Below, piece by piece: positions 1 through 44,185 of a DNA stretch of 44,185 nucleotides; positions within the stretch are counted from its first letter, which is position 1, and each line of letters begins with the position of its first letter. Source of the stretch: an uncultured Erysipelotrichaceae bacterium (GTDB lineage: Bacteria; Bacillota_I; Bacilli_A; RF39; UBA660). The position numbers and the translations under genes were made by a program. The notes beneath the pieces are model-generated. The model worked only from the letters and a program-made list of their open reading frames with translations. It was not told the DNA's origin and searched no databases. The stretch spans positions 1 to 44,185 of the forward strand of contig CADCFX010000010.1 of NCBI GenBank assembly GCA_902800945.1, written 5' to 3'.

Positions 1-311
1 CCAAGTAGCAATTGCATAATTTTTTTATTGTTTCTTTTGGTGTTTGATAGAATCAAACTATAATATTTTTTTGTTTTATTATTACCTTCATCAATTACAT
101 GTTCCAACAATCTAATATAGGCTTGGTACAATTCATTTAAACGGCCTATGAAAACAATGTATTTCTCAAAGCTCTTGTTCACGTCGCCTTCTTCTAATGC
201 TTTTTTATATGCTTCATATGATTCCACATATTCAGCATAACTTTGATTTACCCATTTTGCCCAATTGCCTGAAACTGCAGCTTCTTTTTTATCTAATTTA
301 AACATACTCAT
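1..311 (-). CDS. Unknown protein, 3' end cut off by window edge
   Basis: An open frame of 103 codons runs from an ATG at 311 to the window edge without a stop, so the C-terminus lies outside. The start is supported by GGCGGTGAT five bases upstream, the ribosome binding site type used throughout this window. The visible part is charged and helical (MSMFKLDKKEAAVSGNW at the N-terminus, then Lys/Glu-rich helices and Leu/Ile heptads) with no membrane segment or recognisable motif. It lies upstream of nothing else visible; priA ends 55 bases before its start on the same strand. Function unknown. Confidence 0.7.
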   Translation of the reverse strand, partial: MSMFKLDKKEAAVSGNWAKWVNQSYAEYVESYEAYKKALEEGDVNKSFEKYIVFIGRLNELYQAYIRLLEHVIDEGNNKTKKYYSLILSNTKRNNKKIMQLLL

Positions 312-366
312 AATTAATCACCGCCATGTATTATAGCACAAATTGATAATAAGTAAAAATTATCGA

Positions 367-2547
367 TTAGACATGCAAAGGATTATTGTCGATTTCAATA
401 TTTACTTTACTATTATTCATATATATTTCATCTAGTTTTTTTAAAGCATTATTTAATGCTGGCTCTCTTTTATATTTTATTATTATTTGGAATCTATAAA
501 TGTTATTAATTTTAAAGACTGCTGCTGTTGAAGGCCCAAGTATTATCGTTTCTTTAGATAGATTGCTATCAAGGTATCTTTTCACTTTCAGTATTTCTTT
601 GGAAGCTAATTCGTATTCTTTAGACGCTATCTTTATACTTGTAATATAGTAATATGGCGGATAATTCAGTTTATGACGGTTTGACATCTCATGGGTATAG
701 AATCGCATGTAGTCATTAGTTTTAACACAACTTAAAGTAAAATTATCAGGGTTAAAGGTTTGAAGTATTACCTCGCCTAATAATCCGCTTCTTCCCGCTC
801 TACCCGATACTTGGTTTAGTAAGGAAAAGGTTCTTTCGGCGCTTCTAAAGTCTGGCATGTTAAGTGTAGTATCAGCATTTATAATACCTACAAGAGTTAC
901 AAGAGGAAAATCCAAGCCTTTACTAATCATTTGTGTACCCAATAAAATATCATAGTCGTGATTTTTAAAATGATTTATTATATCTTCATGTGATCCTTTG
1001 TTTCTGGTTGTGTCAGTATCCATTCTTATTACTCTGGAATTAGGAAACTCTTTTTTTAATTCTTGCTCTAATTTTTCTGTTCCTAATCCGCGATCGTCTA
1101 AAGACTTTTCTTGACATTCTGGGCACATGTCACTTTTTATTACTGTATAGCCACAGTAATGGCATCTTAAATTATTTGTGCTTTTATGATAGGTAAGGGC
1201 GATATCACAATATGGGCAAGTATAAGTATATCCGCAATTTTTGCATGTAACTACTGTAGAATATCCCCTTCTATTTAATAATAGTATTATTTGTTCTTTC
1301 TTTTCTAAACGTTCTTTAATCTTTTCTTTCAGTAATGAACTAAATATAACATTTCTTTTTTTTAGTTCAATCGACATATCTACAATATCTACTTTAGGGA
1401 GAATGGCACTACCTATTCTCTTCTTCATTTCAAGATATTTATATACACCTTTTAAAGCTCTGGCCATGGTTTCTAAAGAAGGAGTGGCACTACCTAATAT
1501 TAAAGGAATGTTATGATATTTCGATCTAAATATCGCCATGTCTATGGCGTGATAACGCGGATTAGAATCTTGTTTATATGTATCACTATGTTCTTCATCA
1601 ATAATGATTATTCCTAGGTTATCAAGGGGAGTAAAAATAGCGCTTCTTGTTCCTATTACTATATGAACTTCTTTACGATATATTTTTAGATATTCATCAT
1701 ATTTCTCTCCATCTGACAAGGCACTGTGAAAAATGGCCACATCATTACCAAATCTATCATAGAATTTGTTAATTATTTGTGTAGTTAAAGATATTTCTGG
1801 AACTAACATAATGGCATTTTTTCCTTTTTTTATCACCCTATCAATTAATTGCATATATACTTCTGTTTTACCCGAACCAGTTACGCCGTGGATAAGATAG
1901 GTATCTTGTTTGGTTAGATCAATTGCGTTAAGAACATTTTCTTGTTCTTTACTTAGGGTTATTTTCTCTTCTTCTTTTTCCTTTTTATTGATACGATATA
2001 TTTGTTCTTTGACAATGGTAATTAGATTCTCCTCTTTTAGAGCTTTAACTACACTAGGAGAAATAGAACTTTTTAGTTGTCTTTCAATTTTCAATATATT
2101 TATAGCTTCTATTTGTTTTTTGGCAGTTTTATGTTTATTTATATATTCCTTAATGGTATTGCCGTCGGCGATTAGTTCAATATATTCTAAATATTTTGAA
2201 TAGTCTTTTTGTTTTTTATCTTTTACTTTTAGAGAAGATGGTAGCATAGTTTGATAAGCTGCTATTTTAGTACAGAGAGTTTTTTCTTGTAAATAAGAAC
2301 CTAGTTTTAACATTTCTTCGTTTAAAACCAAGTATTCATCCACAATGGATTCTATTTCTTTAAGATCGTATTCAGAAGTATAAGAAGGTAATATATTAAC
2401 TATAAAACCATTAATAATTTTGTTTGTAAATGGTACTCTTACTTTCATTCCTTTTTTTATCTTAGAGATAAGAGCTTCTGGAACGATATATGTAAAAGTT
2501 TTATCAACTGCTTTAGAATTGTACTCTATTAATACCTCTGCATACAT
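367..2547 (-). CDS. priA: Primosomal protein N' (replication restart helicase PriA)
   Basis: PriA is a 3'-to-5' DNA helicase that reloads the replication machinery at stalled forks. The product is 726 aa, normal for the family. It has the N-terminal DNA-binding region (VDKTFTYIVP), Walker A GVTGSGKT near residues 221-228, a DEEH Walker B box near 317-320, and the PriA zinc-binding region with paired cysteines (CKNC, CPYC, CHYC, CPEC) near 435-478, then helicase motifs including GRAGRSG. A GTG three codons upstream also fits the frame, but it lies inside the ribosome binding site AAAGGTGAT, so the ATG at 2547 is the real start. It follows a terminator after deoD. Confidence 0.97.
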   Translation of the reverse strand: MYAEVLIEYNSKAVDKTFTYIVPEALISKIKKGMKVRVPFTNKIINGFIVNILPSYTSEYDLKEIESIVDEYLVLNEEMLKLGSYLQEKTLCTKIAAYQTMLPSSLKVKDKKQKDYSKYLEYIELIADGNTIKEYINKHKTAKKQIEAINILKIERQLKSSISPSVVKALKEENLITIVKEQIYRINKKEKEEEKITLSKEQENVLNAIDLTKQDTYLIHGVTGSGKTEVYMQLIDRVIKKGKNAIMLVPEISLTTQIINKFYDRFGNDVAIFHSALSDGEKYDEYLKIYRKEVHIVIGTRSAIFTPLDNLGIIIIDEEHSDTYKQDSNPRYHAIDMAIFRSKYHNIPLILGSATPSLETMARALKGVYKYLEMKKRIGSAILPKVDIVDMSIELKKRNVIFSSLLKEKIKERLEKKEQIILLLNRRGYSTVVTCKNCGYTYTCPYCDIALTYHKSTNNLRCHYCGYTVIKSDMCPECQEKSLDDRGLGTEKLEQELKKEFPNSRVIRMDTDTTRNKGSHEDIINHFKNHDYDILLGTQMISKGLDFPLVTLVGIINADTTLNMPDFRSAERTFSLLNQVSGRAGRSGLLGEVILQTFNPDNFTLSCVKTNDYMRFYTHEMSNRHKLNYPPYYYITSIKIASKEYELASKEILKVKRYLDSNLSKETIILGPSTAAVFKINNIYRFQIIIKYKREPALNNALKKLDEIYMNNSKVNIEIDNNPLHV

Positions 2548-2577
2548 TTGTATCACCTTTTATTATGATAGCATAAT

Positions 2578-2602
2578 AAAAAGAACTTTAATAGTTCTTT
2601 TT
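2578..2602 (-). terminator. Rho-independent terminator after deoD
   Basis: Ten-base arms AAAAAGAACT and AGTTCTTTTT enclose a 5-base loop. The minus-strand RNA ends in a U-run. It separates deoD from priA; the A-rich arm could also serve the plus strand, where no gene ends. Confidence 0.8.
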
Positions 2603-2641
2603 ATTAAGGCACTTAGGTCCTAGTATCACTTTTCCCCGTAA

Positions 2642-3367
2642 TTAAATTAAGGCATCTAACCCCAATTTAATCATATCGTCTAGCGATTTTTCTCTTTCTT
2701 CGATAGTTAGAATTTTATCGCTAAACTTTGAATCAACAGCTGTAACTATTGCTGCTGCTTCCCTTTTGAAACTATTCGCAACGTGTATTAAAGCATAAGC
2801 TTCCATTTCTTCTCCTAGAACATCTAAGTATTCTGGGACACGTTTTACAATAGCTTCGTCATCGACGTATGGGCCAAATACTTCTGTAGTCATTATAGCT
2901 CCAACATGAATCGGTTGCTTACTCTCTTCGGCTCTTTTAATGATTTTGTTAGTAAGATTCATACTTGGTGTTACAAGATGTTCTTTAAAACCATTATAGG
3001 AGAAAGCAAAGTTTGCTTCGCTCCACACCTTGTCAGCAACGATTATTTCTGGAATTTCAACTTTTGGATTGACTACTCCACAAGTACCTATACGAATTAT
3101 TTTTTGAACGTTGTAATAGTAGAACAGTTCAAAGCAATAAATTCCCATAGAAGGTAATCCCATACCAGAGCCCATTACTGTGATTCTATTGCCTTTATAG
3201 TATCCTGTATAGCCAAGCATGTTTCTTACTGATGTTACTAATTTAGCATCAAAGAGAAACTTTTCTGCGATATACTTAGCTCTTAGAGGATCCCCCGGCA
3301 TTAGAACTACTTCAGCAATATCATCTTTTTTAGCATTGATGTGAATCGGCTCCTTTTGAGGTTTCAT
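2642..3367 (-). CDS. deoD: Purine nucleoside phosphorylase, DeoD type
   Basis: DeoD splits purine (deoxy)ribonucleosides with phosphate into base and (deoxy)ribose 1-phosphate in purine salvage. The 241-aa product matches the usual length of the hexameric bacterial class. Visible landmarks are MPGDPLRAKYIAEKFL near the N-terminus (phosphate loop), RIGTCG near residues 92-97, and GEEMEAYAL (the Glu-Met-Glu ribose-binding motif) near 185-193. The start has a strong GAGGAGG site. It has its own promoter and a terminator behind it, so it is probably a single-gene unit. Confidence 0.97.
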   Translation of the reverse strand: MKPQKEPIHINAKKDDIAEVVLMPGDPLRAKYIAEKFLFDAKLVTSVRNMLGYTGYYKGNRITVMGSGMGLPSMGIYCFELFYYYNVQKIIRIGTCGVVNPKVEIPEIIVADKVWSEANFAFSYNGFKEHLVTPSMNLTNKIIKRAEESKQPIHVGAIMTTEVFGPYVDDEAIVKRVPEYLDVLGEEMEAYALIHVANSFKREAAAIVTAVDSKFSDKILTIEEREKSLDDMIKLGLDALI

Positions 3368-3392
3368 ATTATCAATCCTCCTCTATGATTTC

Positions 3393-3423
3393 ATTATACA
3401 TCCTTTACATTCGGTTTTGTAAA
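3393..3423 (-). promoter_or_regulatory. Promoter of deoD
   Basis: A perfect TATAAT (3393-3398, minus strand) lies 25 bases before the deoD ATG. A TTTACA/TTACAA -35 lies 18-19 bases further upstream, slightly longer than the ideal spacing. No purine-riboswitch-like leader fits in the short 5' region. Confidence 0.6.
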
Positions 3424-3480
3424 ACAAAAACATTCCATTTACACTTTTGCTTTACATTGTATTTCCGTTTTAAAGCATTT

Positions 3481-3507
3481 AAAAAGTACGGCTTTTCGTC
3501 GTACTTT
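3481..3507 (-). terminator. Terminator of the rimM-trmD operon
   Basis: Arms AAAGTACG and CGTACTTT enclose a 9-base loop and are followed by a U-run on the minus strand. It lies just after the stop of the 149-aa gene and marks the end of the operon that starts at 6500. Confidence 0.85.
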
Positions 3508-3511
3508 AATA

Positions 3512-3961
3512 TTACATGCGCCTTGATGAGGTCATTTCCATCGATTCATAATAGGCCATTTTTCGCTGATTTTCTATTTTTTTCATTTGCATTTGGTTTT
3601 CTATTATTCGGAGTTTTTCGAGAAATAATTGCTCTTTTTCATAACTCAAATATTTTTTATATCTATTTTCTAATATTCCTTTAACCAATTTTGCTTCGTC
3701 TAAGACTATGTCTGCTGCCGAGTCATCACTAGATTCATCATCTTCTAACACTCTTAGTGCTAGTGCAACTAAACGGCGGAAGTATTTTTCAAATTTCATA
3801 GAGAGGATTCTATCTATCATTTTTTTGTCAACTATAGTAACTTTTGTAACTTTTAACAAGTTATGGGCATTATCTTTGGGAGAAAAATCATATCCTTCAT
3901 ACTGGTTGATATGAGCGACATTAATACTATCGATATTTTTAGTTACTTTATAGTTTGACAT
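3512..3961 (-). CDS. Unknown 149-aa protein, last gene of the trmD operon
   Basis: I do not recognise this family. The protein is charged with no membrane segment. It has an acidic patch (EDDESSDDSAAD, about residues 73-84) and a C-terminal half predicted as long amphipathic helix with Gln, Lys and Glu (KEQLFLEKLRIIENQMQMKK), which looks like a coiled coil. It starts 12 bases after the trmD stop with a GAGGGTG site, so it is probably translated from the same mRNA and may have a role in RNA modification or ribosome maturation by association only. In related genomes rplS would often sit near here; this is not rplS. Confidence 0.75.
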   Translation of the reverse strand: MSNYKVTKNIDSINVAHINQYEGYDFSPKDNAHNLLKVTKVTIVDKKMIDRILSMKFEKYFRRLVALALRVLEDDESSDDSAADIVLDEAKLVKGILENRYKKYLSYEKEQLFLEKLRIIENQMQMKKIENQRKMAYYESMEMTSSRRM

Positions 3962-3973
3962 TTTTTCACCCTC

Positions 3974-4639
3974 TTACTTAAATAAATCAGGACGACGTTT
4001 TTTTGTTTTTTTTATGCTTTCTTCCTGACGCCATTTGTTAATTTTGGCGTGATCACCAGAAGTTAATACCTCTGGCACTTCCATTCCTCTAAACACTCTT
4101 GGTTTAGTGTAGGTTGGATAATCTAATAAATAATTATGATTAAACGAATCTTCGAGATGGCTTTGTTCATTAATAACTCCTGGTAACAATCGTACTATTG
4201 AGTCGACCAAAACCATAGCGGGTATTTCTCCACCAGTTAGCACATAATCACCAATACTTATTTCTATATCGGCTAAAGATCTTATTCTTTCATCAAAGCC
4301 CTCATAATGGCCACAAATAATTATCAAGTGTTTTTCTTTGCTTAAATCATAAGCATTTTTTTGTTTATATGGGATGCCATCTGGAGTTAGGAGTATTACT
4401 TTTGAATCTTTAGTTTTTAACTCCTCTACGCAGTTGAATATAGGCCCCGGAGCTAGAACCATCCCGGCTCCGCCACCATATGGAGTGTCATCTACTTTTT
4501 TATGTGGATCATCACTATAATCCCGGAAGTTCACTATATTAATGCTAACTATATCATTTTCAACAGCTCTTTTTATAATAGACTCGTTGAAGATATTGTC
4601 AAACATATTGGGAAAAATAGTTAAGATGTCTATTTTCAT
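3974..4639 (-). CDS. trmD: tRNA (guanine37-N1)-methyltransferase
   Basis: TrmD transfers a methyl group from S-adenosylmethionine to G37 next to the anticodon, preventing frameshifts. The 221-aa protein carries the SPOUT-fold signatures: MKIDILTIFPNMF at the start, YGGGAGMV near residue 55, GHYEGFDERI near 110, and the knot segment GDYVLTGGEIPAM near 130-142, followed by the basic C-terminal domain (KTKKRRPDLF). The ATG overlaps the TGA of rimM by four bases, a clear sign of coupled translation. Confidence 0.97.
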   Translation of the reverse strand: MKIDILTIFPNMFDNIFNESIIKRAVENDIVSINIVNFRDYSDDPHKKVDDTPYGGGAGMVLAPGPIFNCVEELKTKDSKVILLTPDGIPYKQKNAYDLSKEKHLIIICGHYEGFDERIRSLADIEISIGDYVLTGGEIPAMVLVDSIVRLLPGVINEQSHLEDSFNHNYLLDYPTYTKPRVFRGMEVPEVLTSGDHAKINKWRQEESIKKTKKRRPDLFK

Positions 4640-5115
4640 AATATCAGTCCTTTAGCATTCTCCGTAGTTATTTCTTTTTTTTCTTTATCTACTTTTTTAA
4701 TAAAATGGGAATTATTAGGAATGTAAAAATCTTTTGCAGCAGATACTGACAATAAGTCATTGCCGTTATTATATACTATTTCTTTAACTCGTCCTAATTT
4801 TTCTCCATTTTCGATAATAACATAATCAACTAATTCTTCTAATATATATTCTTCTTGGGAGATTTTCATATCCTCTTCCTTGATATATACAGGTTTGCCT
4901 TTGTACTTTAAAACTTGATTTATATCATTATAGTTTTTTAAAGTAATCATTTCAAATATTTTGTGATGGCGATAACCGGTTATTATTTCTTTTTGATTAT
5001 CTATATAAATAGGCATTCCTGGGATAAAGACTTTCTCTTTGGCTGAAAAATTACTAAGTAAGCGTAATTCACCTTTAATTCCATGAGTATTGACAATTTT
5101 ACCTATATATAACAT
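4636..5115 (-). CDS. rimM: 16S rRNA processing protein RimM
   Basis: RimM binds ribosomal protein S19 and helps mature the 30S head domain. The 159-aa product shows the N-terminal beta-barrel start IGKIVNTHGIKGELRL and a PRC-barrel C-terminal half (EYILEELVDYVIIENGEKLG, then NDLLSV). The stop is TGA inside the trmD ATG overlap, which shows that TGA is a stop codon in this genome. It is preceded by the SpoU methylase gene with a 16-base gap. rpsP, its usual partner in other Firmicutes, is not here. Confidence 0.95.
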   Translation of the reverse strand: MLYIGKIVNTHGIKGELRLLSNFSAKEKVFIPGMPIYIDNQKEIITGYRHHKIFEMITLKNYNDINQVLKYKGKPVYIKEEDMKISQEEYILEELVDYVIIENGEKLGRVKEIVYNNGNDLLSVSAAKDFYIPNNSHFIKKVDKEKKEITTENAKGLIL

Positions 5116-5131
5116 TATACTACTTCTTTCT

Positions 5132-5875
5132 TTAATTATTCTTATCTAATTCATACAGTATTATACTGGTTGCCACTCCAACGTTAAGGCTTTCACATTT
5201 GGAACTCATAGGGACATAAAAGTATTCGTCACATTTAGATAGTATTTCTTCTTTTACTCCACTGCCTTCGTTACCAATTATTATAACATACTTATTTGGC
5301 AATTCTAGATTATCAACTAATTTGCCGCCATTTACATTTGTCCCAAATATTTTGTAATTATTAGTTCTTAATTCTTCTATATAAGATATTAAATTCTTTT
5401 TAACAATATTGATATTAAATAACATTCCTTCGGAAGCTCTGACTACTTTGTCATTATACAAATCAACAGTATGTTCAGAAACCACTATGGTATCGATATT
5501 AAAAGCCACAGCGCTTCGAATAATTGTCCCTAGATTTCCTGGATCTTGAATATCATCCAACATTAATACCTTTTCCCCTATGTTACTGGGTGTAATCATT
5601 CTACAAATGCCAATGATTGACTGGGGATTGCTCATACCGCTTATTTTTTTGATTATGTCATATGTTACATAGGTTGTTGGCACATCGAAGCAGATATTAT
5701 TATCTTCTGTTTTTATAACTTCAAGTAAATTGTTGGTTTTATATGCTTCACTTACCAGATGATCTCCTACTACAATAAATTTTTTTTCTTCTTCGCGATA
5801 CTTTTTTTGTAATAACTTTGTATATTTTTTTACTTTTTTATTATCTAATGACTTTATTATTTCTATATTATTCAA
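5132..5875 (-). CDS. SpoU-family (TrmH/RlmB-like) RNA 2'-O-ribose methyltransferase
   Basis: The 247-aa protein has an N-terminal substrate-binding segment (KKFIVVGDHLVSEA, about residues 33-46) and a SPOUT methylase domain with the three family motifs: DDIQDPGNLGTIIRSA near 107-122, IIGNEGSGVKEEI near 199-211 and SLNVGVATSIILYEL near 229-243. The catalytic Asn and Arg of motif 1 (N in GNLGT, R in IRSA) and the Glu-Gly of motif 2 are present. The target nucleotide (rRNA or tRNA) cannot be decided from sequence alone. Its start overlaps the end of the YgjP gene by 8 bases. Confidence 0.93.
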   Translation of the reverse strand: MNNIEIIKSLDNKKVKKYTKLLQKKYREEEKKFIVVGDHLVSEAYKTNNLLEVIKTEDNNICFDVPTTYVTYDIIKKISGMSNPQSIIGICRMITPSNIGEKVLMLDDIQDPGNLGTIIRSAVAFNIDTIVVSEHTVDLYNDKVVRASEGMLFNINIVKKNLISYIEELRTNNYKIFGTNVNGGKLVDNLELPNKYVIIIGNEGSGVKEEILSKCDEYFYVPMSSKCESLNVGVATSIILYELDKNN

Positions 5876-6500
5876 TTCTTAACCTCTTTCTAGCCTCTTT
5901 ATAGTTTGGATATCTTAATGATACTTGATTCCAAAAGCGACTGCTGTGATTTCCTTCATAAAAATGACATAATTCGTGAACTATTACATAATCAATTAAA
6001 TCTATGTCTTTTTTTAATAATTCTGTATTTAGGGTGATTATTCTTTTGGTTACGTTGTTTACACCCCAACGGCTGGTCATTTTTCGCACTTTAACAGAGA
6101 ACTCAGGTATGTTATTAAATCTTGGTAGTAAACAATCTATTCTTTCTTTAAAAATCTTTAAACATTCTTCTTTATACCATTTATCAAAATTCTTTTCATT
6201 TTTAGTGTATAAGATGTTTTCTTCCCAATATGTATTTTTTATTCTTTCGTCATATACAATGGTAATTGGGGTGCCTAAATATCGAAAAATGATATCGTTT
6301 TTTTCTTTTCTTTTTATTTTATCATACATTTTTTTAAGTGGTTCTTGATTAGCTTTTATCATTTTTATTATTTCTCTTTCCGAAATAAATCTATTACAGC
6401 TAACATATAAGGTATCATTTTTGAAGCGAAAATAAATATTTTTATTATTCTTTCTTGTAATCTCAACAGGAAAAGTTTGAGAACCAATATCCACTTCCAT
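5868..6500 (-). CDS. YgjP/DUF45-family zinc metallopeptidase-like protein
   Basis: The 210-aa protein carries HELCHFYEGNHSSRFW near residues 175-190, the HExxH zinc motif plus the downstream NHSxxFW of the YgjP-like (WLM/DUF45) family. The upstream signature KMTSRWGVNN is also present. These are predicted cytoplasmic metallopeptidases whose substrates are mostly unknown; in some bacteria the gene sits beside restriction genes, here it leads a ribosome/tRNA modification operon. The start has an AGGTGG site. It overlaps the SpoU gene by 8 bases. Confidence 0.9.
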   Translation of the reverse strand: MEVDIGSQTFPVEITRKNNKNIYFRFKNDTLYVSCNRFISEREIIKMIKANQEPLKKMYDKIKRKEKNDIIFRYLGTPITIVYDERIKNTYWEENILYTKNEKNFDKWYKEECLKIFKERIDCLLPRFNNIPEFSVKVRKMTSRWGVNNVTKRIITLNTELLKKDIDLIDYVIVHELCHFYEGNHSSRFWNQVSLRYPNYKEARKRLRIE

Positions 6501-6506
6501 AAAACC

Positions 6507-6535
6507 ACCTAGTACTATAATAGCACTTTTAGAGA
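6507..6535 (-). promoter_or_regulatory. Likely promoter of the YgjP-spoU-rimM-trmD operon
   Basis: TTTTCA and TATAGT are separated by 17 bases on the minus strand between the preceding terminator and the ATG at 6500. The match is moderate, and placement is approximate to a few bases. Confidence 0.45.
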
Positions 6536-6538
6536 GTG

Positions 6539-6578
6539 AAAAAAAGCATTAACGAACAATATTATTGCTCGAAAATGC
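6539..6578 (-). terminator. Long terminator of the 393-aa gene
   Basis: The outer stem GCATT/AATGC encloses a second 9-bp stem (CGAGCAATA pairing with TATTGTTCG), followed by seven U on the minus strand. The stop codon of the 393-aa gene (6562) is inside the hairpin. Confidence 0.85.
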
Positions 6579-7743
6579 CTAAGGTTTCTCTTTCTGTAAT
6601 AATCATATTTTTTCTTTTTAAGGCTTCAGTAATAGCTGTATAGGAATCTTGAAATGTTCCAGATAAAACTATAGGATTTTGACTATCTTTTAAAGATCTA
6701 AAGATATCAGGATCATCCAGTGGAATAATATAAAACTTGTAATTAATTAGATTGTCTTTTACTGTTACAATATTTCTAGTATTTATTGTAAGGTCTTTTT
6801 CTTTTATTATATTAATTAGCTCTCTATTAATTTGACGGTAGTTATCAGTTATGTTTCTATAATTAATACTATAGCCTATATTTAGTTTTAGATAAGAATT
6901 ATATTCTAAATAGACAAAATTAGCTACGTTAGAAATGAGTTTATTCCACAATACGTAGATTGTTTTGGTATATTGATAATTCTTTCCTTTTTCAGATGTC
7001 TCCTCCACAAAAGAGATGATTTCTTTTTGTTTTTCCTGGTTATTATCTTCAAATGCTTCTGTAGTTCCTTTTGAATTTTGATATTCGCTTAAAGCAAATT
7101 CCTCTATTTCTTTTAAAGCGCTTACAGCGTCTTGAAGTAATATATATCCCGCATTCATATTAATTTGTTTTAGAGTTAAGTATGATAAGATGTCATTTTT
7201 TATATCTTCCCAAGCGCTATCGGAAAGATTTTTTTCAAGTTCGCTCAAATGATTACATAGTTCTTCCTCTTGGAAAAGGTAATCTTCTCTTGAAGAAGGG
7301 ATAACAAAAGCTCCAATACGGGAATAGAGCTCTCTCCTAATATTTATAATATTATCAGAAAATGATACTTCTTCTGCCGCTTCCGTATCTTCTGGTCTGG
7401 CAAAAAAATCATAGTCTTCAACAGTATCGATACTGTATGGAAGTGTATTTAACTCTTTTTGAGTATAATTCTTTTTAATTATTTCTTCTTTTAATTCATT
7501 ATATATTTTCTCGTATTCATCGTGAGATCCACAATTTAGATTGGTGTAAGTTCCATCTAGGTTATCTCTAATTATAGAGAAAGAACCAACAGAGTTTTTT
7601 TCTTCAGTATCTAGTTCTGTCAAATCAACATACCATATCGTGTTTATCTCCTGCCCTTTATAGGGAACAGAGACAAAGCGCGTTACACTTGCGGTATGAA
7701 ATTTATTATCAGGGAATTTTAACAGAATTATTTTGCTATCCAT
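6562..7743 (-). CDS. Unknown 393-aa cytoplasmic protein
   Basis: No family recognised. The start is the ATG at 7743, preceded by AGAGGTGT; nine more in-frame codons upstream are not needed. There is no signal peptide or membrane helix. The N-terminal 75 residues look beta-rich (DSKIILLKFPDNKFHTASVT, then YKGQEINTIWYVDLTEL). The rest is mostly helical and acidic with many Asn and Glu. It lies directly downstream of the 807-aa winged-helix protein gene but has a separate terminator-promoter junction, so the two are neighbours rather than one transcript. A palindrome over its -10 suggests it is a regulated gene. Confidence 0.75.
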   Translation of the reverse strand: MDSKIILLKFPDNKFHTASVTRFVSVPYKGQEINTIWYVDLTELDTEEKNSVGSFSIIRDNLDGTYTNLNCGSHDEYEKIYNELKEEIIKKNYTQKELNTLPYSIDTVEDYDFFARPEDTEAAEEVSFSDNIINIRRELYSRIGAFVIPSSREDYLFQEEELCNHLSELEKNLSDSAWEDIKNDILSYLTLKQINMNAGYILLQDAVSALKEIEEFALSEYQNSKGTTEAFEDNNQEKQKEIISFVEETSEKGKNYQYTKTIYVLWNKLISNVANFVYLEYNSYLKLNIGYSINYRNITDNYRQINRELINIIKEKDLTINTRNIVTVKDNLINYKFYIIPLDDPDIFRSLKDSQNPIVLSGTFQDSYTAITEALKRKNMIITERETLGIFEQ

Positions 7744-7759
7744 CACACACACCTCTATT

Positions 7760-7778
7760 ATGTTATACATTATAACAT
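7760..7778 (-). promoter_or_regulatory. Extended -10 promoter covered by an 8-3-8 palindrome
   Basis: TGTTATAAT (TATAAT at 7769-7774, minus strand) is an extended -10 with no good -35. The perfect inverted repeat ATGTTATA-CAT-TATAACAT at 7760-7778 lies over the -10 and the predicted transcription start, the position where a repressor would block initiation of the 393-aa gene. Confidence 0.55.
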
Positions 7779-7797
7779 ATATATTGTTTATATAGTT

Positions 7798-7827
7798 AAA
7801 AAAGTATTAGCTGTCTAATACTTTTTT
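7798..7827 (-). terminator. Terminator of the 807-aa gene
   Basis: Thirteen-base arms (AAAAAAGTATTAG and CTAATACTTTTTT) enclose a CTGT loop. The arms are perfectly complementary, so it can act on both strands. The core arms AAGTATTAG/CTAATACTT are identical to those of the terminator at 10337-10366. Confidence 0.9.
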
Positions 7828-7831
7828 CTAC

Positions 7832-10255
7832 TTAAACTCCTTCTTTCTCTTCTTTTTTTAATGAGAGAGTGAGATAGTGCATAGATAATTCATCTATTCG
7901 AGGGAAACCACTATCTTTGCTTCCCCAATCTTTATAATATGGCCGATCGTCTATTATTTGATGATAAACTAACCTTACCTTATCTGAGATACTTTTACTT
8001 GATATTGTTTGTAACAATTCGTTACCAAATATATTATCTCCTGACATATATGCTTCTCTGGCAATTAATAAAGTCAAGATATCTTGGTTATCTTCAGATA
8101 ATTGTTCCCAAACGTTTGCATATTCTTTCTGAGCAATAAGTGACCTTAAGATATCTTTGATATCTTCAGGAAGTTGTTCCGGTTTTTCTTCATTACCTAA
8201 ATTTTTAATGATTTGGTCTACTATCTGCAAAATAGTCTCTTGGACATTTTCTAGTCCAAAGTTGTACTTATTTATAAGAGCTTGTTCTGAAAAGACAAGA
8301 TTGTTAGTTTCCAGTTCGTTAGATTGGTCTTTTTCACAAAGATACGAAATGGTAGAAGAATACTCTGACTTAATATTTTCTCTTTGTGTTAACGCTGATG
8401 CGAGAGAATAGTATTGGCGAGACAAATGATATTCTCCCAGACCTTTATATGTTCCTCCGAGAACTGCCAAAACGTTGGATAAGTTTTGAGGACGGTCTAA
8501 ATAGTGTAACGCTAACAATCCTGATTGACGCGCTCCACTATAGTCCCCTCTTGCTAGTTTTGAATTCAAATCAGATATAGCGCTACAATAATCGAAAGTT
8601 GCAATGTGAGGAGAGTATTTTAAGACAAGTCTTTTTTCTTTCCCTTCCACCATGACGTATGTTGATATATCTTCATAATCTTCTTTAATTATTATTCGTA
8701 AATCATTCAATCTGGCTTCTGACATTGGAGGAAGTACTATAATGTCTTTTCTTAACATCAAATTCATATGTAATACCCTTGCATAGTCTTCAGGTAACTC
8801 AGGTTCCTTAGAATACTCTTCTTCTAATTGCGATGAGGATGTTGAAATCGGTGTTTGTTGCGGTTCGGCGAATATTCCTAAAGAGTTTTCCTGATCCTCA
8901 AAGACACCCATTACTGTCCCTAATTCTTGGTTTATTGATACTGCTATTGTGTGTAAGCTGTAATATAGACTTGACAACCCTAATTGATTGCCATTGTAAG
9001 CTCTTGCTGCACCTTCTAAATAACCCTTAGCATCTAGGGAGAAGTCTCGATTTTTAAACTTTGGCAGATCTTTTTCTACCCTTACAAACTCTTGATTTTC
9101 TCTTTCACATATATCTATAAGCGTTCTAAAGTAAGATATATATGTACTATTATCTGTTCCAAGATAAAGGCTTATATATGACAAAACAATCTCTATATTA
9201 TCACAGCTTTTTAAAACTGTTATAATATCAGATACAGTTATGTTATCTTTTTTTAATTCGTATAAATCTCTTAGTAATATATAAATAGGATCATTATCTT
9301 TTGGGTTATTCTCTTCTCTTACTGCAAATGCTGCAGCTAATAAGTAATTATCATTATTTAGCGCTTCAGTTATGCTATGGGCTTTTGGTGTTATTGGAGT
9401 GGGGATAGCCCTACCTTTTTTTATATTTATAATAATTTCAGAAATTCTTAAAACCGTCTTTTCCTGATAGCTAAGTAACTTGTGGTATTCAATCGTTTTC
9501 AAGTATTCAACTATTTCTTCGTATTTCTTCTCTTTTACCAGATTCAGAATCTTTTTTTCTTTTATTCTTTTATACTCTGTTGCTGCTACAACAAGCTTAG
9601 ACAAGATGACATCGGTTGTTGAGGGACTATTTTCCTTTTCTTCTTTTATATTTTTCAGCTTTTCTTTAACTTCATTAATGGATCCTTCGCTAATTAAATC
9701 TCTAATTGTATTGGAAAAACTTTCATTTGATTCTGTTGTTTTTAAAATCTGAGCAAGTCCCCCGCTTCTAATATCCTTAAACCACGACTTGAAATCCTTT
9801 GGAAGCACTATTATATGGTCTAATAGTGAGACAAAAGCAGCAGCGTCAGATATGCAATCCGAATCATTTGTATCTCTTAGCACCCTGATATAATCCCAAA
9901 CTTCTGGGTAATCCTTTTCATTGATTATCAATAAAATAGCTTTGTAGCTTGCTTCTATACTTATTTCATCTATATCAGGCGATGCTATTCTAATGCACAG
10001 CTGATAACACTTTTTTGATTGCTCAGGGACCAGATAGGGTCCCTTTTCAAACAATTCTTTTCTTCCTATAAATGAATAAACACCTGGTTTTTTTCTTGCG
10101 ATAAAGCTCTTCTCCACAAATTTGGATATATAATGCTTTGAAAAACCAGCTTCAAGCAATTCCTTTCTACTATATATAACTTCATTTCCTTTAGGAATCG
10201 GTTTGTTTAAAATCAATTCAATTAGTTTATCTCTTTCTTCTTCATAACATTTCAT
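7832..10255 (-). CDS. Large helical-repeat protein with N-terminal winged-helix-like domain, function unknown
   Basis: The 807-aa product starts at the ATG at 10255, which has AAGGAG seven bases upstream. Residues about 15-60 (VIYSRKELLEAGFSKHYISK, then KKPGVYSF) resemble the winged-helix N-terminus of AbiEi-type antitoxin/regulator proteins; this is resemblance by eye. The rest is helical, with TPR-like stretches such as NVLAVLGGTYKGLGEYHLSR near 610-630. There is no signal peptide or membrane helix. No AbiEii-type nucleotidyltransferase partner is present, so a toxin-antitoxin role is not supported. It could be a DNA-binding regulator or a scaffold. It has its own promoter, and two terminators with the same stem flank it. 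Confidence 0.75.
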   Translation of the reverse strand: MKCYEEERDKLIELILNKPIPKGNEVIYSRKELLEAGFSKHYISKFVEKSFIARKKPGVYSFIGRKELFEKGPYLVPEQSKKCYQLCIRIASPDIDEISIEASYKAILLIINEKDYPEVWDYIRVLRDTNDSDCISDAAAFVSLLDHIIVLPKDFKSWFKDIRSGGLAQILKTTESNESFSNTIRDLISEGSINEVKEKLKNIKEEKENSPSTTDVILSKLVVAATEYKRIKEKKILNLVKEKKYEEIVEYLKTIEYHKLLSYQEKTVLRISEIIINIKKGRAIPTPITPKAHSITEALNNDNYLLAAAFAVREENNPKDNDPIYILLRDLYELKKDNITVSDIITVLKSCDNIEIVLSYISLYLGTDNSTYISYFRTLIDICERENQEFVRVEKDLPKFKNRDFSLDAKGYLEGAARAYNGNQLGLSSLYYSLHTIAVSINQELGTVMGVFEDQENSLGIFAEPQQTPISTSSSQLEEEYSKEPELPEDYARVLHMNLMLRKDIIVLPPMSEARLNDLRIIIKEDYEDISTYVMVEGKEKRLVLKYSPHIATFDYCSAISDLNSKLARGDYSGARQSGLLALHYLDRPQNLSNVLAVLGGTYKGLGEYHLSRQYYSLASALTQRENIKSEYSSTISYLCEKDQSNELETNNLVFSEQALINKYNFGLENVQETILQIVDQIIKNLGNEEKPEQLPEDIKDILRSLIAQKEYANVWEQLSEDNQDILTLLIAREAYMSGDNIFGNELLQTISSKSISDKVRLVYHQIIDDRPYYKDWGSKDSGFPRIDELSMHYLTLSLKKEEKEGV

Positions 10256-10293
10256 TTTATTTCTCCTTTTTGTAACATACAATACCCTATTCA

Positions 10294-10323
10294 ATTATAG
10301 TTGATAATTCAAAGTGTTTTCAA
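10294..10323 (-). promoter_or_regulatory. Sigma-A type promoter of the 807-aa gene
   Basis: TTGAAA (10318-10323) and a perfect TATAAT (10294-10299) are separated by 18 bases on the minus strand. They sit between the terminator of the ABC transporter gene and the ATG at 10255. Confidence 0.7.
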
Positions 10324-10336
10324 TATTTTTTGATAT

Positions 10337-10366
10337 AAAAAGAAGTATTAGATATCTAATACTTCT
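10337..10366 (-). terminator. Terminator of the ABC transporter gene
   Basis: A perfect 26-base palindrome (10341-10366) centred on GATATC is followed by a U-run on the minus strand. It overlaps the last codons of the transporter gene. Confidence 0.9.
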
Positions 10367-12081
10367 GGGCTATATAATTTCTTATATAGTTTTGAGGTCT
10401 TCATAAGTTCTTCATGATTACCTGAAGCACTTACTCGACCTTTTTCGATACAATAGATAACATCGGCATCCATAATAGTGGAAAGACGATGGGCAACTAT
10501 TATAATTGTATGATCTTTTACAAGGTTATCTATTGTTTTCTTTATGTATTCTTGAGACTCGTTGTCTAAAGCACTGGTAGCTTCGTCAAAAAGAATAATT
10601 TTTGTATTCTTTAACAGCGTTCTCGCTATAGCTATTCTTTGCTTTTGACCTCCTGACAAGTTTACACCACCTTCACCTATTAGTGTTTCATATTGATTAG
10701 GCAAAGACATAATATATTCGTCAATATAAGCTTTTTTACAGACTTCTCTTACTTCTTCTAAAGTAACATCTTCTTTTACTACTTTAAAATTATCCATTAT
10801 TGTAGTATTAAATAAAAACGGAGATTGTCTAATTACAGAAATATTATCTCGCAAAGATTTTTCTGATAATTGTTTAATATTGATATCATTGATTTTTATT
10901 GTCCCTTTTACACTATCAAAATATCTTAATAATAGGTTAAATAATGTAGATTTTCCTTCTCCGGATTTACCTACTATAGCTATTTTTTTATTTGGTTTTA
11001 AATTCATTGTTAAACCCTTTAATATTAATTCTTCATCATCTCGATACTTAAAATAGACATTGTTAAATTCTATTTCGTAATTATTTCCTTTTAATACTCT
11101 TTTACCAAATTGTTCATCCAAGTATAATTCATTACCAATCAATTCGTCTATTCTTTTCAAAGATACGGTTACTTTATTAAAGCTAACACCAAATTCTGAA
11201 AGAGATTCTACTACCTCATCTATTCGCCAAATATACTTTTCAACCACTATAAAGGATGCAAAAGTTATTAACCCTTGAAAGTATTGGTGTCCTAAAGTAA
11301 ATAGTATTACAAATTGAATTGTAAAATAGAATAGATTATTAATGATGTAATAAATACTTTCGTTTTTACCAGCTTCTTTTTCTTTGTTAAACAAAGAATC
11401 AATACGCTTAAAAACTCGATTGTTGATGTTTCCTTTAATGCCTAAAGCTTTTATTTCTCTTATACCAGATATATTTTGAGTAGCAACTCTTACATATTCG
11501 TCTGCTTCTTTTTTAATATCCTCATTAATTCTTTTTAATTTTGGATAATAGATGTTAGAAAGAACAAACATTACAACACATAATATAATTAGTTCTATAC
11601 CAACTGATAACGAAATTGTAAATGAAATAACAACGATAATTATGGCAATTATTAAACGGCAAGTAAGTTTTATCAGCTTTTGCAATAATTCCAATACTCT
11701 ATCTGGATCTGTATACATCCTATTAATGAATTCTCCAACACCTATTTCTTCATAGGCGACAGCTGGTAGATTACTTACTTTTCGATATAAGTCTTTGTTA
11801 ACGTTACTCATAAATTTCTTTTCTAATTTATTATAGATTAAATCGACTGGTAAGGAGATTAATACCCAACATAGGATAATAACCCCACTCCAACAAACTA
11901 GGTATATGATAAATCTTTTTTCATTCCCTTTAGAAATGGCCTCGAGAGCATTAGCCCATATAAAAGCATTTAAAAGGGGTTCAAAGTATCTCAAAATCGA
12001 AAAGACTAAATAAATTGTAAATAGTAATTTATCCTCTTTTAAGTACCGAAACAGTATTTTGAAATGTTTCAGTCTTTTCAT
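10348..12081 (-). CDS. ABC exporter, fused membrane and ATPase domains
   Basis: The 577-aa half-transporter has six predicted membrane helices within residues about 15-310 and a C-terminal ATPase. Walker A is GKSGEGKST near 369-377, the signature LSGGQKQR near 475-482, Walker B IILFDEATSALD just after, and the switch His is in IIIVAHRLST. It would act as a homodimer, or as a heterodimer with a partner encoded elsewhere. The substrate is unknown; the type covers drug, lipid and peptide export. It has no peptidase domain. It is preceded by a 34-codon leader ORF and hairpins, one of which buries its ribosome binding site (GGGAAG), so expression is probably induced. Confidence 0.92.
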   Translation of the reverse strand: MKRLKHFKILFRYLKEDKLLFTIYLVFSILRYFEPLLNAFIWANALEAISKGNEKRFIIYLVCWSGVIILCWVLISLPVDLIYNKLEKKFMSNVNKDLYRKVSNLPAVAYEEIGVGEFINRMYTDPDRVLELLQKLIKLTCRLIIAIIIVVISFTISLSVGIELIILCVVMFVLSNIYYPKLKRINEDIKKEADEYVRVATQNISGIREIKALGIKGNINNRVFKRIDSLFNKEKEAGKNESIYYIINNLFYFTIQFVILFTLGHQYFQGLITFASFIVVEKYIWRIDEVVESLSEFGVSFNKVTVSLKRIDELIGNELYLDEQFGKRVLKGNNYEIEFNNVYFKYRDDEELILKGLTMNLKPNKKIAIVGKSGEGKSTLFNLLLRYFDSVKGTIKINDINIKQLSEKSLRDNISVIRQSPFLFNTTIMDNFKVVKEDVTLEEVREVCKKAYIDEYIMSLPNQYETLIGEGGVNLSGGQKQRIAIARTLLKNTKIILFDEATSALDNESQEYIKKTIDNLVKDHTIIIVAHRLSTIMDADVIYCIEKGRVSASGNHEELMKTSKLYKKLYSPEVLDI

Positions 12082-12085
12082 ATTC

Positions 12086-12105
12086 TTCCCTTTCTATAAA
12101 GGAAA
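12086..12105 (-). promoter_or_regulatory. Hairpin burying the ribosome binding site of the ABC gene
   Basis: In the minus-strand RNA, UUUCCUUU (12105-12098) can pair with AAAGGGAA (12093-12086) around a 4-base loop, with one G-U pair. The second arm contains the AAGGGAAG ribosome binding site of the transporter. The first arm begins five bases after the stop codon of the leader ORF, within the footprint of a ribosome finishing that ORF. Confidence 0.6.
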
Positions 12106-12109
12106 TGAA

Positions 12110-12214
12110 TTAAAATAAAGTTCTCACAGGAAATAGTATTTCGTGAGAAAATAACATTATTTTTCTGTTCACGTCCTCTAGTCTAATTGTTTTATTTTGA
12201 ATTCTATTGCCCAT
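12110..12214 (-). CDS. 34-codon leader ORF upstream of the ABC exporter
   Basis: An ATG at 12214 is preceded at 7 bases by GAGGAG, one of the stronger ribosome binding sites in the window, and the frame runs 34 codons to a TAA. The peptide begins MGNRIQNKTIRLEDVNRK and ends in FPVRTLF. It has no cysteine and no signal peptide. It is transcribed from a near-perfect promoter about 30 bases upstream and ends 28 bases before the exporter. A strong hairpin covers its last third and a second hairpin holds the exporter start site. I read it as a regulatory leader peptide, as in ribosome-stalling control of resistance genes. A secreted or exported peptide substrate is the alternative. Confidence 0.65.
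   Translation of the reverse strand: MGNRIQNKTIRLEDVNRKIMLFSHEILFPVRTLF
12121..12149 (-). promoter_or_regulatory. Strong hairpin within the leader ORF
   Basis: TTCTCAC (12121-12127) pairs with GTGAGAA (12143-12149), and the inner GAAAT pairs with ATTTC around a 3-base loop with a 2-base bulge: 12 bp in all. It is not followed by a U-run, so it is not a terminator. Confidence 0.65.
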
Positions 12215-12249
12215 TTTCTCACTCCTCTCTTTCCATAAAATTCCTCATC

Positions 12250-12278
12250 AATATAACACCAAAAAAAGATAGTGTCAA
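12250..12278 (-). promoter_or_regulatory. Consensus sigma-A promoter of leader ORF and ABC exporter
   Basis: A perfect TTGACA (12273-12278) and TATATT (12250-12255) are separated by exactly 17 bases on the minus strand, the best classical promoter in the window. The -35 lies inside the terminator stem of the upstream FemAB gene. The predicted start is near 12243. Confidence 0.8.
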
Positions 12279-12304
12279 CTTTTAATGGTTGACCCTATCT
12301 TTTT
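12263..12304 (-). terminator. Terminator of the FemAB-like gene
   Basis: Long arms (AAAAAGATAGGGTCAAC and GTTGACACTATCTTTTT on the minus strand, one mismatch) enclose a short loop. The FemAB stop codon and the next promoter's -35 are both embedded in it. Confidence 0.9.
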
Positions 12305-13524
12305 ATTATTCTTTTTATTTTTCTTAAAAGGTTATATATCTTAGCCTTAGAATCTATATCAAGGATGTATGATCCTAGCAATTCTTCTACATAGCCGCCA
12401 AAACCCTTTTTAAATTCATATACTCCATAATCTTTACCTTTAGGGTTAAATACGTCTTGTATACCATAGAAATTATATCTTCTGTAGCCATTATCCGCTG
12501 CATACTTTATGATTTCCCATTGGAGACGATATTGGCCACAGTATTTCATATACTCTTCATACGAGCCACTAAACAAATATACTATTTCATCACCATACAG
12601 GATAAACATAGCAGCTGACAAAGGAATAACATTTCCTTTTTCAGCTTTTAGAGCTTCTGTTTCTTTTATTTTATTCTCATTAGATTCTAATTGTTTTTTA
12701 TACTCTTCTTTTTTCTTACGATTTGAAGAAGAATCTGACAATTCATTTATTTTCCTGTTGTACTCTTCTATTTCCGCTTTCAAATTAGAGATGTATTCAT
12801 CGCAGTTTAATTCGCATATTTTAAAAACCACATCTTTCCCAAAAGCATCATACATATCTTCATAGTATTTCAATGTCTTATCTTGGAACTCTCTTCTATC
12901 ACATGTATCTTCAGTTATTTTTTTAAATTCTTGTAATTGGTCTTTGTTTAAATCTCGTATGTTTAATTTGAACTTGGAAATCGTTTTGTTGATATTATTT
13001 CTAGTACTACTACGAAATTCTTTAAATAGTTCCTCTGAACTTTTTCCGTTAATGTCAAGACAGTAGCACCATTTTACTTGAGCGCCATTATCATTGTAGT
13101 AATACCCTAGTTTTTCCAAATTTTTTGCTATCGGGCGATTATCTACTTCACCAGTTTCTTTGGCATCCATATCGCGCGAAACATTTACAATATAAGGATC
13201 TATAATTATTCTAAGAGCGTCTTTCTCTTTTAAAAACTTCTTAAGCTCCTCGGTAAAAAAATTTAACAACTCTGTATCAGAATAATCCATAATATATCCT
13301 TTGTAGCTTTCAAAAGTTTTTTTACCCCAAAACCTATGTCCGGTATCAGCGATAAATGCCGCCGCTAATACCTTACCTTTTTTATCTTTTACACCAACTA
13401 AATAATTTTCTTTTCCTTCTTTTTCTATTCTATCCCTCATCATAGTTGTTTGAAAGAAATTTTTTTCGGGCCTTTGATCAACAAATCTCGTGAATTCTTC
13501 ATCTTTTAACAAAGTAAATTTCAT
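12295..13524 (-). CDS. FemAB-family aminoacyl-tRNA-dependent peptidoglycan amino-acid transferase
   Basis: FemX/FemA/MurM enzymes add amino acids from charged tRNA to the peptide stem of lipid II in the cytoplasm, making the cross-bridge. The 409-aa product is normal length. It has two GNAT-like halves, with a helical coiled-coil arm at about residues 242-285 (EIEEYNRKINEL, then KKKEEYKKQLES) that is typical of the family, and near the end YGIQDVFNPKGKDYGVYEFK, the conserved FemAB C-terminal segment. The start is the ATG at 13524 with GGTGAT six bases upstream; codons before it are not used. The amino acid added cannot be predicted. Confidence 0.93.
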   Translation of the reverse strand: MKFTLLKDEEFTRFVDQRPEKNFFQTTMMRDRIEKEGKENYLVGVKDKKGKVLAAAFIADTGHRFWGKKTFESYKGYIMDYSDTELLNFFTEELKKFLKEKDALRIIIDPYIVNVSRDMDAKETGEVDNRPIAKNLEKLGYYYNDNGAQVKWCYCLDINGKSSEELFKEFRSSTRNNINKTISKFKLNIRDLNKDQLQEFKKITEDTCDRREFQDKTLKYYEDMYDAFGKDVVFKICELNCDEYISNLKAEIEEYNRKINELSDSSSNRKKKEEYKKQLESNENKIKETEALKAEKGNVIPLSAAMFILYGDEIVYLFSGSYEEYMKYCGQYRLQWEIIKYAADNGYRRYNFYGIQDVFNPKGKDYGVYEFKKGFGGYVEELLGSYILDIDSKAKIYNLLRKIKRIIKR

Positions 13525-13563
13525 AATATCACCGATATTATTATACAATAGTTTTAGCAAAAG

Positions 13564-13587
13564 AAAAAGACCTCCAGACGGGGTCTT
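13564..13587 (-). terminator. Terminator of the 385-aa membrane protein gene
   Basis: AAGACC/GGTCTT arms, extended by GC-rich loop bases, are followed by a U-rich run on the minus strand, overlapping the stop codon at 13586. Confidence 0.75.
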
Positions 13588-14743
13588 ATTGACTTAAATC
13601 AGTATATTTTTGTAGCAAATCATTGTAGGTTGGGTTTGTTTCCAGATGCAAATATGGATATGCCGCATTATATTGCTCAATTATTAGTTTTATCTGATAA
13701 TATCTATTTTTTTGTTCGTTTGCATTCATATAATCAAGGTTTGCACTCATTTTAGTAATATCATTTTTTAACAGACCTAGAATTTCCTCAGTAATTTTAT
13801 TCATTTGTTCAACTGCTGCTTTATTAAAGCTATTATCTTCAGGAATAGCACTAAATGTATTATAAGCTTTGTTATAGTCTTTAGCATTATAGTAGTTTAA
13901 AGCGTCAAAGTAGCTCGTAGATGTCTCTTTTAAATGACTTAACCTCTCTTTGATATTGTTATAATCGACCTCACTTAATAGTTCTGCTTCGTTAAATTTT
14001 ATGCTTCTTAAACTATTAAGGTATTCGTCTAAATCAAGTATTTTGTTATCATATTGTATTTCAGTAGAAGAATTCTTTATAATATCATCAATTATTTTTT
14101 CTATTTGTTTTAACACTATACTATTTATTTCTGACATTTTTTCAGGATCAGAGGAGTTATCAACCAACATTTTTTCTATATTATTTTTTTCTCTTGTTTG
14201 GTAGTAATTATTAAGCTCGGCAGAAAAATCTAATTCCTCTATTGGTGGGTCGTCTTTAGTATGAATAGTAATTGGCTTTATTATTACTTTCTCTTTGCTT
14301 TTATCCATTCTGGCATAAGATACCATGATGGCAACGATAATTACGAACATAACAACAATGAAGGCTAATCTAGCGCTTTGAAAATGAGCTCTTTTTTCTT
14401 CTTTCTTTCTAGCGGCCTCAATTGCGTCCGTGTCAATAGTAGTTAAATCTTCTTGCTCATTTGGTAATTCGGCGCCAGTGTTATCCAAAGCATCTTCTTC
14501 ATCATCTGGTTTTGTTTCGACATTAGTTTCCTCATTACTTATATTCTGATAGGGATTAAAGTTAGTGCTAACATCATCGTAGGGATTAGAATTTATTTCT
14601 TCTAATTCCGGTTCATAAGAATCGCGTGAAAGTTCTTCTTTATAAATTGGCAGTTCTAGTTCATCTACACTATCAATTTCTTGACTGTTAATTTGTTTTT
14701 CTTTGTTGGTTTCAGAAATGTCAGGGAACTCAAATCCTTTCAT
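13586..14743 (-). CDS. Single-pass membrane protein with acidic cytoplasmic tail, unknown
   Basis: The 385-aa product starts at the ATG at 14743 (AAGGTGTGAT upstream). About 120 N-terminal residues are very acidic and low in complexity (Glu, Asp, Asn). A basic patch (ARKKEEKRAHF) then precedes one membrane helix (LAFIVVMFVIIVAIMVSYAR, about 125-145). The C-terminal 240 residues outside are helical with Tyr and Asn (YFDALNYYNAKDYNKAYNTF), hinting at a TPR-like extracellular domain. The charge pattern puts the N-terminus in the cytoplasm. It is a single-gene unit. Function unknown; an envelope or cell-division role is only a guess. Confidence 0.8.
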   Translation of the reverse strand: MKGFEFPDISETNKEKQINSQEIDSVDELELPIYKEELSRDSYEPELEEINSNPYDDVSTNFNPYQNISNEETNVETKPDDEEDALDNTGAELPNEQEDLTTIDTDAIEAARKKEEKRAHFQSARLAFIVVMFVIIVAIMVSYARMDKSKEKVIIKPITIHTKDDPPIEELDFSAELNNYYQTREKNNIEKMLVDNSSDPEKMSEINSIVLKQIEKIIDDIIKNSSTEIQYDNKILDLDEYLNSLRSIKFNEAELLSEVDYNNIKERLSHLKETSTSYFDALNYYNAKDYNKAYNTFSAIPEDNSFNKAAVEQMNKITEEILGLLKNDITKMSANLDYMNANEQKNRYYQIKLIIEQYNAAYPYLHLETNPTYNDLLQKYTDLSQ

Positions 14744-14769
14744 AAGTATCACACCTTTTTATCTTTTTA

Positions 14770-14778
14770 AGTATAGCA
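14770..14778 (-). promoter_or_regulatory. Extended -10 promoter of the 385-aa gene
   Basis: TGCTATACT on the minus strand lies 26 bases upstream of the ATG at 14743, with no convincing -35. Confidence 0.55.
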
Positions 14779-14812
14779 TAATTTTTCTTAAAAATATATA
14801 TTTATGCCAAAT

Positions 14813-14839
14813 AAAAAAACTACTATTCTTCTGTAGTTT
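14813..14839 (-). terminator. Terminator after rpmF
   Basis: AAACTAC/GTAGTTT arms are followed by seven U on the minus strand, overlapping the last codons of rpmF. Confidence 0.85.
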
Positions 14840-15017
14840 CTTCTTCTACTTTTACTACTTCTTTGCCTTTGTAGTATCCGCATTTTGTACATACTCTATG
14901 TGGTCTTAATGTTGCTCCACATTGTGGACAAACTGTTAAAGCCCCAACTTCTTTTTTCAAGTGAGTACGACGCATTCTTTTTTTTGTTTTACTTGTTCTT
15001 CTAAAAGGAACTGCCAT
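14823..15017 (-). CDS. rpmF: Ribosomal protein bL32
   Basis: The 64-aa product starts [19 protein letters not shown] and carries the zinc-ribbon form, CPQCG then CTKCGYY (four cysteines near residues 29-45), so it is the zinc-binding C+ type rather than the zinc-free paralogue. The true start is the ATG at 15017 with AAGGAG eight bases upstream; nine codons before it belong to the untranslated leader. The acidic tail ([11 protein letters not shown]) is slightly longer than usual. It follows yceD by 62 bases, the common Gram-positive order. Confidence 0.97.
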
Positions 15018-15079
15018 GATTTCACTCCTTCCCTTCTTTTTCAAGTAGCTCTATCAAAGGAGCTAGTCTTGGACTTTCA

Positions 15080-15496
15080 TTAGTCTTCTTTTAATAATTC
15101 CCAACCCTCACCTTTTAATTCATAGTCCTTTTCAGGGTTAACTCTAAGGCTGATGGGAACCTCTAGAACAATATTTTGCCATAAAATATCAATAATATCA
15201 AGTCTTTTCGACTCGTTTTTATCATTTTCTTCTGTGTTTTCCCCTAATACCTCGTTAATATGTATGTCTAATGGGTAATCAACCGGTTCAAGGGTTAAAG
15301 AATCCTCTAAAACCATAACTCCTTTAACATCACATTCAAATACTATTTCGTTAGTTACACTATAATAAGCGCGCCCCTTTACAGTAATATTGTCTAATTT
15401 TTTTATTGGGGTCTTTTTGATGTATGATTCATCAAATGATATTACATCATCGATGACTATTCCTTTCTCATCTATCTTAGCTAAATCTATATACAT
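15080..15496 (-). CDS. YceD/DUF177-family rRNA accumulation protein
   Basis: DUF177 proteins lie next to rpmF in most bacteria and are needed for normal 23S rRNA levels. The 138-aa product has the family layout: a beta-rich middle (IKKLDNITVKGRAYYSVTNE), one cysteine in VFECDVKGVM, and the C-terminal box LEVPISLRVNPE. The usual second metal-binding cysteines are absent. The ribosome binding site is AGGTGATAAT. It is co-transcribed with rpmF from the promoter at 15519. Confidence 0.9.
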   Translation of the reverse strand: MYIDLAKIDEKGIVIDDVISFDESYIKKTPIKKLDNITVKGRAYYSVTNEIVFECDVKGVMVLEDSLTLEPVDYPLDIHINEVLGENTEENDKNESKRLDIIDILWQNIVLEVPISLRVNPEKDYELKGEGWELLKED

Positions 15497-15518
15497 ATTA
15501 TCACCTGCTAACTATTCA

Positions 15519-15527
15519 ATTATAGCA
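15519..15527 (-). promoter_or_regulatory. Extended -10 promoter of yceD-rpmF
   Basis: TGCTATAAT on the minus strand is 23 bases from the yceD ATG. A perfect TTGACA lies 25 bases upstream of the -10, too far to pair with it. The divergent tmcAL promoter is about 60 bases away. Confidence 0.6.
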
Positions 15528-15585
15528 TATTGTACTATTTAGATAAAGATGTCAAATAATTATACAGATTAATTCTGATTAGATA

Positions 15586-15594
15586 TGATATAAT
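15586..15594 (+). promoter_or_regulatory. Extended -10 promoter of tmcAL
   Basis: TGATATAAT on the plus strand lies 24 bases before the tmcAL ATG. There is no good -35. Confidence 0.6.
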
Positions 15595-15617
15595 AAATTA
15601 TAGTAAGGAATGATGAT

Positions 15618-16739
15618 ATGAAAGTAATTGGTATTGTTGCAGAATATAATCCTTTTCATAACGGTCATTTATATCAAATTAATAAAATCAAGGAATTATA
15701 TCCCGATTCATTATTAATATGTGTTATAAATGGTTATTTTATGCAACGAGGCGAAGTGTCTATATTATCAAAAGAGGATAAAGTTAATATAGCTTTGGAT
15801 TATGGAATAGATATAGTTATTGAATTACCTTTCGTTTATGGAACACAATCTGCCGATATTTTTGGGTATCAAGCTATCAAGTTATTAAATAGTTTAAAGA
15901 TTGATGTGTTATGTTTTGGGAGTGAATCTAACGATCTAGAATTATTAGAAAAAATTGCAGATACTCAGTTAAATGACAAGGAATATGAAATGAGAATAAA
16001 AGAATACCTAGACAAAGGCCTTAATTATCCGACTGCTCTTGCTAAAGCCCTTAATATGGAAGTGTCTGTTAATCAACCTAATGATTTACTCGGAATATCA
16101 TATATTAAAGCTATAAAAAAGATTAATAAAAGGATTAAACCATTAACTATTCAAAGAACTAACGATTATCACGATTTAACTAGTGATGATAGTATTATAA
16201 GTGCCAGTAATATAAGAGAAAGAATTTCTAATGAAGAAGCAATTGATAAATATGTTCCTGAAGGTGTTTTTGAAAGAATACTAAGGGTAAACAAGCAAGA
16301 TGTTTATGATTTGTTAAAGTTTAAAATTCTTACCGATAAGGATTTATCTATCTATCTAGATGTAGATGAAGGAATAGAATTTAGAATATTGAAGTTTATA
16401 AAGATGTCTAATACTTATGATGATTTAGTATTTAATTTAAAAACTAAAAGATATACATATAATAAGCTTAATAGAATGTTAATACATTTACTAGTAGGAC
16501 TAACCAAAAAAGATAATCTTGAATTAAAGTTAGATTATTTAAAAATACTTGGTTTTAATAGTAAGGGACAAGATTATATAAAGAAAATTAGAAAACAGAT
16601 AGATTTACCTACCAAGGTTAATAGGGACTCTTTAATATACAAATACGAATTGCTGGCGGCTTATATTTATGAGCAAATAACTGGATGTAAGTGTTATCAA
16701 TACGATTATAAGAATATTCCAACGAAAAAAGATCTATAA
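15618..16739 (+). CDS. tmcAL: tRNA(Met) cytidine acetate ligase (YlbM family)
   Basis: TmcAL activates acetate with ATP and acetylates the wobble cytidine of elongator tRNA-Met. The 373-aa protein opens with MKVIGIVAEYNPFHNGHLYQ, the nucleotidyltransferase-like HxGH motif of the family. It continues with GYFMQRGEVSILSKEDK and ELPFVYGTQSADIF, both diagnostic, and SASNIRERI near residue 195. It is one of only three plus-strand genes in the window and converges with the gene at 16758; they share a terminator. Confidence 0.95.
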   Translation: MKVIGIVAEYNPFHNGHLYQINKIKELYPDSLLICVINGYFMQRGEVSILSKEDKVNIALDYGIDIVIELPFVYGTQSADIFGYQAIKLLNSLKIDVLCFGSESNDLELLEKIADTQLNDKEYEMRIKEYLDKGLNYPTALAKALNMEVSVNQPNDLLGISYIKAIKKINKRIKPLTIQRTNDYHDLTSDDSIISASNIRERISNEEAIDKYVPEGVFERILRVNKQDVYDLLKFKILTDKDLSIYLDVDEGIEFRILKFIKMSNTYDDLVFNLKTKRYTYNKLNRMLIHLLVGLTKKDNLELKLDYLKILGFNSKGQDYIKKIRKQIDLPTKVNRDSLIYKYELLAAYIYEQITGCKCYQYDYKNIPTKKDL

Positions 16740-16755
16740 AGATCTTTTTAGTTGG
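16719..16755. terminator. Bidirectional terminator between tmcAL and the zinc-ribbon protein
   Basis: The outer arms CCAAC/GTTGG and inner arms AAAAAGATC/GATCTTTTT form a long hairpin with U-runs on both strands, between convergent genes. Confidence 0.85.
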
Positions 16756-16757
16756 AA

Positions 16758-18290
16758 TTATTTTCCTAGATAAATGTTTTTAAAATCATAATTGTAGTAT
16801 TCTCTATTGGTTGTGGTTGTATCTTTGCTATATTTTTCCACCATAAAATAATTGCTATGTAATTCTAGAAAAGTATCTTCTGGAATTTCAATTTTTTCGT
16901 TTGAAAGAATATTATAAATATAATTATGATTCTCTCCTTTATATTTTAAGAAAATACTATATGGAGAATAATTAGTTACATCATCTATTAAATATCGATT
17001 ATTATTAATATCATATAAACTTGTTTTTTTATGATTAGTTATTAATAAATATTTTTTTTGTTGCGATAATAATCTTTGAGTTATATTATCAGAATAATAA
17101 ATAATACTATCATTTTCACACGGAATAATAGATGTATTTTGATATTTGAGACCATATTTTATTTCTGTTATATCTAGGCAGTATTCTTTTTGTGTTTCTA
17201 ATAATGACTCAATATTTTTATATGATAAAGATTTTAAGTTCGCTTCGTTCACACTTGTTTTAGAATCTATTAATTCGTCGTAAACTTCATCATTTATGAG
17301 GATTTTATCATTATCTAAATATTCTACATATATTTCTTCTAATGATTTTTTAGTATTGAACGGGACGGATTCTCCTTTTTTATTTATATGAAAAATAGTA
17401 TTATCCTGATAAAAGGTATTAGGAGCTATTTCATATATTCTTTTACTATTATTGCTAGTTAAGACTTCGCCAGTAGTACAATTAGTTATTAAATACTTAT
17501 AATTATCATTTATAAGACAATAGTTATTATTCCCAGGAAATAGTATATTTGTAGTTTCTAAGACAAAATGATTATACTCTTTTTTATTGCTTTTATAGCC
17601 ATAGTTACCGTCATAACTGATTATTCCTTGTTCTTCCTCGTCGATATATGTGAAATAATGCCCACTAATGGGTTTCTTATCCTCTATCCTAATATTATCT
17701 TTTATCATCTTTTTACCATGATATAATTTATCTCCGATTATCCACGAATTTGTTTCGGGATAGTAATATATTCTATTTTGGCTTTTATATATTATTTCTC
17801 CATTATTGTTAACAATATAGTAAAAGAGATCATTATTACTTTTTTTAGTGATTATATGAAATGAGTTATAATCAGCAATATAGTTTGTGATATTATCAAT
17901 TACTACTTGACCATTTGTGCTTATTAGTTTAAAAGGAGTAGAATTGGAATAATCTTTAACAGGAATTAGTTTATTGTCGATATAATCAGAATTATATACT
18001 ATTGCATCTATCTTATTTATAAATGATTCTTCTTTGTAAGGCTTCTTTGAAGCCGCTAATTTCTGTTTAGAAGGATTATTTAAACAATATGATATGAGTA
18101 ATACCAATGAAAAAAACAAGACGAGGAAGCGAATAATGGTAAAAATGTTATTTGTTTTGTTGTCTTGTCGAGTTTTTTTGCTTTCTTTAGGAATTGGTTG
18201 AACATCTAGTAACCTATGACAATTAGAACAAATACCATCATTCAAAGAGTTCTTATGATTACAATTAGGACATCGTTTATATTTAGCCAT
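16758..18290 (-). CDS. Zinc-ribbon membrane protein with large extracellular domain, unknown
   Basis: The 510-aa product starts at the ATG at 18290 (GAGGGTGAT upstream). It has an N-terminal zinc ribbon (CPNC then CSNC, residues 6-24), a basic linker, one membrane helix (IFTIIRFLVLFFSLVLLISY, about 47-67) and about 430 outside residues rich in Tyr, Asn, Ile and Asp. The recurring YDxxx and NNNGEIIYK-type strands suggest a beta-propeller-like repeat, similar to WG-repeat-like or KWG-type domains by eye only. It lies 40 bases after the NlpC/P60-like gene with no terminator between, so the two are probably one operon. Function unknown. Confidence 0.8.
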   Translation of the reverse strand: MAKYKRCPNCNHKNSLNDGICSNCHRLLDVQPIPKESKKTRQDNKTNNIFTIIRFLVLFFSLVLLISYCLNNPSKQKLAASKKPYKEESFINKIDAIVYNSDYIDNKLIPVKDYSNSTPFKLISTNGQVVIDNITNYIADYNSFHIITKKSNNDLFYYIVNNNGEIIYKSQNRIYYYPETNSWIIGDKLYHGKKMIKDNIRIEDKKPISGHYFTYIDEEEQGIISYDGNYGYKSNKKEYNHFVLETTNILFPGNNNYCLINDNYKYLITNCTTGEVLTSNNSKRIYEIAPNTFYQDNTIFHINKKGESVPFNTKKSLEEIYVEYLDNDKILINDEVYDELIDSKTSVNEANLKSLSYKNIESLLETQKEYCLDITEIKYGLKYQNTSIIPCENDSIIYYSDNITQRLLSQQKKYLLITNHKKTSLYDINNNRYLIDDVTNYSPYSIFLKYKGENHNYIYNILSNEKIEIPEDTFLELHSNYFMVEKYSKDTTTTNREYYNYDFKNIYLGK

Positions 18291-18330
18291 AGTAATCACC
18301 CTCTATCCTTTTGTCTTGTTTTGTTTTAGT

Positions 18331-19674
18331 TTAAAACCAAAGATTGGTTAGTTTCCCATCTTTTTTATACACTTCGTCCATTAAAACAACGTTTTGGAAG
18401 AAGTTAATAACTCTTGTTTTACTATATTTTCTCATAACTACTCCACCATAGTGGTTTAGAGATTCGGCAACATAGAAATGTTGGTCATCTATACCTATTA
18501 ATATAGCAATATGACCACTTGTGCTAAATAAATCACCAACTTTAATTAGCCCAGAATTAATTAAGCTTGTACTCATATAGCGGAAATCACCCAAATCAGT
18601 TAAATCGTAGCTTCCTCCTACTGGACCAGCACCCTTATCTCCAACATCAAAGCCGCCGTTTAATAAAACCCACGAAACAAATCCAGAACAGTCTAGACCA
18701 TTTGGATAATATAGATTCCGATAAAAATCAGGAGGGTCATCTTGCCAATTAATCATCTTGCATCCCCACATTTGTGGCCCTTGCATAGTAGCTATTATGT
18801 CTTTGTATTTTGTTTCACTTAAGTATAGTCCCTTGTGATAGTAACGTCCTTCTCCGTCTACATAATGGCGACCGGTTTTATATAGTCGGCCATTTTCCCA
18901 ATAATAAGCAATACGACGTGGAAACTCCATAGTTATAAAACGTGCAGCTTCGACCACAGAAGCTCTAGTTCCATATTCTACTTCGTTCATACGATAGTTT
19001 AGTATCTCATCAAGTAATTCAGCTTTTTCGCCATTGTATTCTTTACAAGAAAGATATGGTTTATCTAGATTAAACATTTCAGGTCTTTCAGTAATAACAC
19101 TTGTTACTACAATTTTAGTATTACCTATCAATATATCATTGCCGTAAATACTTATATTAAAGGTTCCTTCAATATTACCTATTATTTTATTCTCTTTAAT
19201 CACTAAATTGGGATTATCGCTTTTTATTTCTATCTTTGGATTATTAACCTTTATGATGCTATTACTTAAATCTAGCGATGAATTTAGTGGCAAATAATAT
19301 ATTTTTTTAACATTAATACCAGCTACATAATTATCAATTGTGAATTCTGAGGAAACATTATTTTTCCCATCTTTAAAATAGAACTTGTAAGGAGCCAATT
19401 CATTTTGTAAATAGCAAGTTTCATTTTCTATTTTTTTAAAACTTATATTATCATCTTTTTCTAACATACCACATTCAATAGCGTTAGATGATGGCTTAAT
19501 GGCTATATTTACTTGACCTTTTGAAGAATCATAGTCTATTATCTTATATTCTTTAACGTCAAAGCCGGCTATAGTTTGATAATTGGTTATTTTATTGTCT
19601 TTAGCTATTGTTACCCAAACAAAACTCATTATTATAAAAACAAGAAATATTACTACTAATTTTATGTACTTCAT
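18331..19674 (-). CDS. Membrane-anchored NlpC/P60-like cell-wall peptidase
   Basis: The family cleaves peptidoglycan peptides using Cys and His. The 447-aa product starts at 19674 with a signal anchor (YIKLVVIFLVFIIMSFVWVT), then beta-rich domains (about 30-200, including a bacterial Ig-like stretch ending IVVTSVI) and a C-terminal catalytic domain with NGLDCSGFVSWVLL (Cys near 329) and STSGHIAILIG (His near 388), followed by VAESLNHYGGVVMRK. It lacks choline or SH3 wall-binding modules. It sits with the zinc-ribbon membrane protein gene, so a shared envelope function is plausible. The amidase or endopeptidase specificity is not readable. Confidence 0.88.
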   Translation of the reverse strand: MKYIKLVVIFLVFIIMSFVWVTIAKDNKITNYQTIAGFDVKEYKIIDYDSSKGQVNIAIKPSSNAIECGMLEKDDNISFKKIENETCYLQNELAPYKFYFKDGKNNVSSEFTIDNYVAGINVKKIYYLPLNSSLDLSNSIIKVNNPKIEIKSDNPNLVIKENKIIGNIEGTFNISIYGNDILIGNTKIVVTSVITERPEMFNLDKPYLSCKEYNGEKAELLDEILNYRMNEVEYGTRASVVEAARFITMEFPRRIAYYWENGRLYKTGRHYVDGEGRYYHKGLYLSETKYKDIIATMQGPQMWGCKMINWQDDPPDFYRNLYYPNGLDCSGFVSWVLLNGGFDVGDKGAGPVGGSYDLTDLGDFRYMSTSLINSGLIKVGDLFSTSGHIAILIGIDDQHFYVAESLNHYGGVVMRKYSKTRVINFFQNVVLMDEVYKKDGKLTNLWF

Positions 19675-19724
19675 ATTTATCATCTCTACTATATCAATAA
19701 TAGCATAATATAGATTAAAAATGT

Positions 19725-19746
19725 AAAAAAAGTAACAACTGTTACT
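19725..19746 (-). terminator. Terminator of the 110-aa membrane protein gene
   Basis: AGTAAC/GTTACT arms with a 4-base loop are followed by a U-run on the minus strand. Confidence 0.8.
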
Positions 19747-20079
19747 CTATTCTTTTTCTTCGACTTCACATATAATTAAAGGACCATTTTTTTCGCAGTT
19801 TATTGCGCTAATAGTGTCTTTTCCTATTTTTAGTCCAGGATCAATTTTGTAAAGCTTTGCTTTATCATACTCAGAAGTATCTATTTTGTAGCTAGACAAA
19901 TCGAGGGTTTGGCGAAACACTCCGAATTTCACTGCTCCAGGATAAGTAAATAAGGTATAGTATATGAAGTACGCAAGGACGATTGTTAAAGCGATACTTA
20001 AAAGCATTCTAAGAGCTTTTAAAAAGATTATTCCTATTACTAAAGCAAGCAAAATAATTAATAGCGTTTTTAAGGTCAT
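19747..20079 (-). CDS. Small two-helix membrane protein, unknown
   Basis: The 110-aa product has two membrane helices (LLIILLALVIGIIFLKAL, about 5-22; LLSIALTIVLAYFIYYTLF, about 26-44) and a 65-residue soluble tail ending in CEKNGPLIICEVEEKE, with two cysteines that could pair if it faces outside. The ribosome binding site is AGGAGTGATAAT. It is divergent from rpmB and shares a promoter region that contains an inverted repeat. Function unknown. Confidence 0.75.
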   Translation of the reverse strand: MTLKTLLIILLALVIGIIFLKALRMLLSIALTIVLAYFIYYTLFTYPGAVKFGVFRQTLDLSSYKIDTSEYDKAKLYKIDPGLKIGKDTISAINCEKNGPLIICEVEEKE

Positions 20080-20097
20080 ATTATCACTCCTATTGTA

Positions 20098-20106
20098 ATT
20101 ATAGCA
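20098..20106 (-). promoter_or_regulatory. Extended -10 promoter of the 110-aa membrane protein
   Basis: TGCTATAAT on the minus strand lies 18 bases before the ATG at 20079. Its -35 region would fall in the inverted repeat shared with the rpmB promoter. Confidence 0.55.
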
Positions 20107-20114
20107 TATTTCAT

Positions 20115-20143
20115 TTGACTTTACCTTAAACTTATGGTAAAGT
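20115..20143 (+). promoter_or_regulatory. Promoter of rpmB with an overlapping inverted repeat
   Basis: TTGACT (20115-20120) and TAAAGT (20138-20143) are separated by 17 bases on the plus strand. The perfect inverted repeat ACTTTACC (20118-20125) and GGTAAAGT (20136-20143) overlaps both boxes, so a dimeric regulator could control rpmB and the divergent gene. Confidence 0.6.
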
Positions 20144-20183
20144 CTTTAAGTAAGCGAAAAAAATTAATGAGGAGGCGGAAAGT

Positions 20184-20387
20184 ATGGCTAAGAAGAAATT
20201 AACTACAAAAAAACCTTTGGTTGGAAATAGAAGAAGTCATGCAATGAATGCAACAAAGCATGCTCAGAGACCTAATTATCAAACATATACTATTGATGGC
20301 GAAAAAATCGTTACTACAGCTAGAGAAGCTAGATCAGCTAGAAAAGAACCTAGAGCAAGAAAATGTGATAAGAAAGAAGCCGCTTAG
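20184..20387 (+). CDS. rpmB: Ribosomal protein bL28
   Basis: The 67-aa product has the bL28 core TTKKPLVGNRRSHAMNATK followed by HAQRPNYQTYTIDGEK and a basic tail ending in KEAA. The usual N-terminal zinc-binding cysteine of C+ forms is replaced (MAKKKLTTKKPL), so this is a zinc-independent form, unlike bL32 in this window; one cysteine remains near the end. The start has a strong GAGGAGG site. It ends before a bidirectional terminator shared with rpoZ. Confidence 0.93.
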   Translation: MAKKKLTTKKPLVGNRRSHAMNATKHAQRPNYQTYTIDGEKIVTTAREARSARKEPRARKCDKKEAA

Positions 20388-20413
20388 TTGTTTCTTTTTT
20401 TATGAACAAAAAG

Positions 20414-20451
20414 AAAAAGGATTAATTACTTGAGAGTAATTAATCCTTTTT
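20414..20451. terminator. Bidirectional terminator between rpmB and rpoZ
   Basis: Sixteen-base complementary arms (AAAAAGGATTAATTAC and GTAATTAATCCTTTTT) surround a 6-base loop. U-runs result on both strands. The rpoZ stop is inside the stem. Confidence 0.9.
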
Positions 20452-20620
20452 CAACTTCTTCTAGAGCTCTTCCAAGTTCTTTTTTATTGACATATTCTTC
20501 TTGCTTCATTTGAAAGTGCTTATTTTCTAACATTTGTTTACTTCTTCTCGATGCTATATGAACGAGTTTGTATTTTGAATCAACTATGTTCAACAACTTA
20601 TCTATAGATGGATATATCAC
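20426..20620 (-). CDS. rpoZ: RNA polymerase omega subunit
   Basis: Omega helps fold and assemble the beta' subunit of RNA polymerase. The 64-aa product shows YPSIDKLLNIVDSKYKLVHI followed by ASRRSKQM and KKELGRALEEVEKGLI, the family core. I chose the GTG at 20620, because it gives the M-x-x-PSID spacing of Bacillus omega and has CGTGAT four bases upstream; an alternative GTG lies three codons earlier. Omega is often co-transcribed with gmk; here it is a single gene with its own promoter. Confidence 0.9.
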   Translation of the reverse strand: MIYPSIDKLLNIVDSKYKLVHIASRRSKQMLENKHFQMKQEEYVNKKELGRALEEVEKGLITLK

Positions 20621-20666
20621 TTCAATCACGCCCTTACAATAATATAATAACTTGTTTTCACTTTTT

Positions 20667-20695
20667 TACATAGTCTTTTATCATTTTTTTGACAA
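20667..20695 (-). promoter_or_regulatory. Promoter of rpoZ
   Basis: TTGTCA (20690-20695) and TATGTA (20667-20672) are spaced 17 bases apart on the minus strand. Confidence 0.55.
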
Positions 20696-20703
20696 TATTT
20701 TAC

Positions 20704-20736
20704 AAAAAAGCTACTCTTCTTCAATCAGAGTAGCTT
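20704..20736 (-). terminator. Terminator of the small prepilin gene
   Basis: AAGCTACTCT/AGAGTAGCTT arms enclose a 9-base loop, with a U-run on the minus strand. Confidence 0.85.
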
Positions 20737-21082
20737 CATATCCTTTTTCTTCACTATAGGTTATTCGCACCTTTGTATTATTCATAGTGTTCTTTTGGTT
20801 GCGTGGGTCTATTACGTCTCCATTTGCGTTGTCTGAAGAAAAATGCCCGGCGTCAACAATGTCTTTAACGGTTACAACCTTGGATCCTTCAGTTTTTACT
20901 TCTTCTAAGGTCGAACCATACTTTCTAGCAGCCGCCTCAATAGCTTTTACCTTAACTATATAGTATTCTTCGGTATTCTCATCAAGAGCATGGGAAGTTA
21001 ATCCTAATGTTACAGCGGTAATAATGCCGAAGATTATCATAACTACAATTAATTCTATGACTGTATATCCTTTATTACTCAT
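20711..21082 (-). CDS. Type IV prepilin-like (pseudopilin) protein
   Basis: The 123-aa product starts MSNKGYTVIELIVVMIIFGI: a very short basic leader, Gly before the cleavage site, Tyr at +1, Glu at +5 and a hydrophobic helix, the class III signal processed by prepilin peptidase. The soluble part (about 95 residues) has ARKYGSTLEEVKTEGSKVVT and a C-terminal strand region, like minor pilins or ComGC/ComGD-type proteins. No pilus ATPase, platform protein or prepilin peptidase is in the window. The gene stands alone with its own promoter and terminator. Confidence 0.9.
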   Translation of the reverse strand: MSNKGYTVIELIVVMIIFGIITAVTLGLTSHALDENTEEYYIVKVKAIEAAARKYGSTLEEVKTEGSKVVTVKDIVDAGHFSSDNANGDVIDPRNQKNTMNNTKVRITYSEEKGYEATLIEEE

Positions 21083-21097
21083 ACTATCACCATATTG

Positions 21098-21106
21098 AGT
21101 ATATCA
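21098..21106 (-). promoter_or_regulatory. Extended -10 promoter of the small prepilin gene
   Basis: TGATATACT on the minus strand lies 15 bases upstream of the ATG at 21082. Confidence 0.55.
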
Positions 21107-21126
21107 CGCTTTGATTTTTTTTAAAA

Positions 21127-21151
21127 TAAAAAGTTGTGCTATACACAACTT
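21127..21151 (-). terminator. Terminator of the 22281/21150 gene pair
   Basis: AAGTTGTG/CACAACTT arms with a 5-base loop, then a U-run on the minus strand. Confidence 0.85.
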
Positions 21152-22274
21152 AATATTCTAAATCGCAATCTTTTAAAGTGTATTTGTATATTTCTTTACC
21201 ATTTTTAATAAAGAATACACACTTTTGATTTTTAACTATCTCATGGTAGTTGATTGGTAATTCCAGCGTTTCTTGAGCGTCTAATAGTTCGTTGAAATCA
21301 TAACAATCAATAATGTTTGCATCAGTAAATTTTGGCAATGTTTTAGTATTAACGATTATTCGATCATAATCTTTTAAATAGCCATCTCTTAAAGAACAAT
21401 ATTTACTCTTTTTTGGTTTCAAAACCATAATCAAGGAAATAAATCTAATAGATAGCATTGTAGCAATTATTAGGCAAGATAACCCAAAATAAGAATAGAT
21501 GGTATTAATTCCTGTTTTCATAGTTATTTCTTTATAAGAATCCGTTCCTTTTAGAGCACTATCATCTATATTTATTGTAAAACTATCTTTTAGCAAAGGT
21601 ATTTCCATATCTATATATGTTTTATGACGTAGATTTGAATCAACGAATTTTTGATAAGTCCCATTATAATTAATATTCATTCTAACTATTAGTTTACTCG
21701 TCGCATCTGGCGCAAACCTTTTTGTATACTCTTCGGCAAGTTGATTATACTTTTGGTAATCGATTTCTAATTTATTCGAAAGATTAATTTTATTTCCATA
21801 AATAGTATCTTCTTTGGTATCAACTAACGGATATTCTTCATCTAGCAAAACATTTCCCTCTTTACTAAATATATAAAGACGCCCTACTATGTTATATGAA
21901 TATGCTAACACAACTTTATCTTCAAAAAAGGAATTATAGCGGAAGTCAGCGCTAATTTTATCTATTAAAGAAGATATGTACTGCCTTCCTCCTTCTAAAT
22001 TACGATTTGAGTAATAATCATTATCTATTAAGGAAATATTATAATTAACATTTCCATTTTCGCTATAATCTAATTCAGCGGTATTATAACTTGCAAAGCT
22101 CTTATTTATCAATAAATAAGACATGATGCAAAGAAAAGTAACAGCCATAAATAAGAGAATTAATCGAACATTATATGAAAGATATAAATAAGGTCGGCGA
22201 TCAATATTATTATTAACGTATTTTACTTTGCGCATTTTTGTATAGTCAATTTTGTTTTTTCCCTTCTTATCCAT
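21150..22274 (-). CDS. Two-helix membrane protein with large outside domain (DUF5305-like)
   Basis: The 374-aa product has a basic N-terminus, a membrane helix (VRLILLFMAVTFLCIMSYLL, about 36-55), about 200 extracellular residues, a second helix (YFGLSCLIIATMLSIRFISL, about 256-275) and a 95-residue cytoplasmic tail with strands (KPKKSKYCSLRDGYL). This two-helix layout with an outside beta domain resembles DUF5305 proteins that sit beside signal-peptidase and TasA/camelysin-like genes; the family assignment is by appearance. Its GGAG site overlaps the stop of the upstream exported protein gene, so the two are coupled. Confidence 0.75.
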   Translation of the reverse strand: MDKKGKNKIDYTKMRKVKYVNNNIDRRPYLYLSYNVRLILLFMAVTFLCIMSYLLINKSFASYNTAELDYSENGNVNYNISLIDNDYYSNRNLEGGRQYISSLIDKISADFRYNSFFEDKVVLAYSYNIVGRLYIFSKEGNVLLDEEYPLVDTKEDTIYGNKINLSNKLEIDYQKYNQLAEEYTKRFAPDATSKLIVRMNINYNGTYQKFVDSNLRHKTYIDMEIPLLKDSFTINIDDSALKGTDSYKEITMKTGINTIYSYFGLSCLIIATMLSIRFISLIMVLKPKKSKYCSLRDGYLKDYDRIIVNTKTLPKFTDANIIDCYDFNELLDAQETLELPINYHEIVKNQKCVFFIKNGKEIYKYTLKDCDLEY

Positions 22275-22280
22275 AATTCA

Positions 22281-22820
22281 TTACTCCTTAATTTGTTCAA
22301 AATCTATTATTACCGAAATATTATCTAGATTGAGATTTAATGGATTTCCATATTCATCTTTAAATTGTTCTTTATATTCTAATACAAAGGTATTATCAAG
22401 TATTTTGGATTCTCCTTTTATAATATCGCCAGTTTTTATATTAGATATGCGATACTCTAGATTGTTTTGATATAACTCTATGCCTTTAAGATTAATGCTC
22501 TTTATTTTTACTGGTAATATTCCTTCGTTATATAAGTCAAATTTAAATGATATTGAATTGTTTGGAGAAATACTTGTTATAGAGAAATTTATTGAGTTAC
22601 CTATGATGCTAGGTTCTTCCTTATATATGGTTGTGTCTATACTAGTGCTTATTTCTTTAATATTATCTATCTTTATACTATATGTATTATCAACAGCTGT
22701 TGCCTTGCCAGATATTTCTGCTGAAGTATTATATGATGAATATCCAACACCAATACTTATTATAGCTATTAAGAAAGCCATAATAGTTATTATTTTGATT
22801 TTATTCTTGGTGTTTTTCAT
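22281..22820 (-). CDS. Small exported, membrane-anchored protein (TasA/camelysin-like appearance)
   Basis: The 179-aa product starts with a basic region and a hydrophobic helix (IITIMAFLIAIISIGVGYSS), followed by YNTSAEISGKATAVDNTYSI, a layout typical of small SipW-dependent fibre or camelysin-like proteins. It then has beta-rich sequence (NSISFKFDLYNEGILPVKIK). There is no LPxTG motif. It is the first gene of a coupled pair with the DUF5305-like protein. No SipW signal peptidase is visible here. Function is inferred only as a surface protein. Confidence 0.75.
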   Translation of the reverse strand: MKNTKNKIKIITIMAFLIAIISIGVGYSSYNTSAEISGKATAVDNTYSIKIDNIKEISTSIDTTIYKEEPSIIGNSINFSITSISPNNSISFKFDLYNEGILPVKIKSINLKGIELYQNNLEYRISNIKTGDIIKGESKILDNTFVLEYKEQFKDEYGNPLNLNLDNISVIIDFEQIKE

Positions 22821-22844
22821 TGTATCACTACTTTCATATAAATA

Positions 22845-22853
22845 AGTATATCA
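22845..22853 (-). promoter_or_regulatory. Extended -10 promoter of the exported pair
   Basis: TGATATACT on the minus strand lies 24 bases upstream of the ATG at 22820. Confidence 0.55.
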
Positions 22854-22873
22854 TACTTTCAAATAAATGAGAT

Positions 22874-22895
22874 AAAAAAAGAACCTTACGGTTCT
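22874..22895 (-). terminator. Terminator after ffh
   Basis: AGAACC/GGTTCT arms around a TTAC loop and seven U on the minus strand. Confidence 0.85.
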
Positions 22896-24201
22896 AAAAA
22901 GGTAATTTCATATTGCCACTGCCCATCATTTTCATCATTTTTTTCATTTCTTCAAATTGCTTTAAAAGACGATTTATCTCTGCAACATCACGGCCGCATC
23001 CCTTACTTATTCTCTGTTTTCTAGATGCTTTTAAACAATCTGGATGTTTTCTTTCATATGGTGTCATTGATAAAACTATAGCTTCAATGTGAGCCATATC
23101 TTTAGGGTTAATGGATATGTTATTCAATCCCATTTTACGAGCTTGAGGAAGCATTTTTAGAATGTTTTCTAATGGGCCTAGCTTTTTTATTTGTTTTAGA
23201 TTAGTTAAAAAATCTTCCAAATCATATTTTCCGCTCATCATTTTCTTGGCTTGTTTTTCAGCATCGTCTTCGGAAATGATGTTTTCAACTTTTTCAGCAA
23301 TTGATAATACATCACCCATATCTAAGATACGTTCAGCCATTCGTTCAGGATAAAATGGTGATAAGCCATCTAATTTTTCTGAATCTCCGACAAATTTTAT
23401 TGGTACATTGGTTAAGTGCCTTACTGATAAGGCTACACCACCCTTGGTATTTCCATCCAGTTTTGTTAGTATACATCCAGTAAGATTTAAAGCATCGTTA
23501 AATCCGGTAATAACATTAATAGCATCCTGTCCCATCATGGCATCAATTACTAGGATAGTTTCATTAGGGTGACAAATCTCTTGAGCACCTTTTAACTCGT
23601 CCATTAGTTCTTCATCTATATGAAGCCGGCCGGCAGTATCAATAATTATAAAATCATTTTTATTCTCTTTGGCATAGTCTAGGGCATTTTTAATTATTTC
23701 TTTTACTGGTTTTTTTCCCTCTGAATAAACTGGTATATTAAGTTGCTTTCCTATTGTTTGTAATTGTTCTATAGCTGCTGGACGATAAATGTCGCAGGCA
23801 ACTAATAGAGGATTTTTAGAATTCTTTTTTCTTAAGTAATTAGCCAATTTACCTGCAGTAGTTGTTTTACCACTTCCTTGAAGCCCCACTAGCATTAAGA
23901 TACTTGGTTTACCATCAACATATAGAGGAGCTGCTTCTCCACCTAACAATTCCACAAGTTCGTCTTTAACTATTTTAATAAATAGTTCATCGGGTTTAAG
24001 AGATTTTCCCACCTCCATACCAAGGGCTTTTTCTTTTACATTAGCAATGAATTCCTTAACTACTTGATAGTTAACATCTGCTTCTAATAGAGCCATTCTT
24101 ATTTCTCTCATAGCTTCGTTAATATTGTCTTCGGTAATCCTGCCCATTCCACGAATGTTTTTAATGGCATTAGATAGTCTATCCCCCATATATTCAAACA
24201 T
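22894..24201 (-). CDS. ffh: Signal recognition particle GTPase Ffh
   Basis: Ffh binds SRP RNA and hydrophobic signal sequences and docks with FtsY. The 435-aa product has the N domain, G domain with GLQGSGKTT near residue 109-117, DTAGRLHID, TKLDGNTKGG, and a Met-rich M domain containing RKQRISKGCGRDVAEINRLL, the SRP RNA-binding motif (with GCGRD in place of the commoner GSGxx). The C-terminus (MKKMMKMMGSGNMKLPF) is Met-rich. It is separated from ylxM/ftsY by tmk, so the SRP genes are split. SRP RNA is not in the window. Confidence 0.97.
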   Translation of the reverse strand: MFEYMGDRLSNAIKNIRGMGRITEDNINEAMREIRMALLEADVNYQVVKEFIANVKEKALGMEVGKSLKPDELFIKIVKDELVELLGGEAAPLYVDGKPSILMLVGLQGSGKTTTAGKLANYLRKKNSKNPLLVACDIYRPAAIEQLQTIGKQLNIPVYSEGKKPVKEIIKNALDYAKENKNDFIIIDTAGRLHIDEELMDELKGAQEICHPNETILVIDAMMGQDAINVITGFNDALNLTGCILTKLDGNTKGGVALSVRHLTNVPIKFVGDSEKLDGLSPFYPERMAERILDMGDVLSIAEKVENIISEDDAEKQAKKMMSGKYDLEDFLTNLKQIKKLGPLENILKMLPQARKMGLNNISINPKDMAHIEAIVLSMTPYERKHPDCLKASRKQRISKGCGRDVAEINRLLKQFEEMKKMMKMMGSGNMKLPF

Positions 24202-24225
24202 ATTATCACTCCTTAAATCTACTAT

Positions 24226-24234
24226 AGTATATCA
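24226..24234 (-). promoter_or_regulatory. Extended -10 promoter of ffh
   Basis: TGATATACT on the minus strand, 24 bases upstream of the ffh ATG, immediately after the tmk terminator. Confidence 0.6.
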
Positions 24235-24245
24235 CAAAGAAAAGA

Positions 24246-24268
24246 AAAGAAGTACTCCATACTTCTTA
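24246..24268 (-). terminator. Terminator of tmk
   Basis: AAGAAGTA/TACTTCTT arms around CTCCA, followed by a U-rich run on the minus strand. Confidence 0.8.
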
Positions 24269-24272
24269 GTAA

Positions 24273-24947
24273 TTATAGTATTTCTTTTACTATTCCTAAT
24301 ATTTCTTCTTGAATATCAAGAATATCTCTTAATTTATTGTTTTTGTCTACGCAATCTACCTTCTTATAATTATGTAGTTCTGCTAATTCAAGATAAGCAT
24401 GTTCCGCATTACGAATATGTAATGGACTTTTCTCATTTCCATCAGAAGCTCCCCTCCCTTTTAGAAGCTCTGATACTTTTTTATACGGAACATATAAGAA
24501 TATAGTAACATCTGGTTTTGGCAACTCTAGAAATCCATATTCCATATTTTCTAAGAATTTGTACATTTCCAGACGTTCTTCTTTGTCGAATAGTTTCCCA
24601 GCTTGATGCCCCATATTACTCTCAACATAACGATCTAAAACGACATCTATTCCTTCGTTTAAATAATCCAGAATTCTCTGTCTATTATATCTCCTATCAG
24701 CCGCATAATATAAAGCGGCTACTTTAGGATCAACTGCAGCTGGCCCTTCTTTAAAAAAGGATTCCCCCATGCCGGATCTACCCAAATATGGTCCTCCCAC
24801 AATTTTACCAGATGGTGTGTCGTAATCAGGGAAGCTAAGCCTTTCTATTTTACGACCTTGTTTTTTTAAATTCTGAACTAACAAAGATGTTTGTGTTTCT
24901 TTTCCAGAACAGTCCGTTCCTTCAATAACAATTATTTTCCCTTTCAT
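24273..24947 (-). CDS. tmk: Thymidylate kinase (dTMP kinase)
   Basis: Tmk phosphorylates dTMP to dTDP. The 224-aa product starts at the ATG at 24947 (GGTAGGGAT upstream), which directly precedes the P-loop: MKGKIIVIEGTDCSGKETQT. DRYVESNMGHQAGK near 100-113 is the DR(Y) dTMP-binding motif, and a LID-like segment (LKGRGASDGNEKSP) follows near 160. The P-loop reads GTDCSGKE, and the protein is a little longer than the usual 205-215 aa, as in a variant subgroup. It lies between ylxM and ffh. Confidence 0.9.
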   Translation of the reverse strand: MKGKIIVIEGTDCSGKETQTSLLVQNLKKQGRKIERLSFPDYDTPSGKIVGGPYLGRSGMGESFFKEGPAAVDPKVAALYYAADRRYNRQRILDYLNEGIDVVLDRYVESNMGHQAGKLFDKEERLEMYKFLENMEYGFLELPKPDVTIFLYVPYKKVSELLKGRGASDGNEKSPLHIRNAEHAYLELAELHNYKKVDCVDKNNKLRDILDIQEEILGIVKEIL

Positions 24948-25070
24948 TTTATCCCTACCTTTGAATAAGAATACCATACTTTTGTTTTTATTTAAAGTAA
25001 TGTGTAAATCTAAAATGTATAGTCTTTTTAGTTATATAACATCTCGCTTTTTAAATGTTTACATACATAT

Positions 25071-25093
25071 AAAAAGATACTAATTTAGTATCT
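25071..25093 (-). terminator. Terminator of ftsY-ylxM
   Basis: AGATACTA/TAGTATCT arms with a 3-base loop and a U-run on the minus strand, overlapping the end of ylxM. Confidence 0.85.
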
Positions 25094-25379
25094 CTGCTAT
25101 TCTTTTTTTTATTGAATCTATGTTTTCTTCTTTTAATAGATTTGATAGTTTTTTTCTTGTTTTATATATTTCTAAAATATTTTCAAAATTATCTAATTTT
25201 TCTAATATAGTTTTGACCATTTTGCCAACTGCACTTTTAGATATGTTGTTATTATCAGCTATTTCACTCAAAGATAAATCTTCTTGATAGTAATCGATAA
25301 ATACTTCTTTTTCTCTTTCGGTTAGCAGTTTGGAATAAATATCAAAAAGGTTATTATAATAAATAAATTTTTCTTCCAT
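25080..25379 (-). CDS. ylxM: YlxM-family helix-turn-helix protein of the SRP operon
   Basis: The 99-aa protein is a small sigma-70 region 4-like helix-turn-helix protein (LTEREKEVFIDYYQEDLSLS, then EIADNNNISKSAVGKMVKTI). The YlxM/p13 family is encoded with ftsY or ffh and is thought to modulate SRP assembly or expression. Its ATG overlaps the ftsY stop by one base (TAATG), so it is translationally coupled to ftsY. The usual order places ylxM just before ffh; here tmk comes next. Confidence 0.93.
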   Translation of the reverse strand: MEEKFIYYNNLFDIYSKLLTEREKEVFIDYYQEDLSLSEIADNNNISKSAVGKMVKTILEKLDNFENILEIYKTRKKLSNLLKEENIDSIKKRIAEILN

Positions 25380-26659
25380 TACATCATATCCTTAAATAAA
25401 CCATAGATATAGTTTTCTATATCAAATGGTTTTAAATCTTCCATTTTCTCACCTAAACCAATAAATTTTACTGGTATATTAACTTCTTCTTTTATGGCTA
25501 AAACTATTCCACCTTTAGCAGTTCCGTCTAGTTTTGTTAATACTATTCCGGTTATATTGGTTATTTCTTTGAAGCTTATTGCTTGACTTATACCGTTTTG
25601 ACCAGTAGTCGCATCAATAACCAATAGGGTTTCTTGTGGAGCGCCTGGAATATGCTTTTCAATTACTTTATTAATTTTTTCTAATTCTTTCATTAAATTA
25701 ACTTTATTTTGAAGGCGTCCAGCTGTATCTATTAATACTAAATCAGCTCCCTCTTCTTTGGCTTTAACCAAGCCATCATAAACTACACCGGCCGGATCTG
25801 TGTTTTCTTTTCCATAAAAACTTGCCCCTGTACGATTAGCCCATTCTTTTAACTGCTCTACCGCACCAGCTCTAAAAGTATCTCCGGCAATCATCATTAC
25901 AGACTTACCTTCTTCTATGTATTTATGAGCCATTTTAGCAATTGTTGTGGTTTTACCGACGCCATTTACGCCAACAAAGAGTAGTACAGTTGGCCCTTCT
26001 TCAGCCATATGTATTTTATCTGTTAACGATTCTCCTTCAACGTATATAATGAACAATTCATCTACTATTACTTCATTAAGATATTTAGTATCTGTTATTT
26101 TTTCTTCTTTTACTCTTTTCCTTAGTTTGTCAATAAACTTCATGACGGTATTAACACCAACGTCCGCATTTATTAATATTTCTTCTAATTCATCAAAATA
26201 TTCATCATCTACTTTTGTATATTTAATACCTAATAAGCTTAATTTTGAAACAAATTCTTTACGCGTTTTTTCAAGACCTTTATCATATTTTTCTATTTCT
26301 TTAGCTTCTTCTACTTTCTTTTTTTGTTCTTGTTCTTTTATGAATTCAGCCCATTCTTCATCTACTTCATCTTCTTCAGTATCATCTTCAACGAATTCTT
26401 CTACAGTTTCTTCATTTTCATCTTCTACTACTTCTTCACTTTCAGGGTTCTCTACCTCTTCAACATTATTGCTTTCGCTTGTTTCTTCAGCTTCAATATT
26501 TTCAGGTTCTTCAACTTCATTGTCACTGATAATCTCATTTAAGTCTTCAATTTCTTCTTTAATGTCTTCGACATTTTCAACTTCGTATTCTTCTTTTACT
26601 TCTTTAACTACTTCTTTTTTCTTAGTAATAATACTTTTTAATTTATCAAACAATCCCAT
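25379..26659 (-). CDS. ftsY: SRP receptor FtsY
   Basis: FtsY is the membrane-associated GTPase that receives the SRP-ribosome complex. The 426-aa product has a highly acidic, low-complexity A domain (residues about 15-110, Glu/Asp/Val), then the NG domain with GVNGVGKTTTIAKMA near 228-242, DTFRAGAVEQL, DTAGRLQNK, TKLDGTAKGG and a final GLGEKMEDLKPFD. The A domain mediates membrane association. The GTPase core matches Ffh in the same window. The plus-strand reading frame opposite the acidic region (25947-26708) is a codon shadow, not a gene. Confidence 0.97.
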   Translation of the reverse strand: MGLFDKLKSIITKKKEVVKEVKEEYEVENVEDIKEEIEDLNEIISDNEVEEPENIEAEETSESNNVEEVENPESEEVVEDENEETVEEFVEDDTEEDEVDEEWAEFIKEQEQKKKVEEAKEIEKYDKGLEKTRKEFVSKLSLLGIKYTKVDDEYFDELEEILINADVGVNTVMKFIDKLRKRVKEEKITDTKYLNEVIVDELFIIYVEGESLTDKIHMAEEGPTVLLFVGVNGVGKTTTIAKMAHKYIEEGKSVMMIAGDTFRAGAVEQLKEWANRTGASFYGKENTDPAGVVYDGLVKAKEEGADLVLIDTAGRLQNKVNLMKELEKINKVIEKHIPGAPQETLLVIDATTGQNGISQAISFKEITNITGIVLTKLDGTAKGGIVLAIKEEVNIPVKFIGLGEKMEDLKPFDIENYIYGLFKDMM

Positions 26660-26683
26660 TATATCTCTTCTTTCTTCTTGTAT

Positions 26684-26692
26684 ATCTTATCA
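26684..26692 (-). promoter_or_regulatory. Extended -10 promoter of ftsY-ylxM
   Basis: TGATAAGAT on the minus strand lies 24 bases upstream of the ftsY ATG, just downstream of a terminator. Confidence 0.5.
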
Positions 26693-26713
26693 TATCTCAG
26701 AGTTTTAAAAAAG

Positions 26714-26738
26714 AAAAAAGTTCTTGACGAACTTTTTT
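26714..26738 (-). terminator. Terminator after the large prepilin gene
   Basis: AAAAAAGTTC/GAACTTTTTT arms with a TTGAC loop, ending the gene at 26764 and preceding the ftsY promoter. Confidence 0.85.
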
Positions 26739-26763
26739 ATAAATAAGTATTTTTTTATTGTTA

Positions 26764-28953
26764 TTAACCACCAATCCAATAACATCCAGGGGGGCAACTC
26801 TTAATAGTAACTGATTTATCAGTATTTATTACAAGTCTATTAGCATTTATTATTTCTTCCTTATGTTTTTTAAATAATTCCTTTTCTTTTCCCTGATCAA
26901 CATATTCGTTACACATTGTGGTTATTTGATACACTGTTAAATAGCTCTTATTATTAGCTTTATCTGTTGAGACATAAGTATGTTTAGCAAGGATTGGACA
27001 AAAACTAATTCGTTGATTACAGTTGCAGTATTTATCGTTATAACCTATTCGTTTAGTTTCAGAATCTAGATTTCCTGATAAGGTATCATTAGGATATGAT
27101 GGCTGGAATCCGCCAATAGCTGAGTTTTTAATAACAACACAATTCCTAGAGTGAGTACTAGTTTCGGATGAACAAGATACATCTTGACTGACTATACCGT
27201 TGGCTTGATTGTAATCAAGCGAGTCTGTCCAACAACTTGGATACATAGGATGACAATTCCCATATTTATTTATATATAGACCGCTGCTTAGCTTTAGTTC
27301 TGTATTAATATACGGAGCCTCTCGTGGGGTTTTATCTATTTTAATTGTCTTATCGCAAGAGTTTTCTCCTCCAGCATTTTTCACATAACCATATATAGTT
27401 ATTCCAGACGCTGGAGTTTCAGTATCTAAAGTATAGGTCGTCTCTTTATTCGTAGAACCTTGTGTTTGAGCTAAACCATACTCAGTTGGAGACGAAGTGG
27501 TTGTCATTGTTATTTTAACATCCTTATTATTCCATCCGTATTCGTTAGGCCCTGGGGTCGCCGATAAGGAACAGGTTGGTATTTTCACCCAATTAGCAGT
27601 GTATTTTCTATCGCCGGTACTACCTTTGGAAACCGTAACGTTTTTTGTTGGTTCTGACAATCCCGGTCCTGTCCAACCAATAAAGCCATATTCCGCCCTG
27701 GTCGGGTTATTTAAAGTAAAGGCCTCTGATTCGATATCGTAACTTGATGGATTAGTTTTTCCAGGTTCAAGCACTCCGCCTGCTAAGTCATATGTAATAT
27801 TATAAACGTGTTTTTCCCAGTTGGCTACAATAGTATGGTCTGTTTTTTGATCGACCTTTGTTGAATTTTCTATTATTATTGAACCATCTTTATACCAAGA
27901 GGTAAAATCATATCCTAGTTTTGTTGGAGTACAAAGGTCCTCTTGCGCGTTGTTCTGATTTTTACCATAGGTATTAGTATACACTACTATCTTTTTGGCT
28001 GGACAGCTATCTTCATCTCCAGTATTAACATCATATGACACTTGAACTGTTGGCAAGAAAGCGTATGGTCCAGCAATCATGTCAGAAGTTTTATTATTCT
28101 TATTATCTAACTCTGTTCCGCCTTTTATCCATAAATATCTGGTTTCATCTACTGTTTCTACTAATATTTCTGCACTAGCATTTTTATCACTGTTGTTCAA
28201 AAATTGCAGTTCACTATAAGACGTAGGTTTTTTTCTTTTATCTTTTGACCAACCATACTGCATTGTAAAGTTTTGCTTTAGTTTAGTACTTTCTGTATTA
28301 ACTATTATTTTAATTCTTTTAGAAAAAGACATGTTTAAATTGCTTGGTGGATTAATAGTGATTACTGGTCCGCTATCTGAGGTTCTATCACTTTTACAAA
28401 CACCTGGTTCTTGAATGCTTTCTAAAATACCAGAAGCGTTTTTAGCGTTGCCTTTTTTATAAACGATAATAACTGATGATTTATCACACATTTCATTATC
28501 ATCGCTTAGTAATCCATTTTCTATTAATTCTCCTACTGTTACCAATTTATAACAAGAACGATTACTTACGTTAATGAAAGAATCTAGTTCATATTTGTTA
28601 GCGGGATCGCTATTGCTATTAATCGTATAATTCTTAAATAATTGATAATCATTTTCACTAGCAATATCTTGGAATTTTTCTTTCAAAAAATTATTAACGT
28701 CTTCAACGTTCTTCTGGCTTATAACTATATTAGCGTCAGAACTATTTTTACACGAAGGTAAATAAGTTGTTTCTTCCTTCGAATAAAACGTCAAAGAAGC
28801 ATCATGAACATTTTGTTCCGCCGTATAAGCAAGTCGTTGCTTTTGATTATGTAATATTGTAAATACTCCTATCCCGGCAAATACTGCTAGGGCAGTGACA
28901 ATAACTATAACTATTAATAGTTCTACGATGGTAAAGCCTTTATTTCTTTTCAT
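26764..28953 (-). CDS. Large type IV prepilin-like surface protein with InlB-type repeats
   Basis: The 729-aa product starts MKRNKGFTIVELLIVIVIVT, a textbook prepilin peptidase site (Gly-Phe-Thr, Glu at +5) and transmembrane helix. Residues about 40-200 form the pilin-like domain with several cysteines. The middle has two tandem InlB/Listeria-Bacteroides-type repeats, about 310-385 (GYDFTSWYKDGSIIIE, ending HTIVANWEKH) and about 385-455 (YNITYDLAGGVLEPGK, then YGFIGWTGPG, ending RKYTANWVKI), and the C-terminal 270 residues are rich in Cys, Tyr and Asn. A prepilin start fused to adhesin-like repeats points to a large pilus-tip or surface adhesin. No other pilus gene lies beside it. Confidence 0.88.
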   Translation of the reverse strand: MKRNKGFTIVELLIVIVIVTALAVFAGIGVFTILHNQKQRLAYTAEQNVHDASLTFYSKEETTYLPSCKNSSDANIVISQKNVEDVNNFLKEKFQDIASENDYQLFKNYTINSNSDPANKYELDSFINVSNRSCYKLVTVGELIENGLLSDDNEMCDKSSVIIVYKKGNAKNASGILESIQEPGVCKSDRTSDSGPVITINPPSNLNMSFSKRIKIIVNTESTKLKQNFTMQYGWSKDKRKKPTSYSELQFLNNSDKNASAEILVETVDETRYLWIKGGTELDNKNNKTSDMIAGPYAFLPTVQVSYDVNTGDEDSCPAKKIVVYTNTYGKNQNNAQEDLCTPTKLGYDFTSWYKDGSIIIENSTKVDQKTDHTIVANWEKHVYNITYDLAGGVLEPGKTNPSSYDIESEAFTLNNPTRAEYGFIGWTGPGLSEPTKNVTVSKGSTGDRKYTANWVKIPTCSLSATPGPNEYGWNNKDVKITMTTTSSPTEYGLAQTQGSTNKETTYTLDTETPASGITIYGYVKNAGGENSCDKTIKIDKTPREAPYINTELKLSSGLYINKYGNCHPMYPSCWTDSLDYNQANGIVSQDVSCSSETSTHSRNCVVIKNSAIGGFQPSYPNDTLSGNLDSETKRIGYNDKYCNCNQRISFCPILAKHTYVSTDKANNKSYLTVYQITTMCNEYVDQGKEKELFKKHKEEIINANRLVINTDKSVTIKSCPPGCYWIGG

Positions 28954-28974
28954 ATCATCACCTATGTTGATATT

Positions 28975-29003
28975 ATTATAACATTATTCGCGATTTTTTT
29001 AAA
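28975..29003 (-). promoter_or_regulatory. Extended -10 promoter of the large prepilin gene
   Basis: TGTTATAAT on the minus strand (TATAAT at 28975-28980) with a weak TTTAAA 17 bases upstream. Confidence 0.6.
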
Positions 29004-29066
29004 TGTAATTATATTATTCAAATATAATAATACTAATTATTCAGTATTATTTATGATGATAAGATG

Positions 29067-29090
29067 AAAAAAGTTGAGTTTACCTCAACT
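29067..29090 (-). terminator. Terminator of the 259-aa Cys-motif protein gene
   Basis: AGTTGAG/CTCAACT arms with a 5-base loop and a U-run on the minus strand. Confidence 0.85.
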
Positions 29091-29092
29091 AT

Positions 29093-29872
29093 CTACGTCA
29101 TTCCTGCACAATTGTTTTCTTTATCTTTTTTTATCATTTTTGTTTCTATAGAATTATCTTCAATTACTGCTCTATATACTTTATATTCTCTATATTCATT
29201 ATTTATGCATTCATTAGAAAACTCAGTATATTCAAATCCTTTATCTAATACATATTGATTTTGTTTTAGGCCCTCAAAAGAATTAATCTTGTTTAGTTTG
29301 TTGTCAAAATATACTCTGTTTTTGAGTGAAGCTTGGTTCATATCATCGTAATATTCTATTCCAATCATTCCGTTATCTAGAACAAAAACCTTTTCTACAA
29401 TAAGCGATGTATTAAATATAGTTTTACCATCTACTATTACTTTTCCATCATTATTTTTTCTAGTATATTTAACTGTGTATTGATAAGTTCCACTAATCAT
29501 ATCTAAAGAATCTGTAACAAAGTCTTCGTCTTTCACATCTATTATTAGAATATCTGCAGTAGTTTCTGGACCTGTTCCACAGCAAATACCACCATCTGCA
29601 TCACAAACAGCGCAACCATTATGTTGGTTTTCTTTTTTTGTTACTTCATAAGTATTATTTTCAGGTTTTTCTTCTTTTTCTTCATTTTCTTCGGCTTCTT
29701 TACTTTCTTCCTTATTAGGTTCCTTATCGGTATTCTTTTCTCCTATTTTTGTGTTATCTAAAACCCTTTGATCCGCATCTTTTTTTATTGCCATAATACC
29801 GATTATAACTGATAGAACAAGGATTATTAATAATAAGAAGTAAATAATTATATTCTTAGATTTGTCTTCCAT
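29093..29872 (-). CDS. Membrane-anchored protein with Cys cluster, unknown
   Basis: The 259-aa product has an N-terminal membrane anchor (IIIYFLLLIILVLSVIIGIM, about 8-27), a charged, low-complexity spacer (about 35-75, Glu/Lys/Asn) and a cluster CAVCDADGGICCG (cysteines near 87, 90, 97, 98). A beta-rich soluble domain follows and the C-terminus carries another cysteine (NCAGMT). By topology it faces outside. The cysteine cluster could form disulfides or bind metal; neither is proven. It is divergent from rnj. Function unknown. Confidence 0.8.
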   Translation of the reverse strand: MEDKSKNIIIYFLLLIILVLSVIIGIMAIKKDADQRVLDNTKIGEKNTDKEPNKEESKEAEENEEKEEKPENNTYEVTKKENQHNGCAVCDADGGICCGTGPETTADILIIDVKDEDFVTDSLDMISGTYQYTVKYTRKNNDGKVIVDGKTIFNTSLIVEKVFVLDNGMIGIEYYDDMNQASLKNRVYFDNKLNKINSFEGLKQNQYVLDKGFEYTEFSNECINNEYREYKVYRAVIEDNSIETKMIKKDKENNCAGMT

Positions 29873-29906
29873 TTTTTCACCTCCATTCCAATTATCTATA
29901 TGTATT

Positions 29907-29915
29907 ATTATAACA
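29907..29915 (-). promoter_or_regulatory. Extended -10 promoter of the Cys-motif protein gene
   Basis: TGTTATAAT on the minus strand lies 34 bases upstream of the ATG at 29872, which has GGAGGTGA. Confidence 0.55.
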
Positions 29916-29941
29916 TTTAGTGGTAAATAGGTAATAAAAAA

Positions 29942-29971
29942 TTAGACTTTTTTATGATTTTATAGTATAAT
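29942..29971 (+). promoter_or_regulatory. Promoter of rnj
   Basis: TTAGAC (29942-29947) and a perfect TATAAT (29966-29971) are separated by 18 bases on the plus strand. Confidence 0.65.
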
Positions 29972-30021
29972 TGAAAAAGCGAAGAACTGTACTTTTTATT
30001 TTTTTGAAAGGAAGATTATTA

Positions 30022-31704
30022 ATGAAAAAAGATGATGGATTTACATCTGTCATTGCTTTGGGTGGACTTGGAGAAGTTGGTAAGAATATGTATGTATTCA
30101 CCCATAAAAGTGAAATATTCATAATTGATGCCGGGGTTATGTTCCCTGAAAGTGACTTGTTAGGAATCGATTATGTTATTCAAGATGTAACTTATTTAAA
30201 ACAAAATGAAAATAAAATAAAAGGTTTAATTATTACACATGGTCATGAAGATCATATTGGTGGGATATCATTTCTTTTACAGAATGTAAAAATTCCTGTT
30301 ATATATGCTGCTAAGACCTCTATTGGTCTAATAAAAAGGAAGTTAGAAGATAGGCAAATAGCTTATAATAATTTAGAAGAGATTAACGAGGATAGTGTTA
30401 TAAGCACGAAACATTTCAAAGTAGAATTTATTACTGCTACGCACTCAATACCAGATAGTTATTGTATAGTTCTTCACACTCCAAACGGAACAATAGTTTC
30501 AACGGGAGATTTTAAGTTTGATTTGACTCCGATTGGACCAATGGCTGATCTACAGAAGATGGCCAAGTTTGGAGCTAAGGGTGTCAAGTTATTAATGAGT
30601 GATAGTACTAATGCTTTATCGCCTGGATTCTCAAATTCAGAAAGCGTCGTTGATGATGCTTTAGCTGATATTATAAACGGATATAATGGAAGAATTATAA
30701 TTGCAACGTTTGCTTCTAATATATTTAGAGTTAAACATATTGTAGAAACTTGCAGAAAGAATAATAGAAAAATACTAGTGTTTGGTAGAAGTATGGAAAA
30801 TACTACTCAAGCCGCTATAGATAATGGTTTAATTACCGACAAGTCGGTATTTATAGATAATAATACCGCTAAAAACTTGAAGAAAAATGAAATATGTATT
30901 TTATGTACAGGTTCACAAGGCGAACCTTTAGCGGCTTTATCTAGAATAGCGCAAGGAACTCATAAGCAGATTTCTTTACAGCCGGATGATTTGGTTGTAT
31001 TTAGTTCTAATCCTATTCCAGGAAATGCTGCTAGTATTAACAGAGTCATAAATAAATTATATTTAAAGGGTGTGCGTGTTGTTACTAATTCAGAGTTTTC
31101 TGATATACATACTTCTGGCCATGCAAAACAAGATGAGCTAAAGTTGATGTTAAGACTTATTAAACCAGAATATTTTATGCCAATGCATGGTGAATATAGG
31201 ATGCTTAAAAAGCATGCCGAACTTGCTGAAAGTTGTGGAATTCCTCTTAGCAGAAGTTTTATAATGTCGAATGGGGACTCTCTGATTCTAGATAATAATG
31301 GTGTTCACAGAGGACCTAGTGTTCAAGCTGGAGACGTTTATGTTGACGGTTCGCGCATTGGAGAAGTTGGATCGGTTGTTATTAAGGACAGGAAATTGAT
31401 GAGTAAAGATGGTATACTTATTACTATTTTAAATATTAATCCTTTAACCAGAAAACTTCTAATTAAGCCAAATGTTACTACAAGAGGATTTGTTTTGGTT
31501 AATGAAAATGAAGAATTAATAAGTAAGATTGAAAGAAAGATATCAGAGGTAGCTAATAAGGCATTACAAAGTGGTCCTTATAGTTACACGGACTTACGAA
31601 ATCAAATAATACTAGAATTGCATCCATATATTAGTGGTTTGACTGGCAGACATCCAATTGTTTTGCCTGTAATTATGGAAGTGCGAGAAAGTAAAAGCAT
31701 ATAA
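30022..31704 (+). CDS. rnj: Ribonuclease J (metallo-beta-lactamase RNase)
   Basis: RNase J is a 5'-to-3' exo- and endoribonuclease used in Gram-positive mRNA turnover and 16S rRNA processing. The 560-aa product starts at the ATG at 30022, preceded by AAAGGAAG; 17 earlier codons are leader. The metallo-beta-lactamase motif is ITHGHEDHIGG (His, His, Asp, His near 73-78), with TATHSIPDSYCIV and STGDFKFDLTP downstream. The beta-CASP domain is represented by GSQGEP and SGHAKQDELK, and the C-terminal domain is present. RNase J1 and J2 cannot be separated safely here; all catalytic residues are present, which favours a J1-like active enzyme. Confidence 0.95.
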   Translation: MKKDDGFTSVIALGGLGEVGKNMYVFTHKSEIFIIDAGVMFPESDLLGIDYVIQDVTYLKQNENKIKGLIITHGHEDHIGGISFLLQNVKIPVIYAAKTSIGLIKRKLEDRQIAYNNLEEINEDSVISTKHFKVEFITATHSIPDSYCIVLHTPNGTIVSTGDFKFDLTPIGPMADLQKMAKFGAKGVKLLMSDSTNALSPGFSNSESVVDDALADIINGYNGRIIIATFASNIFRVKHIVETCRKNNRKILVFGRSMENTTQAAIDNGLITDKSVFIDNNTAKNLKKNEICILCTGSQGEPLAALSRIAQGTHKQISLQPDDLVVFSSNPIPGNAASINRVINKLYLKGVRVVTNSEFSDIHTSGHAKQDELKLMLRLIKPEYFMPMHGEYRMLKKHAELAESCGIPLSRSFIMSNGDSLILDNNGVHRGPSVQAGDVYVDGSRIGEVGSVVIKDRKLMSKDGILITILNINPLTRKLLIKPNVTTRGFVLVNENEELISKIERKISEVANKALQSGPYSYTDLRNQIILELHPYISGLTGRHPIVLPVIMEVRESKSI

Positions 31705-31730
31705 AAAGACCTTTGAAAAGAGGTCTTTTT
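31703..31730. terminator. Bidirectional terminator between rnj and the peptidase-like gene
   Basis: AAAAAGACCT/AGGTCTTTTT arms with an 8-base loop lie between convergent genes and overlap both stop regions. Confidence 0.9.
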
Positions 31731-33096
31731 AATTTGCTGATAATTCTTTTATTCTTACTGCTGTCCAACCAGCATATCCATGAAGACTTGCCGGGCGTTC
31801 TCCTTTAGCACTAAACGTCCACTTATAATTCCGATTTGTTTGTTGGTAGCTACCCCCATCATAAACTGTAACAATGCCTGTTTCAGCATCTATTTCGCCG
31901 ATAAAGGCAACGTGTTTCCATCCATTCCAGGTGTTGCGATCTGTAGGATCAACTGGTACTGCGAAGAAATGTAGTATGTCGCCAACTCTTAAATCACATG
32001 GTTTCGTAATTATTTTTCCGTATTGGGCCTGTTTATCAAACTCTGTGCTTTCTTGGTATTCAGGAGTTCCATCTTTTCTGGTCCCATCTCTAAAGATACC
32101 TGCTTTCCAATAGACCATGTCAACGGACCAATTACAATTAGTTGTCATATTATCACCTTTTAGAAGTGCATCAAAGTCTCTTCTCGGTTCTGATAAACCG
32201 TGGGTTTCATATCTAAAATCTCCTGGATAAAAAGCGTCCGAGCTTCCTGTTGGATAGTCAAGTTGATCTTCTCTTTCATGTTTAATTGCATTAAGCAATT
32301 GACTATACCATAAACAGCCCCCACCCCATTTACAATACTTTGAATTCTCTCCTCCTGTACCATTAAAGTAATCAAAGCCATACATCGTCATATAGCCAAA
32401 GACGTATTCAGAAGCTTGTTGTAAATCACTATAACTTTCGCCTTTCCAAGTTTTTCCATAATACTTCTTATATATACTACCCAGCTTTTTTGCATAGGCT
32501 TTATGGCCGTCCCTGGTTAAAAAACCTTTTTGACTATCTATAAATTGGTGATAGTTTTCATAAGTGAAGTCATTTAAGTGTTGTTCAACAATTTTTAAAT
32601 TAGTAGAAGAAAACTGAGCCGGAACAGAACCGTTTCCTTTATAGGAAAAATCCAGTGGCTGGGATCCATTAAGCCCCATATCACAAGTGTCCAAACTACC
32701 TTCAATTACTTGATCTTCAAATTTTTTTATTTCTTCTTTAACCGAATTATCATATGCTACAACAAATTCATTACAGATCTCACTGTCAGGAGCTTTAATG
32801 CAAGCTTCACAGGCTGCAAATTCTTCTTTACCTCCAGTATTAACGGTCAGATTTATCAAGTTAATTATGATGGTAGGAATAAGGAGAACGACAATTGCGG
32901 CAGCTATTTTTTTGCCGATACCGAACGCGGCTTTAAAGGCCTGATCAGCGGTTCCTTTTATTAGTACATTCCAAATCGTAAAAGTTGAGGTAATTATAAC
33001 TATTAGACCAACAGCTAGTTTTAGAATATATAATAATAAGCCAATATATTTCCATGCTCTTATTGTGTTTTCACATATTTCTAATGTTAATAACAT
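31729..33096 (-). CDS. Membrane protein with C-terminal cysteine-peptidase-like domain
   Basis: The 455-aa product starts at the ATG at 33096 (GGTGATAATT before it). Two membrane helices occupy the N-terminus (GLLLYILKLAVGLIVIITST, about 19-38; about 64-84), an arrangement like VirB2/T4SS-type small membrane proteins. Residues about 95-140 hold CEAC and a few other cysteines. The C-terminal domain looks like an NlpC/P60- or CHAP-type fold: TTNCNWSVDMVYWKAG (Cys near 321), DLRVGDILHFFAV, WKHVAFIGEI (His near 395) and VTVYDGGSYQ (Asp near 413). I infer a cell-wall hydrolase. The exact family and the membrane fusion need a profile search. Confidence 0.75.
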   Translation of the reverse strand: MLLTLEICENTIRAWKYIGLLLYILKLAVGLIVIITSTFTIWNVLIKGTADQAFKAAFGIGKKIAAAIVVLLIPTIIINLINLTVNTGGKEEFAACEACIKAPDSEICNEFVVAYDNSVKEEIKKFEDQVIEGSLDTCDMGLNGSQPLDFSYKGNGSVPAQFSSTNLKIVEQHLNDFTYENYHQFIDSQKGFLTRDGHKAYAKKLGSIYKKYYGKTWKGESYSDLQQASEYVFGYMTMYGFDYFNGTGGENSKYCKWGGGCLWYSQLLNAIKHEREDQLDYPTGSSDAFYPGDFRYETHGLSEPRRDFDALLKGDNMTTNCNWSVDMVYWKAGIFRDGTRKDGTPEYQESTEFDKQAQYGKIITKPCDLRVGDILHFFAVPVDPTDRNTWNGWKHVAFIGEIDAETGIVTVYDGGSYQQTNRNYKWTFSAKGERPASLHGYAGWTAVRIKELSAN

Positions 33097-33165
33097 AATT
33101 ATCACCTATATCTTTTATATTTTATCATACGATAAACTAATCATACAATATGAAAAAAGCTAAGC

Positions 33166-33198
33166 AAAAAAAAACATGTTGCCCTGTCTAAACAACAT
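33166..33198 (-). terminator. Terminator at the end of the candidate RNA
   Basis: ATGTTG (33176-33181) pairs with CAACAT (33193-33198) around an 11-base loop, followed by nine U in the minus-strand RNA. Confidence 0.8.
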
Positions 33199-33474
33199 AT
33201 TCTTTCGTGACATAAAATTGTAAATATTTAAACTGGACAGAGTTTAAATACCTCTTACCAATAAGTCACATATACGTGCAGCCTGATAGTAAGGTGAGAA
33301 ATGAATCTCTTAATATAATAAAGGAATTACCTCAACTATATTGATAAATAAGATGAGAAAATAACAATAATTGGTACTAATTAGAGCAAAAACTCATGGA
33401 CTATTCCGACTAAAAATAGTACACTAATAATCAAATACTCGTTATTGAATTTTACATCCATAATACTATCAAGT
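33166..33474 (-). ncRNA. Candidate structured non-coding RNA of about 310 nt, or long attenuated leader
   Basis: The 422-bp gap 33106-33527 has no credible coding frame. A strong minus-strand promoter (33481-33509) starts a transcript near 33474 and a Rho-independent terminator ends it at about 33166. Inside is a perfect 9-bp hairpin (ATTTAAACT/AGTTTAAAT, 33226-33249) with a 6-base CUGUCC loop whose CUGUC can pair with GACAG in the terminator loop, and GUGAC/GUCAC and CUUACU/GGUAAG helices nearby. I checked by eye for tmRNA, RNase P, SRP and 6S signatures and found none. It may be an independent RNA or a leader controlling the membrane peptidase gene 70 bases downstream. Confidence 0.55.
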
Positions 33475-33480
33475 ATCTAA

Positions 33481-33509
33481 ATTATACTATGCTTACTTTG
33501 ATAATTCAA
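33481..33509 (-). promoter_or_regulatory. Sigma-A promoter of the candidate RNA
   Basis: TTGAAT (33504-33509) and a perfect TATAAT (33481-33486) are separated by exactly 17 bases on the minus strand, just downstream of the end of the 98-aa gene at 33528. Confidence 0.75.
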
Positions 33510-33527
33510 TAGTTTTTTTAAAACTTT

Positions 33528-33824
33528 TTATTGCTTGTCGTTAAGTTCTTTTATTTTTTCTTTTACCAATAGAATTAAGTCAATTGGAGCATTTATTTTA
33601 GGCAAAACTAATAGGGCGTCGTGTAGTTTGGTATCTAGTGTAACGTTTTTATTAACGTCTTCATATTCTTCATCGATATTAAAATCGATATAATTAGTAT
33701 TTAAAAAACTATCAATATATTCTTTTATAGCTTTTAAGATGTATTCTTTTGTTTTATATTCATCCATTTCTTCAATACCAAAATAAGCTCCGATAAGATA
33801 TCTATATGTATCTTTTGATGTCAT
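33528..33824 (-). CDS. Unknown 98-aa acidic protein
   Basis: The product is soluble and mostly helical, starting MTSKDTYRYLIGAYFGIEEM and ending VKEKIKELNDKQ, with no recognised motif. The ATG at 33824 has GGTGATATT before it, and an extended -10 lies 16 bases upstream, so expression looks real. It is downstream of the terminator of the 545-aa gene. No clear terminator follows it before the candidate RNA promoter. Function unknown. Confidence 0.7.
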   Translation of the reverse strand: MTSKDTYRYLIGAYFGIEEMDEYKTKEYILKAIKEYIDSFLNTNYIDFNIDEEYEDVNKNVTLDTKLHDALLVLPKINAPIDLILLVKEKIKELNDKQ

Positions 33825-33839
33825 AATATCACCTTTTTG

Positions 33840-33848
33840 ATTATATCA
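33840..33848 (-). promoter_or_regulatory. Extended -10 promoter of the 98-aa gene
   Basis: TGATATAAT on the minus strand directly abuts the U-run of the preceding terminator. Confidence 0.55.
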
Positions 33849-33872
33849 AAAAAAGCTAGGTTTTCCTAGCTT
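33848..33872 (-). terminator. Terminator of the 545-aa gene
   Basis: AAGCTAGG/CCTAGCTT arms around a TTTT loop, then a U-run on the minus strand. Confidence 0.85.
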
Positions 33873-35503
33873 AATATTACCGTTAATAATATTATTAAAC
33901 CTGTTATAGTTAAGGCAGTAATAGCAGTTATAAATGCGTAATTAGATAGTCCGGCCTTTGAAAGGCCGTTGTTTTCTTTTATTTTATCACCATTTATATA
34001 GTATAACATTTCTAAAGTATCTTTTCCTACATATACTATCGGCTCCACTTTGGTCTTTATTTCTGAAATGCCTGTATCAAAGTTTTTAATATTATTTGCT
34101 GTTCTGCCAATTTTGCCAACTTTATCCCCTCTTGAGATTGGGATGGGTGACTTTTGAATAGCTCTGATTAGATTTTCTCTTTGTTCTCCTCTTGTTTTTC
34201 CAACATTTACTATATCTCTTTGGTATTGTTCTAAAGCTTTTTTTCTGTCGACTAAATCTGATTTAAGCTTTTCTATTTCTGCAATTCTTTGCATTCTTCT
34301 TGTGTCAATAGCATCAATCTTTTCTTTGCGATTATTATATTTTTCGCTTAGTTTTTGATATTTTGCCACTTTCCTCATATAGCTTTTTAGTTTGATGGTT
34401 TCTATGACCCCAACCTTATCTCCAGACGAATGGGCGCGAGCTATTAGGCTGAGTTTATGCTCTTGTTTTTTCATTTTTCGTTCTAATAGTGTAGCTATAG
34501 CTTGTTCTTTAGCCCTAGATATACCTTCCAATCTATTAGCCATTTCATTTCTTTTAATGGTTTTTTTATTATCAAGTATTTGCCGAGTGTTGGCATTAGC
34601 TGAGTCAGCTGCATATTTTTGGGCTACTGAGGTTTGGTGATTAAACTCTTCAACAACTTGTTGCCTTTCTTCTGAGTCTAGGTCTTTGATTAGATAATTG
34701 TGTTTTTTAGGATTATTAATAACGCCTAAAACAAGAGCTCTTTCTGCCGCGTTCATCTTTTTAAAACCCTTACGTAGTAATTTCGGATCAAGTCTATTTA
34801 TTGCACTTGGCGGCAGCCCGACTATATTCCCGACTAGTTGTCCGTGTTCATCAAGCGAATGAGTTATTTTAGCAAATTCTTCATTTTCTAATCCCTCAAT
34901 GGTTTCTTCAACTACATCTACTCCCTTGCCGGCTTTAATAAATCCCAAAAATGTAGCGGTTTCGCCATTTTTTATACCATCATTTATACACTCAAGAAGT
35001 TTGGGATCTTTAAAACTAATGATTTCTCTACACAAATAGAGTTTTTCTTTATCTTTTCCGTCACAGCTCGTTATAATTTCCTTTAAAAGTAATTTGTTAG
35101 TACTGCTAACAATCCTTTTTCGCACCGATATATCATTTATACTACTATAAATTGCCATAAAAATATCGGCACCTTTTTTTCCTTCCAGCTTGGCAAAAAC
35201 GCCCCTACTTGTGAGCAATTTTATAACTTTTCTTTCTTTTCCTTGAAGGCTAGACTCTCTGATAATCGCAGTTAAATTGTTTTTTAGTGTTTGAGGAGGG
35301 TTTTCCTTATTAACACATTCTTCTACCATCCATGCTAAAACGTCTGCGTTTTCTTCCCTATCAAACTCCGCTTCATCAATAATGGCTGTTAGTTTTTCTT
35401 TCTCTATAATACTTTTTTCTAAAAGGGAGACAACCTCGTCTTTATTTATACTTCCCCTGTATTTAAAAAGTGTATCTATAGAAATGTGGTCTTCTTGAGG
35501 CAT
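33866..35503 (-). CDS. Tail-anchored helical protein, unknown
   Basis: The 545-aa product is all-helical. The first 270 residues look like HEAT/ARM-type repeats by eye. A long basic coiled coil follows (about 310-430, AKYQKLSEKYNNRKEKIDAI, then LKSDLVDRKKALEQY). One membrane helix closes the C-terminus (AFITAITALTITGLIILLTV), making it tail-anchored with nearly all mass in the cytoplasm. Its ATG overlaps the stop of the DUF1292 gene by one base, so the two are co-translated. Function unknown; a scaffold at the membrane is a plausible reading. Confidence 0.75.
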   Translation of the reverse strand: MPQEDHISIDTLFKYRGSINKDEVVSLLEKSIIEKEKLTAIIDEAEFDREENADVLAWMVEECVNKENPPQTLKNNLTAIIRESSLQGKERKVIKLLTSRGVFAKLEGKKGADIFMAIYSSINDISVRKRIVSSTNKLLLKEIITSCDGKDKEKLYLCREIISFKDPKLLECINDGIKNGETATFLGFIKAGKGVDVVEETIEGLENEEFAKITHSLDEHGQLVGNIVGLPPSAINRLDPKLLRKGFKKMNAAERALVLGVINNPKKHNYLIKDLDSEERQQVVEEFNHQTSVAQKYAADSANANTRQILDNKKTIKRNEMANRLEGISRAKEQAIATLLERKMKKQEHKLSLIARAHSSGDKVGVIETIKLKSYMRKVAKYQKLSEKYNNRKEKIDAIDTRRMQRIAEIEKLKSDLVDRKKALEQYQRDIVNVGKTRGEQRENLIRAIQKSPIPISRGDKVGKIGRTANNIKNFDTGISEIKTKVEPIVYVGKDTLEMLYYINGDKIKENNGLSKAGLSNYAFITAITALTITGLIILLTVILS

Positions 35504-36021
35504 TATAAATCACCCACTTCTTTGTTGATGTAATCTCTAAATGCTGCAAAAACCCGCTCTTTTTCTTCGGCATTTTCGATAGATTTTACTGATTCTTCGC
35601 CATTTTCATCATATATTTTTTCTTTAATATAGATTCCAGAATAGTTATCATCTTCTTCAACAGCGTAAGCAATATATGTTTTTCCCTCAAAGTCAAAATC
35701 ATCCATCAAATGAGCTTGTTTTTCATCGCCGTTCTCGTCAGTAACTATAAATGTTGAGTCTTCATCGTTCATATGCAAAAGCTCCTCCTTTTTTTTGTTT
35801 AGTAGAAGTGTTTTAACAATATTTTCAACCACTATTTTTTCAGTCTCATCTTCAACATCAACAACTTGATCTCCTATTATTTTTCCGTATTTAATACCAA
35901 AGTTCCCATCGCCAGTAGGAACAGCATATAAACAAAAATACCTTCCTTCGATTTCAAAGTTTTTAATAATAATAGCTTTATACTTATTGCCGTTAATAAA
36001 GATATCAACCTCTTCGCCCAT
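35503..36021 (-). CDS. Tandem DUF1292 protein
   Basis: DUF1292 (YrzB-like) domains are about 80-residue acidic modules of unknown role in Firmicutes. This 172-aa product holds two: residues 1-80 (VDIFINGNKYKAIIIKNFEI, then GRYFCLYAVP) and about 85-165 (TFIVTDENGDEKQAHLMDDF, then GKTYIAYAVEEDDN). The start is the ATG at 36021, preceded by AAGGTGA; a GTG three codons earlier lies in that site. It is the first gene of a two-gene unit with the tail-anchored helical protein, so the two may be partners. Confidence 0.85.
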   Translation of the reverse strand: MGEEVDIFINGNKYKAIIIKNFEIEGRYFCLYAVPTGDGNFGIKYGKIIGDQVVDVEDETEKIVVENIVKTLLLNKKKEELLHMNDEDSTFIVTDENGDEKQAHLMDDFDFEGKTYIAYAVEEDDNYSGIYIKEKIYDENGEESVKSIENAEEKERVFAAFRDYINKEVGDL

Positions 36022-36044
36022 ATTATTCACCTTCTATCATAAAA

Positions 36045-36053
36045 ATTATATCA
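36045..36053 (-). promoter_or_regulatory. Extended -10 promoter of the DUF1292/tail-anchored pair
   Basis: TGATATAAT on the minus strand, 23 bases upstream of the ATG at 36021. Confidence 0.55.
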
Positions 36054-36074
36054 TAATAGTTTTTTATATAAAAG

Positions 36075-36106
36075 AAAAATACTTATTCTTATTTAAGTAT
36101 TTTTTT
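36075..36106 (-). terminator. Terminator of the 38660-36089 operon
   Basis: AAAAATACTT/AAGTATTTTT arms around a 10-base loop; it overlaps the end of the GNAT-like gene. Confidence 0.75.
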
Positions 36107-36325
36107 GGCGTAAGAACAAATTGCTTCTGTTTTTTTCCCTTGTTTATCAGCCTCTTCTTTAACTTTATCAACTAGTTTTTTGGCTATCCCTTGGCCCCTT
36201 AATGCTTCGTTTACAAAAGTGTGATTTATAATCAGTTTGTCTTTCTCTTCTGTATATTCTATAAATGCTAATACTTTTTTATTTTCTTCAAGGCAAATCT
36301 TATTATTATGTTTTCTGAATTTCAT
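36089..36325 (-). CDS. Small GNAT-like acetyltransferase (YjdJ-type)
   Basis: The 78-aa protein is a mini-GNAT fold: NNKICLEENKKVLAFIEYTE, LIINHTFVNEALRGQGIAKK (acetyl-CoA-binding motif with RGQGIA), LVDKVKEEADKQ, and a C-terminal CSYAKKIL. The family (PF14542-like) acts on unknown small molecules or proteins. Its AAGGAG site overlaps the stop of the lipase-like gene, so it is translationally coupled. It is the last gene of the operon. Confidence 0.88.
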   Translation of the reverse strand: MKFRKHNNKICLEENKKVLAFIEYTEEKDKLIINHTFVNEALRGQGIAKKLVDKVKEEADKQGKKTEAICSYAKKILK

Positions 36326-36334
36326 TTTTTCTCC

Positions 36335-37393
36335 TTATTTAACTAGATTTTTAATGGTAAAAGCAAATAGATTTTTCAGTATTCTTTTTGTATCATCATC
36401 GTATTTTCTGGTCTTAAGTAGTATGGTAAGAATATTCTTCACTGATAAGACTTCTGTTAATCCGGTATATCCTAAATCTCTAAACGTATTAAAGATTTGT
36501 CTAAATATGGCTTTTCTTTCGTCTGGTGAATAAATTTTTAGCCACTCTTCCGCACTATTATGCCACTTTATACTGATATTACTAAGTTTAGCCCTTTCGA
36601 AATCATTCTCTTTTATTCCCCATTTAAAGATAGAGTGAGATCTTATATCAACGTATACTCCTTTAACTACTATATCTTCCACTCCATGGTTAAGCACCAT
36701 TCCTATAACAGAGTAATTAGGAATAAAGTGTTTAATCTTTGGCCTTATTCTCTGATATTCTTCTTTTTCCAATTCTTCTTTCAGTAATCCCGGTCCGTCA
36801 AAAGAATAGATGTTTTGTATTTTATTCTGTTTATATTTAGTTATATTCATAGATGATGTTATAGCTAGGCGCCCCCCTTTGGAATGTCCTACTACCACAA
36901 CCTTTCTATCAAATAAACCTATCTTTTTATTCAGATATTTTATGGCATCTTTATCGGCAGGAGATAAAGAAGAATTAGCAAATGCGAAGTCTTCTTCCCA
37001 ACTAACCAAATTATCATCAGTCCCCTCAAAGGCGATTACTTTTCTATGATTGGGAAGATGGAATGTTAAGGCTCCAAACTGTTCATTATTGGTTAATTTA
37101 TATACATAATCAGATATTAGAACATCTTTATATCTTTTGTTATCGACAAATTTTACTACAAATTCATATAATTCCTTTTGAATAAAACCATTTTTATAAA
37201 ATTTTTTGCGATTAGCAAAAAAGATGAATTTGGTTAAAGCTTCACTTAAAAGAATTTTTTTGCCGTCTATAATAACGTCATTAAAATCAATGTATGCTAA
37301 TGCTGCAAATATAGCATAATCGATATTATTAATTGGTTCAACTGAGAATGGCGTATTGCCATATTTTTTCATATAATCGGTTATTACTTTCAT
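36335..37393 (-). CDS. Alpha/beta hydrolase, Mbeg1-like (DUF2974)
   Basis: The 352-aa protein shows GHSKGGRLAITSS near residues 168-180, the nucleophile elbow of a lipase-like hydrolase, preceded by YDYAIFAALAYIDFND-type sequence (NNIDYAIFAALAYIDFNDV) and VIAFEGTDDNLVSWEEDF, typical of the DUF2974/Mbeg1-like group. The catalytic Asp and His are likely in the following 100 residues (NYSVIGMVLNHG, then DIRSHSIFKW). No signal peptide, so it is cytoplasmic. The AGGGGG site lies in the stop region of the upstream gene. Confidence 0.9.
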   Translation of the reverse strand: MKVITDYMKKYGNTPFSVEPINNIDYAIFAALAYIDFNDVIIDGKKILLSEALTKFIFFANRKKFYKNGFIQKELYEFVVKFVDNKRYKDVLISDYVYKLTNNEQFGALTFHLPNHRKVIAFEGTDDNLVSWEEDFAFANSSLSPADKDAIKYLNKKIGLFDRKVVVVGHSKGGRLAITSSMNITKYKQNKIQNIYSFDGPGLLKEELEKEEYQRIRPKIKHFIPNYSVIGMVLNHGVEDIVVKGVYVDIRSHSIFKWGIKENDFERAKLSNISIKWHNSAEEWLKIYSPDERKAIFRQIFNTFRDLGYTGLTEVLSVKNILTILLKTRKYDDDTKRILKNLFAFTIKNLVK

Positions 37394-37401
37394 AATTCCC
37401 C

Positions 37402-37803
37402 CTACATTTTTGCTGATACAGCAGCTAATTCATCAGAACTGTTCATATTACTATATGTGTCAGAAAAATTTAATGGTTTAAGAATCTTCTCTTTTAAAGT
37501 CGCAGACAATACATCGCTATAAGTTACCTCGTTTATATCTTTTTTCAATATGTTTGCCACTGCCTTACGAGGTAGCAAATAGAATAAAACGTCTTGACGC
37601 CGGCTATAAAAACCGGTAATTGGTAAGCCGCGCCCCCTGACTACAAATTCCACTTCGTCGATTTCATCTGGATTGTACTTACTTTTGGCTATGAATTTTA
37701 CAGTTGATTCATCTTCTACATCATATGCATCTTTAGACAAATGATATTCATCATTATCCATAATTGAGAATACATTTTTAAATATCTGCTTTTGTATTAA
37801 CAT
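37402..37803 (-). CDS. Unknown 133-aa protein
   Basis: The product (start MLIQKQIFKNVFSIMDNDEY, end DELAAVSAKM) is soluble with an N-terminal mixed alpha/beta region and a motif-free middle (VEFVVRGRGLPITGFYSRRQ). It is flanked by DUF4186 and the lipase-like gene with 16- and 8-base gaps, so it is one of the operon members. The ATG at 37803 has GAGGTG. I do not recognise the family. Confidence 0.75.
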   Translation of the reverse strand: MLIQKQIFKNVFSIMDNDEYHLSKDAYDVEDESTVKFIAKSKYNPDEIDEVEFVVRGRGLPITGFYSRRQDVLFYLLPRKAVANILKKDINEVTYSDVLSATLKEKILKPLNFSDTYSNMNSSDELAAVSAKM

Positions 37804-37819
37804 ATTGCGACACCTCTTT

Positions 37820-38203
37820 TTAGATTCTATTATTAATTTCTTTTTGTATCCATAACATAATAAATTCTACAATATAATCTATTTCATCATTTGTTAGATT
37901 TCTATTTTTTTCTATGTGATGAATTCTATTTAAACAATTTCGGCAGCAAAAACCATTAGCGTGCATTGCGATAAATGTTGGATGTACTTGCCTCATTGGC
38001 GTCTGTTTTCCATCATTTTTTGGGACCGCTGGAGCTAAACGGCTGTTTATGAAGTCGTATGTATCTTTCCGGATTTTATCAAGTCCTTTGATATTAACAT
38101 ATTCTTTCATTTTTTGGTTGAGGTGAAACGCCCCTCGAAACTTGGATTTTTCCAAACTATTTAGTTTCTTTAGCATTTCTGCTTCAATTCTTTTTTCAAT
38201 CAT
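37820..38203 (-). CDS. DUF4186-family protein
   Basis: The 127-aa protein carries the DUF4186 signature APAVPKNDGKQTPMRQVHPTF, MHANGFCCRNCLNRIH and LTNDEIDYIVEFIMLWI, with paired cysteines (CCxxC) that probably bind metal. The function of the family is unknown. Its ATG overlaps the TGA of the upstream membrane gene by 8 bases (AATGATTGA). Confidence 0.9.
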   Translation of the reverse strand: MIEKRIEAEMLKKLNSLEKSKFRGAFHLNQKMKEYVNIKGLDKIRKDTYDFINSRLAPAVPKNDGKQTPMRQVHPTFIAMHANGFCCRNCLNRIHHIEKNRNLTNDEIDYIVEFIMLWIQKEINNRI

Positions 38204-38660
38204 TTTTATTCTTTTTATTTATAAATGTTACTATATACAAAGATATGAAGCAGATTGCTAATAGTATACCAACTAGATATTTACCAGTATAAATAAATCC
38301 TAAAGATATTAGGGACAAGATAATAAAACCTATAATATCTAAAAGGTTACTCTCTTTTCGGTTCTTTTCATAAAGAAGAAAAGAGAAAGCATCTTCTGAG
38401 TTGCTTAATATTTCATATAGTTCTTCTAAATCTTTATACTCCTTTAAATTATGAGTCTTATTATTTGGTAATTTAGCTTCTAATTTAGCATTAATACTAA
38501 TTACCTCTTTCTTACCAAATACCCTTGTAAATAATTCTTCTCTTGTTTCTGTTATGGTTTCTTTTGTTACGTTAGAATCTTCAAAAGAATTATAATATTT
38601 TATTATTTCATTTATCATATTAACATATTCTTCTGGAGACTTTTTTCCTTCTTTATTCAT
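38196..38660 (-). CDS. Small membrane protein with two C-terminal helices, unknown
   Basis: The 154-aa product has a charged cytoplasmic N-terminal half and two closely spaced helices (LDIIGFIILSLISLGFIYTG, then YLVGILLAICFISLYIVTFI, about 108-148), followed by a basic tail (NKKNKND). It is the first gene of the operon that ends at 36089. The start has GGTGATAAC. Function unknown. Confidence 0.75.
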   Translation of the reverse strand: MNKEGKKSPEEYVNMINEIIKYYNSFEDSNVTKETITETREELFTRVFGKKEVISINAKLEAKLPNNKTHNLKEYKDLEELYEILSNSEDAFSFLLYEKNRKESNLLDIIGFIILSLISLGFIYTGKYLVGILLAICFISLYIVTFINKKNKND

Positions 38661-38678
38661 GTTATCACCTTCTAGTAT

Positions 38679-38687
38679 ATTTTATCA
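38679..38687 (-). promoter_or_regulatory. Extended -10 promoter of the 38660-36089 operon
   Basis: TGATAAAAT on the minus strand lies 18 bases upstream of the ATG at 38660. Confidence 0.45.
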
Positions 38688-38691
38688 TATT

Positions 38692-39564
38692 TTACTTTTT
38701 TATTATAGGATTAACATGGATTACTGTTAGATATATCTCTTCTACATCTCTATCTATTTCTTTTTCTAAATTATTAGCTATCTCATGAGAAGCAAAAGTG
38801 CTTAGTGTACCATCAACAAAGATGGAAAAAGATACTTGGTATCTATATCCAACAGGTGTAGCATTAAAATGATTAATTCTTTCTATTTCTTTATGTTTAT
38901 TAATAATGTTAAGAACTTTTTCTTTTATCTCTTCAGGACAGGTTTTATCGACTAAAACATCATAACTATTAATAAAAATTGTAATAGCTGTATATATTAT
39001 CCATATACCTATTAACAACGCTACTACCCCGTCTATATATTTTATATTGTATGAAGATAATATGGCTGATATTAATGTTGATAAAGTTATAAAACAATCA
39101 TTTCGGTGATCTAAGGCATTCGCTTTTACTAGCAAACTATTATGTTTTTTAGCCACTTTATTTGTATAGAAATATAGTATTAATTTTGTGATAATGGTTG
39201 TTATACAGACAACTAATATCCAATAACTAGAATTATAATTGCTTTTCTCAATTATAGAAGTAATAGCGTTCCTTATCACTTTTATACCTAACACGATCAT
39301 AATGATACTTATTATTAAAGAATAGAAGTATTCTATTTTGCCATGACCCAGATTATGATCATCATCAGCTTTCTTAGATGATATCTTATTGCCGATAAAG
39401 GTTAATATAGAGTTTAAAATATCTGAGCCACTATTTATGGCATCAGCAAGCATGGCTTGACTATTAGAAATAAAACCTATAATAATTTTAATAACAAACA
39501 GAAATATGTTCCCTATGATGCCCAAATAACTAGCTGTTTTTATGTCTTTATATCTATTTTCCAT
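38692..39564 (-). CDS. Cation diffusion facilitator (CDF) metal efflux transporter
   Basis: CDF proteins export divalent metals (Zn, Fe, Mn, Co, Cd) by proton antiport. The 290-aa product has six helices, LADAINSGSDILNSIL (metal-binding Asp in helix 2), DHNLGHGKIEYF between helices, and NALDHRNDCFITL in helix 5 (His-x3-Asp). The C-terminal dimerisation domain is VLNIINKHKEIERINHF onward, ending IYLTVIHVNP. Metal specificity is not readable; the HxxxD helix 5 motif suits zinc or iron. The start has GGAAGT. A palindrome overlaps its promoter, which is consistent with metal-responsive control. Confidence 0.92.
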   Translation of the reverse strand: MENRYKDIKTASYLGIIGNIFLFVIKIIIGFISNSQAMLADAINSGSDILNSILTFIGNKISSKKADDDHNLGHGKIEYFYSLIISIIMIVLGIKVIRNAITSIIEKSNYNSSYWILVVCITTIITKLILYFYTNKVAKKHNSLLVKANALDHRNDCFITLSTLISAILSSYNIKYIDGVVALLIGIWIIYTAITIFINSYDVLVDKTCPEEIKEKVLNIINKHKEIERINHFNATPVGYRYQVSFSIFVDGTLSTFASHEIANNLEKEIDRDVEEIYLTVIHVNPIIKK

Positions 39565-39594
39565 GTAATTACTTCCTATCTTCTATCATTTTAA

Positions 39595-39623
39595 AAGATA
39601 TCATAAATAGATATCTTCTTCAA
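39595..39623 (-). promoter_or_regulatory. Promoter with operator-like palindrome before the CDF gene
   Basis: TTGAAG (39618-39623) and TATCTT (39595-39600), spacing 17, with an extended TGA before the -10. The perfect inverted repeat AAGATATC-7-GATATCTT (39595-39617) fills the -10 and spacer exactly, the position expected for a repressor site. Confidence 0.6.
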
Positions 39624-39678
39624 TACTATTATTCTTATTGATCTTCCATAGTGGTTTTTAAAAAGATTCTTTCTATAT

Positions 39679-39706
39679 AAAAAAGCATATCTTATGATAT
39701 ACTTTT
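39679..39706 (-). terminator. Terminator of the 264-aa membrane-anchored protein gene
   Basis: AAGCATATC and GATATACTT pair with one mismatch, U-run on the minus strand, overlapping the stop at 39705. Confidence 0.75.
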
Positions 39707-40499
39707 ATGAACATTGTCCTACATGACTATTAATAGTATTACCAGTTGTATTTTCACTTACTTTATTATTATTAATTTTTATTAATACTTCTTCTAGAAT
39801 TACATAGCCTTGGTCATTACTATTTTTAGAGAAAGAACCTTCTTTATATTTATAAAAGAAAACTTCATTTCCACTTACTTTATATAGGATTTCATCATTA
39901 TCATTGTAAACAAAGCAGTCATCATCTTCGGAATAGAATTTAGTGTTTGTATAATGGGTACTATATTGACCTATAATATTTGCATTATCATTTAATATTA
40001 ATAAGTATTGCTGTAAAGATTCTCCATAACTAACTACAAGATATTCTTTATTATCTTCACCTATTACAACATTATAATTCAACTTATGAGTAGTATCATA
40101 AACTATATTCGGACCTGCTCCAAACTTTACCATTAAATCAATGTTAGTGTTACCAAACTTAATAACACCATTTTCCTTTTTATTATTTTCTAATAATAAA
40201 GTATTGTTTTTACCATTTAATGTTATATTAACAGTATCTCTCTTACCGTTAGATTCTAATACCCCGTAGGCTAATTCTTTTTGATTGTTTTCCATAGGTT
40301 TTTCATCTGATTTTGGCTCAATGGTTGACTCGTGTTCTTTTTCTTCTGTTTTATTGCTATTAAATGTCTTTTCAGTATTACTGTTCTTTGTTCCCAATAT
40401 AAATCCTAGCGCAAATACTAATATAACTATTATTGCTATTAGCACTATAATTAGTCTAGTTTGTTTGAATTCTTTTGTGTCGTTTGTCCCTTTTTCCAT
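39705..40499 (-). CDS. Membrane-anchored protein with acidic linker, unknown
   Basis: The 264-aa product starts at the ATG at 40499 (GAGGTATAAGA before it); 17 earlier in-frame codons are probably leader. It has a short cytoplasmic tail, one helix (RLIIVLIAIIVILVFALGFI, about 15-34), a Glu/Lys/Asn/Ser-rich linker (about 38-75), and a beta-rich outer domain (VVSYGESLQQYLLILNDNA, then DDDCFVYNDN). It ends HVGQCS with a terminal-region cysteine. The layout matches the protein at 29093, but sequence similarity is low by eye. Function unknown. Confidence 0.75.
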   Translation of the reverse strand: MEKGTNDTKEFKQTRLIIVLIAIIVILVFALGFILGTKNSNTEKTFNSNKTEEKEHESTIEPKSDEKPMENNQKELAYGVLESNGKRDTVNITLNGKNNTLLLENNKKENGVIKFGNTNIDLMVKFGAGPNIVYDTTHKLNYNVVIGEDNKEYLVVSYGESLQQYLLILNDNANIIGQYSTHYTNTKFYSEDDDCFVYNDNDEILYKVSGNEVFFYKYKEGSFSKNSNDQGYVILEEVLIKINNNKVSENTTGNTINSHVGQCS

Positions 40500-40528
40500 T
40501 CTTATACCTCTTTCTATTATAATAATAT

Positions 40529-40559
40529 AAAAAAAGAATAGTTTTTTCAATCTATTCTT
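40529..40559 (-). terminator. Terminator after the HD-domain gene
   Basis: AAGAATAG/CTATTCTT arms around a 10-base loop, with a U-run on the minus strand, overlapping the gene end at 40552. Confidence 0.8.
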
Positions 40560-41127
40560 CTACTATATTATCATTTTTATCAAAGTGGATATCTATTACT
40601 TTTCTAGCCGCTAGATAATCGCACATATGAACAAATTTTTCTTCTGGTGTTTTAGGCAATGGCAAGATGATATCGCTGTACTCACTGGTATTAAATCTTC
40701 CCATATGACTGGCTATACACGAACAAACGAAATCGATATCTTCGCTTGAAATGGATAATTCTTTAGAATGAGACTTTATAAAATCAGCAGCTATTAATGG
40801 ATGATCAAATCTAGTGTATCTTTCTTCTTTTTCATAACCTTTTTTTACGCTATCGTGTAATATTAAAGCCATAATAATTAGATCTTTAGTACGGCTAGGG
40901 AACTTATATATGCCAAACAATTCGTAAGCCATACGAACAGCTGCTTTAGTATGTCTAAGTAAACCGCCTTCACCAGTAGCATACAAAGGATGATATTTGC
41001 CTGTACTACTAGCCGGAATACTAAAAAAGTATTCGGGAATATGAGATATCATAGTTTCTAATGAACTTTTTATTTCTTTATCATTTATATAAGATAATTC
41101 TTGTTTAAAGTATTGTTCGTTATTCAT
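40552..41127 (-). CDS. HD-domain phosphohydrolase
   Basis: The 191-aa protein has an HD metal-binding arrangement: LLRHTKAAVRMAYEL (first His, near 59), ALILHDSVKKG (HD near 92-93), FDHPLIAADF, and IASHMGRFN near 141. HD proteins hydrolyse nucleotide or phosphodiester substrates; this small solo domain cannot be assigned a substrate. It follows lepA by 8 bases with GGTGAT overlapping the lepA stop, so it is co-translated. Confidence 0.88.
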   Translation of the reverse strand: MNNEQYFKQELSYINDKEIKSSLETMISHIPEYFFSIPASSTGKYHPLYATGEGGLLRHTKAAVRMAYELFGIYKFPSRTKDLIIMALILHDSVKKGYEKEERYTRFDHPLIAADFIKSHSKELSISSEDIDFVCSCIASHMGRFNTSEYSDIILPLPKTPEEKFVHMCDYLAARKVIDIHFDKNDNIVEE

Positions 41128-41135
41128 GGAATCAC

Positions 41136-42950
41136 CTATTTATTCTCAGATTTTAATACTGCCAAGAAGGCTTCTTGAGGTATTTCAACTTTACCTATCT
41201 GTTTCATTCTCTTTTTACCGGCTTTTTGGGCTTCTAATAGTTTCTTTTTTCGAGAAATATCGCCACCATAGCATTTAGCCAATACGTTTTTACGCATAGC
41301 AGCAATGTTTTCACGCGCTATTATTTTGCTACCTATTATTTTGCTACCTAGACTGGCTTGAATTGGAACTTGAAACAATTGTCTAGGAATTATTTTACGT
41401 AAGTTTTCAACTATACTTTTTCCTCTATTATAAGCAAAGTCTTTGTGGACTATAATACTTAGGGCATCCACTATTTCGCCGTTTATTAAAATATCCATTT
41501 TCACTAAATTAGATGGTTTATATCCACATAGTTCGTAATCAAATGAGGCATATCCTTTGGTCATACTTTTTAGTTTATCAAAGAAATCATATACTATTTC
41601 AGAGAGCGGAATCTCATAATGAATATCTACTCTAGTTTCATCTATGTATTCCATATTTATATAATTTCCTCTTTTATCTTGGCATAATTCCATTATTGGT
41701 CCGATATACTCACTAGGAACAAAAATATTAGTTTTAATATATGGTTCTTTTATTTCCTTTATTTTAACTTTATCTGGCATTTTAGTTGGGGAATCTATTT
41801 GAATTACTTCACCATTTGTTAGTTCTACTTCGTATATAACAGATGGCGAGGTAGCAATAACATCTAAATCAAATTCTCTTTGTAAACGAGTCATTATTAT
41901 ATCCATATGTAATAAGCCTAAAAAACCGGTACGGAAGCCAAAACCTAGTGCCTCGCTGTTCTCTGGTTCAAATGTTAAACTGGCATCATTTAGTTTTAAT
42001 TTTTCTAAAGCTTCTCTTAAAGCTGGAAACTTGTTAGGTTCGACTGGAAATATTCCACTATATACCATTGGTTTCATCGGTTGATAACCTGGTAATTGTT
42101 CCGACGCTTCACTTCTAATAGTAGTTATTGTATCCCCCACTCTAACACTTCTAATATCTTTGATGCTACCAGCTATCCAACCAACTTCACCGGATATTAG
42201 TTCATCGCGTATTTCTTCTTTAGGATGATTAACACCTAATTCTGTAATTTCATAAACATCTTTAGTAGCTAACATCTTTATTTTATCTTTAGAAGTTATT
42301 TTACCATCAAATACTCTTACTAATGCTATAACACCTCGATAAGCATCAAAATGACTGTCAAAGATTAAGGCTCTTGTTGGAGAATCATTATTTACTTTAG
42401 GGGCTGGAATTCGATCAATAATAGCTTTGATTAAGTCTTCTACTCCTTCGCCAGTTTTTCCACTACACAATAATACTTCTTCTTCTTTAAAACCTAGTAC
42501 TCTTTTTAATTCATCTAAAACCTTGGGGACATCTGCATTGGGTAAATCAATTTTATTTATCACAGGTATAATAACTAGATCGTTTTGCATTGCTAAGTAT
42601 AGATTAGCTAGTGTTTGAGCTTCGATACCTTGTGCAGCATCAACAATAAGTAATGCTCCTTCACAAGCTGCTAAACTTCTTGATACTTCATAGGAAAAGT
42701 CAACATGTCCTGGAGTATCTATTAAGTGTAAGATATAATCTTCGTTGTTATAGCGATAAGAAAGTTCTACGGCATTTAATTTTATAGTTATTCCGCGTTC
42801 TCTTTCTAGATCCATACTATCTAATATTTGATCTTTCATATCGTGTTTATCTACTCCACCAGTAATTTCTAAAATACGATCTGCTAGAGTACTTTTACCA
42901 TGATCAATATGAGCTATAATAGAAAAGTTTCTTATGTTTTCTTGTTTCAT
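41136..42950 (-). CDS. lepA: Elongation factor 4 (LepA), ribosome-associated GTPase
   Basis: EF4 is a translational GTPase that acts on the ribosome and can back-translocate or help assembly. The 604-aa product is normal length: [20 protein letters not shown] (P-loop AHIDHGKST), [12 protein letters not shown] and NKIDLPNAD for the GTPase domain, domain II, then [20 protein letters not shown] and the LepA-specific C-terminal domain ([20 protein letters not shown]). The start has AGGTGAAG. Promoter and upstream terminator are listed. It drives the HD-domain gene as well. Confidence 0.97.
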
Positions 42951-42970
42951 AGTTCTTCACCTGCAAAGAG

Positions 42971-42979
42971 ATTATATCA
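42971..42979 (-). promoter_or_regulatory. Extended -10 promoter of lepA
   Basis: TGATATAAT on the minus strand lies 20 bases upstream of the ATG at 42950, just after a terminator. Confidence 0.6.
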
Positions 42980-42994
42980 TATTAATAAGCAAAT

Positions 42995-43022
42995 AAAAAG
43001 CTTCTACAAGAAAGTAGAAGGC
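42995..43022 (-). terminator. Terminator of the decayed surface-protein gene
   Basis: CTTCTAC/GTAGAAG arms with a 6-base loop plus a U-run on the minus strand, directly after the pseudogene. Confidence 0.75.
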
Positions 43023-43023
43023 T

Positions 43024-43403
43024 TTATATTTTATACATTTTTTTCTTATTCTTATTAATAAAAACTATTGTTAGGATTATTAAGGATAGTAATCCAATTC
43101 CTAAACCAATAAATGTACCAGTTTTGGGATTGCGGTTATTCCATCTGCAGCATAGGTTTGATTACTAATTATATTTATCATTCCCTCTATTGTTCCAGAA
43201 TTTACAACATCTACAGTAAATTCATAAAAATCTCTAGGCCTTGGAAGTATGATAGAGTAAGTTATTAAACTATTATTATTACTATCTATTGTTGCTGCTT
43301 GCTCCCCACTATTAATAGGTACACTACCTTCAGTAACTTGTAAATTACTAAAATGTATATCCCAAGTATTACTCGCTACATCAGCAACTCCATTAATACT
43401 TAT
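43024..43403 (-). pseudogene. Remnant of a sortase-anchored surface protein
   Basis: Reading from about 43403, a fragment of about 90 codons has ISINGVADVASNTWDIHFSN, LPRPRDFYEFTVDVVNSG and NIISNQTYAADG, typical of a repeated camelysin/adhesin-like surface domain, with stops before it. A one-base deletion in the GG of GATGG would restore DGNNRNPKTGTFIGLGIGLL, a PKTG sorting signal, then a membrane helix and the basic tail NKNKKKMYK before TAA at 43024. The coding sequence is therefore 5'-truncated and frameshifted; a sequencing error could explain the frameshift but not the missing start. It matches sortase substrates, and no sortase lies in the window. Confidence 0.75.
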
Positions 43404-43516
43404 TTATCTAGTTTTTTAGATTTTTTTATCTGCCTATACAGTCGATTTCATAAAAAGATGTATTATTTATTATGAATAAAAACTAATAGAAATATGACAA
43501 GAATTAATAAAACAAT

Positions 43517-43545
43517 AAAAAACAACTTAGTTATAAAAACTAAGT
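43517..43545 (-). terminator. Terminator after the lipoprotein gene
   Basis: ACTTAGTT/AACTAAGT arms around a 5-base loop, with a U-rich run on the minus strand; lies about 80 bases after the stop at 43626. The rest of 43404-43625 is AT-rich and shows no gene. Confidence 0.7.
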
Positions 43546-43625
43546 CATTTTTCTCAAAAAAATTTGTTTCACATCATTTAAAAATATAGAGCTTTTTTAT
43601 TAGATGTTGATTTTTATATTAGTTA

Positions 43626-44185
43626 CTATTTTAATGTCATTGCTGGATCTTCGGATTCTAAAGGCATACTATAATCACTATAACTATAATTCATGTCTTC
43701 TTTAGTATATTTTAATGGTGTACCAAAATCACTATAGTCATAATACATATTATCTTCATTATATACTGGTTTTACTTCTACTGGTACATAGTTTACAAAC
43801 CAAACTTGTTCTTGGTTAGTAGGATTATGACGACTACTAGCAGTATTTGAAATTGGTCCCACCCCTACTGGCATGTAACCTTCTGGTACATCTATTGATG
43901 CTTGATCGACATGTATTGGAGACTTAGAGTAATAATCAACACCATTATCACTGTCTAACACTTTATATTTTTTAAATAATAAGTGCTTAAACGGGCCTTT
44001 AGTAGTTGGTCCTGGGTTTTCAAAGTAATGCTCAAAACTTGGGCCTGTATATGTTACTACTGGCATTTCTTCTTTTGCTTCTGTTTCTATTGGTATTTCT
44101 TCTTTTACTTCTTTTTCTCCACATCCTGTTATAGTTAGTGCTCCGGCAACAGCTATCCCTGCTAAATATATAATATTTTTGTTTT
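43626..44185 (-). CDS. Lipoprotein with Tyr/Asp repeats, start outside the window
   Basis: The frame from 43626 stays open past the ATG at 44066 to the window edge, giving at least 186 codons. The upstream part reads NKNIIYLAGIAVAGALTITG then Cys, a lipoprotein signal peptide with lipobox ITGC, so the ATG at 44066 is internal and the real start is beyond 44185. The mature part follows with a Glu/Lys-rich linker (KEVKEEIPIETEAKEEMP), a PNP-like loop region (HVDQASIDVPEGYMPVGVG) and, at the C-terminus, two imperfect 17-residue copies (EDNMYYDYSDFGTPL and KEDMNYSYSDYSMPL). It is secreted and lipid-anchored. Function unknown. Confidence 0.8.
   Translation of the reverse strand, partial: NKNIIYLAGIAVAGALTITGCGEKEVKEEIPIETEAKEEMPVVTYTGPSFEHYFENPGPTTKGPFKHLLFKKYKVLDSDNGVDYYSKSPIHVDQASIDVPEGYMPVGVGPISNTASSRHNPTNQEQVWFVNYVPVEVKPVYNEDNMYYDYSDFGTPLKYTKEDMNYSYSDYSMPLESEDPAMTLK

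Follow-up and report, generated by a model that had tools for sequence, protein, structure and literature searches.

Introduction

Among the ornate, stand-alone RNAs of bacteria, OLE forms a dimer and ROOL and GOLLD form RNA nanocages, and all three combine pseudoknots and kissing loops with homo-oligomer contacts. Loop L9.3 of OLE has been argued to make an intermolecular contact, since its loop palindrome covaries between GGCC, GAUC, and AGCU (PMC12286853). ROOL has been described as encoded by phages and prophages, near tRNA islands.

Single traits of this kind also occur in other RNAs. 6S RNA has a stand-alone gene, and some Firmicutes carry two 6S genes. In the retroviral dimerisation initiation site, a self-complementary loop joins one RNA molecule to another, and type III antitoxin RNA (ToxI) is pseudoknotted, has a terminator, and occurs in tandem units.

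The RNA gene analyzed here lies in a stretch of 44,185 nucleotides, hereafter the window, from an uncultured bacterium of gut type. OLE, ROOL, and GOLLD are its closest resemblance in kind, with homo-oligomer contacts that for the window RNA are only predicted, but they are unrelated to it by any test made. The window RNA has no Rfam match, is about half their size or less, is built from different helices and, in contrast to them, occurs as up to five paralogues at fixed loci; unlike ROOL as described above, its class was not found in viral contigs. Its gene stands alone, as that of 6S RNA does, but the RNA has no single long hairpin resembling an open complex. No sequence relation links it to the retroviral dimerisation initiation site, and its palindrome is situated between two helices. 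In contrast to ToxI, it contains no internal short tandem repeats and precedes no constant toxin gene.

Boundaries, Signals, and Fold of the RNA Gene

Minus-strand open reading frames at 31729-33105 and 33528-33824 bound a gap of 422 bp (33106-33527), exactly where a preliminary description of the locus had placed it. The minus-strand signals reported there were also present: TTGAAT (33509-33504) and TATAAT (33486-33481) at a spacing of 17, a U9 terminator tract (33174-33166), and GACAG in the terminator loop (33188-33184). A perfect hairpin with a CUGUCC loop was confirmed as well, with a stem of 10 bp (UAUUUAAACU-CUGUCC-AGUUUAAAUA) instead of the 9 bp proposed. Minus-strand folding energy was -76.7 kcal/mol, as compared to a mean of -55.6 for shuffled sequences (z -4.25; 0/100 shuffles as low). 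Promoter-like sites numbered 17 versus 11.7 expected, a scan result that is by itself unremarkable in AT-rich DNA, and the terminator was absent from a terminator-scan list made under a strict G+C criterion. Since both scans were unremarkable on their own, the case for the gene was based on conservation. A 26-aa hydrophobic open reading frame inside the 5' domain (33461-33381, minus strand) was rejected as a coding candidate: its start codon was displaced or absent in three orthologues.

Helices were evaluated with an alignment-free test (own-versus-cross test), in which the strongest helix joining two fixed windows of one member was set against helices joining windows of different members, with partners permuted 10000 times. 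The features of the window copy, with the evidence for each, are as follows.

33504-33509, minus strand: -35 hexamer TTGAAT; a TTG-type -35 precedes P1 at a matching position in nearly all members whose upstream sequence is long enough
33481-33486, minus strand: -10 hexamer TATAAT, 6 nt before P1; distance to P1 approximately constant in nearly all members
33166-33476, minus strand: RNA gene with a predicted transcript length of about 310 nt, designated copy a (the genome has five); conservation and covariance-model census
33465-33473, minus strand: P1 5' strand CUUGAUAGU, pairing with 33282-33290; own-versus-cross test 0/10000
33300-33464, minus strand: variable 5' domain closed by P1, with hairpin ACUAUUUUUAGUCGGAAUAGU at 33400-33420; fold and comparison of members
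33293-33299, minus strand: pseudoknot strand A, UCUCACC; family covariation 0/10000, weak in the window copy
33282-33290, minus strand: P1 3' strand ACUAUCAGG; own-versus-cross test
33267-33278, minus strand: palindrome CACGUAUAUGUG, predicted homodimerisation site; own-versus-cross Z 13.0, 0/10000
33265-33269, minus strand: P2 5' strand GUGAC; two-sided changes at 5/5 pairs within the family
33253-33259, minus strand: pseudoknot strand B, GGUAAGA; own-versus-cross test
33241-33250, minus strand: P3 5' strand UAUUUAAACU; own-versus-cross test and pair changes
33235-33240, minus strand: L3 loop CUGUCC, predicted to kiss L4; compensatory changes in G289/G021 and in G032
33225-33234, minus strand: P3 3' strand AGUUUAAAUA; own-versus-cross test and pair changes
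33207-33211, minus strand: P2 3' strand GUCAC; pair changes on both sides
33193-33199, minus strand: P4 (terminator stem) 5' strand UAUGUUG; own-versus-cross test and pair changes
33184-33188, minus strand: L4 terminator loop GACAG, predicted to kiss L3; own-versus-cross test and compensatory changes
33175-33181, minus strand: P4 3' strand CAACAUG; own-versus-cross test and pair changes
33166-33174, minus strand: U9 tract of the intrinsic terminator; kept in members

Comparison With Known RNA Classes

The earlier suggestion of a new RNA class was supported by the absence of any Rfam match for the window copy and for 20 loci of relatives. The window RNA had no match at gathering score, and the minus strand of the gap yielded none even at E ≤ 10. 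Among Rfam 15 families, including OLE, ROOL, GOLLD, and raiA, no match reached the gathering score, and only tRNAs were detected in the flanks. A keyword search of the main text of RNA-discovery papers on 26 and 50 genomes found no description of such an RNA. At the level of RNA class it appears to be new; its building blocks, namely a kissing loop, a pseudoknot, and a contact through a palindrome, are already known.

The reported absence of RNase P, SRP, 6S, and tmRNA hallmarks at the locus was borne out. RNase P RNA (RF00011, 268.8 bits) and SRP RNA (RF00169, 56.5 bits) were encoded elsewhere in the genome, on contigs C5 and C2, respectively, and neither a tRNA-like domain nor a tag frame was detected at the locus (ARAGORN, RF00023). 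With RNase P, SRP, and a probable 6S RNA located elsewhere and no tmRNA features in the gap, a housekeeping RNA in disguise was rejected. The only 6S match in the genome (RF00013; C25:26767-26961, locus L018) covered the full model at 37.6 bits versus a gathering score of 46.4, and is perhaps a divergent 6S RNA of the clade. No tmRNA was found in the window's genome (G000; a 90.5% complete bin, L071-L174 plus the window; ARAGORN, RF00023), in which only partial tRNA-like matches occurred. The window RNA was dismissed as a candidate for this missing tmRNA, as it is multi-copy and lacks a tRNA-like domain.

Distribution of the RNA

When 59 related genomes were searched at the nucleotide level, the stretch from terminator to promoter proved to be kept in three other species of the genus (71-79% identity); partial second copies elsewhere were matched in the same search. 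In an alignment of six sequences, the promoter position, CUGUC, and GACAG were invariant, and a long-range stem showed compensatory changes. A covariance model was built from the 3' core (R1) and subsequently improved (R2, R3). With the best 11 candidates scored in each genome, out of hundreds to thousands, R1 found full-length copies in at least 14 of 291 genomes of the family, and at least three in the window's genome. A census with the improved models of all 1,418,106 bases of that genome yielded exactly five copies, which scored 106, 102, 81, 76, and 64 bits, with the next match at 26.8.

Fifty-eight distinct members were collected. They had their own promoter and terminator, an intergenic position, and changing neighbours. 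Conservation in relatives, which had been named as a check on the locus, thus comprised both the stretch kept in three species and covariance-model matches across the genus, in which 13/15 genomes carried the RNA (best 150 candidates per genome): five copies in G000, G007, and G014, four in G010, and one in each of nine others. Occurrence in the family was patchy, with at least 5 of 40 sampled genomes positive, and no copy of the RNA was found in 36 sampled genomes from other families of the same taxonomic class (best 85 candidates per genome in both cases).

A scan of 84,980 species genomes with one exact pattern returned 21 matches. Twenty were located in MAGs of uncultured Bacilli, Mycoplasmatota, Firmicutes, Tenericutes, or 'Erysipelotrichaceae', and all of these were confirmed by the covariance model; the remaining match, in Enterovibrio, was not. 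In viral contigs, the pattern had 0 matches and a looser one 53, of which the model confirmed none; the plasmids searched contained no copy, and phage records produced only short, weak matches. A phage RNA was rejected on the results for viral contigs and phage records. Antisense model matches at terminators were palindrome artefacts and were excluded.

Five Paralogues at Fixed Loci

Of the five copies in the window's genome, a lies in the window, b on C20 behind alaS, c and d in tandem on C24, and e on C36. In a tree of 58 cores, copies a, b, c, d, and e of different species formed five clades (support 0.88-0.999). In the four species with the expansion, the five loci were retained as orthologous sets, except that set b was not found in the incomplete G010, and the tandem order c then d was common to all four. 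Retention of both the sets and the tandem order disfavours a drifting repeat and argues that each copy would be useful. A second tandem pair was observed in a distant genome, G645 (L059, 1003-1131 and 1460-1592, minus strand).

In contrast to the scaffold, the 5' domain enclosed by P1 changed rapidly and ranged from 126 to 295 nt among members. In the n039/n047 subfamily, it consisted of three hairpins with compensatory changes.

Covariation of Helices and Loops

The main test set consisted of 28 representatives less than 80% identical. In these, Z values of the own-versus-cross test were 7.1 for P1, 6.0 for the pseudoknot, 12.1 for P3, 10.9 for P4, and 13.0 for the palindrome (all 0/10000), with weaker results for the kissing loop (149/10000) and P2 (378/10000), figures that are somewhat inflated by related sequences because the permutation keeps no phylogeny. 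Among 13 representatives drawn from members discovered only once the model had been built, the pseudoknot, P3, P4, and the palindrome again gave 0/10000 and P1 17/10000; in the same hold-out, neither the kissing loop (1687/10000) nor P2 (1539/10000) was significant. With tighter windows, the first 20 representatives gave 0/10000 for the kissing loop. In the model alignment, which leans towards structure, 22/22 pairs of P2, P3, and P4 changed on both sides, with a covariation of 0.638 versus 0.188 for shuffled alignments. P2 was nearly invariant, and still all 5/5 of its pairs changed on both sides (GUGAC/GUCAC, UGUGG/CCACA, GCAGC/GCUGC, CAAGUA/UACUUG). The covariation among relatives that had been proposed as a check was therefore found for P1, the pseudoknot, P3, P4, and the palindrome, and the sequence comparisons support strong selection on the helices, including the long-range P1; the 12-nt palindrome suggests that the capacity of the RNA to pair with another copy of itself is apparently selected as well.

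In the window copy, the pseudoknot comprised 6/7 pairs with one C-A mismatch. RNAalifold on the n039/n047 subfamily picked the pseudoknot helix over P1 and P2, and the pseudoknot and P1/P2 could therefore represent alternative rather than simultaneous states.

The contact proposed earlier between the CUGUCC loop and GACAG was supported, more weakly than the helices, by two separate double changes that kept the pairing: CUAUC/GAUAG in G289 and G021, and CUGAC/GUCAG in G032. In most of the distant members, the loop pairing was lengthened to CUGUCAA/UUGACAG. The d copies (C24 in G000, L034 1501-1624, with orthologues in G007, G010, and G014) had a terminator loop without GACAG. They carried UGACA between P3 and the P2 3' strand, which is possibly a relocated partner for their CUGUCA loop.

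A Palindrome Between P1 and P2 Predicts Homodimers

Between P1 and P2, members carried a self-complementary element of approximately 8-16 nt, for example AAAAUGUACAUUUU, UUGCAUGCAA, AAACACGUGUUU, AUGUAAUUACAU, UAUGCGCAUA, and AUACCGGUAU, among others. Its mean Watson-Crick arm was 5.2, as compared to 2.33 (sd 0.17) for shuffled sequences; other windows of the core had arms of 1.0-2.8, except for an adjacent window that covered the same element. Nearly all members had a self-complementary central tetramer, of which eight versions occurred (ACGU, GUAC, CAUG, AAUU, GCGC, CCGG, and others). Since two adjacent bases of a single chain are unable to pair with each other, a symmetric centre points to pairing between two molecules, and the palindrome is predicted to mediate RNA-RNA homodimers. 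Covariation of the symmetric element (Z 13.0) supported an intermolecular contact of the kind found in homo-oligomeric ornate RNAs, by the same logic as the dimer argument for OLE L9.3 (PMC12286853).

The last 3 nt of the palindrome in the window copy overlapped P2, which left about 6 free self-complementary nt, and a similar overlap occurred in the b copies. The free part is thus short in both, and the window copy may be a weak dimeriser.

Genomic Context and Alternative Explanations

The preliminary description had also proposed that the RNA might be a leader of the adjacent membrane peptidase gene. In such a cis-acting leader or attenuator, the L3-L4 contact would control the terminator, a role compatible with the participation of the terminator hairpin in the kissing loop and with the 32/40 loci in which the downstream gene shares the strand of the RNA, often 20-70 nt after the U-tract. 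In the other 8/40 loci, however, the downstream gene was convergent, and no constant same-strand downstream gene was found across the 40 loci. At the locus of copy a, a 98-aa gene upstream was constant in five species, whereas the downstream gene was the peptidase in three and another gene in two; in G014 (L002 1135-1446, minus strand), a 103-aa gene assigned by eye to a WXG100-like family followed the RNA where the window has the peptidase. Copies b-e of the window's genome preceded unrelated genes. The kiss would, moreover, stabilise the terminator, and no conserved competing antiterminator pairing was seen. Because downstream genes differ between species and between paralogues, and some are convergent, leader function is improbable, and the proposed link to the peptidase was not supported. 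Neighbours identified by eye included alaS, topA, rluB/acpS, rpsL, mutL, an ABC transporter, a cation efflux gene, and a peptidyl-prolyl isomerase; a Pfam search of neighbour genes found little. No open reading frame of 85 aa or more overlapped the RNA in 40 loci. Elsewhere in the window, a 729-aa protein (26764-28953, minus strand) combined a type IV pilin-like N-terminal methylation motif with Listeria-Bacteroides repeats.

A conventional trans-acting sRNA, whose 5' domain base-pairs with mRNAs and whose palindrome is simply a hairpin, would also have a stand-alone gene, an intrinsic terminator, and several paralogues with different 5' domains. A simple hairpin has no need of a self-complementary loop centre, yet nearly all members kept a symmetric centre, in eight different sequences, and the pseudoknotted architecture is unusual for base-pairing sRNAs; we consider this explanation rather unlikely. 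Palindromes are typical of dimeric DNA-binding proteins, and the element might instead be a DNA-level site, recognized by a protein or methylated. One protein would fix its sequence, whereas the sequence varied widely with symmetry kept, and its position inside the predicted transcribed core, between two RNA helices, also makes a DNA site very improbable. The five copies, the tandem pair, the scattered positions, and the patchy occurrence in the family would suit a mobile element or repeat that serves no function in the cell. Neither association with a transposase or integrase nor changing loci was found, the immediate neighbours (most flanks identified by eye) including no recognisable transposase; instead, the loci were fixed and orthologous, the c-d order was kept, viral contigs and plasmids held no copy, and the helices were strongly selected, so that such an element is hardly credible.

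Proposed Mode of Action and Implications

The preliminary description was supported in its proposal of a new class and a loop-loop contact but not of a peptidase leader; the palindrome, the pseudoknot, the long-range P1, and four paralogues are additional to it. We favor, with a probability of roughly 70%, a stand-alone structured non-coding RNA outside Rfam, most likely homodimeric, with a constant 3' scaffold and a variable 5' domain, which probably acts in trans. Such an RNA would be transcribed from its own sigma-70-type promoter and end at its own terminator. A constant 3' module made up of P1, the pseudoknot, P2, P3, and P4, in which the loops of P3 and P4 kiss, would close over the variable 5' domain, and the 12-nt palindrome would pair with that of a second molecule, so that the RNA most likely functions as a homodimer. 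Each paralogue would mount its own 5' domain on this common scaffold. The paralogues probably work in trans on separate targets, serving as regulators or scaffolds, either as RNA alone or together with protein. For a more specific version, in which members of a new pseudoknotted class dimerise through a palindrome that drifts in sequence and not in symmetry, and paralogues self-assemble selectively to display their different 5' domains, the odds are about even.

Only a small number of natural RNA homo-oligomers are known, and bacterial RNA classes of comparable complexity mostly lack an assigned role. This RNA is small enough for in vitro synthesis and probing, its predicted dimer contact can be tested by symmetric swaps, and the five natural paralogues permit a test of self-recognition between RNAs.
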